NCBI GenBank assembly: GCA_021409285.1
Contig: JAGFND010000001.1
Span: forward strand, 1 to 63,360
Source: Candidatus Methanoperedens sp.
GTDB lineage: Archaea; Halobacteriota; Methanosarcinia; Methanosarcinales; Methanoperedenaceae
Length of the DNA stretch: 63,360 nucleotides
Reading direction: 5' to 3'
Part shown: one piece after another, positions 1 to 63,360 of the stretch
Position numbering within the stretch: position 1 is the first letter of the stretch
Layout of the letters: every line of letters starts with the position of its first letter
Notes under the pieces: model-generated
Told to the model about the DNA's origin: nothing
The model's input: the letters and a program-made list of their open reading frames with translations, nothing else
The model's database searches: none
Position numbers and translations under genes: made by a program

Positions 1-78
1 ACACCTGAAAATAAGATTGTAATTGATACCATTGCCCGGCTGGGAGCTCTGGCGATTGAAAGGATTGGCTGGACATAG
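1..78 (+). CDS. C-terminal tail of a KdpD-like GAF protein (partial)
   Basis: The first 25 codons of the window form the open end of a gene that begins upstream and stops at TAG. The encoded tail (TPENK...LGALAIERIGWT) is nearly the same as the last 25 residues of the gene at 191-1069 (TPENK...LGTLAIERIGGKE), and the DNA is also close to identical. It is therefore the end of a tandem paralogue of that protein, at the C-terminal helix of a GAF domain. Only the tail is visible, so whether the upstream copy has membrane segments or a kinase domain cannot be said. Confidence 0.75.
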   Translation, partial: TPENKIVIDTIARLGALAIERIGWT

Positions 79-190
79 AAATCCTTTTGAAACTATGAAT
101 GATGTGATTACAAATTGACACCAACCTGTCTGTGAACAATAACATTAATGTTCTATATTTGAATCTTGCTGTGGATAAAGTGGAATTTCA

Positions 191-1069
191 ATGATAGATT
201 CAGAAGATAAAAGACCGGAACCGGAATCTCTTTTGGCAATTGCCAAAAAGGGAGAAACAGCCACAAGAGTGGGCAACCTATACCCTAAGAAGGAAATAAG
301 TGCAGTCAGTCTGCTAATTTATGTCATGAGTGCAATTGGTGTCATTATTGTCTCTTTATTAGGTTTTATTTTTCGGGATATTCTCGGTCAGGTTAACTTA
401 CTGTTCTTAATGATTATACCTGTCGTACTGATCGCTACTTTCTGGGGACGCGGCCCATCTATTCTTGCAGCGATCTTAAGCGTTATGATTTTTGATTTTT
501 TGTTTGTTAAACCGTATTTCACCTTTGATGTTTCGGAAGTAGGATATTTTTCATCTTATCTCTTGTTTATTATGTTTGCCTATGTAATAAGCAATTTTGT
601 ATCAGATCTTTACCACAAGGTGCAGCAGTTTGAGCAAAACGAGACCAGAAACACAACTTTATATGAATTAAGTAAGGATCTAGTCACTGCCCGGAGCATT
701 GATCAGGTTTTAAACCTGATGATTCGTCATGCAGGACAAATTTTCCCATGCGATATGGCCATTTATCTTCCTGAAAATGGACAAGTTTCGCTCAAGGCTT
801 CTACCGACAGGATCAAGATTAACCCGAAGGAACTTGGCATAGCAACCTGGGTCTGGCTCAATGGCGAACCTGCCGGTGAGGGCACAGATAAGCTCCCCGA
901 AGCATGGGCTTACTATCTTCCCATGAAAACGACAGATACCGTAAAGGGTGTAGTGGGATTTCATTTCGACGATCCTGAACAGATTCTTACCCCTGAAAAT
1001 AAGAGTGCACTAGATATGATTGCGCTGCTGGGAACTCTGGCGATTGAAAGGATTGGCGGGAAGGAATGA
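191..1069 (+). CDS. DUF4118-GAF membrane sensor protein (KdpD-like, no kinase)
   Basis: A 292-aa protein with about four membrane segments (roughly residues 38-62, 68-84, 88-103 and 115-140). They form a DUF4118 module like the central membrane part of the KdpD sensor; the characteristic PYFTFDVSEVGYF loop is visible. A GAF-like domain (about 165-290) follows. There is no histidine kinase, HATPase or universal-stress domain, so it is a sensor half without an output enzyme. It presumably senses a ligand or the membrane state and signals through a partner. A paralogue lies directly upstream (1-78), and a trehalose-6-phosphate synthase starts 30 bp downstream, which hints at an osmotic-stress context. 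The ATG start has no clear ribosome binding site. Confidence 0.8.
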   Translation: MIDSEDKRPEPESLLAIAKKGETATRVGNLYPKKEISAVSLLIYVMSAIGVIIVSLLGFIFRDILGQVNLLFLMIIPVVLIATFWGRGPSILAAILSVMIFDFLFVKPYFTFDVSEVGYFSSYLLFIMFAYVISNFVSDLYHKVQQFEQNETRNTTLYELSKDLVTARSIDQVLNLMIRHAGQIFPCDMAIYLPENGQVSLKASTDRIKINPKELGIATWVWLNGEPAGEGTDKLPEAWAYYLPMKTTDTVKGVVGFHFDDPEQILTPENKSALDMIALLGTLAIERIGGKE

Positions 1070-1099
1070 TATGGTATCTTGTACTTGGGAAATTGAAGA

Positions 1100-2512
1100 G
1101 TGAATAAAAGAATGAGAATATTTATAGTATCTAATAGATTGCCTATAACTGCAGTTAAAGGAAACAAATTAGATTTTAAAGAAAGTGTCGGCGGCCTGGT
1201 ATCTGGCCTAAGCTCTTATATAGATTCTTTAAAAGGTTCATCTTTGAATTATGAATTCAGATGGATCGGTTGGCCTGGGATCACGATAAGCGATGACCAA
1301 AAGAATGTTCTAAAATTAGAACTTGAGAATATCAATACTGTACCGGTATTCTTAACAGAAGAAGTAATGGAGAAATATTATTTAGGATTTTGTAATAAAA
1401 CAATATGGCCATTATTTCATTATTTTAACAATTATGTATCTTACAACGGGGATTATTGGAATTGTTATAAATATGTGAACCAAATATTCTGTGATACGGT
1501 ATTGGAGGTTGTCCAACCTGGAGATATAATATGGATTCACGATTATCATTTAATGCTACTGCCGAAATTATTGAGGGATAAATTAGATAAAAAATGTAAA
1601 ATAAGCTTCTTTCTACATATTCCGTTTCCATTTTTTGAGATATTTACATCTTTACCGAAGGCCTGGAGACGAGATATATTAGAGGGCATGCTGGGATCAG
1701 ACCTAATAGGTTTTCATACTGGCACTTATGTCAAATATTTTCTAGATTGTGTTTATAAAATCCTCGGCCATGGACATTATATGGGTAATATAACACTGGA
1801 GGATCGTGTCGTAAATATAGATGCATTCCCGATGGGGATTCAATTTGATAAATTTAATAAAACAGATATTAAAAAGATTGAAGAATTTAAAACATTATCT
1901 GATTATAAGGTCATTTTATCAATAGATAGACTAGATTATACAAAGGGTCTGGCAAATAAATTGTCATGCTATGAATTATTCTTAGAAAAACATAAAGAAT
2001 TGCACAAAAAATTAATATTCGTCTTAATTGTCGTACCTTCTCGAATTGGCGTGGATCATTATGAAATGAATAAGAAGGTGATAGATGAAACAGTAGGTAG
2101 AATCAATGGAAAATATGGAAATATAAGCTGGACGCCGATATTATATCAATTTAAGTTTCTACCATTTGAAGAACTGTTAAGTTTATACCGGTCAAGTGAT
2201 GTTGCACTGATCACCCCATTAAGAGATGGTATGAATCTAATAGCCAAAGAATATGTAGCATCTCGCAAAGATAAAACCGGTGTTTTAATTTTAAGCGAGA
2301 TGGCAGGAGTTTCGGAAGAATTAAATGAGGCAATAATTGTCAATCCAAATGACAAGGAAGAGATTGAAAGAGCATTAATAACAGCATTAGAGATGGATGT
2401 CACCGAACAAAAACGGCGTAATAAGATTATGCAAAAGCACTTACAAAATTATGACGTTTCAGTATGGGCAAATTCATTTATAGATAGATTGCTTCTTTCG
2501 GATAAGAAATAG
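1100..2512 (+). CDS. otsA: Trehalose-6-phosphate synthase (GT20 family)
   Basis: A 470-aa glycosyltransferase that makes trehalose 6-phosphate from a nucleotide sugar and glucose 6-phosphate. Family marks are in order: SNRLPI near the N terminus, GGLVSGL, WIHDYHLMLLP, SDLIGFHTGTYV, DRLDYTKGL and RDGMNLIAKEYV, which together cover the sugar-phosphate and nucleotide-sugar sites. The length is that of single-domain OtsA; no phosphatase domain is fused and no otsB is seen in the window. The start is GTG at 1100, with an in-frame ATG 12 bp later. Codon use is visibly richer in AAA, ATA and TTA than in the neighbours, so the gene may have been acquired. It lies 30 bp after a KdpD-like sensor and may form an osmolyte unit with it (inference). 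Confidence 0.92.
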   Translation: MNKRMRIFIVSNRLPITAVKGNKLDFKESVGGLVSGLSSYIDSLKGSSLNYEFRWIGWPGITISDDQKNVLKLELENINTVPVFLTEEVMEKYYLGFCNKTIWPLFHYFNNYVSYNGDYWNCYKYVNQIFCDTVLEVVQPGDIIWIHDYHLMLLPKLLRDKLDKKCKISFFLHIPFPFFEIFTSLPKAWRRDILEGMLGSDLIGFHTGTYVKYFLDCVYKILGHGHYMGNITLEDRVVNIDAFPMGIQFDKFNKTDIKKIEEFKTLSDYKVILSIDRLDYTKGLANKLSCYELFLEKHKELHKKLIFVLIVVPSRIGVDHYEMNKKVIDETVGRINGKYGNISWTPILYQFKFLPFEELLSLYRSSDVALITPLRDGMNLIAKEYVASRKDKTGVLILSEMAGVSEELNEAIIVNPNDKEEIERALITALEMDVTEQKRRNKIMQKHLQNYDVSVWANSFIDRLLLSDKK

Positions 2513-2605
2513 TTGAAGTCACTGTATTTTGAAAAAAATGGAGATCTAAAATTAAGATTTACCAAAGGATTTCAACTGTTGGTGTTGGTTGTTATTGTTG
2601 GAAGA

Positions 2606-3226
2606 TCAGCCTTTTATTCTCTTTAGCCTGAATGTATTCTCTCGCTCCATTTCTTCAAGTCTCAGAATGATGAAATCTTTTGCTTCATTAAGTTCAGGGA
2701 TGACCTTGAATTCAAGTGCATTCACCCTGCGCTTTGTTTTCTCGATATCCTCTAGGAGCTTTTTCATCGTTGTTTCGATCTCGGCTGCGAGAATGATCTT
2801 CTCGACAAGTATTTCGTAGCTATCCACGGCTTCATCAATGCGCGAGCTTGTCCCTATGATACCGTAACCGTGTTCACTGAGTTTCTGATGGACTCTTGTT
2901 GCCTGGATCTTTGGGACCACGACACCCATCACGTTCTTGCTCTGGAGTTCAAGCTTTGGAGTATCTTTGAGGGCAAAAGCCGTGGATTTTACAACGATCA
3001 AGCCTTCAACCGACTTTGCGATAGCAAGCTTCAACGAGGCAAGGGCAAACTGCTTCTCGACTTCTGTCCTTATGTCCTTTGCTTTCTCAAGTATGGCAAA
3101 AAGCTCCAGGATCAGCCCGTCACGCTTCATTTTAAGAAGCTTGTGCCCGCTCTGGCTGAGCTTTATTTTCTTCTTGAGCTCGATAAGTTCCGAGCGTGTG
3201 GGTTTTATGTTGTCTTTTATCGCCAT
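2606..3226 (-). CDS. atpD: A-type ATP synthase subunit D (central stalk)
   Basis: A 206-aa, helix-rich coiled-coil protein of the V/A-ATPase subunit D family. It begins with the typical IKPTRSELIELKKKIKL segment and has long heptad-rich helices at both ends. It forms the rotating central stalk with subunit F inside the A3B3 head. It is the last gene of the H-I-K-E-C-F-A-B-D operon, 6 bp after atpB. No ahaG-like small gene follows: the 93 bp between this stop and the convergent otsA stop has no room for one. Confidence 0.95.
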   Translation of the reverse strand: MAIKDNIKPTRSELIELKKKIKLSQSGHKLLKMKRDGLILELFAILEKAKDIRTEVEKQFALASLKLAIAKSVEGLIVVKSTAFALKDTPKLELQSKNVMGVVVPKIQATRVHQKLSEHGYGIIGTSSRIDEAVDSYEILVEKIILAAEIETTMKKLLEDIEKTKRRVNALEFKVIPELNEAKDFIILRLEEMERENTFRLKRIKG

Positions 3227-3232
3227 GTTCTC

Positions 3233-4621
3233 TTATTTCTCAGCTTTTGCCTTATGAGCGGGGTGGTACTTCTGGATATACTTGTTATCAATTCTTGTTA
3301 GCTGTGCCTCTGGAAGTTCAGCAAGGAGAGACCAACCCAGATCAAGGGTTGTCTCGATATCCCTGTTCTCGTCAGAGCCCTGTCTTACGAACCTGTCTTC
3401 GAACATATCAGCGAATTCAAGGAATTTCTTATCCCTCTCTGAAAGGGCATCCTTGCCAACTATGGCAACAAGACCTCTGAGATCCCGGCCCTCTGCATAT
3501 GCAGCATAAAGCTGGTCCGAAACTGCCTTATGGTCTTCTCGCGTTCTTGTTGCGCCGATACCTGAGTTCATCAATCTTGAGAGTGATGGAAGGACATTCA
3601 CTGGCGGATATATGCCCTTCCTGTGAAGTTCTCTTGAAATAACTATCTGGCCTTCAGTGATATATCCTGAAAGATCAGGGATCGGATGTGTGATATCGTC
3701 TCCAGGCATTGATAATATTGAGAATTGGGTGACTGATCCTTTTCTTCCTTTGACCACGCCCGCGCGCTCATAAAGCGAGGCAAGGTCAGTGTACATGTAA
3801 CCGGGGTAACCGCGCCTTCCCGGAACTTCTTCCCTGGCAGCGCCCATCTGGCGGAGCGCTTCGCAGTAGTTCGTGATATCTGTAAGGATGACAAGTACGT
3901 GCATATCATGTTCATATGCAAGGTATTCTGCTGCGGTGAGCGCCAGTCTTGGTGTGATAAGCCGTTCTACCGCCGGGTCATCTGCAAGGTTCAGGAATAC
4001 AACTGCCCTCTCAAGGGCGCCGGTCCTCTCAAAGTCACTCATAAAATACTGGGCTTCTTCATTAGTAATACCCATTGCAGCAAATACGACCGCGAACTGC
4101 TCCTGTGTGCCCCGTACTTTTGCCTGTCTGGCGATCTGGAGTGCAATTTCATTATGAGGAAGACCCGAACCTGAGAAGATCGGAAGTTTCTGGCCTCTCA
4201 CAAGTGTGTTCATACCATCTATAGTAGAAATACCGGTCTGGATAAATTCCTTTGGCGGAAGACGTGCGTAAGGATTGATAGCAGCGCCTGTTATTTCAAG
4301 CCGATCCTCAGGAACGATCCTGGGGCCGCCGTCCAGCGGTTCGCCTGAGCCTGAAAGGATCCTGCCGAGAAGATCTTTTGATACCGGGAGTTTGATCGTC
4401 TCTCCTGTGAACCTGATTCCTGAATCCTTGTTAAGACCGCCTGTTCCTTCGAAAACCTGCACCACGACAATGTCTTTTGAGGTATCGAGTACCTGACCTC
4501 TCTTTGTTGTTCCATCCGGAAGGGTAATATTGACCAGTTCATTATATCCTACAGGTTCTGTCTTCTCAACAAAGATAAGAGGGCCTGCGATCTCTCGGAT
4601 CGTCTTATATTCTTTTGTCAT
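3233..4621 (-). CDS. atpB: A-type ATP synthase subunit B (non-catalytic head subunit)
   Basis: A 462-aa regulatory and nucleotide-binding subunit of the A1 head. The place where the catalytic subunit has a P-loop reads [12 protein letters not shown] here, as expected for B. The [26 protein letters not shown] and [22 protein letters not shown] regions are family-typical. It shares one base with the stop of atpA, so translation is probably coupled. Confidence 0.96.
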
Positions 4622-6357
4622 TATTTACCCCCGAGTTTCTTGAACTCTTGTTCTGCATTATTAATTATCACTCCGAGCGCGCGGTCAAAGTCCTTTTCAT
4701 ATTTGACTTTGGCAAGGTCATCTTTTGTCTTTAATTTCATGATATCTTCAATAGGCGCACCATCTTCAAGTGATGTTTGGGCTTTATTGCCCCAATCCAG
4801 GATGGCTTTCAGTAGCTTGAATTGTTTGTCCATCGGGCAGAAAGTATCCACTTCATGATATGCATTCTGCTGGAGGAAATATTCTCGTATCATCCTTGCG
4901 ATTTCAAGTGTAAGCTGCTGGTCTTCAGGAAGGGCATCTGAACCGACCAATTGAACTATCTCCTGGAGTTCCGCCTCTTTCTGGAGAAGTTCCATTGCAT
5001 CCTTCCTGAGTTTTGGCCATTCAGGGGACACGTTCGCAATGTACCAGTCACTGAGCGCATTGGAATATAATGAATAGCTGTTTAGCCAGTTAATCGCAGG
5101 GAAATGACGCCGCTGGGCAAGTTTTGCATCAAGTGCCCAGAACACTTTTACAATACGCAGAGTATTCTGTGTGATCGGTTCTGAAAAGTCACCGCCTGGC
5201 GGAGAAACGGCTCCAATAACTGTGATCGAACCTTCGCGGCCGCACAGGGTTTTTGCTTTGCCTGCACGCTCGTAGAATTCAGATAGTCTTGCTGCAAGAT
5301 AGGCCGGATAGCCTTCTTCGCCTGGCATTTCTTCAAGCCTTGATGATATTTCTCTCATGGCTTCAGCCCATCTTGAGGTTGAATCTGCCATCAAGGATAC
5401 ATCATAACCCATGTCCCTGTAATATTCCGCGATAGTGATGCCTGTATAAACCGAGGCTTCACGCGCAGCGACAGGCATGTTCGATGTATTTGCAATAAGA
5501 ACTGTCCTGTCCATCAAAGGTTTTCCCGTCTTTGGATCTTCAAGTTCCGGGAATTCGGAAAGGACATCAGCCATTTCATTTCCACGCTCGCCGCATCCGA
5601 TATATACCACTATCTCGGTATCGCTCCATTTTGCAAGCTGCTGCTGTGTAACGGTTTTGCCGCTGCCAAATGGTCCCGGGATAGCAGCCGTTCCGCCTTT
5701 TGCTACCGGGAACAAGCCGTCAAGTATCCTCTGACCTGTTATCAAAGGCGTCTTAGGCATCATTTTCTTGCTTACAGGTCTTGGCTTCCTGACAGGCCAT
5801 TTCTGCATCATCATGAGTTCTTTGCCATCAGCAAGAGTGCAGATGACTTCATCAACTTTGAATTTTCCACCCTTTATTGTGGCTATTGTCCCTGAAACAT
5901 TCGGAGGAACAAGTATCCTGTGCTGGATATTCTCGGTTTCCTGAACATTTCCTATTATATCTCCGCCGTTGACTTTATCGCCTTTTTTTACAGTTGGGAC
6001 AAATTCCCATATTTTATCCCGTGAAAGGCCATTGGCTGAAACTCCGCGTTTTATGAAATCTCCCATTTCTTTCAATAGAACTGGAAGGGGCCGCTGGATA
6101 CCATCGTAAATACTTTTCAGAAGGCCTGGCCCGAGTTCGACGGACAGGGTCATTCCAGTATTTTCCGCGGGTTCTCCCGGTCTTAAACCGGATGTTTCTT
6201 CATATACCTGTACTGTGGACTTGTCACCCTCAATGCCGATCACTTCACCCATCAGTCCTTCATTTCCGACCTTGACCACGTCGTACATTTTGGTATTTAA
6301 ACCGCTTATGATAACAACTGGTCCAGAGACTCTATAAATTTCACCTTTTGCTTTCAT
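4621..6357 (-). CDS. atpA: A-type ATP synthase subunit A (catalytic)
   Basis: A 578-aa catalytic subunit of the archaeal ATP synthase. It makes ATP at the A/B interface. The P-loop GPFGSGKT is at residues 228-235, preceded by the A-type insertion domain (about 110-200), and is followed by the Walker B region [19 protein letters not shown]. The length matches other A subunits (about 580). It lies between atpF (50 bp upstream) and atpB (overlap 1 bp). Confidence 0.97.
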
Positions 6358-6407
6358 TCCAAGACACCTACTTTTAGTTAAATATACCCGGAATTAATTC
6401 CGGGGTA

Positions 6408-6707
6408 TTATTTCCATAGATCTACGCCTACCGATTGTTTTATTTTCTCCCTGAGGTTAGTACTTCCGCCTTTTCCGCCAATTACTAATACTGTTGGTTC
6501 GACTGAATCTTCCAGGGTTTGTTTTATTTGTGAGGAGATTTTTTGAATATCATTATCATGCATTACTAATATTGCGACCGATCTGTCACTTAAAATGCTC
6601 TGTATTTTTTCTTCGATATCCTCTGATGTTGCATCAAAGGTTTTTCGAATGCCAGCGAGCCTGAAACCCAGCACAAAATCACTGTTTCCGATAACCGCGA
6701 TCTCCAT
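6408..6707 (-). CDS. atpF: A-type ATP synthase subunit F
   Basis: A 99-aa subunit F. It begins MEIAVIGNSDFVLGFRLAGI, the conserved Rossmann-like start of the family, and has the ILVMHDN strand in the middle. It joins subunit D in the central stalk. It starts immediately after the atpC stop with no spacer. Confidence 0.93.
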   Translation of the reverse strand: MEIAVIGNSDFVLGFRLAGIRKTFDATSEDIEEKIQSILSDRSVAILVMHDNDIQKISSQIKQTLEDSVEPTVLVIGGKGGSTNLREKIKQSVGVDLWK

Positions 6708-7727
6708 TTACATCACCAGGTGGGCTTTTATGATATCTTCAGGAAGGGCGGTCTCTTTTCCTCGCACTATTATTCTCAGGTTGTCAATTTCTATCTTCTT
6801 GCTCAAGATATAATCGAGAATGGGTAAGATCGACAGCGGATGATAATATGAGATCCTTGTCGCATACATAAGTCCGTATTTATCAAGACGGGTCTCAATG
6901 TTGATGAGCGAGCTTAATTCACCACTGATATCTGCTATCGCTTTCCAATATGAGAATTCCTCAAGCGCACGCACAAATTCTGCAAACGACATTGAAGCAA
7001 GCCTTGCAAGGTCAGCGTCTCTTAATTCCAGGCCTCCTGGAATTAAGCTCTTTAATGTTTCATCGCGCTCCATACCGGCTCTCTTCATCCTGAAAAGCAT
7101 CTTCAGGTTCTTCAGATCTATCTCTGTCCTGAGGAATTTGAGGAAAAGCTTGTTCCCTGATGCACTTGCAGCTTCAATAATATTGGAATAATACATTTTA
7201 TCAAGGCGATCCTCTATCTCAGCAAGGTCTCCTTTAAATCCTTCAAGTGCTGGGTAAAATAGAGTGCCGGAAAGTGCAGCGATCACGCCTTCAATTGTTC
7301 CTATCTTAATTATTTCCGTCAGGTCCCTGAATCTCAATTGTCCGGCTGAGACCACATCTTCGAATATCTCATCTTCGGTTGCTCCCGAAAATTTTCCTCT
7401 CAAAATGGTTTTTATATTCCATATATCCCATGAACGAAGATATTCTGTGATCAGGAAATTGGCCTCATCCTGCGAAACCTCGATCAATTTTCGATATGTC
7501 AGGGCAAGGTTCTGGTTCAATGCATGCTCGAAAAGGTCAGTACCTTTATATTTCTTCCCTAATTCATCTACATCTTTTTTATACTCTGACTCCTCGATGA
7601 AACGTGTAATCTCGGGTATTTCCATGTTTATGAATTTTGGATACATTTCTTTCGGGATGAGTTTGCTCTTCATAGCCCGAACTCTGGCTACAATATACGC
7701 ATATTTCACAGCATTTGAAATACCCAT
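6708..7727 (-). CDS. atpC: A-type ATP synthase subunit C (V-type d homologue)
   Basis: A 339-aa subunit C, the homologue of V-ATPase subunit d. It sits as a socket between the central stalk and the membrane c-ring. It is helix-rich with three similar repeats and has the typical YAYIVARVRAMKSKLI start. It lies 6 bp after atpE and directly abuts atpF. Confidence 0.93.
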   Translation of the reverse strand: MGISNAVKYAYIVARVRAMKSKLIPKEMYPKFINMEIPEITRFIEESEYKKDVDELGKKYKGTDLFEHALNQNLALTYRKLIEVSQDEANFLITEYLRSWDIWNIKTILRGKFSGATEDEIFEDVVSAGQLRFRDLTEIIKIGTIEGVIAALSGTLFYPALEGFKGDLAEIEDRLDKMYYSNIIEAASASGNKLFLKFLRTEIDLKNLKMLFRMKRAGMERDETLKSLIPGGLELRDADLARLASMSFAEFVRALEEFSYWKAIADISGELSSLINIETRLDKYGLMYATRISYYHPLSILPILDYILSKKIEIDNLRIIVRGKETALPEDIIKAHLVM

Positions 7728-7733
7728 TTTCTT

Positions 7734-8285
7734 TCACCCAAACAAGATATCTGAAACCTGCTTCAACGATTGTTCGCTGACATTTTTCAAGATCGTTTCA
7801 TACTTGAAATCAAGATATTCGGTTCCATCAGCGTTTTCTATAACAACTCCGCCGATGCAGTCGATCTTTCCTGCAAATTCAAGTTTTGTGAGTTTCTTGA
7901 CAACAGCCATATCCTTTTCATTTGAGTATATTTTACTGTTATTTTCCTGGTTCTTTTCGACAATCAATTCCAGGAGCTTCCTGTTCTTATCAGCGGGCAG
8001 TTCTTTGACGGCATCTTTTGCCATTTCAGCCACTTCATCAAGAACCTCCTTGCGGGCATTGAGTATGGATCTCTTGACTTCAAGATTGGCGCTGGATAAT
8101 TCCTGCTGTCTCAATCTTTCGATCTCTTTCCTTGCTGCTTCCTCTTTTACAGCTTTGATTTTTTCAGCCTGGATATGCGAATCTGAGATAATCTGCGAAG
8201 ATTCTTTATAAGCTTCTCCGTCTATCCTTTCAGCTTCCGCTTTCCCCTTGGCCTTAATCTCCTGAACTATTTTATCAAGTCCCAT
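7734..8285 (-). CDS. atpE: A-type ATP synthase subunit E (peripheral stalk)
   Basis: A 183-aa protein with a long charged N-terminal helix (about residues 1-80, rich in K, E, A) followed by a globular C-terminal part, as in V/A-ATPase subunit E. It pairs with the coiled-coil subunit H to form the outer stalk. It starts 14 bp after atpK. Confidence 0.92.
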   Translation of the reverse strand: MGLDKIVQEIKAKGKAEAERIDGEAYKESSQIISDSHIQAEKIKAVKEEAARKEIERLRQQELSSANLEVKRSILNARKEVLDEVAEMAKDAVKELPADKNRKLLELIVEKNQENNSKIYSNEKDMAVVKKLTKLEFAGKIDCIGGVVIENADGTEYLDFKYETILKNVSEQSLKQVSDILFG

Positions 8286-8299
8286 ACGTGTTCACTTTT

Positions 8300-8524
8300 T
8301 TAGAATACAAACAGTAATATCAATGCTACTACCAGACCGAAGATAGCGATGGATTCGGGAATGACTGTCATTAATAGACCTTTACCGAAGAATTTTTCAT
8401 CTTCAGCCATTGCACCTACCGCTGCGGCCCCTATGGCCTGTTCACCCATACCTGCACCTATTCCTGATAGTCCTACTGCTATTCCTGCTCCTATAGCTAC
8501 CATTCCAGCTTGTGTTGGATCCAT
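8300..8524 (-). CDS. atpK: A-type ATP synthase proteolipid (c subunit, AtpK)
   Basis: A 74-aa two-helix hairpin. Helix 1 is the small-residue-rich segment with repeated GxGxG spacing (about 8-38). Helix 2 (about 48-72) carries the ion-binding carboxylate E57 in IPESIAIFG. E57 is followed by S58, and Q29 lies in helix 1; a Q plus E-S/T arrangement is found in sodium-binding rings, so sodium or mixed coupling is possible (inference). The single-hairpin form contrasts with the double or larger c subunits of some methanogens. Confidence 0.95.
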   Translation of the reverse strand: MDPTQAGMVAIGAGIAVGLSGIGAGMGEQAIGAAAVGAMAEDEKFFGKGLLMTVIPESIAIFGLVVALILLFVF

Positions 8525-8530
8525 ATTTTT

Positions 8531-10504
8531 TTATTCCTCCGTATATTTTCTAATATAACCAAAGGGGACGTACTTCTTACCTCCCCCTTCATAAAATTTA
8601 GTAAAGAATTCCACATACTGAAGCCTCAGTGAGTGGAGACCTGGTCCGAGAATGCCCAGCAACAGATTGATCAGATGTCCAATGAAGAGGATGACAACCC
8701 CCACAAGGGCAAGTCCGATACCACCTCCAAGCAGCACGCCATGCGGTCTTATAAAAAGGTTCATGGAAAGTGTATTTACTGCCAGAGCAATCCCTGCCGA
8801 GGACAGGCCGATGGCAAGTATCCTTGAGTATGAAAGCACATTGCTCAAAAGAGTTGGAATTTCAAGTATCGAGATAAATCCCTCTCCTTTTATCAGAAGT
8901 ATGATTCCTATTATCGCAAGCGCCACACCGCCAAGAAAAACCGGGTCTCCAGACGGGACGGGTTGACGCGACATCAGAGCAGGCATCAATTTAGCTATTG
9001 CTGCAACACCGCCAATCAATATCATCATCCATGACCCTTTTGCGAATATGGCATGTTTGAGATCATGCTCTATCTTGATGTTCCTGAAACCTATGATGAG
9101 GCCAAGAAAAACATGGAGCATTCCAATTATCAGGCACATTAAAAGAAGTGGTTGCACCGATTCAAATCTGTGTATCGGAAAATGGAACCCTGCAATAGAA
9201 GGCCCTGCTATCCCCAGAATACCATGTTCAAGCTCGCCTTTTATTTCCACGTTAAACAACGGAAAACCAAAAAATTCTCCGTACAGGACGCCTAATAATA
9301 TTGAGAGTATCCCTGAAAGGAATAGTATCAATGCGAGTGCATTCAAGCCACCAGTCTTGAATTTAGTCTTGATCACAAATGCCATTGCAGCGACAACGAT
9401 GCCGTATCCTACATCGCCAAGCATAATAGCATAGAACAGTGGAAAAGTTATAAATATGACAGATGCCGGGTCGATCTCCCTGTATTTTGGAGTGGCAAAA
9501 GTATTAATAAGTAATTCAAAAGGTTTAGAAGGCCCTGGATTTTCAAGCTCGATTGGTATTTCTTCTTCGTTTACTTCCTCTTCCAGCTTTGTTAGATATA
9601 CCTGATCTCCGATGCTTTTCTGCAATTCCTGCTCAAGCACGTTGAATCTTCTTGAAGGCACCCATCCATCAATTATGAATGCATTGGGGCTCGTTGCAAA
9701 TCTCAAAGGAGCTTCTGCTTTCTGTGTCTCCATCGACAGATACTCATCTGCTGCCATTATGAATTCTGAATATTCGCTCTTTATTTTATCAAGCTCGGTT
9801 CTTATGGATAAATATTTCTCTTTCAGCGATGAAACTTCTTTTGTAAGCTCTTCAAGTATCACCGGCGGATTACCCTTTAATTCAGGGACTTTCAATTCAA
9901 CATAAGATCGCAATTCCTGAAGGAGTTTTTGTATCTCCTCTTCAAAGCCACGCGGGATGAACAATGCAAAAACAGTTCTTTTCTCATATTCCCCATCGAA
10001 GATTTCATAATCCCGGGTAATCTTTGCGAGTTTTGTTTCTATGTCCTCTCCAATATACCCCGCATGGACCTTTATAGTATCATATCCATGATAGGAATCC
10101 AGCGAAAGAGGAAGCGCCATGAAAGGTTTTACAGCAGATATCAGATCTTCTTTCTCTTTTATTTTGAATTCAATACTTCTTAATTCATCGAAACGCGATG
10201 CGACTTCCCTCTGAATGACAGTTATCCTTTCGTCAATTTGGACGGGTAATTCCTTTACCTGGAACTTTGCTTTTGGCTCTTTCTCAGCAATCCCGAGCTG
10301 ATTTGAAATACCTCTTAGAGATATCAGATGCTCGGATAGCTTTGATGCAGGTTTCAATGGCTTCCCAATCTTGAAATCTTCAGTCTCTTCATTATAATCT
10401 GTTATATGTATCATATTCAGTTTATGAAGGACGGATATGACAGGCCCCATAAGCTCTTTCGTTCCCGCAATGGCGACCCGTGTCATTCTTGTGGGTTTAA
10501 ACAT
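8531..10504 (-). CDS. atpI: A-type ATP synthase subunit I (a subunit)
   Basis: A V-type a-subunit homologue of about 657 aa. The N-terminal 350 residues are cytoplasmic and coiled-coil rich. The C-terminal half has about seven to eight membrane segments, with the conserved arginine of the ion path in LSNVLSYSRILAIGLSSAG. The reading frame is open to a TTG at 10519, but ATG at 10504 has an AGAGG ribosome site about 7 nt upstream and is preferred. That start lies inside the last codons of atpH, so the genes overlap by 8 bp. Confidence 0.95.
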   Translation of the reverse strand: MFKPTRMTRVAIAGTKELMGPVISVLHKLNMIHITDYNEETEDFKIGKPLKPASKLSEHLISLRGISNQLGIAEKEPKAKFQVKELPVQIDERITVIQREVASRFDELRSIEFKIKEKEDLISAVKPFMALPLSLDSYHGYDTIKVHAGYIGEDIETKLAKITRDYEIFDGEYEKRTVFALFIPRGFEEEIQKLLQELRSYVELKVPELKGNPPVILEELTKEVSSLKEKYLSIRTELDKIKSEYSEFIMAADEYLSMETQKAEAPLRFATSPNAFIIDGWVPSRRFNVLEQELQKSIGDQVYLTKLEEEVNEEEIPIELENPGPSKPFELLINTFATPKYREIDPASVIFITFPLFYAIMLGDVGYGIVVAAMAFVIKTKFKTGGLNALALILFLSGILSILLGVLYGEFFGFPLFNVEIKGELEHGILGIAGPSIAGFHFPIHRFESVQPLLLMCLIIGMLHVFLGLIIGFRNIKIEHDLKHAIFAKGSWMMILIGGVAAIAKLMPALMSRQPVPSGDPVFLGGVALAIIGIILLIKGEGFISILEIPTLLSNVLSYSRILAIGLSSAGIALAVNTLSMNLFIRPHGVLLGGGIGLALVGVVILFIGHLINLLLGILGPGLHSLRLQYVEFFTKFYEGGGKKYVPFGYIRKYTEE

Positions 10505-10823
10505 TAACTGTCCTCTCAAATTCAGTTAAAATAAGTTTTGTGGCTTTCGTGACATTCTTTTTTGCGTTGTTTTTGATGTCCTCAGCTTCTCTCAGGCCTT
10601 TTTGTTTGATTACTTCTTTTTCTTTCTGGATATTCTTCCTTGCTTCATTTATCAGCGACTGGGCATTTTGAGCAGCTTCTTCTTCAGCTTTGTGAATAAT
10701 TTCTTTAGCCTGCCCTCTGGCATCGGAATTCCGCCTGTTCTTCTCTTCTGCGGCCCGAGCTACCATAGATTTGGCAGTTTCTTCTGCTTGCTTTATCTCA
10801 TCTAGAATTTCAGCACGTGTCAT
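10497..10823 (-). CDS. atpH: A-type ATP synthase subunit H (peripheral stalk coiled coil)
   Basis: A 108-aa, almost entirely charged and helical protein (A, E, K, R, Q rich) with continuous heptads, as in AhaH / V-type subunit G. It pairs with subunit E to make the outer stalk. It is the first gene of the nine-gene operon. The ATG has GAGGT about 5 nt upstream. Confidence 0.88.
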   Translation of the reverse strand: MTRAEILDEIKQAEETAKSMVARAAEEKNRRNSDARGQAKEIIHKAEEEAAQNAQSLINEARKNIQKEKEVIKQKGLREAEDIKNNAKKNVTKATKLILTEFERTVNV

Positions 10824-10892
10824 TCAATACCTCTTCTTTGCAAAATAATAATTATGATTCTTTTTGACTTCCCCCTGATTGTGAGGGCACCT

Positions 10893-10900
10893 ACATAAAT
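10893..10900 (-). promoter_or_regulatory. Candidate TATA box for the ATP synthase operon
   Basis: On the minus strand the motif ATTTATGT lies about 70 bp upstream of the atpH ATG, inside the 147-bp gap after glyS. The spacing allows transcription to begin about 25 bp further down and leaves a leader of about 45 nt with a GAGGT ribosome site. The match to the archaeal TATA consensus is only moderate, so this is tentative. Confidence 0.3.
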
Positions 10901-10970
10901 CATTCGATTCTAATTTCTCTTTTTTGTCTTACGCATCATTATTTTTAATGAAAAATCATTTTAATTAGAT

Positions 10971-12722
10971 CTACTTGACTATCGTGCCGGCCTTATCAAA
11001 TGGTTTTCCCCTGTAGATCAGGTCATATATATTGTTCGCAATATCATTCATGCCTGTACGTACCTGTTTCATTGAATTCCTATCCCTTATCGTGACCGTG
11101 CCATCCTCAAGTGTCCGGTAATCCACAGTTATGGAATAAGGTGTTCCAATCTCATCGTTCCTGCGATATCTCCTGCCAATTGTCCCCGAGTCATCAAAGG
11201 CGACAAGGATGCCAGCAGCGCGAAGTTTCTTAATAATATCGTTTGCTGGTCCGATAAGTTCCTCTCGCGTAAGTAGCGGAAGGACAGCGGCCTGCACCGG
11301 TGCAACCTCTGGAGGAAGACGCAAAACAAGGCGTTTTTTATCATCTTCTCCGTCTTCAACTTCTGCTTCTTCTTCAAAGAAAGAATGTTCAAGAATAGAA
11401 TAAGTTATCCTGTCGATCCCGAAAGACGGTTCTATCACATGCGGGATGATGTTTTCACCATGCACATCCTCCGTTATGGTCTCAAAAGTAACAGCTTCTT
11501 TTTCAATAGTGATTTTCTCACCATCGATGGTCAATTCGATATGGTCACCCGACAGTTCTTCTGCTTTTAAAGCCTTTAAAGCAGCTGCGATCTTTCCTGC
11601 TTTTCCCTTCCATTTTGGTCCGAGGACACCCATATCGGGTTTAACAGCAAAGCGCTGGATCTTTTTCGGGGTGTCGTATGGGACATATACGCTCAACTCT
11701 GTCCCGCTTTGCTTTGAATGGGATTTGAGATCATAATCAGTCCTGTCCGCAATGCCAACTATTTCTACCCAGCCAAAACGGTCACTGTGTATCTCGGCAT
11801 CCCAGCAGTCTGCAGCGTAATGCGCCATCTCGTCTTTCATGTGCTGCCTGAAACGAAGCTTTCCTGATGAAACGCCTACGCGAATGAGAAATTGGTACGT
11901 CCTCGCGAGACAGTATCCAAGGAACTGATGAGCTATAATTCCATTTGCCACGGCATTACCGATCGACATCTTCTGTGATTCGCCTTTTTCCTGTGCTTCA
12001 TGGGAAAATAAGTTAAGTTCAATACCCGCGACTTCTGTAAATTTAGGATGAGTTTTATCCCGCGGATCAATGAATATCTCTGCTTCTGCCTGCGTGAACT
12101 CGCGCAGTCTTATTACGCCCTGGCGCGGTGAGATCTCATTCCTGTAGGCTTTGCCAATTTGCGTAGCACCAAATGGTAGATGGTCGCGGTAGAATTTTAG
12201 GAGACGCGGGAAATCCACGAACATCCCCTGCGCAGTCTCAGGTCGAAGATAACCTTTTCTTTTTGAACCCGGGCCAATAGAAGTGTTGAACATCAGGTTG
12301 AACTCATAAACCGTTCCAAGCTTTCCACCGCATTCAGGACATTTGATATTGTTCTTCTTGATAACTTCTGTGAGTTCATCTGCGCTCATGATATCAGGAT
12401 TTGTGACAACATCCTGCACGAGATGATCTGCCCTAAATGCCTCGTTGCATTTCTGGCATTCTGTAAGCGGGTCAGAGAAGCCACTCACATGGCCTGATGC
12501 TATGAAGATATCCTCAATTCCGATAGTTGGCACCTCTATCTCATAAAATCCTTCGTTAATCACGAAAATATCCCGCCAGATATTCTCGACGCGGCGCTTT
12601 AGCATGGCTCCAAGAGGGCCATAATCAAAAAAACCTGCTGTTCCGCCATATAATTCAAATGAGTTCCATAAGAAACCACGGCGCTTTGCCATCTCGATCA
12701 CAAGTTCATATTTGTCAGCCAT
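10971..12722 (-). CDS. glyS: Glycyl-tRNA synthetase (class II, alpha2 type)
   Basis: A 583-aa class II synthetase that charges tRNA-Gly. It has the N-terminal WNSFELYGGTAGFFDYGPLG motif-1 region, an inserted zinc-binding pair (CQKC near 105 and CPEC near 135), motif 2 (FRNEISPRQGVIRLREFTQAE) and motif 3 (VIEPSFGIDRITYSILEH). The C-terminal anticodon-binding domain starts at about residue 470 (APVQAAVLPLL). This is the archaeal/eukaryal homodimer type. It lies upstream of the ATP synthase operon on the same strand, with its own stop 147 bp before atpH. Confidence 0.96.
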   Translation of the reverse strand: MADKYELVIEMAKRRGFLWNSFELYGGTAGFFDYGPLGAMLKRRVENIWRDIFVINEGFYEIEVPTIGIEDIFIASGHVSGFSDPLTECQKCNEAFRADHLVQDVVTNPDIMSADELTEVIKKNNIKCPECGGKLGTVYEFNLMFNTSIGPGSKRKGYLRPETAQGMFVDFPRLLKFYRDHLPFGATQIGKAYRNEISPRQGVIRLREFTQAEAEIFIDPRDKTHPKFTEVAGIELNLFSHEAQEKGESQKMSIGNAVANGIIAHQFLGYCLARTYQFLIRVGVSSGKLRFRQHMKDEMAHYAADCWDAEIHSDRFGWVEIVGIADRTDYDLKSHSKQSGTELSVYVPYDTPKKIQRFAVKPDMGVLGPKWKGKAGKIAAALKALKAEELSGDHIELTIDGEKITIEKEAVTFETITEDVHGENIIPHVIEPSFGIDRITYSILEHSFFEEEAEVEDGEDDKKRLVLRLPPEVAPVQAAVLPLLTREELIGPANDIIKKLRAAGILVAFDDSGTIGRRYRRNDEIGTPYSITVDYRTLEDGTVTIRDRNSMKQVRTGMNDIANNIYDLIYRGKPFDKAGTIVK

Positions 12723-12828
12723 ATAATTTCCTCGATTTTTTGCTAAATACTGAGGTTTGGGATTAATAGGTTTTCATAAACGTTCCCTTTTCGAATGGTG
12801 CTGAGAAATACTGCCGGGCAAAAGTGGT

Positions 12829-12883
12829 GCACAGAGGACACATAGAAATTCATACAACTCTGTGTTCTCTGTTCCCTATGTAG
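12829..12883. repeat. Imperfect inverted repeat between glyS and ribH
   Basis: The left arm at 12829-12845 (gcacagaggacacatag) is matched in inverted orientation by the right arm at 12858-12883 (ctctgtgttctctgttcc followed by ctatgtag), with about 12 bp between. It lies in the 195-bp gap upstream of glyS. It looks like a remnant of a dispersed repeat rather than a terminator, since no T-run follows the stem. Confidence 0.45.
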
Positions 12884-12917
12884 TTAATTTATTTTGTTTA
12901 TTGTCATTTTAATAAAG

Positions 12918-13331
12918 TCAACTCCTCAACATCCTGACCATTTTCACAGCAGCTTCGACCGCACGCTTTGCATAATCCACACGTTCGTGAGCATCAAGCC
13001 TGCTCATGCCGGGTCCGGAAATACCGAGGGTGACTGGCTTATTGTTCTCAAGGGCAAGGTCTGCCATCTTTCTTGAGGCATGCTGGATAACTATCTCATC
13101 ATGCCTGGTCGCTCCCTGGATCACACACCCTACTGTGACCACAGCATCGATATCCGAGTCCTCTGCAAGTTTTTTAACAGCAAGCGGCATATCAAAAACA
13201 CCAGGTACATATAATGTTTTTTCAACAGATGCACCCAGGAAGGCAGCATGTTCTCTTCCAAGGGTCTCCATCTGGCTTGTTAAGTCCCGATTGAATTCAG
13301 AAACTACGAATCCCAGTTTAATATCGCTCAT
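12918..13331 (-). CDS. ribH: 6,7-dimethyl-8-ribityllumazine synthase
   Basis: A 137-aa lumazine synthase. It condenses 5-amino-6-ribitylaminouracil with 3,4-dihydroxy-2-butanone 4-phosphate in riboflavin (and F420 precursor) synthesis. Visible marks are VVSEFNRDLT at the substrate pocket, YVPGVFDMPLAVKKLA, VVTVGCVIQGATRHDEIV with the catalytic histidine, and PVTLGISGPG. The length is standard for the archaeal enzyme. It stands alone, on the same strand as purH upstream and glyS downstream. Confidence 0.93.
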   Translation of the reverse strand: MSDIKLGFVVSEFNRDLTSQMETLGREHAAFLGASVEKTLYVPGVFDMPLAVKKLAEDSDIDAVVTVGCVIQGATRHDEIVIQHASRKMADLALENNKPVTLGISGPGMSRLDAHERVDYAKRAVEAAVKMVRMLRS

Positions 13332-13387
13332 ATTAGCTCCATGATCATTATGTTATATAATTGGAGATATCCATATATTTTACTATC

Positions 13388-14995
13388 TCAATGCAAAAAG
13401 TGCCTCATTCCTGTAAAAACAAGTGAAATACCAAGCCTGTTTGCCGTTGCGATCACTTCTTTATCCCTGATTGAACCGCCAGGTGAAACTATATACCTTA
13501 TATTATTTTCTGCTGAATGAATTATACTGTCGTCGAATGGAAAAAATGCATCGCTAGCAAGAACACATCCACTCATGATACTTTTCATGAATTCGTCCTC
13601 GCTGATGCCCGGTTTTTCCCTTTCATAGAGCAACTTCAGATTATCTGCAGCCTTTGTGACAGCCAGTTTTCTTATGGAATCCACCCTGTTTGGCTGTCCA
13701 GCGCCTATTGCAAGGATCTGGTAAAAGCCAGTTTCGTATTCCCTGGCTATGACAACTGCATTTGATTTTGTATATTTGCACGCTGTAAGGGCAAACTCTG
13801 CAAGACCTCTTTTCTCATAAGGGAAAGGATGTTCTGTGACAACACTCCATTTCTCAAACAGTCCTCTATTTCTTGATTGAACAAGCATCCCCCCCACAAT
13901 ATACTTGTACGTGTTTTCAAGCTGCGCTCCATTATCCATAGAGAGTTCAAGTATGCGCATGTCTTTGCTCTTATTCTTAAGATATAGCAGCGACTCGATG
14001 TCATAACCAGGTGTTATTATCAATTCAACAAATTTACCTTTAAGAAATTCAAGTGTATGAACATCTGGTTTTCGGGTCATGCAGATAATACTGCCAAACG
14101 AGGATACCGGATCACCATCCCATGCTCTTGAAAGAGCATCATGAAGCGTTTTTCCTGTCGCAAAACCGCATGGGTTACTATGCTTGACAACTGCTACTGC
14201 AATATCTTTCTTAAATTCAAGTATTATGGTCAAAGCGCTTTCAGCATCCACATAATTGTTATACGATAGTGCTTTTCCATGTAATTGTTTTGCATTTGCT
14301 ATTGTAGGTTCTGTCACATCAGGTTCTTTATAGAACCTGGCGGTCTGATGCCAGTTCTCGCCATACCGCAGCTTCCTCCCTTCTACGAACTTGAGGCGAA
14401 GTATATCTTGATCCATTAATTTCTGGCTCAAATATATGTCGATAGCGCAATCATAATCAGCGATCCTTCGAAAAGCCTTGACAGCAAGGCGTTCTTTTGT
14501 TTTTATGCTGATGTCCCCATTTTTAAGTTCTTTTATAATATCAGGATAATCCAGAGGATCGGTTATTACTGTCACATGTTGAAAATTCTTCGCAGCCGAC
14601 CTTACCAGAGTTGGTCCTCCAATATCGATATTTTCAAGAGCGTCATTAAGACTGGCATTTTCATCGGAAACCTTTTTCTCAAAAGGATAAAAATTTACAG
14701 CAACAATGTCAATGAGGTCGATGCCTTCCTTTTTTGCTTCTTCCAGGTGGATTGGATTATTCCTCAAAGCAAGGATAGCCCCATGTATCTTTGGATGAAG
14801 TGTTTTTACTCTTCCGTCCATCATTTCAGGAAATCCTGTCACATCTGAGACATCTGTGACCTTTATGCCGGAATTTTCTAAAACCTGTGATGTTCCACCG
14901 GTAGAAAGAATTTCAAAACCCTGCCTTTGGAGCCCCCCTACAAAATCGACCAATCCTGTTTTATCTGAAACACTTATCAATGCTTTCTTTTGCAG
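13388..14995 (-). CDS. purH: Bifunctional AICAR formyltransferase / IMP cyclohydrolase
   Basis: A two-domain enzyme of about 535 aa for the last two steps of IMP synthesis. The N-terminal MGS-like cyclohydrolase domain has SVSDKTGLVDF, the STGGTSQVL loop and GGPTLVRSAAKNF. The C-terminal AICAR transformylase domain has AVVKHSNPCGFA, DPVSSFGS and SDAFFPFDD. The start is not AUG. In-frame options are TTG at 14980, which would cut the conserved KALISVSDKTG start, and CTG at 14995, which keeps it and lies 5 nt after AAGGTGAT. The CTG is preferred. A stop lies just upstream. Confidence 0.93.
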   Translation of the reverse strand: MQKKALISVSDKTGLVDFVGGLQRQGFEILSTGGTSQVLENSGIKVTDVSDVTGFPEMMDGRVKTLHPKIHGAILALRNNPIHLEEAKKEGIDLIDIVAVNFYPFEKKVSDENASLNDALENIDIGGPTLVRSAAKNFQHVTVITDPLDYPDIIKELKNGDISIKTKERLAVKAFRRIADYDCAIDIYLSQKLMDQDILRLKFVEGRKLRYGENWHQTARFYKEPDVTEPTIANAKQLHGKALSYNNYVDAESALTIILEFKKDIAVAVVKHSNPCGFATGKTLHDALSRAWDGDPVSSFGSIICMTRKPDVHTLEFLKGKFVELIITPGYDIESLLYLKNKSKDMRILELSMDNGAQLENTYKYIVGGMLVQSRNRGLFEKWSVVTEHPFPYEKRGLAEFALTACKYTKSNAVVIAREYETGFYQILAIGAGQPNRVDSIRKLAVTKAADNLKLLYEREKPGISEDEFMKSIMSGCVLASDAFFPFDDSIIHSAENNIRYIVSPGGSIRDKEVIATANRLGISLVFTGMRHFLH

Positions 14996-15452
14996 AATAC
15001 ATCACCTTACATGAATAAATCTTAAAATACATAATCTTTTTCATTATTAAACTGTTATTGGCTTAAAAAAAGATTATGGTGTCAATTTTGTGATTCGAAT
15101 CAAATATGAAGCGAGTTTTTTATTGATTTTTTGATTTTTTTGGATTTATTGAAGATAAATTTGGGACAGCATGCAAAAATAAAATTTATACACAACCGAT
15201 AAATAATTCGCTCTATTATATTGAATATTAAAATAATATTATACAAAGGTATAAAATGATCTTTGGGCATGTACCCGCTCTTGATCCGATTTAGATCTTC
15301 CAGCTGTGAATATTTATGATTATTGCTCAAGTGACCTGCCTCTCTTATAATTATGATTATAATACTAATAACTTATATATATTTCTATAATTGATCTCAT
15401 GATGATGTAGTTCTGGATAAATTATTAAGGTAGCAGGTTGCCTCAAGGGTAT
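14996..15452. other. Divergent intergenic region between purH and hisI
   Basis: About 450 bp of AT-rich DNA between the divergently read purH and hisI. It contains stretches of A and T and a 76-codon minus-strand frame (15100-15330) with no ribosome site, family resemblance or coding-like composition. I see promoters at both ends but no gene, RNA or repeat in between. Confidence 0.6.
15372..15381 (+). promoter_or_regulatory. TATA box candidate of hisI
   Basis: CTTATATATA lies about 75 bp before the preferred hisI ATG. A start about 25 bp downstream would give a leader of some 45 nt that carries the AAGGG ribosome site at 15445. Confidence 0.45.
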
Positions 15453-15818
15453 ATGGACATAAAAGACTTGAAATTCGAAAATGGTCTAATTACGGCAGTG
15501 GCTCAGGATTATAAGACAGGCGAAGTTCTCATGGCTGCCTTCATGAATAAAGAGGCATTGGAACAGACAATCGAGACAAAGCGGGGATATTACTGGAGCA
15601 GAAGCCGGAAAAAGCTCTGGAAAAAAGGAGAAAGCTCTGGTCATGAGCAAATTGTCCATGAGATACTTATTGATTGTGATGCTGATGCAGTGGTTCTCAA
15701 GATCGAACAAATCGGGGGCGCCTGCCATACAGGCTACAGATCATGTTTTTACAGGACGATCGATGGCAAGGTAGTAGGTGAGAAGATCTTTGAACCTGAT
15801 GACGTCTATAAGAAATAG
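15453..15818 (+). CDS. hisI: Phosphoribosyl-AMP cyclohydrolase
   Basis: A 121-aa enzyme of histidine synthesis that opens the purine ring of phosphoribosyl-AMP. Marks are [31 protein letters not shown], the metal-binding DCDADAV and the zinc-binding [11 protein letters not shown]. The frame is open from a TTG at 15438, but ATG at 15453 has AAGGG 4-5 nt upstream and is the better start. No HisE domain is fused. It is read away from purH and converges on asnB. Confidence 0.95.
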
Positions 15819-15842
15819 AAACGTTCAAATTTATTCAAGAAA

Positions 15843-17216
15843 TTATTTTTTCGAGGTCATAATATTTTTGCTAATACTTTCAAGATACCGTCCTGTGAAC
15901 CGCTCACCGCTGAATCCATTTTTCTTTGCTAATTTTTCAAGTGCAGGATAGACCCCGCTGCTATATTGCGCTGCTTTCTTCTCTTTCCATAAAAGCTCAT
16001 CCGGAAGAATTGAATGAGCCGCCTTTCTCAGTATATATTTCCGGATTCCATTATGTACTTTAAGTTCCGCATCGATCCGTAAGGCCAGCTCTATTACCTT
16101 CTTGTCCAGGAATGGAACCCTGAGTTCAACTGAATTTGCCATTGCTGCTGCATCATCTCTCTCAAGATTATTCTTTGAAATATTCTCAATATCTATCCGT
16201 AGCGCAAGTTCGAGAGCGTCGTGACACTTGGATACATATCGTTTGTATCCTGCAAAAAGCTCATCTGCGCCCTGACCCGATAGCATTACACGGATGCCGT
16301 CTTTGCTGGCTTTTTTTGATGCAAAATACAAAGGTGTCGCAATGCTCACTTTTTGAGGATCATCTGACTCGATAGCCCTGATGATCTCCGGGATTGCAGA
16401 TTCAAGCTCCCCGGTTGTAAGTTCGAAAAGATGCAGTTTATCCTCCTTACCAAGAAGCTTTGCTGCATATCTGGTTTGCTGGATATCATGTGAGCCTTTC
16501 ATGCCTATTGAATACAGATCTGGATCAGATGCCAGTGCTGCGATAAATGAGCTGTCAAGTCCCCCAGAGAATGCTATTGCGCATGGCTTGAAGTTGCGCT
16601 TTTTAACTGCCTGCTCCATTAATTTATAAAGCATATCAGAGGCAGCATTTTCATCTGTTATCCGTCCCCCGGTTTCAAAACCTGTCACTTTTTTCTCGAT
16701 AATTCCATGAGTGCTGTATGTCAGCATATGACCTGGCCTGAGAGCGCATATTTCATCCATGCCTGCCGCGAACAGAGCTTTTTTTTCAGATGCAAATGCA
16801 AATATCTCTCCGATGCTGTAAAATAGCGGTTTCACGCCAACAGGATCACGGGCAATATATATTTTTCCATCCTCAGCAAAAGCAAAAGAATAATCACCAT
16901 CAAGTTCCGCGATTGCCTTTTCTAGGCCTTTCTTTTTTATCAGGGCAAAAAGCGTTTCACTGTCAGAATCCGTTCTGATATTGAGTTTCTCTGCTATATC
17001 TTTGAAATTGTATATTTCCCCATTATATACAAGCGCCCCTCCATCTGTAATTGGTTGCGGCCTTTCGCCTGTGATCTCAAGAAGGACATTACCAAGAGTG
17101 ATATCATAACGTGTGAAAGTGCCTGAGCCATCCGGTCCCCGGTGCCTGATAGCGTCAAGCATGTCCTGGACAAGTTCTTTTGAAGAGTCACCTGTTGCGC
17201 CTGCTATTCCACACAT
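15843..17216 (-). CDS. asnB: Asparagine synthase (glutamine-hydrolysing), short archaeal form
   Basis: A 457-aa two-domain enzyme. It starts MCGIAGATGD, so Cys2 becomes the N-terminal nucleophile of the glutaminase domain. RHRGPDG and YNGEIYN follow. The PP-loop SGGLDSS at 217-223 opens the synthetase domain, which also has LSGQGADELFAGYKRY. It is shorter than the usual 500-600 aa of bacterial AsnB but keeps both active sites. Its first 13 bp overlap the end of the AIR-synthase-like gene, which in turn overlaps hisH, so the three are translated together. That linkage leaves open a substrate other than aspartate. Confidence 0.88.
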   Translation of the reverse strand: MCGIAGATGDSSKELVQDMLDAIRHRGPDGSGTFTRYDITLGNVLLEITGERPQPITDGGALVYNGEIYNFKDIAEKLNIRTDSDSETLFALIKKKGLEKAIAELDGDYSFAFAEDGKIYIARDPVGVKPLFYSIGEIFAFASEKKALFAAGMDEICALRPGHMLTYSTHGIIEKKVTGFETGGRITDENAASDMLYKLMEQAVKKRNFKPCAIAFSGGLDSSFIAALASDPDLYSIGMKGSHDIQQTRYAAKLLGKEDKLHLFELTTGELESAIPEIIRAIESDDPQKVSIATPLYFASKKASKDGIRVMLSGQGADELFAGYKRYVSKCHDALELALRIDIENISKNNLERDDAAAMANSVELRVPFLDKKVIELALRIDAELKVHNGIRKYILRKAAHSILPDELLWKEKKAAQYSSGVYPALEKLAKKNGFSGERFTGRYLESISKNIMTSKK

Positions 17217-18532
17217 GTTTTTGTCTTTAGCCTTTTAATTATTCGCCTCTTCTTTGTTATAGCATCCAGTGCGGCTTTATCAACGGCTTTTTTCATCGCA
17301 TCAAAATTTTTCGGTGTTTTTTCACCGGCGATCTTTTTTATAGGAGTATATGCTGATTCCCTGAACCGGGGCGTAAAATCTGAGATCTTTCCATTTATTA
17401 TGAGTTCCGAGCCTTCACCATTTACCACTTTTCCAACGATATCAATTGCAACACCGCTTTTATGGACGCATTCCAGAATATCAACAACATGTTCGGGAGG
17501 CGCGATTATTAATAAAGCATCAAGTGAAACCCCAAGATAATCTATCTCAAGATCATCAAGCATATCAAGTATTTTTATATTAACGAGCGCTCGCAGCTTC
17601 TCTTCTTCAAAAACAAGCTTTACTCCTGCTGTTCTTGCTATCTCTTTTGCGTCCCCTCGGACACCCCCATTTGTCACATCGGTCATCGCATGGATATTTT
17701 CAATCAGACCAGCATCCAGCAACGCCTCGCAGGCATCGATGAATTTGAGGTTGATTGTTTCCTCCACCAGGTGATGCTTCCCATAATAAAGGGCTGTGGT
17801 CGAAACTGTTCCGCCGCCAGCCCCTTCGGTCATAAGGATCATATCCCCTGGCATTGCCTGGATGCGTGCCGTCAGGTTATCTGCCACACCCACGGCACCT
17901 ACACCACCTGTCATCCTATCTCCGATCACCATATCTCCGCCGATCCGAAGCGTGCTGCCAGTAATAAGCGGGATGCCTGTGAGCTCTGATACCGTTGTGA
18001 TCCCTGCGATATGGTCAAATATCTTTCCGACATCTCCGTCGTCAGCGACATGAATGTCAGAGAGCAATGCAACAGGATGCGCACCCATCACATAAACATC
18101 CCGGAGAGCCGCGCGGGCTACATGAAAACCAGCAAGGAATGGAAAATCCGACAGCCTGGAATGAATACCGTCAATGGTAACGACAATGTACTGCCCGTTT
18201 CCTCTCACTACCCCGGAATCATCAAGATGAGAAGAATCAACAACAGCAGATGTCTTTCCAATAACTTCGGCGATCTTCTCATGAGCATAGAAGTCACCTG
18301 CGCCACGTGAACCCACACCAAAATCACCCATAGTGACACCAGAATTAACAGGTGTTAGCAGATCCCCGGCCGGATCGATCGTGGCTTTTGCCTCAACTAT
18401 CACTGCATTTGCTATCTCACCGGCCTGCTTTTGTGAGATCTTTTTTATTTCAAGTATCCTTTCAACAAGATTATCTTTCAGGTTCCTGTCATTTCGCCTG
18501 ATACCCCGTTTTGCATAGCCTTCAAGGTCCAT
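17204..18532 (-). CDS. AIR-synthase-like (PurM superfamily) ATP-binding protein
   Basis: A 442-aa protein of the PurM/SelD/HypE/ThiL superfamily. These enzymes bind ATP at a dimer interface and usually phosphorylate an oxygen or sulfur. Visible features are the glycine-rich GDFGVGSRGAGDF, the metal-binding DGIHSRLSDFPFLAGFHVARAA written in two parts (DGIHS and the following helix), MGAHPVALLSDIHVADDGD, GDRMTGGVGAVG and TDVTNGGVRGDA. A basic N-terminal extension and a long C-terminal tail (about 385-442, Lys rich) are unlike PurM. ATG at 18532 (GGAG 4 nt upstream) is preferred to TTG at 18544. The function is not known. It overlaps hisH by 11 bp and asnB by 13 bp, both glutamine amidotransferases. 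Confidence 0.8.
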   Translation of the reverse strand: MDLEGYAKRGIRRNDRNLKDNLVERILEIKKISQKQAGEIANAVIVEAKATIDPAGDLLTPVNSGVTMGDFGVGSRGAGDFYAHEKIAEVIGKTSAVVDSSHLDDSGVVRGNGQYIVVTIDGIHSRLSDFPFLAGFHVARAALRDVYVMGAHPVALLSDIHVADDGDVGKIFDHIAGITTVSELTGIPLITGSTLRIGGDMVIGDRMTGGVGAVGVADNLTARIQAMPGDMILMTEGAGGGTVSTTALYYGKHHLVEETINLKFIDACEALLDAGLIENIHAMTDVTNGGVRGDAKEIARTAGVKLVFEEEKLRALVNIKILDMLDDLEIDYLGVSLDALLIIAPPEHVVDILECVHKSGVAIDIVGKVVNGEGSELIINGKISDFTPRFRESAYTPIKKIAGEKTPKNFDAMKKAVDKAALDAITKKRRIIKRLKTKTCVE

Positions 18533-19133
18533 AATTCTCCACAAAATTGCGAAGCATTTTCAATCCAACGGTGCCGCTTTTTTCAGGATGGAATTGTGTT
18601 CCGATCACATTTCCTGTGCCGTTTGTGATCATTGCCGGGAACTCTATCCCATAATCGCACATGGCAACCTCAAATTCTGTTATTGTCTTTACATAGTATG
18701 AATGGACAAAATAAACATGGGAACCATTATTGATCCCTTTTAGCAAAGGAATGTTTTTCTTGATCTGAAGGGAATTCCAGCCCATATGAGGGACTTTCAG
18801 TTCAGATCGCAAAAACCGCACAACCTTTCCGGGAATGATGTCAATACCATTATGCAGCCCTCCTTCCTCACTTTCTGATGCCAGCATTTGCATGCCAAGA
18901 CAAATTCCAAGAAGGGGTTTACCATCATCTACTGCCTCTTTCACTACTTTTTCAAGAATGGAAAAATGCATCATAGCATCGCGAAAAGCGCCGACACCAG
19001 GAAGTATCAATGCGTCGGCCCTGTCAATTGATGATGGTTCATTTGATATCTCAACCTCAGAACCTATGTATTGAAGTGCTTTCTCGATGCTTCTTAAGTT
19101 CCCGAGACCGTAGTCGATTATGACAGTTTTCAT
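18522..19133 (-). CDS. hisH: Imidazole glycerol phosphate synthase, glutaminase subunit
   Basis: A 203-aa class I glutamine amidotransferase. It starts IIDYGLGNLRSIEKAL as HisH does. The nucleophile cysteine is in LLGICLGMQML (near 78) and the His-Glu pair is in GTQFHPEKSG. It supplies ammonia to HisF for the imidazole ring of histidine. HisF is not in the window. It is the first gene of a three-gene overlap with the AIR-synthase-like gene and asnB. A second role feeding ammonia to that pair cannot be excluded, but sequence alone supports HisH. Confidence 0.9.
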   Translation of the reverse strand: MKTVIIDYGLGNLRSIEKALQYIGSEVEISNEPSSIDRADALILPGVGAFRDAMMHFSILEKVVKEAVDDGKPLLGICLGMQMLASESEEGGLHNGIDIIPGKVVRFLRSELKVPHMGWNSLQIKKNIPLLKGINNGSHVYFVHSYYVKTITEFEVAMCDYGIEFPAMITNGTGNVIGTQFHPEKSGTVGLKMLRNFVENYGP

Positions 19134-19216
19134 TTCAATTCCTTTCTGAAGAGGTCGGTTTTTTCCGATCTTTTTCTTCTTATAATTGAGGGAATATATA
19201 GTAAAGACTGCGCTTC

Positions 19217-19497
19217 ATGTACTTCATGGAAGAGTATCACCGGCGCGTCCGCGCAGGTCTCATGCCAGCTACTGAAGAACCCAATCAAGCCCGCAGCGCC
19301 ACAAATAACTCCAGTGCAGCAGGCATACAAGGATGAAGTCTGAGACCTCATCTGGGGTTCCAGAGAAAACCAGCCCAGCCTCATCTATCACTTATGAGGG
19401 CATGACCGCATCAGAGATGCTGGCTGAGGTCCATCAATGGGATAAACAGGAGAAGGCCACCGCAGACTCGCACAACACCCCACCGAGGATACTGTAA
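19217..19497 (+). other. Two overlapping small reading frames, possible gene remnant
   Basis: A 39-codon frame (19217-19336) stops in TGA that overlaps the ATG of a second, 54-codon frame (19333-19497). Both encode polar, hydrophilic peptides rich in A, E, S, T, such as YEGMTASEMLAEVHQWDKQ. The -1 step between them suggests either translational coupling or one original gene split by a frameshift. I do not recognise the product. The surrounding 19134-19571 gap holds no other gene. Confidence 0.3.
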
Positions 19498-19571
19498 ATG
19501 GCGCAGCCAAGTTTTTCTTTGGCAACAAATTCTATTTCACAACTCGAAAAATAAGACGTGCTGTTCCCCCA

Positions 19572-19943
19572 TTATTTATTTTGTTCATACAGGTATCCAA
19601 AAGCAGTAGTAAGAATCGGAATCAAGCTATAGGTTGCTCCGATATCTTTCAGATAATCCGCAACCGTCATCCTCATTGGCCCCCAAGAAAACAGCAGTAA
19701 ATCAAGACCCAAACTGATACCCAACCAAATAAGACCAAGACATAGCCCAGCCATCAAGGTTTTCTTTTTTGAATTTTGAAAGTATTTGATTGAAGCAACT
19801 GTCACAGCAAGCACTAATGCCACTGGCATGATTGATTCAAACAAAGGACGCTCACTTGAATGTTGCGGAGAAATAACCAAGGAAATTATTAAAACAAACG
19901 CCCAAATTATGATTCCATAAAGAATTGCTAGTTTGTGATTCAT
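19572..19943 (-). CDS. Small integral membrane protein, unknown
   Basis: A 123-aa protein with four predicted membrane helices (about 6-26, 38-55, 65-85 and 98-117) and a basic stretch NSKKK between the second and third. There is no recognised family motif. It ends the stretch between hisH and the decayed cassette and has no operon partner. Coding-like hydrophobicity pattern and length support a real gene; the function is unknown. Confidence 0.55.
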   Translation of the reverse strand: MNHKLAILYGIIIWAFVLIISLVISPQHSSERPLFESIMPVALVLAVTVASIKYFQNSKKKTLMAGLCLGLIWLGISLGLDLLLFSWGPMRMTVADYLKDIGATYSLIPILTTAFGYLYEQNK

Positions 19944-20156
19944 AAATTCATTTGATTAAGTTCTTGGAGTTAACCCCAAAAAGTGGGCAACCATCTAAGA
20001 AACTTTTCCTATATAAAACCTCCCCTGACTTTTCAAATTCTTCAGAGTGACATACCCTATAGATGAATGACCCTTTTTTTGTTATATACCACTTTCCAGA
20101 AACTACGAGTTCCACTTACGGCAGGAAGAATAGCAAAACATAATAAAATTCAATGG
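19944..20156. other. Intergenic, nothing recognised
   Basis: About 210 bp upstream of the small membrane gene and downstream of the VOC pseudogene. It contains a T-run (20083-20090) but no convincing stem before it, no RNA gene and no open frame of note. Confidence 0.4.
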
Positions 20157-20523
20157 GACACGTCAGAGTGATTTTCTGCTTCATCTTGTGATCGCCCATC
20201 AACATCACCTGCCACAAAAGACCTTACCTGTCCTCTGCCCATCCATATTTTTCGCTGAAGGGATATTCACCAAGTTCCATAAGCGCCGTAGCGCCTTCAG
20301 ACAGTTTTTCCCATTTCGCACCGACTTCCTCCTTCGTATTACAGGCGACAAGAAATGATACAGCTGGAGTGAATTTAAATAGCGGCCCCCCATTAATCGC
20401 AATGATTTTTGCCCCTCAATCTCAAACTCAATGGTCATTACCGTGCCCTCAGGCAGGCCGTGAATTTCAAAACCTGCTTTGCTGGCGCGATGTGCTTACA
20501 ATAAGTTTTCTCATGTTTTTCAT
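20157..20523 (-). pseudogene. Decayed VOC/PhnB-like gene fused to a DHFR-like start
   Basis: On the minus strand a GGAGG site and ATG (20523) begin MKNMRKLIVST, which resembles the start of small dihydrofolate-reductase-like (RibD C-terminal) proteins. The frame ends after 18 codons. In another frame follows HGLPEGTVMTIEFEIEGQK, then after a one-base insertion IIAINGGPLFKFTPAVSFLV and on to EYPFSEKYGWAEDR. Next come an in-frame TAA where a Tyr codon is expected and GLLWQVMLMGDHKMKQKIT. This is a VOC superfamily protein of the PhnB/3-demethylubiquinone methyltransferase type. So the locus carries a junction, a frameshift and a nonsense codon. It is not functional. Confidence 0.75.
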
Positions 20524-20606
20524 TTGTCAAACCTCCCATTTATCATATATGACTCCCTGGCTATTATAATCTTTTTTGGCGGCAAATTCTTTCAATTCAG
20601 AAAGTT

Positions 20607-20897
20607 CTATTCAAGCAGTTTCACTTGACTGACAATTTTGGCGATAAACAGCATTCCTCGCGAGATGCTGTCTTTGACTTTCGGATCGTTGAGAGTATGC
20701 TTGTGTGAGTTTTCATCGATCCAACTCTCAAGGATGCAAATCGTATCGCTGTCTTTCGCATCTTTGAATACCCGATATTCCTCGCAACCAAGATATTTTC
20801 TTCATATAGTTGTGACAGCCTCTGCAAGCAAAGCGAAAAGCTCCTCGCCTTTTCCCGGCTTCGCTTTGAAAGTCGTAAAAAAAATGAATTGATTCAT
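20607..20897 (-). pseudogene. Antibiotic-biosynthesis-monooxygenase-like gene with internal TGA
   Basis: The ATG (20897) overlaps the catalase stop as ATGA, so the two were translated together. The frame reads [20 protein letters not shown]...AEAVTTI, then a TGA, then continues in the same frame as GCEEYRVFKDAKDSDTICIL...KIVSQVKLLE to TAG at 20607. Length (96 codons) and sequence fit a complete ABM-family protein such as the YgiN-like quinol monooxygenases, interrupted once at codon 32. A single substitution would restore it, so loss is recent, unless the codon is read through. Confidence 0.8.
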
Positions 20898-22417
20898 CGT
20901 TCTGTACCTGTCGCTTTTGCTCGTTCATCATGTGACATATTTGCCAAATTTTCAACTTTATTTATATCCAGTTTAAGTCCCTTCGCTACCCGACGACCAT
21001 AATCCGGATCTGCCCTGAAGAATAGTGCAGTCTGGCGCAGTTGTATTCGCTTTTGTGCGCCACCAAGATGACTGACGATGTTTCCTGCCAGATTCTCACG
21101 ATCCTGATCGGTCATCACATCACGATACATATTACCAGGTTGAATAAAATCATCGTTGGGATGTGTATAAGGGTATCGATCTGCATATCCTGAGATTTCG
21201 ATAGGTGGTTCTATTGCAGAAATGTCCGGCTCAGGCCCATTGAAACTGTTCGGCCAGTAATTCGGGCTGCCACCACTATTCGAATCGGTTCGCATGAATC
21301 CATCACGCTGATAGCTGTTCTCATGTGCGTTTTTAGGCGCATTTACTGGCAAAAGGTGGTAGTTCGGTCCCAGTCTGTGGATATGGGTATCATGATACGA
21401 GAAAAGACGGCCCTGGAGCATCTTATCCGGCGAAGCGGCAATACCCGGCACAAGATTTCCCGGGCTGAATGCAGCCTGCTCAACTTCAGCAAAATAATTT
21501 TCAGGATTCTGGTTCAAGACCATCTTGCCTACTTCAATGGGTGGAAAGTCGGCATGGGGCCAGACTTTAGTTACATCAAGGATATCAAAATGGTAATCAA
21601 TTGCCTGCTCAGGGGTCATTATCTGCATCTGGAGAGTCCAGGACGGGTAATCTCCCCGTTCGATAACCTTAAAAAGATCCCTTGTAGCATGGTCAGGGTC
21701 CTTTGCGCGCATGATCTCTGCTTCCTGCCGGGTAAGATTTTTAATTCCCTGATCTGTCTTAAAATGATATTTCACCCAGAAGTATTCATCTTTCTCGTTA
21801 TACCACTTAAAAGTGTGACTGCCATAGCCATTCATGTTTCGATATGTTGCTGGAATGCCACGATCGGAAAAAAGAATAGTTACCTGGTGAATTGATTCAG
21901 GTGTCAGGGAAAGGAAATCCCAGAACATATCCGGATCCTTACAGTTCGTGGCCGGGTTACGCTTCTGCGTATGTATGAAGTCTGGAAATTTTAATGGATC
22001 ACGTATGAAAAAAACCGGGGTATTATTTCCCACAAGATCATAGTTGCCTTCCTCGGTATAAAATTTCAATGCAAATCCTCGTGGATCACGCTCAGCATCT
22101 GCCGATCCCTTTTCTCCCCCCACGGTTGAAAACCGGGCAAATACCTCGGTTCGCTTGCCGACTTCAGAAAGGAACTTTGCCTTGGTGTATGTGGTAACAT
22201 CTGCAGTAACCTCAAAGTATCCACCTGCTCCGGCTCCCTTTGCATGTACTACACGTTCAGGGATGCGTTCCCTATCAAAGTGCGCTAACTTCTCCAGCAA
22301 ATGAACATCCTGCATCAGTACATGCCCTCTTTCTCCGGCAGTAAGGCTATTCTGATCGTCACCGACAGGTATCCCAAATGCTGTTGTTAATTTATTATTC
22401 TGATTCTTGTAACTCAT
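20894..22417 (-). CDS. katA: Monofunctional haem catalase
   Basis: A 507-aa catalase that splits hydrogen peroxide. The distal haem histidine is H58 ([17 protein letters not shown]), the distal asparagine N131 ([11 protein letters not shown]) and the proximal tyrosine lies in [15 protein letters not shown] near 340. The length is that of the small-subunit clade. It has a strong AAGGAGGG site before the ATG and a TATA-like AATTATATAG about 70 bp upstream. The gene overlaps the broken ABM gene by 4 bp. The cassette is bacterial in type, and in an anaerobe it would serve oxygen defence. Confidence 0.95.
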
Positions 22418-22432
22418 TATAACCCTCCTTCC

Positions 22433-22444
22433 ATTGGTTCCAAT
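22433..22444. promoter_or_regulatory. Palindrome in the catalase leader
   Basis: ATTGGTTCCAAT is an inverted repeat (ATTGG / CCAAT, 2-nt centre) about 16 bp upstream of the catalase ATG, between it and the candidate TATA box. The place suits an operator. No regulator gene is adjacent. The rest of the 22418-22719 gap shows only the catalase promoter. Confidence 0.3.
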
Positions 22445-22719
22445 AACATTCCGTTAATAATATGATATGATAAGCTCTATATAATTCTTCGCGTTTAACG
22501 GGGTTCTTACAAATCCACAAGGTTCAACCTATTATGGAAGTTCTAGGTTACTGTAACCGATATCGCATTGGAAATTTGATTGATTGAACTATTTCACTCC
22601 TTGAAAAATTCACCATCAAAAAATTTGTTTGCTATCATCATTTGCAATCGTTATATACATATACCTGTTGAAAACACATTAATAATCGTAGTCTTAAATT
22701 CAGGGGGAGTAAATTCAGT

Positions 22720-23364
22720 ATATATATCGGACATTTTGCTGTTGCATATGTACTCATCCGGTTATTTCCAGGCGTTCCTCCATTAGTACCTTTGATTGGG
22801 GTTGGTTTCCCCGATATTCTTTGGCCTGTCCTTGTTTTTCTCGGAGTTGAGAAAGCAGAAATCAATCCAGATTCACCGCTTCAAAAAGATGTCAGATTTA
22901 AGAGTTATCCATATTCTCATTCATTAGTAGTTTCTTTCATAATATCCTGTATTGTTGGGTTGGTCATTGCATCCTTTATTAATCCAATAACGGGAGCAGT
23001 ATTTGTTATAGCATCTATATCCCATTGGTTTTTAGACGCTGTCGTCCATCTTAAGGACCTGCCGATCACAGGGTTTAGAAACGGCAGGAAGGTCGGACTG
23101 GAACTATGGAACCGCCCAAGAATGACTTTTGTAATTGAATTCATCTTCTATGCTCTGGTTGTATTACTCGTTATACCGAAGGCATATATCCTGCCTCTTC
23201 TGGTATTAGGCACAGCAGGTCATCTGCTCAATGCAAGCTCCGTTTTTGGATTTACAAAGAGCGATCCCTTTAAATCTATCAAACCATATGCCATTTTTTG
23301 TATAATTGGGTTTGTTATGTTCAGTTTAATTGCTAATTATGTGCTTGAGAATTACAGCTCCTAG
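22720..23364 (+). CDS. Membrane protein of unknown function with apparent AUA start
   Basis: The frame encodes IYIGHFAVAYVLIRLFPGVP followed by the PLIGVGFPDILWPVLVFLGVE segment, a pattern common at the N terminus of a family of five-helix membrane proteins related to metal-dependent hydrolase-like YdjM/LexA-binding proteins. The full product is about 214 aa with helices near 5-20, 30-48, 70-115, 140-165 and 185-205. The conserved part begins upstream of the first usable start (TTG, 22792). No ATG, GTG or TTG lies in frame before it. GGGGGAG at 22703-22709 places initiation at ATA 22720. Either the ATG was mutated or AUA is used. The function is not established. Confidence 0.6.
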   Translation: MYIGHFAVAYVLIRLFPGVPPLVPLIGVGFPDILWPVLVFLGVEKAEINPDSPLQKDVRFKSYPYSHSLVVSFIISCIVGLVIASFINPITGAVFVIASISHWFLDAVVHLKDLPITGFRNGRKVGLELWNRPRMTFVIEFIFYALVVLLVIPKAYILPLLVLGTAGHLLNASSVFGFTKSDPFKSIKPYAIFCIIGFVMFSLIANYVLENYSS

Positions 23365-23790
23365 AGGTAAACCCATATGACAAAAACAAATTCGGTCAAG
23401 CAATTTAGCGCTTCTGAGAAGACAGAAAAAGTTTCCGGGTGAAGACAAAATAAAAAAAGGCCTCTCAAAACACAGACCTGATTTGCTGGTCTTTCTATTC
23501 ATCAGCATAAGATTTGAAAATGTATAGAATTTAAATCCCTGGTGGGCATGGATCTCATTGTCTAATTTGATATCCGCATCTGCAAGTTAGAAATAAAGCA
23601 TAGAGGCTAACCCGTATTGATAATCGAAATTAACAGGGAATAGTGAAATATTTCTGACTGTTATTTTGCCTCACGTTAGTCTTGTGACTTTTTAAATATA
23701 TAACTTATAGATTTATTTAATAAGTTTTGCTCAATTATGATACTTTCATTTTGCCCCCTCTCTTAAAGTATAAACAGGGTCAAATGATTT
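23365..23790. other. Intergenic, only a possible 21-codon frame
   Basis: A 21-codon frame at 23377 follows an AGAGGT site, but nothing in the peptide is recognisable. The rest is AT-rich with no RNA or gene features that I can support. Confidence 0.35.
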
Positions 23791-23974
23791 AAGAACACGG
23801 ATTGCACGGATCACACTGATGCACGAGGATACGATCGATCGTTTTTTCGTGTTCAATCAAAAGGAGAAAACAAAATGCTTCACGCCGAATCAACAGATAA
23901 AATCATCAATTCATTTTTCAAAGTCTATACCCCAAATCCGTGCGTATCTGTCTAATCAGTGTCATCCGTGTTCC
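23791..23974. mobile_element. Small inverted-repeat element (MITE-like)
   Basis: The left end at 23793-23826 (gaacacggattgcacgga, then tcacactgatgcacg) is matched in inverted orientation by the right end at 23938-23974, whose reverse complement reads gaacacggatgacactgat followed by tagacagatacgcacg. The two ends enclose about 110 bp. Repeats of the ACACGGATnACACnGAT kind are widely scattered in bacterial and archaeal genomes, often around GxxExxY-type genes. The interior holds the start of such a gene (see 23875). The element looks internally deleted. Confidence 0.5.
23875..23955 (+). pseudogene. N-terminal fragment of a GxxExxY-type gene
   Basis: An AAGGAG site 8-9 nt before ATG begins MLHAESTDKIINSFFKVYTP, followed by six further residues and a stop inside the right repeat arm. 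The family normally reads H-A-E-x-T-D-K-I-I-x-S-F-x-K-V-Y and then a GxxExxY loop, which is missing here. So only about a fifth of the gene remains. It lies wholly within the inverted-repeat element. Confidence 0.5.
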
Positions 23975-23978
23975 CTTC

Positions 23979-24006
23979 GGTTTGATGAATACTATTTCAT
24001 CAAACC
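23979..24006. repeat. Perfect 10-bp hairpin
   Basis: GGTTTGATGA (23979-23988) and TCATCAAACC (23997-24006) form a perfect stem with an 8-nt loop, directly after the right arm of the inverted-repeat element. No T-run follows, so it is not a typical terminator. From here to 24282 I see no gene. Confidence 0.6.
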
Positions 24007-24282
24007 AAACAACCATGCTCAAAACACAGCCCCTTCTATATCCTGCTGTTGCACCAGCGCCTGCATTTATGAAATCATTCCTCAACGAATTTAATTAATA
24101 CAGATGCTTTTCAATCCATTTTATGGATAGAAACGAGTAAAGAAGCCATTTATTATTGCTTATTTATATAATCCAAGCGAATCATGACGCTATGGTTATA
24201 ATGATATTGGATAGGGCAATCAAAAAAATCAAAACAATCAAAAGATTCTGGTAGCAAAAAAAGTTAAGAAGCAGACAGGTGT

Positions 24283-25716
24283 CTACTTCTTCTTGGGGGC
24301 TTCCCTGGGAGCTTCTTTGGCCACGGGAGTCTCTTTTGGCGCCTCTTTCGCTGAAGCCTTTGGAGCTTCTGCAGGAGAGGCTTTTTTCTCTTCCTTCTTG
24401 GGCTCAGCAGGCGGCTTGGGCGGGATCGTCTGCGTCCTGAAGAGGTCGCTGATCGATTCCTTTGGCGCACCCGGGGCAGGCGTCTTTACATCTGTTGAGA
24501 GGCCCATCAGGTTTGCTGTCAGGACCACAAGATCGTCAACACTCATATCGAGTTTTAGATCATCCCTCCCGTCAAGGAGGTTTCGCCTGCAGAACGGACA
24601 TGTGCTTATCAATGCCTCTGCACCTGTCTCTTTAGCATCGTTCACGCGGCCTTTCGCAACACCCAGTGCAAGGTCTGGAATACCTGCTTTTACACCTCCG
24701 CCAGCACCACAGCATCTCTGCTCCTTGCGGTTTCGCTTCATTTCAACAAGTTTGATGCCTGGCATGCTCTTTATGACTTTCCTGGGTTCTTCGAACACAC
24801 CAACATGCCGTCCAAGATGGCACGGATCATGATAGGTGACAGTCTTGTTCAGGCTCTTTTCCCATTTTATCTTGCCTGCATCCAGTTGCTCGGCAAGGAA
24901 CTGTGACATATGGATGGCTTCAAATGGAAGTTCTTTTCCATATGCTCGCGGCCAGTCGATCCTGGCAGCCCTGAAGCATCCGGCGCATGCGAAAATGACT
25001 CTCTTTGCGCCTCTTGCTTTGAGCGCATCGACATTATGGATAGCGGCTTTCCTGGGAGTATCGTTAATATGCTGCTGTCCGGTCCTTATGAGAGCGGATC
25101 CACAGCACCATTCTTCCTCACCAAGAACCATGAAGGGAACATTGAGTTTATTCAATATCCTTGCTGTGCTGACACCAAGCACCTGCTGGTTGTACCCTGC
25201 AGTGCATCCTATGAAATAAGCGATATCTGCCTTTTCTGCTATCTTGATATCCGGGGTCATCCATGCAAGCCTGTCCTTTTGCTGTTTGAGATAGGGATTA
25301 TGACCTTCCTCTATGAGCTTTGGGAAAAGGCTCTGTTTGCCGTATGGACCTGTTCCATGCTTTACAAGGTTTGCACGTGTTGATTCCCAGAGTTCGATGG
25401 TGTTTATGCCAGCAGGACATACTGTTCCGCACATTCCGCATGTAGTACAGTTGTAAAGATCGTCGGTGAATTTTTTTATCTCTTCATCAGGTATCTTTTT
25501 CGGCCCGAATATCCTTGCCGAGAGACCATAGCTCTTGTTCATGAAATCTCTCCAGCGCAGGATCTTATCTCTTGGTTCGATGTCCCGGTTTTTATCCCTT
25601 GCATCATATGTCGGGCAGTACTTGACGCATTCGCCGCATCTTGTGCATGCATCAAATTCCATTAATTGAGCTGCTGTGAAATTGACCGTGTTTATTGAGG
25701 GTTTTTTTTTTGCCAT
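24283..25716 (-). CDS. hdrD: Heterodisulfide reductase subunit D, with long C-terminal tail
   Basis: A 477-aa iron-sulfur protein that reduces the CoM-S-S-CoB heterodisulfide (or, in reverse methanotrophy, forms it). Two [4Fe-4S] motifs lie near 24-35 ([12 protein letters not shown]) and 90-101 ([12 protein letters not shown]). Two CCG domains carry [13 protein letters not shown] and [13 protein letters not shown], the active-site cluster ligands. The family body ends near residue 428. After that comes a tail of about 48 residues made almost only of P, A, K, E, which ordinary HdrD lacks. It follows hdrE by 1 bp and forms the membrane HdrDE complex with it. Confidence 0.93.
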
Positions 25717-25717
25717 T

Positions 25718-26518
25718 TTACTCGCCTCCCTGATTGACCATGATGGTCAATGGTGCTGTTATCATGTGGAAATACTTACTGAATGGCAGGTAAGCGACAC
25801 AGAAGAGCAACGTGAAGATCTCATGAAATCCAACAGTGATGTTATCAAAGAACCCCGCTGGATATAAAGAGATCACTTCCCTGCTCACATTATAAACATC
25901 AGCACGAAGATACTGTGCATAGAACCCGGTCACTACAACAATAAGCAGACCTATGACCAATATCCAGTCAATATCGGCATTTCTTGCCTGAACATCACTT
26001 GTTTTTCCTGATAATCGTCTTGCGATGGCTATAATGATACCAAGAACAAGCATATATCCGAATAGATTATTCAAAGGTTCAAGTGATTTCCATACTTCAA
26101 CAAAGTAATGATAATCCTGGTCCAATAAGAACGGTCCCGCAAATTCAGCAGCCGCTGCAACAATTGTCAGAATCAACAATCCGATCCAGCCCCAGAAGAT
26201 TAGGATGTGCATGAACCATTCAAGCTTCCTGCGCCTGTAAGTCCTGCGCTGGAAAGCCACATCAAATATCAGAACCTCAAGAGCATGTCCCACGCCTTTT
26301 TCAAACATCTTCTTAAGTATCAATAAAATAGCGCCGAATGCACCTATTGGTTTTGTTGCACCCTCAGGCATGCCGCGTCCCCATTTTTCCAGGTGCACAT
26401 ACATACCAACAAGGAACAGGATTATCGAAATAATCGCTGTAGCAACCATTATTCGCCAATCTATGAAAAGCGTATCGAATACTATTTTACCAGGTAATAA
26501 TTCAAGGCCTTCTGTCAT
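25718..26518 (-). CDS. hdrE: Heterodisulfide reductase subunit E (b-type cytochrome)
   Basis: A 266-aa membrane cytochrome b with about five helices, of the nitrate-reductase gamma/HdrE type. Histidines suited for haem lie in helices around [14 protein letters not shown] and [23 protein letters not shown]. It passes electrons from methanophenazine (or menaquinone in Methanoperedens) to HdrD and couples this to proton movement. ATG at 26518 follows GGAGGAT by 4 nt and is preferred to the in-frame ATG at 26530. Confidence 0.93.
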
Positions 26519-26598
26519 TTTATCCTCCATTTATAACGATGATGGTTTTCACCGTCATGCTCAAAAGTATCACTTTTATATTAAGTTTTCGTTATGAA

Positions 26599-28107
26599 TC
26601 ACATGAACCTTATTCCTTCGGGCATTACTTTGACTTTCTCCCTGAATGCATCCGGCCAGTCCTTCTGCTCAAAACCTTTCTGCGCAAGGAAGGTGCTTGC
26701 CCATCTTTCCAGTCCGATCCCGGAGCAGCCGCTCCAGACCTCCTTTCCTGACTGGAGCTTGACATTGAAGCCTTTTGGATACTTATCCCCGTTAACGCTG
26801 AGGTTCTGGAACTCAAGCCATTCGCCATCCTTTCCGCGATAAGGCAGCGGGGCCTCAAAATCGATCGTACCCACATCTTTCTGGCCTGTGAGCCCTATCA
26901 GCCCTTCCTGCGCCATGAACCAGGGCGTGACCCAGGCCATCCTCCATTCAAGATCAAGGATGTCGTTGAAAACATGCTTATAACATTCCTGCATCTCCTT
27001 TGAGTGTGCTAGCACCTGATCAGGAGTCCCGATAAAAAGAAGCTCGATCCTATGGAATTCATCCACTCTCTCCATGCCATGTATGCCGCCGCTTTCATAC
27101 CTGTGCGAGGTTCCTGAGCGGTCAAACACTTTGATCGGGAACGAGTCGTCAGATACTGTTTTTCCCTGCAGGAAAGGCCAGAAGGACGGACACTGCGCAT
27201 AGCACATACCTCCAAGGGGCTTGTCTATCTTTTCTGCGATAAGGTCAAGCGGAACTTCAAGTGTGACCCTGTAATGATCAATGACTTCTTCCCAGAACGC
27301 AGGATCTCTTGTTTTTGGAGGGCACACATAATATATCTCGGGATAAACACCTTTTGCATGACCCGAATGCTTCCACACCTCCCATGGAACAAGCTTGGGA
27401 AACATCATTTCTGTATAACCCAGAGGTATAACGACTTCTTCAAGGACTATCTGTTCAAAAGTCCGGAATATACGGGTCATCTGAGGGCCATGGATCCACT
27501 GCCCGCGTCCAGCCGCACGCTTTATCCAGCCGCGCTTCTCGGCTTCCACTGTCGGATCTCCAGTGAATTTCATTTCTTTTTTCTGGCTATCCCAGAGAAG
27601 GTCCCAATGCTCGCCTTTCCCGCCAAAGCTTTGTGCTGCTATCTTGTCCTCTATGAGAGAGATTATCCTGTCAGGGATCTTGTTCTCAAGTTCGGTTTCT
27701 CCAACATCAAGTGAAAGTGTTATCATCCCTTCTTTGAATTCAATGGTTTTCACGTGTGGGATCTTCTTCTGATGAAGTTCTTCTTTTGAGGGCATGGAAA
27801 CTATGAATTCTTCCACTTCCACACCTCTTACTCCGATCTTATGTCCTTTTCCAAGAACTCCTGCAAGTGGCTTTCGTAAACGTATGAATGCATCATGGGC
27901 ACGCAGATACCTGTCTGACTCGATATCAAAATAAACGCTTGCCCCCCTTATTTCCCATTTTGTAATCTTTGCGCCCCTGCCCGCAGGAACACCTTTCTGG
28001 AGGATGGTTTTTTTTGCCTCTTCAATGAACTTTTCTATGTCAGCGCGGGCAGCGGTTGCGTCAGCGCTTGTTCTGTAATTACCTTTTAAGTGAAAGTAAG
28101 GTTCCAT
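26599..28107 (-). CDS. serS: Seryl-tRNA synthetase, methanogenic type 2
   Basis: A 502-aa seryl-tRNA synthetase of the rare methanogen type. It has an N-terminal domain of about 170 residues that binds tRNA (start [14 protein letters not shown]) and no long coiled-coil arm, then a class II core. The zinc region includes [11 protein letters not shown] and [11 protein letters not shown], with motif 3 GIGLERWA at the end. This enzyme is restricted to methanogens and their relatives and so supports the lineage. It is read with hdrED but with 68 bp between. Confidence 0.94.
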
Positions 28108-28322
28108 TGTTTCATTCCTTTGAGTTATTGATCGGAAATCTTTCTTATTTTAGCTCTAATTAAGACTTATTTCTTATTAATAGTTACATGATACTATGAC
28201 ACTGTGGGTCAGAGAGCTTCAATGAATTTATCTTTAATTCCTCCTGGCACTTCAGTTTTCGTTATGCGCTTTATGTTGTATGTGTTTTCGTCCCTGCCTT
28301 AAAAGCTTAAATTAAAATATCA

Positions 28323-28339
28323 GTACAACCATATTGTAC
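28323..28339. promoter_or_regulatory. Palindromic operator of the AbrB-VapC pair
   Basis: GTACAA-ccata-TTGTAC is a perfect 6-bp inverted repeat with a 5-nt spacer. It ends 4 bp before the antitoxin ATG and lies downstream of the AT-rich AAATTAAAATATC promoter element. Antitoxins of the AbrB type bind such sites to repress their own operon (known for the family; here inferred). Confidence 0.55.
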
Positions 28340-28343
28340 AACT

Positions 28344-28583
28344 ATGCCTATTACAAAAGTCAGCCATAAGTTTCAGGTTGTAATTCCAAAAGAGATCAGA
28401 GAGTTTCTTGATATTTCAAAAGGTGATACCTTAGATGTTTATGGAAAAGATCATGAAATAATAATGAAAAAAATTCATTTACGAAAACCATTATCTTTGA
28501 AAAGCTTGAAAGGACTTGGAAAGGAAATATGGAAAGATGTTGATATTGAAGAATACATTAACAGGGAGAGAGACAGTTGGTAA
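28344..28583 (+). CDS. vapB: AbrB/SpoVT-type antitoxin
   Basis: A 79-aa protein with an N-terminal swapped-hairpin AbrB domain (VSHKFQVVIPKEIREFLDISKGDTLDV) and a charged C-terminal tail that likely wraps the toxin. It overlaps the PIN toxin by 7 bp. The two form a toxin-antitoxin unit. Confidence 0.88.
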   Translation: MPITKVSHKFQVVIPKEIREFLDISKGDTLDVYGKDHEIIMKKIHLRKPLSLKSLKGLGKEIWKDVDIEEYINRERDSW

Positions 28584-29023
28584 GCATTAAGCGAATAGGT
28601 CTTGATACCAATGTGCTGATGTATTATATTGAAGAACATCCACTTTTCTTAAGAAAAGTTGAACCATTGATAGATAAAATTGCAGACGGTAAAGCAACAG
28701 GTATAACCTCGTATGTAACTCTCCTTGAATTGCTTGTGAAACCTATTAAAGAAGGGAGATTAGACCTGGTTGATCAATACAAAATAATAGTGACAGATCA
28801 TCTTGAGATCGTACCTTTGGACGAACAGGTCGCTGTAAAGGCAGCAGAATTAAGGGCAAGATATGGGATAAGGACACCAGATGCAATACAACTTTCATCG
28901 GTGATCAGCAAGAAAGGCGAAGTCTTCATAACCAATGACATTAAATTAAGAGATGTGGAGGAAATCAAGGTTATGACCATTGATGATATCGATATGGATT
29001 TTCATAAAGTGTGTCAACCCTGA
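28577..29023 (+). CDS. vapC: PIN-domain toxin (VapC family)
   Basis: A 148-aa PIN-domain ribonuclease. The acidic residues of the Mg site are visible: D in GLDTNVLMYY (near 10), E in TLLELLVKP, D in RTPDAIQLS and D in FITNDIKLR. Start is TTG at 28577, overlapping the antitoxin stop. Target RNA cannot be told from sequence. Confidence 0.88.
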   Translation: MVSIKRIGLDTNVLMYYIEEHPLFLRKVEPLIDKIADGKATGITSYVTLLELLVKPIKEGRLDLVDQYKIIVTDHLEIVPLDEQVAVKAAELRARYGIRTPDAIQLSSVISKKGEVFITNDIKLRDVEEIKVMTIDDIDMDFHKVCQP

Positions 29024-29159
29024 TTTTGAAATCTTCCTCGGATAAAAAGCTATTTTTAATACAAACCCATATGGTCAAAAAATGGTCAAGTTCGAATGGG
29101 TTTATGATAAGAATCTGATATTGAGAAAAAATGAAAGAAATAAAATTTAATAGAGAAGC

Positions 29160-31355
29160 ATGAAAATACAAGATCTCAACCTATCAACTCAGATAAAACA
29201 ATTCTACACTGATTCAGGCATAACCTCACTATATCCCCCACAGTCAGACGCAATAGATGCCGGGCTTATTGAAGGAAAGAATGTGGTTGCTGCCATACCA
29301 ACAGCATCAGGCAAAACCCTTCTTGCAGAATTCGCCATGCTAAGATCGATACTAAATGAACAGCAAAGAGGAAAGGCGCTCTATATCGTTCCCTTGCGCG
29401 CTCTTGCTTCTGAGAAATACGACCGGTTCCGCGGTTTTTCCGGGATAAAGAAAAACAATGACAGGGAGATATCAACAGGTATAGCCACAGGTGACTTTGA
29501 TTCCCGTGATGACTGGCTAGGGCAATTTGATATCATTGTGGCCACATCTGAAAAAGTAGATTCCCTCCTTAGAAATGGCAGCCGATGGATGGGAGAGATA
29601 ACGGTAGTGGTAGTGGATGAGATACATCTCATCGATTCGCCAGACCGCGGGCCAACACTTGAGATAGTACTTGCAAAACTCATGCGCATGAACCCGAAAA
29701 TGCAGATAATAGCGCTGTCTGCTACCATCGGCAATGCAAACGAGATTGCAAAATGGCTGCATGCCGCGCTTGTGGTGAGCAACTGGCGCCCCATAGAATT
29801 GAGAGAAGGTGTTTTTTTTGGAAACGCAATAAACTTTGTGAACAGCCAGAGAGGGATCAAAGAAACCCATAAAGACCCTGTAATATCCCTTGCCACCGAT
29901 ACATTGGGTGAAGGCGGTCAGTGCCTTGTTTTTGAGAGCAGCCGAAAAAACACCGAAGGACAGGCAATGCGAATGGCAACGGCAATTTCATCACTCATTC
30001 GGGGTGGAACAAAAGAAAAATTGAAAGTCCTTGCGAATGAGATAAATGAGTCGAGCGAAGTAGAAACTGCAAGGAAACTTGCAAAGTGCGTTGAGAACGG
30101 GAGTGCATTCCATCATGCCGGTCTTATCTCAGAGCAGCGAAAGATCATAGAAAATGGGTTCAGGAAAGGGCTCATCAAAGTTATCGCGGCTACGCCGACA
30201 CTGGCCGCTGGGCTAAATCTCCCGGCGCGAAGGGTCATAATAAAAGGATACAGGCGTTATGATGTCAATTTTGGACAGACACCAATTCCTGTGCTTGAAT
30301 ACAAACAGATGGCGGGACGTGCAGGAAGACCGCATCTTGACCCATATGGAGAATCCGTACTTATCGCAAAAACCTTAGATGAAATGGAAGAGCTCATGAG
30401 GCAGTATGTCCTTTCTGATGTCGAGAAGATATGGTCAAAACTCGGTTCTGAGAACGCGCTTCGAACACATATCCTTTCAACTATTGTGACAGGTTTTGCA
30501 CGGAGCATGGCAGAATTACTTGATTTTATGGGCGCAACTTTCTATTCTGTCCAGCAGGAACCCGGGAGCCTTAAAGTTATTATTGAGAAAGTGATCGAAT
30601 TCCTCGTTGTTAAAAAGATGGTCATTGAACAGAACGGTCTTTTCCCGACACGTCTTGGGGAGCTGGTATCGCGGCTATATATCGATCCTATGTCTGCTTC
30701 AATAATTATCGAAGGACTTGACATGATTGATGAAAAACCGATCTTGTATACCGAATTTACTCTCCTTCATCTTGTCAGCAGGACCCCGGATATGCGACAA
30801 TTGTATCTGCGGTCGAATGATTATGAATGGTTAAGCGACATCGTTATGGAACACAATACAGAATTTGTTCAAATACCGCCACAGTTCAAAACGGATTACG
30901 AATGGTTCCTTTCAGAGGTCAAGACCGCATGCGTAATGCTTGACTGGATAAATGAGAAAAAAGAAGATGAAATTGTCAATAGATTCGGCATCGGAGAAGG
31001 CGATATAAGGGCTCTCGCAGAAACAACACAGTGGCTTGTGCATTCGATGGCAGAAATCGGGAGTTTCCTAAAAAAGTCGACTGCAAAGAAGGCACACGAA
31101 CTTGTTCAGCGCGTGGAATACGGAGCGAGCCCAGAGCTTCTTGACCTTATCCAGATACGAGGAATAGGAAGAGTAAGGTCACGAAAGCTGTTCAATGCAG
31201 GATATCACGATATGGAGGTACTGAGAATGGCTGATCAGAATGCGATAGCGAAGATAATAGGCACAAAAACGGCCATTAAAGTTTTGAAACAGATCGGTAC
31301 AACCGTATCGCTAAAAGAAGAACAGAGAAGTTTGCGGGATTTCAATAAACTTTAA
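29160..31355 (+). CDS. hel308: Ski2-like DNA helicase Hel308
   Basis: A 731-aa superfamily 2 helicase that unwinds lagging strands at stalled forks. Motif I is AAIPTASGKTLLAEFAML, motif II VVVDEIHLID, motif III LSATIGNA, and motif VI QMAGRAGRP. The C-terminal part holds the ratchet helices and an HhH-like segment (LIQIRGIGRVRSRKLFNAG, near 660). Length fits archaeal Hel308. It stands alone with the next gene (uppS) 36 bp on, on the same strand. Confidence 0.93.
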   Translation: MKIQDLNLSTQIKQFYTDSGITSLYPPQSDAIDAGLIEGKNVVAAIPTASGKTLLAEFAMLRSILNEQQRGKALYIVPLRALASEKYDRFRGFSGIKKNNDREISTGIATGDFDSRDDWLGQFDIIVATSEKVDSLLRNGSRWMGEITVVVVDEIHLIDSPDRGPTLEIVLAKLMRMNPKMQIIALSATIGNANEIAKWLHAALVVSNWRPIELREGVFFGNAINFVNSQRGIKETHKDPVISLATDTLGEGGQCLVFESSRKNTEGQAMRMATAISSLIRGGTKEKLKVLANEINESSEVETARKLAKCVENGSAFHHAGLISEQRKIIENGFRKGLIKVIAATPTLAAGLNLPARRVIIKGYRRYDVNFGQTPIPVLEYKQMAGRAGRPHLDPYGESVLIAKTLDEMEELMRQYVLSDVEKIWSKLGSENALRTHILSTIVTGFARSMAELLDFMGATFYSVQQEPGSLKVIIEKVIEFLVVKKMVIEQNGLFPTRLGELVSRLYIDPMSASIIIEGLDMIDEKPILYTEFTLLHLVSRTPDMRQLYLRSNDYEWLSDIVMEHNTEFVQIPPQFKTDYEWFLSEVKTACVMLDWINEKKEDEIVNRFGIGEGDIRALAETTQWLVHSMAEIGSFLKKSTAKKAHELVQRVEYGASPELLDLIQIRGIGRVRSRKLFNAGYHDMEVLRMADQNAIAKIIGTKTAIKVLKQIGTTVSLKEEQRSLRDFNKL

Positions 31356-31391
31356 TATATGTTTGATAATCATTAAGGGGAGTGAAAAAGA

Positions 31392-32339
31392 TTGAGTATA
31401 TTTGAAAAATTTCTGTATGGAAGTTATGAGACTTTACTTGTAAAAGAGATAAAGGATCATCCGGTCCCTTCACATGTGGCTATCATCATGGATGGCAACA
31501 GACGCTTTGCGGAAAAACATGGTCTAATGCGATATTATGGTCATGTAAAGGGAGCCGATACTACAGAGAATGTCCTTGATTGGAGTTTTGATCTTGGAAT
31601 AAAACAGCTTACTGTATATGCTTTTTCGACTGAGAATTTTGAAAGGACTGATGATGAGAAAAAAAAGCTTTTTGATCTTATAGGTTTCAAGTTTGATAAA
31701 ATATGCAGCGATGAACGCACTCACAGCCGCCGCATGAGAGTAAGGGTGCTCGGACAGATAAACCTTCTCCCCCCGGATCTGAAAGCGGCTGCCAAAAGAG
31801 CCGAAGAAACCACAAAAAATTATAATGGTGTTTATCTCAATGTGGCGCTTGCATACGGCGGAAGGCAGGAGCTTGTGGATGCAACCCGAAAAATGGCAGC
31901 AAAGATTAGAAATGCCAAATTATCGCTGAAGGACATCAATGAGGATGTGATTTCAAGGAACCTGTATCCGTCAAGTGGCTCGTTGCCATATGTAGATCTT
32001 ATAGTGAGGACAGGTGGGGATGAACGAATCTCAAATTTCCTTCCGTGGCAGACGAACGGGAATGAATGTGCAGCCTATTTCTGTGCTCCTTTCTGGCCTG
32101 AGTTCAGGAGGATCGATTTCTTAAGGGCTATACGCACATATCAGACACGTGAACATGAGAGGCAGAAGAACACTGTTTTGAGAGTTGTGAAATTGTTGAG
32201 CTATTATGGAAAAGTGGAAGTGGAAGATGTGATATCGATGTCAAGGGAGTACCTAGATGTCCCAAAAGGCGAAGTCGTAAAGATAATCAATGAGCTGGCA
32301 CGCCATAATGTAGTCATGCATAGCATGATAAAGTGGTGA
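31392..32339 (+). CDS. uppS: cis-Prenyl (undecaprenyl-type) diphosphate synthase
   Basis: A 315-aa cis-prenyltransferase that makes the polyprenyl carrier for glycosylation. Marks are HVAIIMDGNRRFA with the catalytic aspartate, YAFSTENFER, YGGRQELVDA and DLIVRTGGDERISNFLPWQ. The start is TTG at 31392 with GGGGAGTG about 7 nt upstream. Length exceeds bacterial UppS (about 250) mainly by a C-terminal extension, as in other archaea. Confidence 0.93.
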   Translation: MSIFEKFLYGSYETLLVKEIKDHPVPSHVAIIMDGNRRFAEKHGLMRYYGHVKGADTTENVLDWSFDLGIKQLTVYAFSTENFERTDDEKKKLFDLIGFKFDKICSDERTHSRRMRVRVLGQINLLPPDLKAAAKRAEETTKNYNGVYLNVALAYGGRQELVDATRKMAAKIRNAKLSLKDINEDVISRNLYPSSGSLPYVDLIVRTGGDERISNFLPWQTNGNECAAYFCAPFWPEFRRIDFLRAIRTYQTREHERQKNTVLRVVKLLSYYGKVEVEDVISMSREYLDVPKGEVVKIINELARHNVVMHSMIKW

Positions 32340-32401
32340 GACCCGGATCATATCATAACAAAATATATCTATCGAAATACTATATTACCCGATGTGAACA
32401 C

Positions 32402-33523
32402 ATGAAAAAATTAAATGAATATATATTATCAATACTTATGATCGTTTTTTTGATTATTCCCGCATATGGATATCCCCCTGGAATGGGAGGGGGTACCGGG
32501 ACAATAAACAATGCAATTGTGCAATCTGACCCCGGAAACATGACATCATCTGATCAGGATATCAGATTACTCCAGCATCTTGTGGAAGTAGATTCGATCC
32601 AGTTGAGTTCAGAGAATAAATTGTTAATACATGAGACACTCATTTTCAAAAATACCGGAGTAAATAATTTTTCAGGTATTTTGAAAACGTGGGTTCCTGA
32701 CGGAATAGAAGGTATCAATATCACAAGAATGTCAATGATTGATGGAAGTCCGGAGTATCCACTCCAGCCTATCCAGAACGGGAATATCATTGAATGGCAG
32801 GACATTATCAATTCAGGCAATCTTCCTCCACTTTATTCCATAGAATATGCGCTCAAATCTGAATCCACTGGAAAACTGACTGGAACACAGACATTCACGA
32901 AGAAACTGGCAGTTCCCACAATAATCAATTATAATTATGAAGGAAAGCCTGGTCTCCCTGCTATTGTTATTAAGGTCACAGGTCCAGCTGGCAGTTCAGT
33001 TGAACTTCTGGATGGGAACGGGAATAAATTAACTGCTGATAATATAAGCGAAGATGGCAATTCAAAAATATACAGGTTCCGGACCCCTCAATTCAAGGAG
33101 GTAGAAATACAGATATCAAGATCTTCCGTGAGTTCTTCACAGATCACGGGTTATGTGATCATCGGTATTTTGATATTGCTCGTAATATCTTACCCGATCC
33201 TGAGGAAGAAAAGTAAAAAGATAAAAGGATTTGAAGAAAAATTTCAAGGTTCTTTGAAAGGCCGCGAAGAAAAAGGCAGTAAAGAGGAAACTTCAGGTGA
33301 TGAAGTCGATCTTGAAGCGACACAGGCTGAAGATGATACAGAATTATCGACAAAAACAAAAGAGGAGCTTGTATCTAAAAAGAACGATCTTATTTCCAGG
33401 CTTGAAAAACTGAAAAAAGACTATGCAGATGGGAATCTGATGGATGAGGAATACGAAGAATTAAGAATCCCATACCAGAGAAACCTCAAGAAGATCAATA
33501 GAATTCTTGAAAAGATGGAATAG
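32402..33523 (+). CDS. Membrane-anchored surface protein with C-terminal coiled coil
   Basis: A 373-aa protein (ATG at 32402; the frame is open further upstream). Signal peptide at about 1-24 (ends IIPAYG), then a beta-rich outer domain with NFSGILKTWVPDGIEG-type repeats to about 245. A single membrane helix (ITGYVIIGILILLVISYPIL, about 251-270) and an acidic cytoplasmic tail with a coiled coil close it (EELVSKKNDLISRLEKLKKDY, then MDEEYEELRIPYQR), which resembles an SHOCT-like tail. The function is unknown. It ends 2 bp from the pdxT stop and is convergent with it. Confidence 0.7.
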   Translation: MKKLNEYILSILMIVFLIIPAYGYPPGMGGGTGTINNAIVQSDPGNMTSSDQDIRLLQHLVEVDSIQLSSENKLLIHETLIFKNTGVNNFSGILKTWVPDGIEGINITRMSMIDGSPEYPLQPIQNGNIIEWQDIINSGNLPPLYSIEYALKSESTGKLTGTQTFTKKLAVPTIINYNYEGKPGLPAIVIKVTGPAGSSVELLDGNGNKLTADNISEDGNSKIYRFRTPQFKEVEIQISRSSVSSSQITGYVIIGILILLVISYPILRKKSKKIKGFEEKFQGSLKGREEKGSKEETSGDEVDLEATQAEDDTELSTKTKEELVSKKNDLISRLEKLKKDYADGNLMDEEYEELRIPYQRNLKKINRILEKME

Positions 33524-33524
33524 A

Positions 33525-34118
33525 TCAGCGAAGCATCTTCAGGAAATACTGATGTATCCTGATATCCTTCGTTAATTCAGGGTGGAATGCCAGGGTAAGC
33601 AGGTTTTTCTGTCTTGCAGAAACGATGCGGCCGGTGTATTGTGAAAGGATTTCAACATCCTTTCCATAAGAAGTAATGCAGGGCGCTCTGATGAATACCG
33701 CATTAAAAGGCAAATCAAGGCCCTTAAAATCAATGAGATGTTCGAACGATTCCTTCTGTCGTCCGAAGGCGTTCCTGTTCACAGTGGCATCCATCAGGCC
33801 AAGCAGCGGCTGTCCTGTCTTTCTCACCTGGTCATCACCATTTTTTGCAAGCAATACCATTCCCGCACATGTTCCCATTATTGGAATACCGGATTGAGCT
33901 GCAGTTCTGATTTCAGAAGCTATCCCCTCTCGCTCAAGCAGAAGTCCGATGGTCGTGCTCTCGCCTCCGGGGATTATCAATGCATCGCATGCAGGAACGA
34001 TACCTTTATGTTTTATTCTTACGACCTCTGCTTCACGTTTTTCAATTCTTAGCGCTCGGAGGATTGCATCTTCGTGCTCTCTGATGTTTCCCTGTATTGC
34101 GATGACTCCAATTTGCAT
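33525..34118 (-). CDS. pdxT: Pyridoxal 5'-phosphate synthase, glutaminase subunit
   Basis: A 197-aa class I glutaminase. It starts IGVIAIQGNIREHEDAI, has GGESTTIG at the oxyanion strand, the nucleophile cysteine in GTCAGMVLLA and the His-Glu pair in TLAFHPELTKD. It hands ammonia to PdxS in vitamin B6 synthesis. PdxS is not in the window. Confidence 0.93.
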   Translation of the reverse strand: MQIGVIAIQGNIREHEDAILRALRIEKREAEVVRIKHKGIVPACDALIIPGGESTTIGLLLEREGIASEIRTAAQSGIPIMGTCAGMVLLAKNGDDQVRKTGQPLLGLMDATVNRNAFGRQKESFEHLIDFKGLDLPFNAVFIRAPCITSYGKDVEILSQYTGRIVSARQKNLLTLAFHPELTKDIRIHQYFLKMLR

Positions 34119-34267
34119 TGGCTTTACTTAATAGATGAGGATATAAAATAACCTATGGTCATCCGGGGAAAAAATAAAAATGAAACAATTTTTTTTAAGT
34201 TATCTTATTGACAGAAATGTATATAAATCATTAAAAAGAATTTATTGAGTTAACAGGAGTAGAGATT

Positions 34268-34837
34268 ATGGACAAAAAAAATAAAACATATATTTTAGTC
34301 ATCATTTTTTTTATCATGGGACTGATAATAGGATATGCAGTCCATAGACCGGCGATCATCGAGCAGATCAAGTATGTCAATGTGACAACAGTTTCGACTG
34401 AAACTCCAGCAATTGAAGAAACTATCATACCGGCAACCCTGACACCCATTGTGACCCTCACTGTGACACCCATTGTGACCCCTCCTGCTCCGACGGCAAT
34501 GCAAACACCAACCCCCAGTGATTTCATGGTTAAGCGATATGATCCGGCAACTGATAAACCCACAAGGACAATAGAACTGAAGAACTACAGGGCAAATCCG
34601 GACACTTTGTCAATTTATCTGAGTGATTCGGTTTTGATCGAGTTAATTGACACCTCATTGCAGAATCCTGTGACCCTGATCTTCAATTCAACCGTCATGG
34701 AAAACCTTGGTACTTCCGGGAAAAGGCTTGTTACTTTTAATAAAAAAGGAACATACACTTATAGGGCAATTATTTCTCAAAGTGATCCTGCCATAATACC
34801 GGGAGAATACGCAACAGGGACCATAATTGTAAATTAA
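34268..34837 (+). CDS. Membrane-anchored protein with Thr/Pro linker and cupredoxin-like domain
   Basis: A 189-aa protein with an N-terminal membrane helix (about 7-24), a Thr/Pro/Val linker (about 36-80) and a beta-sandwich (about 85-189) that resembles cupredoxin-fold domains (TIELKNYRANPDTLSI...GTYTYRAII...GTIIVN). The usual copper ligands (His, Cys, Met) are not seen at the expected places. It is outward-facing. TATATAAAT at about 34217 and AGGAG before ATG support expression. The function is unknown. Confidence 0.65.
   Translation: MDKKNKTYILVIIFFIMGLIIGYAVHRPAIIEQIKYVNVTTVSTETPAIEETIIPATLTPIVTLTVTPIVTPPAPTAMQTPTPSDFMVKRYDPATDKPTRTIELKNYRANPDTLSIYLSDSVLIELIDTSLQNPVTLIFNSTVMENLGTSGKRLVTFNKKGTYTYRAIISQSDPAIIPGEYATGTIIVN
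34440..34481 (+). repeat. Tandem 24-nt repeat in the Thr/Pro linker
   Basis: TGACACCCATTGTGACCC occurs at 34440-34457 and again at 34464-34481, encoding TPIVT units. It lies wholly within the linker of the gene at 34268-34837 and could vary in copy number between strains. Confidence 0.6.
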
Positions 34838-35541
34838 GAGTAATATTTCAGGGCCCCGAGAGCATTGATTATCTGAGGCTCACGGGGTATCAATACTTTT
34901 TTTTGCAGGATATCCCGAAGAGCGCTGACCATCCCCTCATTTTTCACAGTCCCCCCGATAAGAACGATTGTTTCGCCTTCCGGGATCATAAACGATATCC
35001 TTCGCGCAAAAGCATAATGCATCCCTGCTATGACCTCCTCCTTTGAAAAACCGGCAACAAGCTGCGAGATCATCTCCGAGATCGCAAAAACGCCGCAAGT
35101 ATTATTGATATCAGGGATGCGTTTTGCCCTGGAATGCAATAGGCCAAGATCTTTTAATTCGATCTTAAAGTAATTTGCCACGAACTCAAGGAATGCTCCT
35201 GTTCCTGCGCTGCATTTATCGTTTATCACAAAGTTGTTTTTCCTGATATCAATTACCTTCGTATCCTGTCCTCCGATATCCACTATAACATCAGCATACG
35301 GAAAATAATGCTTAACACCATACCTGGCTGCTGTTATTTCCGTAAGTGTGGCTTTATGAGGGACAGAATTCTTAAAATACCCTGTTGAGATTATTTCATC
35401 GTCTTTTATCCCTCTGATGAGATCTTTCCAGTTGTGTGTACCCGTTATCCGGAAGATCACTTCGCCATCTGTGATCTTTACCATTTTTGCAGTTGTACTG
35501 CCAACATCAAGTCCTATCAAGCATCTCCCTGAAGGCTTCAA
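34834..35541 (-). CDS. ASKHA ATPase, 2-hydroxyacyl-CoA dehydratase activase-like
   Basis: A 235-aa ATPase of the BadF/BcrA/HgdC type. ATP-site marks are LDVGSTTAK (11-19) and DIGGQDTKVI. The bridging [4Fe-4S] cluster of the homodimer is bound by C110 (NDKCSAGTGAFLE) and C149 (INNTCGVFAISEM). Such activators inject low-potential electrons into a partner cluster with ATP hydrolysis. Its coding end overlaps by 35 bp the gene for its probable partner upstream (35507-36463), so the two are one unit. Confidence 0.85.
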   Translation of the reverse strand: MKPSGRCLIGLDVGSTTAKMVKITDGEVIFRITGTHNWKDLIRGIKDDEIISTGYFKNSVPHKATLTEITAARYGVKHYFPYADVIVDIGGQDTKVIDIRKNNFVINDKCSAGTGAFLEFVANYFKIELKDLGLLHSRAKRIPDINNTCGVFAISEMISQLVAGFSKEEVIAGMHYAFARRISFMIPEGETIVLIGGTVKNEGMVSALRDILQKKVLIPREPQIINALGALKYYS

Positions 35542-36463
35542 GTCTCAGTTTGATCTGCTGGGGGGTTTTTCCCGGCAGGTCTCCCTGTATCGTCAATATG
35601 GGAAAATCGAGTTCTTCTCTGAAAACCTCATCTTCCAGCATATGGTGGCATGAAAATTGAGTATAATGTATGATCCCATCGATCTTTCTTCTTTCAAGTT
35701 CTTTTTGGAGAAACTCGATCCTGAGATCAAGCGGCCGGGCGAATGTATAATCACAATAATCCCTGGCAAGGCTCTTGATATCTTTCCCTGTGTGCCGGAT
35801 GAATTCAGAAGGAAGCTCGTCAAATACTATGTGCAGGCCAAGTGATTGCGCTATTTCATGGAAATCATGGTATATCGGAGGAACTCCTATCATAGCCACC
35901 CTGTTGTTCATATGGATCTTGATTTCTTTGATGGAAGCGATGTCCTTCCGGAATTTATTTATATCGCCGCAAAGGTCTGAAAAAGATATCAGTGATCTAA
36001 AAGCTTCGCCCGGTGATATCTTTCCTGCGCTTCTTTTTTTATCTATTTTTTTCCCTATTTTCTTTAGTTCTATAATCTCTTTGAAAAGTTCTGGCTTTTG
36101 AATGGATCCGAGAAAATACGAAAGATCATATAATTCTGATTCCATATATTGTGGATCGCCATCGAAAGGATAGAAGAAAAAGTGCGTGGGAATTCCTGAC
36201 CGAGATGCTTTTTGCCCGTCCACAAGAGCATTATGGCAGTCGCCTCCTGCTACTACGATAAAAGAATCTATTCTTATCTCACCTTTTGTTATCATCTCTT
36301 TCCAGATAGCTGTCCAGGCGCAAAGCTTGTTGACTGGATAGCTCCTGGATGCAGGTATGACGTTATTGACATCAAAAGGTTCCTGGCCGCATGCGAAGAT
36401 GAGTTCGGGGGGGACAAGTGCTGTTATTCCGATCTTTTTCACAGGCTTCAGATATACCTGCAT
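35507..36463 (-). CDS. 2-Hydroxyacyl-CoA dehydratase D-like / double-cubane-type protein
   Basis: A 318-aa protein of the HgdB/BcrC/FldC family. Cysteines that could bind a cluster are C48 (NKLCAWTAI), C76 (AGGDCHNAL) and C262 (QFSCHHMLED), besides C25, C165 and C227. The classical dehydratases need two such subunits; only one is present, as in double-cubane cluster proteins that work as homodimers with one activase. Which small molecule is reduced is not known. It may also act in an archaea-specific cofactor pathway (inference). It overlaps the activase gene. Confidence 0.8.
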   Translation of the reverse strand: MQVYLKPVKKIGITALVPPELIFACGQEPFDVNNVIPASRSYPVNKLCAWTAIWKEMITKGEIRIDSFIVVAGGDCHNALVDGQKASRSGIPTHFFFYPFDGDPQYMESELYDLSYFLGSIQKPELFKEIIELKKIGKKIDKKRSAGKISPGEAFRSLISFSDLCGDINKFRKDIASIKEIKIHMNNRVAMIGVPPIYHDFHEIAQSLGLHIVFDELPSEFIRHTGKDIKSLARDYCDYTFARPLDLRIEFLQKELERRKIDGIIHYTQFSCHHMLEDEVFREELDFPILTIQGDLPGKTPQQIKLRLEAFREMLDRT

Positions 36464-36540
36464 CTGATTTATTCTTTATTATGGAGTCTTAATCCATAAT
36501 CAAAAAATATATTATCAAAGTTAGCCAATTGTATACAATT

Positions 36541-36852
36541 ATGGAACAACAGGATTATTCAGACCCCGCTCACAACCTCAGATGCGATTATCGTTTTACC
36601 TGCGGCACTTTGAAATGTCCGGATGTGAAAGTTTTTTCTGAAATGCCTATATGTCATGTGGATAAATTCAAACGCTACCAGCCTGAAACTGATTCACGCT
36701 GGTATGACAGGAACTGGAAAGAAGTCAACAGGATCACATGGAGAGAAGTTTTTTGCCTCAGAGAATCATGGATATATACTCTGCTTCTAATCATAATCCT
36801 GGTCTTTGCATTTATGGTAATGGTACTTGTAAAACTTCTATTTAGAATCTAA
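36541..36852 (+). CDS. Small Cys-containing membrane protein, unknown
   Basis: A 103-aa protein (ATG at 36541; an upstream TTG at 36529 is less likely). The N-terminal part has four cysteines (C15, C21, C26, C38) spaced as in a possible metal site, followed by a charged Trp-rich region, and a C-terminal membrane helix (about 78-99). No family recognised. It converges on mptA and overlaps its end by 15 bp. Confidence 0.6.
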
Positions 36853-37794
36853 CTGATAGATCTCCTGCCTCAATTCCCCGATAGTGGATTTGCGCTCAGC
36901 AAAAGCATTGTGGCGGTGGATGCTTTCCTCATTTATCTGTTTTATCGTTATTATCGAATCATCAGGCAGTTCAGGGAATTCATTGACCACTTTTTTTGCC
37001 ATGGTACGAACGCAGTCTTCCACGAATTTCGGATTTTTATGCGCCAGTTCCACGATCGCGGCTTCGTCTGATCTTTTCAGCAATTCGAACATTTGTGAAC
37101 TCATGGAGTGCTCGATAATGTTAATGATTTTGTCAAGCGAGACAAAATTACTGTCATGGACCTCGATTGAAATAATGCCTCTCCCCCTCTGATTATGTGT
37201 GGGCATGGGGACGGAGGACAGGAATTTCCTGATTATGCCGGTTTCAACACCAAGCGATCTCAATTCTTTTTTTGCCTTATCCCGCATGATCTCCTGAGCG
37301 CATGGGCAGGCTGTGATCCCGAGGACTTCAGCACCAATGAGTTTTCTCAATGTCAGTTTTTCACCACGTAAAGCCCTTGCTTCTGCAAAGATATTTACGA
37401 CTTCCTGACATTTTATTTTGGTAGAGGGCGTTTCTCTTTTTATGATATATTCACTTTTCATCCTCACTTCGGCAACAAGAGCATATTCATGCCTGTCAAT
37501 AAGCCTTTTTGCCACTTCTCCGCAGAGGTCTTCTATTTCATAGACAGGTGCTGCTATCATTTCCTCAAGAACTTCGTCAATGGCTTCAAAATTCCTTGAA
37601 AGATTGGCTCCTTTTCGATTTGACGGCAGATCAACAAAGATGTCAAAGGTTGATACAAGTACGATGGGACGCTTATCCTTGCGTGCCACCTCAACAAGTT
37701 TCTTGACATCTGTTACGCCGACTCTCGTCAGTGTGATCTGGATATCGGGCTGGTTCGCCTGGATATCCGGCAGGTATACGACAGGAAGTTTCAT
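36838..37794 (-). CDS. mptA: GTP cyclohydrolase MptA (GTP cyclohydrolase IV)
   Basis: A 318-aa Fe(II)-dependent enzyme for the first step of methanopterin synthesis, making 7,8-dihydroneopterin 2',3'-cyclic phosphate from GTP. It starts with the conserved [21 protein letters not shown]. The metal cysteine lies in [11 protein letters not shown], and [13 protein letters not shown] is the C-terminal signature. Length fits the archaeal FolE2 group. Confidence 0.94.
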
Positions 37795-37947
37795 TTGGTG
37801 GTTTACTCCAGATTAAAGTCAATATAATTCTTGCTGTATTAAGGTTTTTCTAAATTTTCCTGGTTCCTTATTGGATTGAATGATTGTGATTTTCATCGCT
37901 AATTTTATAAGTAATATTATTAAATAAGTATAAAGAAGGCATAAGAT

Positions 37948-38946
37948 GTGAGGCGAAAATTAAAAAATATCTGGATAGAGAACAAGAAGAAACTGACGAT
38001 AGCTATCTCAGTTCTGTTAATTATTGCAGGTATGATAATTGGGGGAGCCCAGATAATCAGAAATTATCAATCAGAAAAGGAAAATAAAAAGATCCTGGAG
38101 CCTTCCAAACCATCAGTTTCTATCGGATGCAGTCAGGTGGTCAGGGAAAATAAGGAATTGATCTTAAAAGCTTCTACGAGTAACATTGATAATCCATCGT
38201 TCCAGTGGTTCATCGATGGCATTAATTCAGGTAATTCATCTAATATGCAAAAAGATCTCGACTTAGGTGCACATAAAATACTTGTGAATGTGAGTTTTGG
38301 GACTCAGGCAGTTTCCGCCAGCAAAGAGATAATTGTGATAAACTCAACAGATGGTGTAGCCATTAGTGATTTCCAATATTCCACTAACCAGTGGGGTTTC
38401 ATGACGAATTATCTTGGAGAGGAAATCAATGTGGAGGGCGTCAGTGTCCTGATCGACTCGTCCCGCGATTCCAGTATCCCTCCATGCGGTCCACTGGTAA
38501 CGGATTCACTCTTTGCAGGGGTTCATAAATGGATGGCAAGTTATCAGGGTAAGCTCCTTGGTCAGGGAAGTTTTAATTTGAAAGAGGCAGCAGGGTTAAA
38601 GATCATCGGCATCCAGACAGAGCAGCAATACAATGCCGGAGATACTGTGAATGGCAAGATAATCCTTGAGAACAGGGGAACCATAACCATAAAAGGATTT
38701 GATATCAAGACACTCGCTGTAAATGAGAACTATGCCTGGATGGGAGAGAAAGCAAGAAGAGAATTTTATGACCGGTATGATCCGGAACTTATTCCTGGGC
38801 AGAGATATGAAATACCGGTCAGGGTCAAAATTCCGGAATCGGTAAGCGGGATAAGACCATCAGGTAGATATAATATCACAATAACTGTCCTATTCAAAGA
38901 CCAGACCATTGCAGACAGCCGGTCAATAACCACTCAGGTGACATAA
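37948..38946 (+). CDS. Membrane-anchored Ig-like/arrestin-like protein of an ABC operon
   Basis: A 332-aa protein starting at GTG. A membrane helix at about 16-40 is followed by an Ig-like domain (about 52-130: PSVSIGC...FQWFIDG...KEIIVIN), a middle region, and a C-terminal beta domain (about 215-332) like CARDB or arrestin-type adhesion modules (GDTVNGKIILENRGTITIKG). It lies 28 bp before an ABC ATPase and is likely co-transcribed with the exporter, so it may be its outer accessory protein (inference). Confidence 0.7.
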   Translation: MRRKLKNIWIENKKKLTIAISVLLIIAGMIIGGAQIIRNYQSEKENKKILEPSKPSVSIGCSQVVRENKELILKASTSNIDNPSFQWFIDGINSGNSSNMQKDLDLGAHKILVNVSFGTQAVSASKEIIVINSTDGVAISDFQYSTNQWGFMTNYLGEEINVEGVSVLIDSSRDSSIPPCGPLVTDSLFAGVHKWMASYQGKLLGQGSFNLKEAAGLKIIGIQTEQQYNAGDTVNGKIILENRGTITIKGFDIKTLAVNENYAWMGEKARREFYDRYDPELIPGQRYEIPVRVKIPESVSGIRPSGRYNITITVLFKDQTIADSRSITTQVT

Positions 38947-38974
38947 TCTAAAAAATAAGAATTGGGAGATTGAG

Positions 38975-39907
38975 ATGGAACAGATAATAGAGATTCGTTC
39001 ACTGTCAAAAAAGTATGGGGATTTCACTGCTGTAAATGATGTATCCATGGCTGTTGAAAAGGGGACTATTTTCGGTCTTCTTGGGCCCAATGGAGCAGGC
39101 AAATCGACCCTGATCAGGGTATTGGCCTGCCAGTCAAGACCCACTGTGGGCCATGCATATATATCAGGTCTTGATGTTGTATCAGATAGAAAAGAAGTCC
39201 TTTCTATTATCGGGGTAGTCCCGCAGGAGAACAGTTTCTATGATGAGCTGACCGTTTCTGAGAACCTCAATTATTTCGGTTCATTATATGGCGTTCCTGT
39301 GATTGAGATCAAGAAAAGGAGCCATAAAATACTTGATATGCTCAAGCTTTCTGAGAAAAGCGCAAGCAGGGCAGGAGCGCTTTCAGGCGGCATGAAAACA
39401 AGGTTGAATATCGCCTGTGCCCTCATTCATAAACCCGATATGCTAATTCTTGATGAGCCAAGCGTGGGGCTGGATCCGGTATCGAGAAAAGCCCTGTGGG
39501 ATACGATAAGAACAGTGAAGGAGGAAGGAACAACGATCCTCATGACAACCCATTATATGGAAGAAGCAGATATGCTGTGTGACAGGATCGTGATAATGAA
39601 CAGGGGAAAGATCGTGGTCGAAGGAAAACCATATGAGCTTAAGAACAGAACCGGGGAAAGTGTCATTTTGATAACAAGTGAGCCGGGTGACTACCAGGTC
39701 TTGAAAACAGAGATAGAAAAAAAAGAACCCATTCTTTCATGCAACATTGGCGAAAAAGGTTTGAAGATCACTCTCAGGGATGAGATGCCTCTTGATGAGA
39801 TTCTTGATATCTTTAGTTCACATGGAGAAAAAATAAAGATAGTCGGGACTTCAAAGCCCACACTTGAAGATGTATTCATACATGCTGCAGGGGAGGCATG
39901 GCATTGA
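38975..39907 (+). CDS. ABC-2 type transporter ATP-binding protein
   Basis: A 310-aa ATPase. Walker A is GPNGAGKST (near 41), the signature is LSGGMKTRL, Walker B LILDEPSVGLD, and the H-loop TTHYMEEAD. The C-terminal domain of about 80 residues is typical of DrrA/CcmA-like exporters. It overlaps the permease gene by 10 bp. Confidence 0.93.
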   Translation: MEQIIEIRSLSKKYGDFTAVNDVSMAVEKGTIFGLLGPNGAGKSTLIRVLACQSRPTVGHAYISGLDVVSDRKEVLSIIGVVPQENSFYDELTVSENLNYFGSLYGVPVIEIKKRSHKILDMLKLSEKSASRAGALSGGMKTRLNIACALIHKPDMLILDEPSVGLDPVSRKALWDTIRTVKEEGTTILMTTHYMEEADMLCDRIVIMNRGKIVVEGKPYELKNRTGESVILITSEPGDYQVLKTEIEKKEPILSCNIGEKGLKITLRDEMPLDEILDIFSSHGEKIKIVGTSKPTLEDVFIHAAGEAWH

Positions 39908-41808
39908 CAATTGGCACAGTCTTGAGAAAAGACCTTCTGGTCTACAGCCGTCACAAAAAGACATTGCTATTGATATTCATTGCTCCGATCCTGATAATGA
40001 TATTGATCGGTTCTGTTTTTTCCGGGGCATCAGATGAAGGGCTCAAGAATGTAAAACTCGGGTTTGGCGGGGATCTTGAACATGGAAGCCAGATGATCGA
40101 AGAGCTCAACAACAGCAGTATGTTCATCCCTGTCAGGGAGAACACAAAAGATCCTGCTGTTCTCGAAGAAGGAGTAAGAACCGGAAAATACAGCGCAGCG
40201 ATATTCATTCCGGGAAATGAAACCGAAGCTTTGCGGTTGTACCTTGATAATTCAAGGATACAGATAGCTCCTGTGATCTCTACGGTATTTCTTACGACTA
40301 CTGAGAAGATGTCCTATGAACTCACCTTTAGTTTCATTAGCAAGCTCTGGAAAAACCTTGGAGTGATGGAATCTCAATTGATACCGCTAAAAGATGGCAT
40401 ATTGCTTATCAATGGAAGTATCGCAGACCTGAACCAGTCCACTCAGAACGTGCTTGTCTCAATGGACAGCATAAATGTGTCAAGTTTGAATGAATCCATA
40501 GAGATAATGAAAAATACAATGGGGATGATGAAGAACGACCTAAACGGGACTGCTATTGATATATCAGTCACACAAACAGACATAGGGGAACTGGACAGGA
40601 ATGTAACATCTATCTACAATGATTCGGCAGGATTAAGGGATGACCTCAAATTCGCGATCGATAACATCGATTCAGCAGACGATTCTCTACTTTCTATCCA
40701 GACAAGCCTGGAAGCGACTTATAGAACGACATGTGCAAACCCGGAACTTGTACAGTGTATCTCACTGACTAATACCGTACAGCAGATAAAGGATTCAAGA
40801 GCGCTTCTACTTAACCAGACAGGGCACATAAGATCGCTTTATAACAATCTTGCCAGTGTTGCCGGGAGAAGCGCAGAATTGCATGAGAAATTGAACCAGA
40901 CAGAAATACGGCTTCAAAATATTCAGGAGTCCATAGCAAATTATGATATTGAGATATCAAATATTTACGGGAATATTACAAATATTGAATCTGCGATCCA
41001 TACATTGGGTGAAGTCAAGAACCAGTCAAAAGGAGTTTCCATGCAGATGAACGGTCTTGCTGCAGAAATGTCAAATAGCACAACTGGTCTTATTTCTGAT
41101 ATTGACACAACAAAAACCTTACTTGATGAAGTGATCGCGCAGTCGCCTGGATTCATTGCCGCACCTGTTAAACTTGAAAAGAAGTCTGTGTTCATGAACA
41201 GGTCATATCTTGATTTTCTGATGCCAGGGATTATTTCCATCGTGCTGATGTTCATATCGTTCCTTCTTGCATCTATTACGATAGTTCAGGAACGGTCAAA
41301 AAAGACGTTGATACGGACGCTTCTCACGCCACTTTCACTTGAAGGATTCATTTTTGAAAAGACCGCTGCACTGATACTTATCGCACTTTTACAGGGGATC
41401 ATCCTTATAATAGTCGCATATCTTTTCTATGGCTTCATTATCCCAACAGGCCAGCTTGGTGAATTGTTCCTTGTGATCCTTATCTATTCTGCGGCGTTTA
41501 TCGGTATCGGTATGGCGCTTGCGACTTTTGCCGAATCTGAGAATACTGCCATGCTGCTATCTCTTGTGCTCAGTATCCCGATGCTTTTCCTGTCAGGAGT
41601 ATTTTTTCCTTTTGAGACGATGCCGCAATTGATGGTCAGCCTGGGAAATGCGCTTCCCATAACGATGGGAATAAAAGCGCTTGAGTCTGTCCTGATATAC
41701 CAGGAAGGTTTTGATATGCTCACCGGTTACCTGATGCCACTCATTTTGTATGGTGTCGCAGGGATCGGTCTTGCGTATGTCCTTTTGAGAAAAGAGGTCA
41801 TGGATTGA
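39898..41808 (+). CDS. ABC-2 type transporter permease with large coiled-coil ectodomain
   Basis: A 636-aa permease. One membrane helix lies near 20-40. A long outer region (about 45-430) follows, full of heptads and Asn/Ser-rich segments (SIADLNQSTQNVL, ELDRNVTSIYN, SIQTSLEATYRTT). Five to six helices close the protein (FLMPGIISIVLMFISFLLAS onwards to 630). This layout is like Pip/YhgE and DrrB-type exporters. Many NxS/T sites suggest N-glycosylation. The substrate is not known. Confidence 0.88.
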   Translation: MALTIGTVLRKDLLVYSRHKKTLLLIFIAPILIMILIGSVFSGASDEGLKNVKLGFGGDLEHGSQMIEELNNSSMFIPVRENTKDPAVLEEGVRTGKYSAAIFIPGNETEALRLYLDNSRIQIAPVISTVFLTTTEKMSYELTFSFISKLWKNLGVMESQLIPLKDGILLINGSIADLNQSTQNVLVSMDSINVSSLNESIEIMKNTMGMMKNDLNGTAIDISVTQTDIGELDRNVTSIYNDSAGLRDDLKFAIDNIDSADDSLLSIQTSLEATYRTTCANPELVQCISLTNTVQQIKDSRALLLNQTGHIRSLYNNLASVAGRSAELHEKLNQTEIRLQNIQESIANYDIEISNIYGNITNIESAIHTLGEVKNQSKGVSMQMNGLAAEMSNSTTGLISDIDTTKTLLDEVIAQSPGFIAAPVKLEKKSVFMNRSYLDFLMPGIISIVLMFISFLLASITIVQERSKKTLIRTLLTPLSLEGFIFEKTAALILIALLQGIILIIVAYLFYGFIIPTGQLGELFLVILIYSAAFIGIGMALATFAESENTAMLLSLVLSIPMLFLSGVFFPFETMPQLMVSLGNALPITMGIKALESVLIYQEGFDMLTGYLMPLILYGVAGIGLAYVLLRKEVMD

Positions 41809-42166
41809 ATCGATAGTAAAATACAAAAATAAACAAAACTGGATTTCGAAAAATAATTCTTAATGATGAAGGGGGCGATGCCCTGGAAGGCATGAACGCC
41901 GCATATTCAACATTCTGTGCCATTCCCATGATATCAGACTCGGCTGAATGGAAATGGATTACCTACTGGGAGGATATGCTTTCGTTTAAGACCGTTTCAA
42001 TTCGTGTTGGTGAATTAAAGTTACAAATCATTAAAATTTATCCGAGTTTTATACAATCTATTTTAAATATATTAAGTATTTTATAACCGAAAGATATAAA
42101 ATTCGATAAGCTTATTGAAGAATGATATTTAGATAATGAATATATATTGTATATCAGGATAAATAT
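41809..42166. other. Intergenic before priL
   Basis: About 358 bp. A GC-rich spot at 41872-41896 can fold into small overlapping stems (GGGC-GAT-GCCC and TGCC-CTGGAA-GGCA), perhaps the end of the ABC transcript. A 64-codon frame (41892-42086) has no ribosome site or recognisable product. The AT-rich part from about 42040 on is the likely priL promoter. Confidence 0.45.
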
Positions 42167-43192
42167 ATGGATATTTTCGGGTTTGCAGACTTTCCATTCA
42201 TAAGTAGCGCTCAAAAGTATGTGGAAAGACTTGATTTCAAACTCGATGAACTTTTTTCCGACAGGGCGTTCGAGCAGATAAGAAAGAGGGGAAAAGATCG
42301 CGTACTTTCTGCCATAGGAGATGGGATAATCCATTATGAGTATCCGGACAGGGTATCTGCTGAAAAAGAATTACTGTCATATCCTGTTGCCAGGATACTC
42401 GTTTCGTGCATCAAGGACAGCTATCTCATAAAGCGCTATGCCCTTTCTGAGGCAAAATCTTCATACGACCTGATAAAAAAACTTCCTGACGGCGGACTTA
42501 TGGACTTCGCCTCAGAATTCAGCATCAGTTCAAGGATCGATGAACGGTCGTATGTGATGCATTGCGCAGACTACCTTCGCCATGCCATTCGTGAACAGGG
42601 ATGGAAATTGATAAACAGGAAGATGAATCGGGGCTGGGTATATCTTTCTAAAGTAGAGTTTGCGCGCATAATTGAGGAAGCTGTGAGGGAACGGATTGAA
42701 TCCGGCCTGCCTCTTGATGTACCGCCTCATATTTGTGCATCTCTTGAAGATTACCTGATCGAGATCCGAAATAATCTGATAGCCCGAAAATCCGAGTTCA
42801 GCATCGAGGAGTTCAAAGAAATTATGCCGGATTGTTTCCCGCCATGCATTGTTCATGCGCTTTCGGGGGCGCAGGCTGGCCTGAACCTACCTCATTCATT
42901 GCGTTTTGCCCTGACCTCGTTCCTCCTGAACATTGGGATGAACATAGACGGGATAATAGAGATGTTCAAAGTCTCACCTGATTTTGATGAAGAGCGCACA
43001 AGGTATCAGGTTATGCATATTCACGGCGCTGCAGGCACTGCATATACATCTCCGTCGTGTGCTACGATGACAACTTATGGGAACTGTTTCGGAAAAGAGC
43101 CATTATGCGACCGGATCTCGCATCCATTGAGCTATTACAGGAAAAAGGCTCGCAAAACATATATCCAGAAGAATCTCAATATAATGCAATAA
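42167..43192 (+). CDS. priL: DNA primase large subunit
   Basis: A 341-aa PriL. It regulates primer synthesis with PriS. The N-terminal helical domain starts FADFPFISSAQKYVERLDF. The C-terminal domain has the four [4Fe-4S] cysteines in PPCIVHAL, SPSCATM, YGNCFG and EPLCDRISHPL. PriS is not adjacent. The next gene, a DHH-family protein, starts 1 bp after the stop. Confidence 0.93.
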   Translation: MDIFGFADFPFISSAQKYVERLDFKLDELFSDRAFEQIRKRGKDRVLSAIGDGIIHYEYPDRVSAEKELLSYPVARILVSCIKDSYLIKRYALSEAKSSYDLIKKLPDGGLMDFASEFSISSRIDERSYVMHCADYLRHAIREQGWKLINRKMNRGWVYLSKVEFARIIEEAVRERIESGLPLDVPPHICASLEDYLIEIRNNLIARKSEFSIEEFKEIMPDCFPPCIVHALSGAQAGLNLPHSLRFALTSFLLNIGMNIDGIIEMFKVSPDFDEERTRYQVMHIHGAAGTAYTSPSCATMTTYGNCFGKEPLCDRISHPLSYYRKKARKTYIQKNLNIMQ

Positions 43193-43193
43193 A

Positions 43194-44195
43194 ATGTTCA
43201 ATAATTTTTCATTCTGGAAACAGCGCTCCTTGAAAAAATTACTGTCAAAACCTGGTGTGAGGATGATGATCTTCACAAAAAACAATCCGGATTCTGATTC
43301 GCTTGCAAGCTCACTTGCCCTGAAGCGCATCGCAGAACATTATAATGTGGATGCAGCCATATATTATACAGGGACGATCCAGAATAAGACTCTCATTAAT
43401 ATCCTGGGCGACGATGTTATTAATATTCCAACACTATCACAATCTCAAAACCTGATAGCTTTTGTTGATCTTTTGCCAACAGAATTTACTGAAAAGATAA
43501 CTCCCACAATAGTGATAGGCCACACGCTGGGGAATACAGAGGGAATCCGAAGCCGATACCGGGATATCAGGTCTACGGAAACAACATCGAGCATCATGAT
43601 AGGTTATCTGAAAAAACTTGGTGTAGCGATCGATAAAAAACTTGCAACTCTACTTCTTTTTGCGATCAGGGATAAAACCAGGACTCTTATAGCGAATTTT
43701 ACAATGGAGGATATGGAAGCGTACTGGTTCATTCATAAATATGTGGATATGGAACTGTGGACCAGCCTTGAACATCCTTCGGTCAGATTTGAAACCTTTG
43801 AGGACCTATCCCGCGCGATCAGTAACAAGGTTATCAGGGGTGCGTCTCTTTACACAACGGTTGGATTCGTAAAAGACCCGGGCAACATTCCAAAGGTATG
43901 TAAATATCTGCTTGATATAGAAGGCGTTTCGAACGCACTTGTTTTTGCAGTCGATTCAACAAAGATCCATGTATATGCTGAATCCAAGAACATGGAGATC
44001 AACATGAAAAATATCCTGAAGAAAGCATTCGGTGATTGGGGTGATGTGACAGGTGGGCCATTCCATGCGATGACGGCCATACATCTTGGGGTGTTCGGAG
44101 TGGCAACATACGATGAGAAGATCAAACCGCTGCTTCTTAAGTCGATCAGTGATTCACTTTCTGATAAATATTTTTATGTTCTGGAGGCAGAGTAA
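43194..44195 (+). CDS. DHH-family protein with degenerate catalytic motifs
   Basis: A 333-aa member of the DHH phosphoesterase family (NrnA/RecJ/Cdc45-like), with a C-terminal DHHA1-like part. Motif I is NNPDSD (30-35) with no leading His, motif II aspartate is kept as D92 (AFVDLLP), motif III is GHT (109-111) instead of DHH, motif IV has D160 (FAIRDKT), and DHHA1 reads TGGPFHAM rather than GGGH. So the two-metal site is likely lost or changed. Being coupled to priL it may serve replication as a Cdc45-like non-enzymatic partner (inference). Confidence 0.82.
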   Translation: MFNNFSFWKQRSLKKLLSKPGVRMMIFTKNNPDSDSLASSLALKRIAEHYNVDAAIYYTGTIQNKTLINILGDDVINIPTLSQSQNLIAFVDLLPTEFTEKITPTIVIGHTLGNTEGIRSRYRDIRSTETTSSIMIGYLKKLGVAIDKKLATLLLFAIRDKTRTLIANFTMEDMEAYWFIHKYVDMELWTSLEHPSVRFETFEDLSRAISNKVIRGASLYTTVGFVKDPGNIPKVCKYLLDIEGVSNALVFAVDSTKIHVYAESKNMEINMKNILKKAFGDWGDVTGGPFHAMTAIHLGVFGVATYDEKIKPLLLKSISDSLSDKYFYVLEAE

Positions 44196-44326
44196 CTGCC
44201 GTGAGAACAATGGTCACATACTCCATCTCTTGTGAGGCACCTGGAACAAACCAGTCTTCCACAAAGCATACAGGTGTATAGTTTGCCTGGCTGTCCGCAG
44301 ATACCGCACACTCCCATTACCTCCAT
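44174..44326 (-). CDS. 50-aa zinc-finger protein with four CxxC pairs
   Basis: A very short gene that overlaps the end of the DHH gene on the other strand. ATG at 44326 follows GGGAGGG by about 4 nt. Cysteines fall in four CxxC pairs at 7/10, 19/22, 27/30 and 37/40 (VCGICGQ, TCMLCGR, VCSRCLT, VCDHCSH), which would hold two zinc ions in a cross-brace as in ZNHIT or RING-like fingers. It follows a 42-aa gene by 20 bp and a SAMP-like gene further up, all on one strand. The role is unknown; protein-protein contact is likely. Confidence 0.75.
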   Translation of the reverse strand: MEVMGVCGICGQPGKLYTCMLCGRLVCSRCLTRDGVCDHCSHGSYSASRT

Positions 44327-44346
44327 TTTCCCTCCCGATTATAATT

Positions 44347-44475
44347 TTATGATGCCTGATATGGAATAAAGTATTCTTCGATCACCCACGATTCAAGGTC
44401 ATCAGACCCCTTTTTCTTCCCCTCATACATCAATACGGCGCGTTTTTGCTGGATGTCAGATATTTTTTTATTCAT
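44347..44475 (-). CDS. 42-aa hypothetical protein
   Basis: A short frame with ATG at 44475, encoding MNKKISDIQQKRAVLMYEGK, then KKGSDDLESWVIEEYFIPYQ and AS. The peptide has a charged, ordered composition and ends with an aromatic-rich helix (SWVIEEYF). A weak AAGGA lies about 14 nt upstream. It stands between the SAMP-like gene (79 bp) and the zinc-finger gene (20 bp) on the same strand. Short length leaves real doubt. Confidence 0.5.
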   Translation of the reverse strand: MNKKISDIQQKRAVLMYEGKKKGSDDLESWVIEEYFIPYQAS

Positions 44476-44554
44476 TTATATCAGTGGTATCCTTCTGGGA
44501 TGACCATCTCCTATAAACAGGACTCGTTATTAGCATTTAAAGGTATCGATTTTA

Positions 44555-44761
44555 CTATCCACCGGTCACGACCTTTATGATATCTACATTATCTTGACTC
44601 ACCTTCTCATCAAGTGGCACAGGATTTCCATTACGGAAAACTATCACTATCTCCGGATTTATATTAAGAGATTCGAGCATATCTTCATATGTCGAATCTC
44701 CACAAACCTCCATTGTTTTTTCTTTGACACCCCCCGAAAGTATTTTCACGTTTACTTTCAA
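44555..44761 (-). CDS. Ubiquitin-like small modifier protein (SAMP/MoaD/ThiS type)
   Basis: A 68-aa beta-grasp protein ending in the di-glycine needed for adenylation by an E1-like enzyme (VVTGG). The middle FRNGNPVPLDEKVSQDNVDII is the classical ThiS/MoaD/SAMP segment. It could act as sulfur carrier, protein modifier or both. The start is TTG at 44761, whose bases overlap the TGA of the 47-aa gene upstream, with GAGGAAG about 5 nt before. No E1-like (UbaA) gene is in the window. Confidence 0.88.
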   Translation of the reverse strand: MKVNVKILSGGVKEKTMEVCGDSTYEDMLESLNINPEIVIVFRNGNPVPLDEKVSQDNVDIIKVVTGG

Positions 44762-44901
44762 AATTCTTCCTCAGGAAGTTCTTCCGATGTTACCTTTTTT
44801 TTCGTTAAATCTTCAAGATGCTCTTCATTCAATTTTCCCTCTATGATTTTCTGTTTTTTCTCGCCTTTTCTTTCCTGATTTCGCTTTTTAAGTTTTGACA
44901 T
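44758..44901 (-). CDS. 47-aa highly charged protein coupled to the SAMP-like gene
   Basis: ATG at 44901 opens a 47-codon frame whose TGA overlaps the TTG start of the SAMP-like gene. The product is K/E-rich (MSKLKKRNQERKGEKKQ, then IIEGKLNEEHLEDLTKKK and VTSEELPEEEF) and would be helical and Lys-rich. The overlap argues for translation together with SAMP. Unknown family. Confidence 0.6.
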   Translation of the reverse strand: MSKLKKRNQERKGEKKQKIIEGKLNEEHLEDLTKKKVTSEELPEEEF

Positions 44902-45069
44902 AGTTTCTACCTCGCATCTATTGATTTATTCTACTGATTATCTTTGAATCTAAATTTTTTAAATCATTCAAATCATTTCAAAATCTAAGGGAATCAGACT
45001 ATGATATATTTGGAGTCTGTTGTTAATTAATGTTTTGGACGGCAATATCTTACATGAGTTTTTTCAGGA

Positions 45070-46110
45070 TCATCGGATCAACTTATATTTCCTTGTTCCG
45101 CATCCTATCTTTTCAGCAGCTTCTAAGTGTATCCCTGGATTAACTCCCCAGATAGTATTTATTGACCTTCCTTCTGGTTTCACCTTTTCATTGATAAGAT
45201 CAATTGTTGCACAATCTATTGCCACAGGGTCATTGCCCGCAAGTATACCTATATCTTCTACGAACCGCTCACCTGAAAAATTGAAACAATCACAGCCTGG
45301 CGTCACATCATATACCCAGTTGATATACCCTATCTTCCCTTTTAGGGCTTTTATCGGGCCAAGGGCTGCTTCTCCCAACCTTTTCTGCATTTTATCAGTG
45401 GCATCAGGCGGCGGGATGATAGCCTCCTGCTGGCAGGCCTCGGCGCAGGACAGTTCTCCAGAGCATTTTGAGTGATCAATATCTGGAGGCATTATTGCAT
45501 CCCATGGACAAACCTTCACGCATTCCCCGCACAGGATACATTTCTCAGGATCAATGGAGGGTTTTCCCACTTCATGTACCCTTATTTTTCCTGCCCGGTC
45601 AAGACAGCCCATGCCAAGATGCTTTACAGCCCCGCCAAATCCTGATGCAGGATGTCCTTTTCCATGAGAAATGATTATCATTGAATCAGACTCTGCTACC
45701 GCCGAAGCGATCGTGATACTGTCAAGTTCATCTCCATCGATTTGAACTCTTTTTCCCTCGCCACCCCTTAAGCCATCTGCCACAATGAAAGGAGCGTTCA
45801 TGCTAATCTGGTTGAAACCATTCATCGAAGAGCAGTTGATAAGATCAACACCATTTAATTTCATGCCTCCGTAAAGGGTGGTGGTGTCAGTCACGAAAGG
45901 CAGACCTCCAGCCTGGTGTACGAGGTCAACCACAGTTCTTACAATCACCGGTCTTACATGGGTCGTGTTCCCGTATTCTCCGGGATGTATCTTTATCGCA
46001 ACGATATCCCCCTTTTTCACAGGTGAAATATGCGGAAAAAGTTTCTTTATCTGTTCCGGCTGATTATCCTGCGGCCTTGTGATCTTTGCGTCCTTAAATA
46101 TTATTTCCAT
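45070..46110 (-). CDS. DUF362 protein with ferredoxin-like domain
   Basis: A 346-aa DUF362 protein. The N-terminal about 185 residues form the DUF362 domain (KIHPGEYGNTTHVRPVIVRT, GEGKRVQIDG, SHGKGHPASGFGGAVKHLGMG). Then come one standard [4Fe-4S] motif (CILCGECVKVCPWDAI) and a second, unusual one (CSGELSCAEACQQEAI). Role unknown; found in many methanogens, where an electron-transfer or metal-handling function is supposed. Confidence 0.85.
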   Translation of the reverse strand: MEIIFKDAKITRPQDNQPEQIKKLFPHISPVKKGDIVAIKIHPGEYGNTTHVRPVIVRTVVDLVHQAGGLPFVTDTTTLYGGMKLNGVDLINCSSMNGFNQISMNAPFIVADGLRGGEGKRVQIDGDELDSITIASAVAESDSMIIISHGKGHPASGFGGAVKHLGMGCLDRAGKIRVHEVGKPSIDPEKCILCGECVKVCPWDAIMPPDIDHSKCSGELSCAEACQQEAIIPPPDATDKMQKRLGEAALGPIKALKGKIGYINWVYDVTPGCDCFNFSGERFVEDIGILAGNDPVAIDCATIDLINEKVKPEGRSINTIWGVNPGIHLEAAEKIGCGTRKYKLIR

Positions 46111-46235
46111 TTATTGCTTGTTTGCATCACAATATTTATATAACCCACAGTTAATCTTACTTTTTAAAGAAACTAATATCAAAACATCGACATATTTATA
46201 ATATAAGAAGATATCATGGAGTCAGGAGAATAGCA

Positions 46236-46622
46236 ATGAAGGAACAAATTGAAGTACGCTCATTAAAAGAAGGAAAATATGTTCTTATAGATGATGAGCC
46301 ATGTATTATAAAAAGCATGACCCATTCTAAGACAGGGAAGCATGGTTCGGCTAAATCAAGGATCGATGCGATTGGCATTTTTGACGGCACAAAAAGGTCG
46401 ATAATAGCCCCCGTAACAGAAAAAATATATGTCCCTATCGTGGAGAGAAAGAACGGGCAGGTACTATCAGTTTCAGGAGAGGTCGTACAGATAATGGATA
46501 ATGCGGATTATTCCACGCTGGAACTCAAGATTCCGGAAGAACTTAAAGGTAAGATCGAAGCAGGAAAAGATATTTCATACCTTATCTCAATGGGTAAAAT
46601 GAAAATCGACATGCGTATATAG
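46236..46622 (+). CDS. Translation factor aIF5A
   Basis: A 128-aa factor that helps the ribosome through difficult peptide bonds. The hypusine loop is SKTGKHGSAKSR with K35 as the modified lysine. Length and two-domain layout fit archaeal aIF5A. An AGGAG site precedes ATG. The stop abuts directly the agmatinase ATG. Confidence 0.96.
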   Translation: MKEQIEVRSLKEGKYVLIDDEPCIIKSMTHSKTGKHGSAKSRIDAIGIFDGTKRSIIAPVTEKIYVPIVERKNGQVLSVSGEVVQIMDNADYSTLELKIPEELKGKIEAGKDISYLISMGKMKIDMRI

Positions 46623-47483
46623 ATGCATAGAACTCTTTTTGCTGATGCGATTTCAGATTATGATGATGCGAAATATGTGATCTGCGGTGTACCTTTTGAT
46701 GGCACATCATGTTTCAGGAGAGGAAGCAGGTTCGCTCCTCATGAGATGAGGGATCATTCATATAATTTTGAGAAATACAGCAGCTTTTTTGATATCGACA
46801 TGGATGATATAAAGATCCATGATGATGGCGACCTGGAAGTTGCGCAGGATGTTGAGACCACTCTGGATTTGATATCAGTTCACGCCGAGAAATACATTAC
46901 CGATGGGAAAATACCTGTTATGATGGGAGGTGAGCATTCTCTAACCCTGCCATTTGTCAGGGCATGTAAGAAAAAATATCCTGATATCGGTTTTGTTGTC
47001 CTTGACGCTCATATGGATATGCGCGAGGAATATGAAGGAGAATTAAACAGTCATGCCTGTATCTCAAGAAATATTTTCGAAAAAATAACCTCAAAATATG
47101 CTTCCATTGGGATAAGGAGCGGAATGCGGGAAGAATATGATTACGTAAAGGCAAACAAAATCATGATGTTCTCAGCGGAGGATGTATTCTCAATGGGGAT
47201 CGAGAATATCATTGCAGGGATCAGGAAGAATATTCAAGGGCCGATTTATCTATCTATTGATATGGATGTGATTGACCCCGCATACGCTCCTGCCCTGGGG
47301 ACTCCAGAGCCTTACGGGATAACGCCGCGCGATGTTAGAGCAGCAATATCTTGCCTTGCGCCGCAGATAGTTGGTTTTGACCTGGTGGAGATCGCCCCGG
47401 CATACGATTCCGGCGGGACTGCCCTCCTTGGCGCAAAAATCGTCCGTGATTTTCTGGCATCAAGTGCAAAAGCGCGATCATAA
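46623..47483 (+). CDS. speB: Agmatinase (ureohydrolase family)
   Basis: A 286-aa Mn enzyme that makes putrescine from agmatine. Metal ligands are in MGGEHSL, VVLDAHMDMR and SIDMDVIDPAYAPALGTPEP. It follows aIF5A without a gap. Putrescine leads to spermidine, the donor for hypusine on aIF5A, so the pair is functionally linked. Confidence 0.92.
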   Translation: MHRTLFADAISDYDDAKYVICGVPFDGTSCFRRGSRFAPHEMRDHSYNFEKYSSFFDIDMDDIKIHDDGDLEVAQDVETTLDLISVHAEKYITDGKIPVMMGGEHSLTLPFVRACKKKYPDIGFVVLDAHMDMREEYEGELNSHACISRNIFEKITSKYASIGIRSGMREEYDYVKANKIMMFSAEDVFSMGIENIIAGIRKNIQGPIYLSIDMDVIDPAYAPALGTPEPYGITPRDVRAAISCLAPQIVGFDLVEIAPAYDSGGTALLGAKIVRDFLASSAKARS

Positions 47484-48752
47484 GTTCCCGCGCAGTCTTT
47501 CTGCATGCAGTATCCTTTTGACAGCAAGTTGATAGGCTGACCGCCTCATGCTGCATTTTTCTTCATTGCATAATGAGTAAACATCATTGAAAGATGAAGC
47601 CATCGTTTTCTTCAGTTTTTCAAGGATTCTTTCTTCTTCCCAGTAGTCATTGCTAAGGTTCTGTATCCATTCAAAATAACTCACTACTACCCCCCCGGCA
47701 TTGGCAAGGATGTCAGGTATCAGCATAATATTCCTATCGAGGAATATACTGTCAGCTTCAATTGTTGTTGGAGCATTGGCGAGCTCAAGTACTATCTTTG
47801 CTTTCACGTCCCTGGCATTGTCTTTGTTGAGCTGTTCAGATAATGCAGAGGGTATAAGGATATCACATTCTGAGGTGAGCAGTTCTTCATTCGTGATGAA
47901 CTTGCTGCCCTTAAAATCGATCACGCTCCCTGTATTTGCTTTATGTTTCATGACCTCAGGTACAGTGAGACCATCCATGTTCATGATACCACCTTTTGAA
48001 TCGCTCACGGCAATGATCTTATATCCTTTCTCATAAAGTATCCGCGATGCGTTCTCACCCACATTTCCAAATCCCTGGATCGCGATATTTACATCATGTT
48101 TTTCCATGTTTGATCTATTCAGAGCTTCCTCAAGTATGTGGATGCCACCAAGGGATGTGGAATAGCCGCGTGCTTTACTCCCCCCCAGTTCGATTGGTTT
48201 TCCTGTAACTACGGCAGGAATGTGCTCTCCTTTTATCCGTTCGTATTCATCAAGTATCCATGCCATGATCTTTTCATCAGTATAAACATCGGGTGCCGGT
48301 ATGTCCTTATGAGGTCCAATGTGATCAGCAATAGCCCTGATATAACTGCGTGTCACCTGTTCAAGCTCATTTCTGCTGAGTTCTTTGGGATTAACGGCGA
48401 CTCCCCCTTTTGAGCCGCCAAAAGGAATGTTGACAACGGCACATTTTAAAGACATCAAAAAGGCAAGGTCTCTGACATCATCAAGTGTCAGTTCAGGATG
48501 GAACCGGATCCCTCCTTTTGCCGGTCCTCGCGCGTCATTATACTGGACCCTATGCCCCACGAACATTTTTGTTTTACCTGTGTCCATTTTCACGGGGAAA
48601 TGCACTGTAAAAGAGCGCCTTGGCATATCGAGAAGGTCAAGTTCTTCCACGGAGAGGTCAAGGTATAGATATAGTTCTTCAAGTTCAGTTATGCACTTTT
48701 TGCAGAGGTTACCCTCATCAGCATGTATTCTTTCATGTTGTTTTATGATCAA
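47478..48752 (-). CDS. gdhA: Glutamate dehydrogenase
   Basis: A 424-aa Glu/Leu/Phe/Val dehydrogenase. The catalytic lysine lies in GPAKGGIRFHPELT, the glutamate-binding K in FLMSLKCAVVNIPFGGSKGG, and the Rossmann motif is GFGNVGENAS. It links ammonia to 2-oxoglutarate. It is convergent with speB and overlaps its end by 6 bp. The N terminus has an extra CKKC-containing segment of about 25 residues (LCKKCITELEELYLY). Confidence 0.93.
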   Translation of the reverse strand: MIIKQHERIHADEGNLCKKCITELEELYLYLDLSVEELDLLDMPRRSFTVHFPVKMDTGKTKMFVGHRVQYNDARGPAKGGIRFHPELTLDDVRDLAFLMSLKCAVVNIPFGGSKGGVAVNPKELSRNELEQVTRSYIRAIADHIGPHKDIPAPDVYTDEKIMAWILDEYERIKGEHIPAVVTGKPIELGGSKARGYSTSLGGIHILEEALNRSNMEKHDVNIAIQGFGNVGENASRILYEKGYKIIAVSDSKGGIMNMDGLTVPEVMKHKANTGSVIDFKGSKFITNEELLTSECDILIPSALSEQLNKDNARDVKAKIVLELANAPTTIEADSIFLDRNIMLIPDILANAGGVVVSYFEWIQNLSNDYWEEERILEKLKKTMASSFNDVYSLCNEEKCSMRRSAYQLAVKRILHAERLRGNL

Positions 48753-48818
48753 ATTTTCAACCTCCTGAATGGTTATTTTATTTTCCTGTTGATTTAATAC
48801 GAGTAGATCAAGCTAAAA

Positions 48819-48826
48819 AACTATAT
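48819..48826 (+). promoter_or_regulatory. TATA box of the histone gene
   Basis: CTATATAT (within ACTATATATAC) lies about 60 bp before the histone ATG, as expected for an archaeal promoter with a leader of about 35 nt containing AAGAGGTG. Confidence 0.55.
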
Positions 48827-48882
48827 ATACTTTTATTTTATAAATGAAGCTATCGAAGATTTTAATTAAGAGGTGAATATAA

Positions 48883-49113
48883 ATGACACAACAAGTACTT
48901 CCCATTCTGCCACTCGCTCCTGTTGAGAGGATCATAAGAAAAGCTGGAGCAGACAGGGTCAGTGAAAGCGCAGGTGTTGAGCTTGCAGGAGTCCTTGAGG
49001 ATTATGGCATCGAAGTCTCCAGGGAGGCAATGGTATGGGCAAAACATGCAGGCAGGACAACTGTCAAAGATGAAGATATAAGGCGCGCAGTTGAAAGGAT
49101 AAAGAAAGGTTAG
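48883..49113 (+). CDS. Archaeal histone
   Basis: A 76-aa histone-fold protein. It starts LPILPLAPVERIIRKAGADRVS and has the ELAGVLEDYGIEVS helix and the AGRTTVKDEDIRRAV loop and helix that contact DNA. Its own TATA box and AAGAGGTG site fit high expression. Confidence 0.96.
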   Translation: MTQQVLPILPLAPVERIIRKAGADRVSESAGVELAGVLEDYGIEVSREAMVWAKHAGRTTVKDEDIRRAVERIKKG

Positions 49114-49154
49114 ATATGTTTATAGCCATCTTCTAAGAATTAAACCACGTTTAT

Positions 49155-50378
49155 ATGATTCGGGACTACTTAACGATCGATGATGTGGACCTTAAGGGAA
49201 AAACAATTATTTGTAGACTTGATCTTAACTCCCCGATGGACCCAAAGGGGATCATACTTGATGACAGCAGGTTTAGAAGTCACATCATTACATTGAAAGA
49301 ATTGGAAGGCTCAAAGGTAGTGATATTATCTCACCAGAGCCGTCCGGGTAAGAGCGACTTTACCACGATGGAACCCCATGCGAAACTATTATCTAAACAG
49401 ATGAGACGGAATATAAATTATATTGATGATATTTTTGGTTCCCATGCTATTGATTCGATCAAAAAAATGAATAATGGCGATATAATTATTCTTGAGAACA
49501 GCCGTTTTTACTCGGAAGAATCACTTGAGCGCACCCCGAAAGAACATACAAATAGTCATATGGTGAAGGCTCTTGCGCCAGTTTGTGATGTTTTTATAAA
49601 TGATGCGTTCTCGGTCTCTCACAGGTCTCACCTTTCCGTAACAGGCTTCACAGAAGTGCTGCCAAGCATCGCTGGCAGAGTAATGGAAAAAGAAATAGAT
49701 TCGCTTAACAGGGGAATGTCATGCAGTCATCGTCCCTGCATATATGTTCTTGGGGGCACCAAAGTCGATGATTCTATAAAAGTTACAAAAAATGTACTTG
49801 AACGTGGATGCGCGGACAGAGTTCTTGTCACCGGGGTAGTTGCCAATGTATTTCTGGCAGCAAAAGGTGTCAGGATTGGAAAAACAAATCTCGGTTTCAT
49901 TGACAAACAGGGTTACACAGACCAGATAAAGATCGCTCGTGATCTTCTTAAGCGTTTTTCAGATAATATCGGCCTTCCTGTTGATGTTGCTTTGAATAAT
50001 AACGATGAGCGTGTGGAAGATAGAATTGAGGGTCTTGACACGGAATTACCGATCCACGATATTGGAATCGAAACAATGGTGAAATTCTCAAAAGAGATCA
50101 GCTGTGCAAAGACAGTTATAATGAATGGACCGGCTGGAGTATTTGAGAACGATAAGTTCGCACTTGGAACGCACGACCTCATAAAAGCCGGAATAAAAGC
50201 AGGATTCTCCGTCGTAGGAGGCGGGCATATCGCTGCAGCTGCTGAGCAGATGGGAATCTCAGGCAAATTTTCCCATGTAAGCACTGGGGGCGGCGCATGC
50301 ATTGATTTTCTGGCCGGTGAAAAACTTCCCGGCATTGAGGCTCTGAAAGATGCAGCCAGAAAATACAGAAAAAATTGA
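49155..50378 (+). CDS. pgk: Phosphoglycerate kinase
   Basis: A 407-aa kinase of the archaeal type. Marks are CRLDLNSPMD near 25, SHQSRPGKSDF, VFINDAFSVSHRSH, and the C-terminal FSHVSTGGGACIDFLAG. It joins glycolysis and gluconeogenesis. Its last 29 bp overlap the next gene, so the two are probably translated together. Confidence 0.95.
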   Translation: MIRDYLTIDDVDLKGKTIICRLDLNSPMDPKGIILDDSRFRSHIITLKELEGSKVVILSHQSRPGKSDFTTMEPHAKLLSKQMRRNINYIDDIFGSHAIDSIKKMNNGDIIILENSRFYSEESLERTPKEHTNSHMVKALAPVCDVFINDAFSVSHRSHLSVTGFTEVLPSIAGRVMEKEIDSLNRGMSCSHRPCIYVLGGTKVDDSIKVTKNVLERGCADRVLVTGVVANVFLAAKGVRIGKTNLGFIDKQGYTDQIKIARDLLKRFSDNIGLPVDVALNNNDERVEDRIEGLDTELPIHDIGIETMVKFSKEISCAKTVIMNGPAGVFENDKFALGTHDLIKAGIKAGFSVVGGGHIAAAAEQMGISGKFSHVSTGGGACIDFLAGEKLPGIEALKDAARKYRKN

Positions 50379-50967
50379 TGTGACGGGTTTTGATTTCACA
50401 GGAAGTATGAACCTGCTTGTGAATGATATTATCAAGACACATCCCTCTTTTGATCATATAATCCTGAAAAATATCCTTATTGCAATGTCATCCTCCAACG
50501 GCAGCAAAAATGGCGTTGTCGCAAAACTGCGTCCCATGAGGTTTGAGGGCGGATCGAAAATAAAAAAGTTACGAGGGATAGAATATGCAGCACCAGCGGT
50601 AAACATCAACGGAAACAATATATTGTATATTGTTTATTTCCATTTGCCACGCTTCCAGAATCATGGGAACCATAAAAATAAGCTCGCAACAGTATTGCAT
50701 GAGCTGTATCATATTTCGCCTCAATTCAATGGGGACGTAAGACGGTTTTCAGGTAAAAATTATGCGCACGGCAGTTCAAGGAAAAAATATGACGATATCA
50801 TAGACAGATACACTGATGAATATATAAATAAAACATCTCATCCTGAGCTGGGAATGTTCTTAAGATACAAATATTCAGAATTGAAGAGAAAGTACGGCGC
50901 CATTTTTGGGGATGTGATACGTATTCCCCGTTCAAAACCGGTTGTTTCTTTCAATCTACTTTCCTGA
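50350..50967 (+). CDS. Putative zinc metallopeptidase (HELYH)
   Basis: A 205-aa protein with the zinc motif HELYH at 117-121 in KLATVLHELYHISPQF, followed by histidine H140 in KNYAHGSS as possible third ligand. The arrangement resembles SprT/WSS1-like or the archaeal 'putative metallopeptidase' group. The start lies within pgk (overlap 29 bp). C terminus has a TM-less basic tail. It is convergent with rubrerythrin and overlaps it by 17 bp. The substrate is not known. Confidence 0.7.
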   Translation: MQPENTEKIDVTGFDFTGSMNLLVNDIIKTHPSFDHIILKNILIAMSSSNGSKNGVVAKLRPMRFEGGSKIKKLRGIEYAAPAVNINGNNILYIVYFHLPRFQNHGNHKNKLATVLHELYHISPQFNGDVRRFSGKNYAHGSSRKKYDDIIDRYTDEYINKTSHPELGMFLRYKYSELKRKYGAIFGDVIRIPRSKPVVSFNLLS

Positions 50968-51445
50968 ACATCTCTTTCGGGGCATTGCAGATAGGGCACT
51001 TATCTGGCGCGCCTTTTTCCACAGTGTTGCCACATATCTGGCAAACGTAATATTCAACATCCTCATTCTTCCCAAGGTTATCAAGGGCTTTCCTGTAAAG
51101 ACTTGCATGGATTTTCTCCACTTTATTCGCAATATCAAAACTCAGGATCGCGGCATCGGATGCCTTTTCTTTTTTTGCCTCTTCGATGAATTTCGGATAC
51201 ATTTCCTTCCATTCCTCGTTCTCGCCCATGATGGCACTCTTTAAATTATTGGCTGTGCCTCCCACATTACCCATTACCTGCAGATGGTTCATGGCATGTA
51301 CTGTTTCTGCTGCTGCTGCTGCTCGAAATAGCTTTGCGACCTGTTTGTACCCTTCATGATCTGCTTTTTCTGCATAAGCAAGATATTTTCTGTTCGCCTG
51401 CGATTCTCCGGCAAAAGCCTTATTGAAATTTTCCTGAGTTGTCAT
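50951..51445 (-). CDS. rbr: Rubrerythrin
   Basis: A 164-aa peroxide-reducing protein. Ferritin-like di-iron domain at about 1-125 (NFNKAFAGESQANRKYLAYA, AAAAETVHAMNHL) and a C-terminal rubredoxin-like domain (CQICGNTVEKGAPDKCPICN). ATG at 51445 follows AAGGTGA and is preferred to the upstream in-frame ATG at 51472. It protects an anaerobe from peroxide. Confidence 0.95.
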   Translation of the reverse strand: MTTQENFNKAFAGESQANRKYLAYAEKADHEGYKQVAKLFRAAAAAETVHAMNHLQVMGNVGGTANNLKSAIMGENEEWKEMYPKFIEEAKKEKASDAAILSFDIANKVEKIHASLYRKALDNLGKNEDVEYYVCQICGNTVEKGAPDKCPICNAPKEMFRKVD

Positions 51446-51540
51446 ATTTTCACCTTGTTTTCCACTCCACATAACTAATTTATTTCAAAGTAAGATATAA
51501 CTTTCCTTACAAATAGAAAAATGGGTCTTGATTCCGCATT

Positions 51541-52284
51541 CTAAAACCTTGCTATTGTTATAAAACCTGTATGACCGACCCTTGCAGTGGACGGACGAGT
51601 ACCACGTTCACCAAAAGATATCTCGCGCTCAATATTCTCAAGTGTTATAACTTCTCCTGGGTTTATTTTATGAAGCTCGCATCTTATTTCTTTTGCATGC
51701 TCAAAAAAGGGCGAATAGATCACAGCAAATCCTCCGGGATAAATTATACCTGGGATGTGTCTTATTACTTCTTTTGCCGCTGCCGTATCAAGAGTGATAA
51801 CATCGAATCTCTCATCCAGTCCCTGTATCTCAACTGCAATATCCCCTTTTCGCAATTCGATATTTAACAGTCCCGAAAGTTCAACATTTTGTCTGGCATT
51901 TTCCATGAATTCATCCCTGATTTCATATGTAACTACTTTTTTTGCGATACTCCCAAGATATATTGCAAGGATCCCAGATCCTGTACCTGCGTCCAGGACG
52001 ATATCAGTTGAACAAAGTCCGGTATTTGCGATGATCACTCCAATATCCTTTGGCACCATCGGAGCGCCTGTACGTTTTGCATATTTAAAAAAATCAGGTG
52101 CTCTTGGCTTCTGTATTGTAAATTCATGACCGAGATGAGAAATTATCTTATCCCCGTATGATTTTGTTTTCAGTTCTTCAAGATGCAGTATACCAAGGTC
52201 TGTATGCAGCTTATCCTGCTTATTGACAAAATACTCTTTTGTCTTTCCATTATGTAAAATTTTTAGAATTACAGGCGATTCCAT
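51541..52284 (-). CDS. trmI: tRNA (adenine-N1)-methyltransferase TrmI
   Basis: A 247-aa SAM-dependent methyltransferase. The N-terminal small domain and the Rossmann domain with DAGTGSGILAIYLG (near 98) are typical of TrmI, which methylates A57/A58 of tRNA in archaea. RRPSTARVGHTGF-like C terminus (GTRPSTARVGHTGFIT) fits. Confidence 0.92.
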   Translation of the reverse strand: MESPVILKILHNGKTKEYFVNKQDKLHTDLGILHLEELKTKSYGDKIISHLGHEFTIQKPRAPDFFKYAKRTGAPMVPKDIGVIIANTGLCSTDIVLDAGTGSGILAIYLGSIAKKVVTYEIRDEFMENARQNVELSGLLNIELRKGDIAVEIQGLDERFDVITLDTAAAKEVIRHIPGIIYPGGFAVIYSPFFEHAKEIRCELHKINPGEVITLENIEREISFGERGTRPSTARVGHTGFITIARF

Positions 52285-52336
52285 TATTTCTCCGTCTGGC
52301 TAATATAGAACCTGATAGATAAAGAATAGTGGTACT

Positions 52337-52693
52337 ATGGAACACATAATTATCAAAAATAAGAAATATTCTATTGATACATTGAAAATCCTCACCGGAA
52401 AAAAAGAACTGGATATCAAGAAGATCCCTCCATCCATTCTTCTGATCTCAGAAGCGATTGATCAACCTGATGACCTGCCATTTCTTATTGAGACCATAAA
52501 ATCTATTAAGATCGATGATATGGAAAAATTCAGATTTTCATTATTGAGAGTCCAGATCGATTCCGAACTTCATATGAATGAGGATCTCCAGAGATACCAG
52601 AAACGGGTTTATGTATCTCAGATCATAGAAAAATTGCTGTATGGTGAACTGTTCTTTGAGAACGGAAAGGAAAAAGATGATGACTGCGAATGA
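52337..52693 (+). CDS. Hypothetical protein, 118 aa
   Basis: A charged, helical protein with a short beta start (IIIKNKKYSIDTLKIL), two amphipathic helices and an acidic C-terminal end (ENGKEKDDDCE). No family recognised. It lies between trmI (divergent) and moaB (same strand, 54 bp). Confidence 0.6.
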   Translation: MEHIIIKNKKYSIDTLKILTGKKELDIKKIPPSILLISEAIDQPDDLPFLIETIKSIKIDDMEKFRFSLLRVQIDSELHMNEDLQRYQKRVYVSQIIEKLLYGELFFENGKEKDDDCE

Positions 52694-52747
52694 CCTTTCT
52701 GGGGCAGTTGCTTAATCTTATATATCATTCAGTATATTAGAACTCTC

Positions 52748-53281
52748 ATGGATATATCGCTGCAGCACAAAGAGAACGGGCAGAATTCATTTAAATGCGC
52801 GATACTGACGATAAGCACTTCTCGATTTGAGAAATACCAGAAAGCAGACCGGCCAGAGCGAGCAGAAGATGCATCAGGTAAACTTATATGGGGAATGGTG
52901 CAGGTACAGGGCAGCAATATAATACATTACGAATTGATCCCTGATAATATCGAAATGATAAGAGATGCTTTTAAAAGGGTATTATGTTCGGAAGCGGAAG
53001 TTATAATATCAACCGGCGGGACGGGTCTATCCCCTTCGGACGTTACTATCGATGCGGTAATGCCCTATATTGAAAAAGAGATGCCGGGATTTGGCGAACG
53101 ATTCCGCCAGATAAGTCTTGACCAGATCGGAAATGCAGTGATCCTGACCAGGGCTGCAGCAGGGATAGCAAAGCAGAAAGTGATTTTTTGCCTGCCCGGG
53201 TCGCCGAATGCCGTCAAACTGGCTCTTGAACTCATACTGCCGGAGATCGGGCATATAATGAAGCATGTAAAAGGGTTATGA
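52748..53281 (+). CDS. moaB: Molybdenum cofactor biosynthesis protein MoaB
   Basis: A 177-aa MogA/MoaB protein that adenylylates molybdopterin. Marks are the CAILTISTSRF start, ISTGGTGLSPSDVT and FCLPGSPNAVKLAL. TTATATAT at about 52710 is some 35 bp before ATG, so the transcript is almost leaderless. It overlaps the next gene by 4 bp (ATGA). Confidence 0.93.
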   Translation: MDISLQHKENGQNSFKCAILTISTSRFEKYQKADRPERAEDASGKLIWGMVQVQGSNIIHYELIPDNIEMIRDAFKRVLCSEAEVIISTGGTGLSPSDVTIDAVMPYIEKEMPGFGERFRQISLDQIGNAVILTRAAAGIAKQKVIFCLPGSPNAVKLALELILPEIGHIMKHVKGL

Positions 53282-53763
53282 AATTCATCCTGGACAGGAT
53301 GCTTGGGAGGCTCACCCGGTGGATGCGTCTTTTAGGATATGATATACTGTACATAAAAAAGCAGGACGACGATGACAGGACATTTCTCGCTCTGGCAGAA
53401 AAAGAAGGCGGGATCCTTATTTCAAGGGACAAAATACTTATCAATAAAGCAATTAAGGGTGGATTACGCGCTTATCTTGTCGGATCATCTGATATAATAG
53501 GACAGCTAAGGGAAATGAAAAAGGAATTCGATATCAGATTAGAGCCAGAAATGGATAGATGCTGCCTCTGCAATTCAATGATACGAAAAATTTTGCCGGA
53601 TGAGATGGCCATTGTTAGAAGAACTGATTATGTGTATCCTTCAAGGCTAAATAGCACAACAGATTTCTGGCTATGCGAAAATTGCCAGCAGGTCTACTGG
53701 CAGGGAAAACATTGGGAAAATATCAAAGAAATGGCAGAAAAGGTGATAATGTCTTATAAATAG
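53278..53763 (+). CDS. Mut7-C RNase-domain protein with zinc ribbon
   Basis: A 161-aa protein with a PIN-like Mut7-C domain (FILDRMLGRLTRWMRLLGYD, then LISRDKILINKA) and a C-terminal zinc ribbon (CCLCNSM...CENCQQVYWQGKHW). The family is thought to be nucleolytic. Coupled to moaB by a 4-bp overlap. Confidence 0.88.
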   Translation: MKFILDRMLGRLTRWMRLLGYDILYIKKQDDDDRTFLALAEKEGGILISRDKILINKAIKGGLRAYLVGSSDIIGQLREMKKEFDIRLEPEMDRCCLCNSMIRKILPDEMAIVRRTDYVYPSRLNSTTDFWLCENCQQVYWQGKHWENIKEMAEKVIMSYK

Positions 53764-53790
53764 TGAATCAGAGAGCCATTACCAGGATCC

Positions 53791-54930
53791 TCAAACTAGC
53801 CCGATATTTGTTTTCCTTACCACTTCGTCATAATTCTTGTAACCAAGGATCTTCTCTATCTGATCAGAATGCTTTCCTTTGATCTTGATCAATTCCTCTG
53901 AAGTATAATCAGTGAGGCCTTTTGCAAAAACCATATAATCGCTTTCTATCTCGATAATATCTCCCCTGCCAAATGTTCCTGAGACTTCGATGATACCGGA
54001 TGGAAGAAGCCCCCGTTTCATCATAATCGCCCGTTCGGCGCCTTTATCCACGGTCAGTTTTCCTGATACTTTTGAAAGAATGATCCACCGCGTCCTGTTC
54101 TTAAACTTTCCATTCCTGGCAAGGAAAATAGTGCCGATATTCTTGCCACGTGCGATCTCAAGAATAACATTATCAATCGCGCTGTTTGCGATCACCATAT
54201 GGCATCCTGCCATTGAGGTAATTTTACCAGCTTCGATCTTGGTTCTCATCCCACCTGTCCCTTTTGTGCTTGTCGGGCTTCCACCGTAGCTCTCAATTTC
54301 CTGTGTGATCTTTTCAATAGTGCCAATGAGCCTGGCATCTTCGTTTTTCCTGGGGTTCTTGTCATAGAGTCCATTGATATCAGATAAAAGTATAAGGAGA
54401 TCAGCATCGACTTTGCTTGCGACCATTGCAGAAAGCCTGTCGTTATCACCAAAAGTCGCCTCTATCTCATGGACGCAAATCGGATCATTTTCATTTATTA
54501 TGGGGATCACACCTGCCTCAAGCAGCGCAGAGATGCTATTCCGTAGATTAAGATATGTCATCCTGTTTGAGAATGCTTCATAGGTCAGTAATATCTGCGC
54601 CACCTTCAGGTCATATTTATTGAACGCGGTCATCCATTCCTGCATAAGAATATTCTGGCCAACGGCTGCTGCTGCCTGCCGCAGCGGTATCTCACGCGGC
54701 CGCTCTTTCATCCCCAATACCTCACATCCGATCCCGATCGCTCCAGAGCTTACGATTATGAAGGTCTTTCCTTGCTCTTTGAGATGTGCCACCTGGGCGG
54801 CTATTTCCTCTGTCAGATCCCTGTTAAAGCTTCCATCTTCTTTTGTGAGGGATGATGTGCCGATTTTCACAACGATCTTTTTGACATCCCTGAAAAGCTC
54901 TTTCCGGTCAATATTTCTTGCAGGATCCAT
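53791..54930 (-). CDS. proB: Glutamate 5-kinase
   Basis: A 379-aa enzyme for the first step of proline synthesis. Amino acid kinase domain (VVKIGTSSLTKEDGSF, IVSSGAIGIG, INENDPIC, GTGGMRTKIEAGKI) followed by a PUA domain (about 285-379). It shares one base with proA, so proA and proB are translated together. Confidence 0.95.
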   Translation of the reverse strand: MDPARNIDRKELFRDVKKIVVKIGTSSLTKEDGSFNRDLTEEIAAQVAHLKEQGKTFIIVSSGAIGIGCEVLGMKERPREIPLRQAAAAVGQNILMQEWMTAFNKYDLKVAQILLTYEAFSNRMTYLNLRNSISALLEAGVIPIINENDPICVHEIEATFGDNDRLSAMVASKVDADLLILLSDINGLYDKNPRKNEDARLIGTIEKITQEIESYGGSPTSTKGTGGMRTKIEAGKITSMAGCHMVIANSAIDNVILEIARGKNIGTIFLARNGKFKNRTRWIILSKVSGKLTVDKGAERAIMMKRGLLPSGIIEVSGTFGRGDIIEIESDYMVFAKGLTDYTSEELIKIKGKHSDQIEKILGYKNYDEVVRKTNIGLV

Positions 54931-56285
54931 TAAACCATCTTCATTTTATCACTGAAACTTAAGTCCAGCTTTTTGTGTGTGTATTTTCTGGCGTTCTTGC
55001 CAACATAATCCGCCACTTTATGCCCATTTCCCATAAGCACATATTTATAGATGAGCAAACCTTCCATGCCGACAGGCCCACGCGCATGGATCTTGTTCGT
55101 GCTTATGCCTACTTCGGCTCCTTTTCCATAGCGGAAACCGTCTGCGAACCTTGTCGATGCGTTCACCATGACACTCGAAGAATCCACAAGATCAATGAAT
55201 TTACCTGCTTTATCCTTATTCTCCGTAATTATAGCATCGGTATGATGTGAACCATATTTGTTTATGTGATCTATCGCATCATTTAACGTATCTGTTATCT
55301 TGATCGAGATGATAAGATCATTATATTCTGTGCTCCAGTCCTCTTCAGTAGCATGAAGTATAGCATTTAAGAATCCCATATTTTTTAGAATTTCGAATGA
55401 GCCCTCATCGCACCTCATTTCAACTCCGGCTTCATTGTATTTTTTCCCGATCCCGGTCAGGAAGTCTGCAGCTATATCCTTATGGACAAGCAGTGTTTCC
55501 ATGGCATTGCAGACGGCCGGATACTGCACCTTTGCATCATAACAGACATCCAGCGCCTTTTCCATGCAGGCTTCGCTATCCACATATACATGGCATATAC
55601 CTGATGAATGACCAAGCACAGGAATACGCGTATTGTCCTGTATGTATTTTACGAACTCGTTTGAGCCTCTGGGAATTAGAAGGTTTATATAATCATCGAG
55701 TTTGAGCATCTCGTTGACTTCTTCCCGTGTCTCCATAAGGGCAAATGCGCCATATGGCATGCCATCCGTACTTTCCATGGCATCAACAAGCACCTCAAAG
55801 ATTTTCCTGTTCGAGTGGGCGGCCTCGCTTCCTCCTTTAAAGATAGTGGCATTTCCGCTCTTCAGGCAAAGCGACATGATCTGCGGGACAACATCTGGAC
55901 GGGATTCAAAAATGACACCTATCAGGCCAATAGGACAGCTCACCTGGAATAATTCAAGCCCGCTATCAAGTTCTATTGCCGAAAGGGTCTTACCCACAGG
56001 ATCTTCGAACTTTATTACGTCTCTTATGCCGGATATCATTTCATCGATCTTTATATTATCGACCTTCAGCCTTTTTGCGAGTGACTTAGAAAGCCTCCCA
56101 GCAATAACCAACTTTTCTGCTTCTATTAAGTCTATTTTGTTTGCAGAAATGATCCCATCCCTATTTGAATCAAGAGCATCTGCCATTGATACCAGAGCAT
56201 TGTTCTTTATCGCGCCTGATATGCTTGCAAGTGGGATAGATGAGCTTTTTGCGAGTTTTACTTTTGTGAGAATATTTGTTGACAT
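54930..56285 (-). CDS. proA: Gamma-glutamyl phosphate reductase
   Basis: A 451-aa reductase that makes glutamate semialdehyde. Marks are IGVIFESRPDVVPQI, FKGGSEAAHSN and the catalytic cysteine in AKVQYPAVCNAMETLLVH. Slightly longer than bacterial ProA (about 415) at the C terminus. It is the first gene of proA-proB. Confidence 0.95.
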   Translation of the reverse strand: MSTNILTKVKLAKSSSIPLASISGAIKNNALVSMADALDSNRDGIISANKIDLIEAEKLVIAGRLSKSLAKRLKVDNIKIDEMISGIRDVIKFEDPVGKTLSAIELDSGLELFQVSCPIGLIGVIFESRPDVVPQIMSLCLKSGNATIFKGGSEAAHSNRKIFEVLVDAMESTDGMPYGAFALMETREEVNEMLKLDDYINLLIPRGSNEFVKYIQDNTRIPVLGHSSGICHVYVDSEACMEKALDVCYDAKVQYPAVCNAMETLLVHKDIAADFLTGIGKKYNEAGVEMRCDEGSFEILKNMGFLNAILHATEEDWSTEYNDLIISIKITDTLNDAIDHINKYGSHHTDAIITENKDKAGKFIDLVDSSSVMVNASTRFADGFRYGKGAEVGISTNKIHARGPVGMEGLLIYKYVLMGNGHKVADYVGKNARKYTHKKLDLSFSDKMKMV

Positions 56286-56348
56286 GATCGAAAATTACCG
56301 CCTGTATGGATTGGAGTTCATAATCTTTCATCCATTTTTACCCCAACC

Positions 56349-56380
56349 TATATAAAGCTTTAAATACCCTTTATATATGG
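56349..56380 (+). promoter_or_regulatory. Stacked TATA-like elements of the TBP gene
   Basis: Three TATA-like elements follow in a row: CTATATAAAG (56349-56357), TTTAAATA (56359-56366) and TTATATAT (56371-56378). The first sits about 25-30 bp before ATG, so the transcript is probably leaderless, and the others may serve as sites for autoregulation by TBP (inference). Confidence 0.5.
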
Positions 56381-56953
56381 ATGATTATGTCAAAATCTAC
56401 AGAACCGGTAAAGACCATAAAAATAGAAAATGTTGTAGCGTCAACGGGCATTGGAGTAAAACTTGATCTTAATGAGGTAATAAGCATTCTTGATGGAGCG
56501 GATTATAATAAAGAAAGATTCCCCGGAGTGGTATACAGAACAACGCAGCCAAAGACAGCAGCGCTTATTTTCGGAAGCGGGAAGATCGTCTGTACCGGTG
56601 CAAAAAGTATCGAAGATGTAAGCAGCGGGCTTTCAAAAGTCTTTGAGAAATTAAAGGCCATGGGTATTGATATTCCAGATAAACCTGAGATCGTGATACA
56701 GAATATAGTTGCTTCAGCAGATCTTGGAACTGTGCTGAACCTCAATGCCATTGCTATCGGCCTTGGCCTTGAGAATATAGAATATGAACCCGAACAATTC
56801 CCGGGTCTTGTGTATCGTCTGTCGGTCCCCAAAGTGGTCATGCTGTTATTTGGATCTGGAAAACTTGTAGTCACGGGAGGCAAAAAACCAGAGGATGCTG
56901 TAGCTGCAGTTGAAAAGATAGTTGAGGAACTTGATGGATTAGGGCTTATCTAG
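56381..56953 (+). CDS. tbp: TATA-box binding protein
   Basis: A 190-aa TBP of two direct repeats of about 90 residues (IKIENVVASTGIGVKLDLNE and VIQNIVASADLGTVLNLNA; FPGVVYR and FPGLVYR; FGSGKIVCTGAKS and FGSGKLVVTGGKK). Saddle residues are in place. The product has no acidic C-terminal tail as in some other archaeal TBPs. Two ATGs occur at 56381 and 56387; either could be the start. Confidence 0.96.
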   Translation: MIMSKSTEPVKTIKIENVVASTGIGVKLDLNEVISILDGADYNKERFPGVVYRTTQPKTAALIFGSGKIVCTGAKSIEDVSSGLSKVFEKLKAMGIDIPDKPEIVIQNIVASADLGTVLNLNAIAIGLGLENIEYEPEQFPGLVYRLSVPKVVMLLFGSGKLVVTGGKKPEDAVAAVEKIVEELDGLGLI

Positions 56954-56990
56954 CCCTTCATTTTGATTTTTTCCCAAAATAAAGAGATAC

Positions 56991-57848
56991 TCACATCGCC
57001 ATAAGCCGCTTGATCCTTTCCTCAGTTGGCGGATGTGTGGAGAAAAGCGACATTATCGAACTTCCACGAAGCGGATTCACGATCATCATGTGAGCTGTCG
57101 AAGGATTGATATCAGCCGGATGGCCATGAGCTGCCATGACATCAGCCGTTTGATGCAGCTTTCCAAGAGCATTCGCAAGCGCCCACGGTCTTCCGCACAT
57201 GCGGGCACCAGTCTCGTCAGCAACGAATTCGCGAGACCTTGAGATCGCAAGCTGGATGATCGTGGCTGCAAGCGGTGCAATTATAACAAGTGCAAGAAAA
57301 CCTATTATCCCGCCGCCTCCGTTATCATCGTCCCGGCCGCCAAAACCACCGAAAATGGCAGCCCACTGGGCCATTGAAGCTATCATTGTTATTACACCTG
57401 CAATGGTCGCGGCCACTGCGCTTATCAATGTATCTCTGTTTGAGACGTGTGCAAGTTCATGCGCAATAACCCCTTCAAGTTCTTCAGGAGTAAGGATTTT
57501 CATTATGCCTGAAGTGACCGCTATTGCCGCATGTTCCGGATTTCTTCCTGTGGCAAATGCATTTGCCATCGGGGAATCAACTATATAGATTCTGGGCATT
57601 GGAAGACCAACTTTATAAACAAGTCCGCGCACAAGCCTGTAAAGGGCAGGATATTCGGACTCTGAAACTTCCTTTGCATGGTACATTGCAAGGACTATCT
57701 TATCACTGAACCAGTATGAACCAAAGTTCATAATTATCGCAAAGATAAAGGCGACAGCCATGCCGCCAGGTCCCCAGAAACTTCCAATAGCTATTAACAG
57801 TCCTGTCAGAGCTGCCAATAATATGGTTGTCTTAAACATACTTTTCAT
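56991..57848 (-). CDS. htpX: Zinc protease HtpX (M48B)
   Basis: A 285-aa membrane metalloprotease. Two helices at the N terminus, HELAH in [14 protein letters not shown] as zinc site, two more helices with a Gly-rich loop ([14 protein letters not shown]), third ligand E in [12 protein letters not shown]. Quality control of membrane proteins. It lies 55 bp after an M56-like protease gene on the same strand. Confidence 0.93.
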
Positions 57849-57903
57849 GGATTATTATACCTCATTTGATTGAATTGAAATGTAAAATGACTATAAGTCT
57901 TAA

Positions 57904-58584
57904 TTAATTAAATATCTTATCCAATTTGCTTCGTGCTGAAAAAAGCGCATCGCTACCTGCTATCTTTGCTGCAAAATAATCCGCCAGATCTTCGATATCA
58001 GTTTCCCTTTGCGGTGAGAACGTCATCAGAGCAAGCTGTTTTAAGAACGGCATCCTCGAATTATTTCGGATATGCCACGACTCATGTGCAAGCACTGCTT
58101 TTATTTCATCATCGTTTAGCAATTCAAGAAGTCCCAGAGAAAGAAAAATGGATCTTCCTGCAGCAAAAGCCTTTGGGACTGCTGAATCATAATAATAAAC
58201 GGTCGCATTTGTTAACTTATCTACGAATTCCTGCGTCCAGCCTATCATTTCACGGGCTGGTCTGGCACCAAGTCGCTTTATCATGATGCGGTCATAGAAT
58301 CGCAGGACTCCGAAGATCAAAAATAATGATATGCCTGCATAAGCAAGGTAAAGATGGATCGTAAGCATATCGCTGCATTTCATTAGATAAAATGCTGCCG
58401 CGATCGCTGAAAGAATGGCCAGCTGCGCACCGATAAGTGTGAGGAGCTTTTGTTCAGGTCTCTTGATTATCAGCCTTGCCGCAAATAATGCAATGGCGAT
58501 GACTATCAGGAGCGCAACATAAGGCGCAAGTTCAGATAATCTCAGGCAAAATCCAAAGCAGTTTATTTCACCGATTATATTCAT
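57904..58584 (-). CDS. BlaR1/M56-like membrane protease, no sensor domain
   Basis: A 226-aa protein with three to four N-terminal membrane helices (about 18-34, 45-63, 75-95) and a zinc motif HESWH in VLAHESWHIRNN, with the third ligand likely E in DIEDLADYFAAK. It lacks the outer penicillin-binding domain of BlaR1. It overlaps the start of the BlaI-like regulator by 4 bp, so together they form a BlaI/BlaR1-like unit whose signal must enter some other way. Confidence 0.8.
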   Translation of the reverse strand: MNIIGEINCFGFCLRLSELAPYVALLIVIAIALFAARLIIKRPEQKLLTLIGAQLAILSAIAAAFYLMKCSDMLTIHLYLAYAGISLFLIFGVLRFYDRIMIKRLGARPAREMIGWTQEFVDKLTNATVYYYDSAVPKAFAAGRSIFLSLGLLELLNDDEIKAVLAHESWHIRNNSRMPFLKQLALMTFSPQRETDIEDLADYFAAKIAGSDALFSARSKLDKIFN

Positions 58585-58940
58585 TTTTTATCATTATACT
58601 TTGAAAAGTTCTCAATAGCGACCTTTCCGAATGTATCAACAAGGCTGTCAAGTATCCTTGTAGTTATCTCGTTAGCGGTTTCTTCCTCTGAAAAAGTTGG
58701 CTCATATACATAACGCACTCTGCCATTGATCGTCTCGACACCCCGATTTGTGTAGCCAGCCTTGACAAGCCTGTCAAGAGTCCCTGCAATGCTCGTGAGA
58801 GGGATATCGGTCTTGCTGGTCAACTCTGAAGTAGTCATTTTTCCTTCGTCCCACAGGGTTTTCATGATCCGGGTCTCGATGGGACTGAAGAATTTGGTGA
58901 GTCCATTATTGGAAATATTAATCTGGTCAAGCTTTACCAT
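58581..58940 (-). CDS. BlaI/MecI-like transcriptional regulator
   Basis: A 119-aa winged-helix repressor (FSPIETRIMKTLWDEGKMTTSEL, then IAGTLDRLVKAGYTNRG) with a C-terminal dimer helix. ATG at 58940 is preferred; a TTG at 58985 is possible. Repressors of this family are cut by the partner M56 protease, here the next gene. Confidence 0.85.
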   Translation of the reverse strand: MVKLDQINISNNGLTKFFSPIETRIMKTLWDEGKMTTSELTSKTDIPLTSIAGTLDRLVKAGYTNRGVETINGRVRYVYEPTFSEEETANEITTRILDSLVDTFGKVAIENFSKYNDKK

Positions 58941-59020
58941 ACCTTTACAATTGACGTAAATCCTATTAAAGTTTTCGCAATCCAAAAACTATTAATTAAC
59001 AATCTGCATGATTAATTGCC

Positions 59021-59998
59021 ATGGACCTTGAGAAAATAGCAAAAGATATCAGGGAATTTGAGGGTGTGACACGAAAGAAACCCATTGCCGACCTGATAAA
59101 CATCTTCCAGAGCGTGCGATATGAATATGGAAATTCTGTCGTAGATTTTGGTGATGATGCGGCAGTTATCGATATAGGAGGGGAGGATTATATATTATTC
59201 GCAGCCGATGGCATCTGGGGACGCCTCGTCAATGCAAGTCCCTGGTGGGCTGGCTATACGTCCGTACTTGTAAATGTAAATGACATTGCAGCAATGGGTG
59301 GAAAACCTGTTGCGATGGTGAACGTATTGTCTTCGAACAAGAAAGATTCATGCAAAGAACTCCTGAGAGGGATAAGGGACGGGATCGCGAAATTCGGTGT
59401 CCCGATGGTAGGCGGGCACATGCATCCGGATACGCCATATACTTCGCTTTCGGTGGCTATCATAGGAACTGTCAGGAAAGGAAGTGAGATCAAAAGCAGT
59501 ACAGCACAGGTTGGCGACTCCATAATTGCTGCATATGATATGGATGGAAAAGCAGGCCCGAACTCGCCTTATAGTTTTGATACAACGACCATGAAAGAAC
59601 CGGATGTGGTGCGGGCAAAATATAGAGTTATGGAAGAAATCGGGAGACTTAGGCTTGTTACTGCAGGAAAAGATATCAGCAATCCTGGTTTGATCGGGAC
59701 GCTGGGAATGCTTCTTGAGACAAGTAAGAAAGGAGCAAGAGTGGATCTGGCAAAGATCCCCGTACCATCAGGTTTTGATCTTGACCAATGGCTGAAAGTC
59801 CATCCAGCGACAGGATTCATTGTAACCTGTTCGCCAGAGAATGGATCTGAAGTCATAAGACTTTTTGAGGGGGCAGGGTATGCAGCTTCTAATATTGGAA
59901 TTATTGAAGACAATTTAAGACTTGATATATGCAGCGGGGATGAATGCATAACGGTCTTTGATTTCAGGAAGGATGTCGTGACAGGGATCACTCAATAA
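59021..59998 (+). CDS. Methanogenesis marker protein 2 (AIR-synthase-related)
   Basis: A 325-aa PurM-superfamily protein. It has DFGDDAAVIDIGGEDYILFAADG, GYTSVLVNVNDIAAMGGKP and GGHMHPDTPYTSLSVAIIG. It fits the methanogenesis marker 2 group found in nearly all archaea with methyl-CoM reductase. Function unknown; ATP-dependent step of a cofactor or of enzyme maturation is plausible. A second, different PurM-like gene lies at 17204. Confidence 0.85.
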   Translation: MDLEKIAKDIREFEGVTRKKPIADLINIFQSVRYEYGNSVVDFGDDAAVIDIGGEDYILFAADGIWGRLVNASPWWAGYTSVLVNVNDIAAMGGKPVAMVNVLSSNKKDSCKELLRGIRDGIAKFGVPMVGGHMHPDTPYTSLSVAIIGTVRKGSEIKSSTAQVGDSIIAAYDMDGKAGPNSPYSFDTTTMKEPDVVRAKYRVMEEIGRLRLVTAGKDISNPGLIGTLGMLLETSKKGARVDLAKIPVPSGFDLDQWLKVHPATGFIVTCSPENGSEVIRLFEGAGYAASNIGIIEDNLRLDICSGDECITVFDFRKDVVTGITQ

Positions 59999-60028
59999 AA
60001 TCCAAAATTCATTTTTTCTACCAAACCA

Positions 60029-60036
60029 TTAAATAT
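60029..60036 (+). promoter_or_regulatory. TATA box of tRNA-Glu
   Basis: TTAAATAT lies 26-33 bp before the first tRNA base, the usual place for an archaeal stable-RNA promoter. Confidence 0.6.
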
Positions 60037-60061
60037 AGCAGTGTATTATTAGACCTACCGA

Positions 60062-60167
60062 GCTCCGATAGTGTAGCAGGCCAATCATTCTGGCCTTTCA
60101 AGTTTCATGCGCAAAAGTACTGAAATAAAGACAGCCAGTGACTCGGGTTCAAATCCCGATCGGAGCA
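60062..60167 (+). tRNA. tRNA-Glu (TTC) with a 32-nt intron
   Basis: Acceptor stem GCTCCGA (60062-60068) pairs with TCGGAGC (60160-60166), followed by discriminator A. Anticodon stem CTGGC (60090-60094) pairs with GCCAG (60134-60138), with loop CTTTCAA and anticodon TTC at 60097-60099. T arm TCGGG-TTCAAAT-CCCGA is perfect. Between position 37 and 38 lies an intron (60101-60132), which folds into a small hairpin (GTTTCA / TGAAAT), as needed for splicing. CCA is not encoded. Confidence 0.93.
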
Positions 60168-60351
60168 TCTAAAATTTCTTTATACTCCTATCTCTTGGGT
60201 GACGTTTCTTGGGGAAATATCAGCTTTGAAGTGACTACTGGTTAAGGGATGGAATATGTATCATTTTGGAATGAGATATTTGCTGCAAGAAAAAGAAGTT
60301 TATAAGTAATAATAGATATATTATATTTAACTTGATTAAGGAGGAATTAAA

Positions 60352-60909
60352 ATGAGGCTGGATGAATTCATGCTTCTGACGCTGCTACACATAGATGAAA
60401 AAATGATAGCAGGAAGAACATTATTACAGAAAACCCTGTATTTCCTAAATGAAACGCTCCAACTTGGATTTGAATTCACTCCCCATTACTATGGTCCTTA
60501 CAGTTCCAAAATCACTGAAACGGTAGAGGGTTTGAAATCAAGTGGTATTGTTGCTGAGAAAATCGATAAATTTCCGGTATTCAATTTTTCAGTGGAGTAC
60601 GAACCTAAAAAATATACTTACAAACTTACAAAAATAGGAAAAGAAATAGCTGAGCATATTGAAAAAGAGAGACCAGAGGAAGCAATCAGGATAAAAAATG
60701 AGCTTTCTTTAATGAAACAATTCGGCGTAGCAAGAGATTATAAAAATCTCTCCATTGCCGCAAAGATGTATCATATCTTGAAGAGAGAAAACAAGCTCAT
60801 GACAACTTACGAAATAATGGAAGAAGGAAAAGTGCTGGATTGGGATATTGGAGAGAAGGAAGCTCAAAAAGCTCTTACATTCTTAAAGGGCATGAAATTA
60901 GCATCTTAA
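60352..60909 (+). CDS. YwgA-like winged-helix protein
   Basis: A 185-aa protein of YwgA-like appearance (LLQKTLYFLNETLQLGFEF, then TPHYYGPYSSKI) with a helix-rich C terminus. Relatives are found in phage-linked, toxin-antitoxin and defence loci. AGGAGG lies before ATG. First gene after tRNA-Glu, before a stretch of broken genes. Confidence 0.6.
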   Translation: MRLDEFMLLTLLHIDEKMIAGRTLLQKTLYFLNETLQLGFEFTPHYYGPYSSKITETVEGLKSSGIVAEKIDKFPVFNFSVEYEPKKYTYKLTKIGKEIAEHIEKERPEEAIRIKNELSLMKQFGVARDYKNLSIAAKMYHILKRENKLMTTYEIMEEGKVLDWDIGEKEAQKALTFLKGMKLAS

Positions 60910-60918
60910 ATCAGTGCT

Positions 60919-61008
60919 ATGAAAAAGCGCTTCATCGACTATGATATGCCTCTGGCTGAAATCCGTACTCGAAGAGGAAGTTCCCCGCAACTAAAAGAGA
61001 ACCGATAG
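60919..61008 (+). pseudogene. N-terminal fragment resembling a DUF1156 methylase
   Basis: A 29-codon frame encoding MKKRFIDYDMPLAEIRTRR and a short tail. The first 15 residues look like the start of DUF1156-type DNA methylases (K-R-x-I-x-x-D-x-P-L-x-x-I), which are normally near 900 aa. The match is short, so the call is tentative. Confidence 0.4.
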
Positions 61009-61470
61009 AGAAGCTTGGATGAAAGGTGTTTATGTTCATGCAAGATTATTGCTTGAGAACCTGCCCAAAGAGAAATATTCAAATGTGGACGAAGTGATAA
61101 AGGAATCATAATAGCATGTCTGTAAAGAATCAGATTATTGAAGCACTCATTAAAAAATGGAAAAGTATCATGAGCCCTATGAGGACTGATGGCAACGATC
61201 TATATATAGATAAGTCAATAGATGACGATTTTTAAAAGGCTATTTTTCAGCTTGATTTCCATGGATAAATTCAATAATAAAATCACTATAAACCTGATGA
61301 TCTGATGATCTTTATTCATAATGTATAGGAGTATGAATATTTCTCGAAGAATTAATATACTAATAATTAAGATAGTTAAAAGAAATTGGTTTCCTCATTA
61401 AAACATAAAGAGAATCTATATTCAAGAAAAAATGAAAAAATGGTAGCTTAATGGGGAGAAGGAAATAAGA
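61009..61470 (+). other. Degraded stretch with two short frames
   Basis: Frames of 30 (61019-61111) and 39 codons (61116-61235) encode ordered-looking peptides (VHARLLLENLPKEKY; MSVKNQIIEALIKKWKSI) but without recognised family. They may be remains of one or two larger genes. From 61236 to 61470 I see only AT-rich DNA, with the ribosome site of the next pseudogene at the end. Confidence 0.4.
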
Positions 61471-63051
61471 ATGTCTTACACTAAGAGCTCAGAATGTGAT
61501 AGATTTTGACGAAGGTTTTCTCCAAGTGATTGCTTGTGCAGGCTCTGGGAGACCGATACTATCACCCGTCGAATTGCCCGACTTCTTGCTAAAGACATAC
61601 CATCGGATAAAAATGTAGCCTTCACGTTTACTGAAAAGGCAGCGGAAGAAATGAAATTCCGCATTCGTAAGCATCTTATCGAGTTGCGTCCGGATAATCC
61701 CGAATTGGGTGATATGTATGTTGGAACGGTTCATTCCTTTTGTTTTGAATTGTTGAAGAATTACTATCCTAAATACAAAAACTACGATGTCCTGGATGAC
61801 CACACTCGTGTATTGTTTTTGAAACAGTACAAAAATTTCCATGAGATTGGATTGGATCTGCTGGGGAAAGAATCCTACAAAGCCGTGTCCAAGTTTTGTT
61901 TCAATGTGGATGTTATCAGAGAAGAGATGTTGGACCCCAACGACCTTCCAAAGGAATTAAAATACTCATACGATAAATACATCGAGATTCCGGAAAGAGA
62001 AAAATTCATGGACTTCTCAGGAATGATGTACCAGGTCCTTCGGCTATTGAATGAAGACAAGGGATTTCGTAAAAATGTCCAAGAAAAATATCAATATGTC
62101 ACAGTGGACGAGTATCAGGATATTAATCCCATCCAAGAGAAGATTATTTCATCGATGGTAGGCCCTGATTGTAATCTTTGTGTGGTTGGAGATGATGATC
62201 AATGTATTTATCAATGGCGTGGAACCAACGTTGAGAGCATTCTGACCTTTGAGAAGAGGTACAGCAAACAACGAGTGCACAAAGAAGATATCACCATCAA
62301 TTTCAGAAGCAGTGAATCAGTTGTAAACTCAGCAAAGAATGTCATCGAACGGAACAAGCGATTGGAAAAAGCCATCACAACATGGGACAAAGGACATATA
62401 AAATCTGAACCTGGAGATATCTTTAAGGTTTTTTTCCCTAAATGGGAAGAGGAGGTTAAATGGACAATCGAAAAAGTCAATGCATTGAGGGGCAGACGAT
62501 ATGTTAACAACAAAGGGGAAGAGTTCTCACTCGATTATCGCGACATGGTTGTATTCTTCCGGTCAGTTAAGACTTCCGCGGAGCCGGTAATCAAGGCATT
62601 TAAAGATGCTGGCATACCGTTCATCGTCAAAGGTGGAGGGTTGCTTTTCGATGCATCAGAAATCGAATTGGTTCTGATGGCTTTTCACTTCTTGTCAGGA
62701 CTAAAATATAGCCCTCCGCATTCATATTCGATTTCTGATTCAGTTGAGGTTACAGCAAAACTGTTGTTTGCCAAATATCAGGAGGTTTTTGGAAGCGAAG
62801 GTAATCCGGACTTCTTTGTGGAGGAGCTTGAAGACAAAAGAGAATCTGTTGGCCAGGATGATTTCATTAGCATACAGAAGTTATTTCATCTTATCGTTAA
62901 ATATATGGGTGCAACTGAACGCAGCTTCCCAGAGACAGTCCTATACAATCCTGGTAGATTCAGTCAGGTTATCTCCGACTTTGAGACAATCTATGGCGCA
63001 AATGTCAGGTTCAAGCAGATTAAATATTTCTTTGGCTATATCATCTTTTAA
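61471..63051 (+). pseudogene. UvrD/Rep-type helicase broken by frameshifts and truncated
   Basis: ATG at 61471 with GGAGAAGGAA before it starts MSYTK. The frame then shifts to LRAQNVIDFDEGFLQVIACA, then GSG, and again inside Walker A, where GGGAGACC would be GGGAAGACC in the working gene. From 61534 a long frame (505 aa) runs TFTEKAAEEM (Ia), VDEYQDINPIQEK (II), VVGDDDQCIYQWRGTN (III), INFRSSESVVNSA (IV) and stops at 63051. Motifs V and VI are missing. So the gene has two frameshifts at the start and lost its end. Confidence 0.8.
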
Positions 63052-63306
63052 AAGGATGGAAAGGTCATGGCAGTCCCATTAATTTGTCAGATGTCAGGTT
63101 GATTAGACCAGCATGAAAAAATAAATATATTTATTTTTCCGATCGTGGGACTATTATAGGAACAAGTTGAATACTGGTGGAACAGCCAAAGGGAGATCAA
63201 TTCGCTGCGAGATGCGTTTAATTCATGCAAAAACAAGTCCAGGGAGTGTAAAAAATTTTGATGAAACTTCTATGATGTAGTAGAAATATTATAGGAGTTG
63301 AGTGAC
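63052..63306 (+). other. Gene remnant and probable left end of an insertion sequence
   Basis: Positions 63159-63261 keep a frame that reads EQVEYWWNSQREINSLRDAF, then NSCKNKSRECKKF, probably the end of a lost gene. It runs into GGGAGTGTAAAAAATTTTG (63242-63260), which resembles the terminal inverted repeat of IS256-type elements. AGGAG (63293) is the ribosome site of the next gene. Confidence 0.35.
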
Positions 63307-63360
63307 ATGGCAGAATTATTTACACAAGAACAAGCAAGGGCATGGCTTCGGGCAAACAAT
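63307..63360 (+). CDS. Start of a probable transposase (partial)
   Basis: ATG at 63307 after AGGAGTTGAGTGAC opens MAELFTQEQARAWLRANN, cut by the window end. The start resembles mutator-type (IS256) transposases, but 18 residues are too few for certainty. Confidence 0.4.
   Translation, partial: MAELFTQEQARAWLRANN

Follow-up and report, generated by a model that had tools for sequence, protein, structure and literature searches.

A short partner gene of SAMP2 in Candidatus Methanoperedens and its relatives

Four small genes that follow one another on the minus strand of a Candidatus Methanoperedens genome are two separate gene pairs. In the reading that we favour, to which we assign a probability of about 0.55, the ubiquitin-like protein SAMP2 has in the short protein KE47 its own dedicated, mostly helical accessory, probably in the sulfur-carrier branch of SAMP2, and the genes P42 and ZF50 stand apart from both. 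SAMP2 is of a known kind; its coupled partner KE47 is the new element.

RESULTS

Architecture of the locus

The window, by which we mean the whole stretch of 63,360 nucleotides that was analysed, belongs to a genome whose family includes Candidatus Methanoperedens nitroreducens and other named Methanoperedenaceae. All four genes lie on the minus strand, where an earlier note on this DNA had placed them. KE47 (44758..44901, 47 aa), the partner gene of SAMP2, encodes a protein with a basic N-terminal half and an acidic C-terminal tail. Its TGA stop codon overlaps the TTG start codon of SAMP2 (..TTTTGAAAG..), as the earlier note had reported. SAMP2 (44555..44761, minus strand) is a ubiquitin-like protein of 68 aa that ends with KVVTGG before its stop codon. 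P42 (44347..44475, minus strand) encodes 42 aa with a conserved C-terminal stretch, WxIEExxxPYQAS, and leads the pair with ZF50 (44174..44326, minus strand), whose 50-aa product carries the four invariant CxxC pairs of a cross-brace-type zinc finger. A GGGAGGG site had been described for ZF50; it is present just 5' of the ATG, but the purine run is not kept in relatives. With its last 22 bp, ZF50 runs into the 3' end of a DHH/DHHA1 phosphoesterase-like gene in convergent orientation (43194..44195, plus strand), an overlap absent from the earlier note. The Pfam matches of this gene to DHH and DHHA1 are both below the cut-off.

Families and genera are referred to here by codes: f1 is Methanoperedenaceae, f2 is taken from sequence likeness to include ANME-2 HR1, and the lineage names of the other coded families we infer.

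KE47 and SAMP2 are paired across a phylum

The pairing of KE47 with SAMP2 is strong. A search of 150 genomes of the order matched KE47 in 117, and SAMP2 lies directly downstream on the same strand in 111 of these, with gaps of 2–97 bp between the two matches. The SAMP gene is thus not a lone gene, and the synteny with it, which the earlier note had proposed to check for the small frames, holds for KE47. The six remaining matches comprise one contig end and five g10 genomes, in which KE47 is intact and SAMP2 was not detected. In thirteen genomes of the order SAMP2 is present but the first model did not match KE47. A broader model (A4) recovers KE47 in nine of them (G078, G090, G095, G106, G114, G123, G130, G132 and G133), directly upstream of SAMP2 by coordinates; of the other four, three were not re-sampled with this model, and G136 has a weak SAMP2 match only. 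Both genes are absent from 20 genomes of the order in this search, mostly of family f3, where an E1 and another ubiquitin-like protein (Ubl) are nevertheless present in three genomes.

When 393 genomes of the phylum were searched with the broader model, KE47 was found in 116, including members of f6, f9, f11, f14, f15, f21, f22, f30 and f34, and in most of these further families SAMP2 lies just downstream. In f9 many matches have weak per-genome E-values, from 1e-7 to 1e-3; where a SAMP2 position is listed, nearly all of them are on the strand of SAMP2 and no more than about 250 bp upstream of it, and this position confirms them independently. Across about ten families of the phylum the two genes stay together between flanks that change on both sides, and since the flanking genes differ between lineages, KE47–SAMP2 is not one inherited synteny block. 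An E1 gene that lies beside KE47 in G018 was given no weight as a linkage, as it is a fragment at the end of a contig and a transposase-like frame separates the two genes.

KE47 also occurs without its partner. Besides the g10 genomes, four f21 genomes have KE47 without an adjacent SAMP2. In g29, a genus of f6, KE47 occurs in three genomes with weak SAMP2 matches. The loci of G409 and G464 were read, and neither has a SAMP2 downstream of KE47; in G464, a SAMP2-like Ubl sits beside the E1 gene. The survival of KE47 in these genomes shows that it has some role independent of a neighbouring SAMP2, and counts against a pure leader peptide.

At one locus (L234, genome G154 of family f11, on a single 1.07 Mb contig) the two genes form a single ORF of 104 aa, MSKYKKKDAERKGAKKQREIEGKLMRENLEGSEGIKDHTKVTV...LKVVSGG, in which Pfam finds SAMP2 at residues 40–101. 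Family f21 retains KE47 beside the same radical-SAM-like gene as the fusion locus, minus the SAMP2 part. A search of GTDB r220 for the fusion gave no match, nor did a search of viral contigs with the fusion sequence. As the fusion comes from one genome only, a sequencing error behind it is not fully excluded, although the in-frame join and the short linker are unlike the usual outcome of a random frameshift.

These observations bear on the explanation that survives best beside our own, namely that nothing but an ancient gene order makes KE47 and SAMP2 neighbours and that their functions are unrelated, KE47 being for instance an RNA- or ribosome-binding peptide. The persistence of KE47 without adjacent SAMP2 in g10, f21 and g29 would fit such a history, as would its strongly basic N-terminal half. 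However, the maintenance of the pair between changing flanks in about ten families, the fusion, and the joint absence of both genes in f3 make it unlikely that gene order is all that connects them.

KE47 is a short, charged and lysine-rich protein

A core motif, ERKGxKKxxxxExKLxxENLxDL, is shared by KE47 proteins across families. The charge is sharply divided, with a mean net charge of +4.6 over the first 18 residues and of −7.3 over the remainder, and the lysine-rich sequence includes invariant lysines. KE47 has no match in Pfam or NCBIfam, and the best hit of a PDB profile search has an E-value of 1.7. The protein is predicted to be mostly helical, as a single helix at low confidence: in an AlphaFold2 model of the in-frame KE47–SAMP2 read-through chain of locus L313 (TAA read as Q), built on a shallow alignment, KE47 is a lone helix with a pLDDT of about 50, and this model contains no confident KE47–SAMP2 contact.

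SAMP2, its C-terminus and the enzymes that may act on it

The SAMP-type protein ending in GG that had been recognised in the window is well supported by Pfam, with a match to PF21965 (SAMP2) over residues 1–65 (E 1.5e-18, 67.4 bits against a cut-off of 27). The SAMP2 equivalog model of NCBIfam (NF041919) scores it at 58.3 bits, under the cut-off of 70, and we therefore file it in the SAMP2 family, without certifying it as an equivalog of the haloarchaeal protein. The closest solved structures are those of SAMP2 (4hrs and 2l32) and TtuB (5ztb and 5gha).

The C-terminal diglycine of the window protein is not always terminal in its relatives. Residues beyond GG are present in 11 of 30 Methanoperedenaceae sequences (L006, L014, L016, L017, L018, L021, L026, L029, L031, L032 and L033), as GGRR, GGNR, GGNRYL or tails of up to about 36 aa, and here, as in ubiquitin precursors, a processing step would be needed. 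Elsewhere, the SAMP2 adjoining KE47 ends in QG, KG, SG or AG and not in GG (L128, L129, L133 and L136 in f5; L224–L229 in f6). The same is seen in g17, the ends in f6 and g17 being SG, AG or QG, and the gene pair is still kept. Such ends may weaken thiocarboxylation.

The window genome encodes an E1 (PF00899, E 1.6e-84, contig G000:C192), for which the best NCBIfam model is the SAMP-activating E1 UbaA, at 400 bits and under the cut-off of 450. This UbaA-like E1, TusA and several DsrE-like frames stand in a row (L267 904–2241, G000:C192), away from the window SAMP2, and constitute a sulfur-relay operon. In f14 (L238, L239 and L260), KE47, SAMP2 and a SufS-type cysteine desulfurase gene are consecutive on one strand.

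Two confident Prok-JAB genes and a weak third match were found in the window genome, and JAMM-type proteases occur in all 31 genomes tested. In M. nitroreducens ANME-2d, a JAMM/Prok-JAB gene (L294 687–1076) lies about 2 kb upstream of KE47–SAMP2. We gave this proximity no weight as a linkage, because other genes, gcvH-like and surE-like, intervene.

With a conjugation machinery of this kind in mind, KE47 could be a dedicated target of SAMPylation, a small lysine-rich protein carrying SAMP2 as a carrier or storage form. Its invariant lysines would suit such a role, co-translation and the fusion place it beside SAMP2, the proteases are present throughout the genomes tested, and, according to passages of a survey of archaeal Ubl genes, other archaea SAMPylate the products of genes that adjoin Ubl genes (PMC2948915). 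Against this, KE47 is retained both where SAMP2 has been lost or moved and where SAMP2 is without GG; we regard this explanation as slightly less likely than bare gene order.

The small frames are genes under purifying selection

Reading frames of this size prove nothing alone, since 7.5 kb of sequence here hold 76 ORFs of at least 30 aa; it is conservation that does. Orthologues of KE47 and SAMP2 are present in about 30 Methanoperedenaceae genomes, as are those of P42 and ZF50, and their starts are conserved. The median dN/dS (Nei–Gojobori) is 0.13 for KE47, 0.13 for SAMP2, 0.14 for P42 and 0.15 for ZF50, values that are approximate, because many pairs are saturated at synonymous sites, and with which the pN/pS of 0.22–0.25 for the four genes agrees. 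All four are real proteins under purifying selection, and the short frames are conserved in relatives, a point that the earlier note had put up for checking.

In 30 named Methanoperedenaceae and HR1-type contigs having both genes, the spacing from the KE47 stop to the SAMP2 start is −4 to +13 nt. Stops and starts that overlap or nearly do so are what one would expect of a leader peptide or uORF that controls SAMP2 translation by coupling and has no protein function of its own. Yet purifying selection acts on the KE47 protein as it does on that of SAMP2, the gaps are variable elsewhere, KE47 survives without SAMP2, and in the fusion the two are read in frame. A leader of this type is improbable.

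P42 and ZF50 form a separate unit

P42 and ZF50 make up a two-gene unit of their own, with a separate promoter, that encodes a cross-brace zinc finger and its small partner. ZF50 is directly downstream of P42 in 46 of 46 genomes, with gaps of 15–172 bp. Its association with SAMP2 is far looser: the pair adjoins SAMP2 in 12 of 31 Methanoperedenaceae, lies elsewhere in the other 19, and is away from SAMP2 in the f2 genomes that have P42, so that synteny with SAMP2 does not hold for these two genes. The DHH gene neighbours P42–ZF50 rather than SAMP2, and goes with the pair in f1 and f2 even where SAMP2 sits elsewhere. On a tree of the DHH protein, the label of SAMP2 adjacency requires two changes, against 9.5 for shuffled labels. 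As a rough guide, the order SAMP2–P42–ZF50 arose once or twice; the tree can be no more than that, because part of it is a divergent DHH paralogue.

A BRE/TATA-type promoter, CGATACCTTTAAAT, is located at 44535..44548 (minus strand), and a box of the CGATAnnTTTAAAT type is conserved about 65–75 nt upstream of P42 in nearly all of 30 relatives, whether SAMP2 is upstream or not. The leader of P42 also contains an inverted repeat, TGGTCATCC..GGATACCA (44485..44506, minus strand), imperfect copies of which occur in most of the 30 relatives with arm sequences that vary between them. It may act as an operator, or as a hairpin in the RNA. Single folds of the leader are weak (mean z −1.3), RNAalifold gave no consensus structure for it, and an Rfam search of the region returned no match.

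P42 has no match in Pfam or NCBIfam. ZF50 was found in 119 of the 150 genomes of the order (E <= 0.001), a count that includes some weak matches inside long unrelated frames. In other families it occurs without SAMP2 nearby, adjoining genes that, from their sequence likeness, we take to be ilvD-like and mtrH-like. Its best Pfam match is zf-HIT (PF04438), and membership of that family was ruled out by the score of 22.2 bits, under the cut-off of 24.7. A RING-type E3 ligase was likewise rejected, given Prok-RING matches of only E 0.8–1.0 and the SAMP2 linkage in 12 of 31 genomes. The AlphaFold2 model of ZF50 has a pLDDT of 83, and a Foldseek search with it found no structural match at E <= 0.001. 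We know of no precedent for the P42–ZF50 gene pair.

The idea, raised by the earlier note, that the four genes together form a compact module for conjugation or sulfur transfer, in which ZF50 is the zinc-finger factor, draws on the single strand, the close spacing and the order kept in the 12 Methanoperedenaceae genomes, but is rendered highly improbable by the linkage of P42–ZF50, its own promoter, the occurrence of ZF50 away from SAMP2 in other families, and the tree. As P42–ZF50 is outside the SAMP2 module, a conjugation or sulfur-transfer role applies at most to KE47–SAMP2.

DISCUSSION

In Haloferax, the C-terminus of SAMP2 is adenylated by UbaA and then has two fates: thiocarboxylation, for the 2-thiolation of tRNA by NcsA, or conjugation to lysines, with JAMM proteases cleaving the conjugates; whether additional factors give sampylation its specificity is unclear (PMC4048286). 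The window SAMP2 is a member of the same beta-grasp family as Haloferax volcanii SAMP2 (HVO_0202, PDB 4hrs/2l32; PF21965) and Thermus TtuB (PDB 5ztb/5gha), and shares with them the C-terminal GG and a UbaA-type E1 in the genome. Some of its relatives depart from both in having residues after GG, or SG, AG or QG ends. Unlike haloarchaeal SAMP2, it is coupled to KE47, which was not found upstream of SAMP2 in the 13 haloarchaea-like SAMP2 loci read.

Our preferred reading, KE47 as an accessory of SAMP2, suggests the following course of events. KE47 and SAMP2 would be made from a translationally coupled operon, and KE47, with its basic and its acidic end, would be a small adaptor holding SAMP2 to its sulfur-carrier partners. 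SAMP2 would be activated by the E1 UbaA and thiocarboxylated with sulfur from a cysteine desulfurase or a TusA-type relay, and may then hand the sulfur on to NcsA/TtuA, the enzyme of tRNA 2-thiolation, and its tRNA. We favour the sulfur-carrier branch because the UbaA-like E1 stands in a row with TusA- and DsrE-like genes, because the SufS-type gene follows the pair in f14, and because the sulfur carrier TtuB is, with haloarchaeal SAMP2, among the nearest solved relatives. The direct binding of KE47 to SAMP2, its adaptor role and the choice of this branch over conjugation are what we infer from gene context. A bolder proposal, which we offer tentatively, is that, in Methanosarcinia-like and several other lineages, KE47 is an adaptor of 40–50 residues that binds SAMP2 and directs it either to sulfur delivery to tRNA or to conjugation; in that case, it would have been overlooked because its gene is so short.

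Links between Ubl genes and small partners have parallels. In eukaryotes, ubiquitin and related proteins are made as fusions with ribosomal proteins (UBA52, RPS27A and FAU), in which a Ubl is joined to a short lysine-rich protein. The KE47–SAMP2 fusion of one genome has the same two ingredients. It differs in that the Ubl is C-terminal, and in that KE47 and SAMP2 are separate genes elsewhere. As its C-terminal Ubl has a free GG, this fusion needs no cleavage.

Among archaea, Makarova and Koonin (2010) surveyed three genes up- and downstream of Ubl genes, and the passages of that survey considered here describe links to MesJ/NcsA, S17, PAC2 and TRAM as well as a Ubl–Cgi121 fusion (PMC2948915). 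KE47–SAMP2 resembles these cases, in which Ubl genes are linked or fused to partners from translation and tRNA modification, and KE47 differs from the partners named in those passages in being shorter and having no known domain. Neither the gene-context section of the survey nor the passages of its Table 1 considered here mention a KE47-like gene (PMC2948915), and our literature search found no description of the gene. As for ZF50, it resembles the cross-brace fingers of zf-HIT, MYND and B-box proteins and the one-domain zinc-finger micro-proteins of haloarchaea (PMC6562870) in its four CxxC pairs and its size, and is unlike zf-HIT, MYND and B-box in that all of its Pfam matches are under the cut-off and its model has no structural counterpart at the threshold given above.

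To conclude, KE47 is a concrete candidate for a factor of SAMP specificity, tied to SAMP2 by gene order, by coupling and by one fusion, in a system where SAMPs are without a known E2 or E3. It bears on the question of how a single Ubl can act in sulfur delivery and in protein modification alike. A partner as small as this can escape neighbourhood surveys that cover annotated proteins only. Relatives of KE47 occur in organisms near genetically tractable methanogens, and its deletion is therefore feasible.
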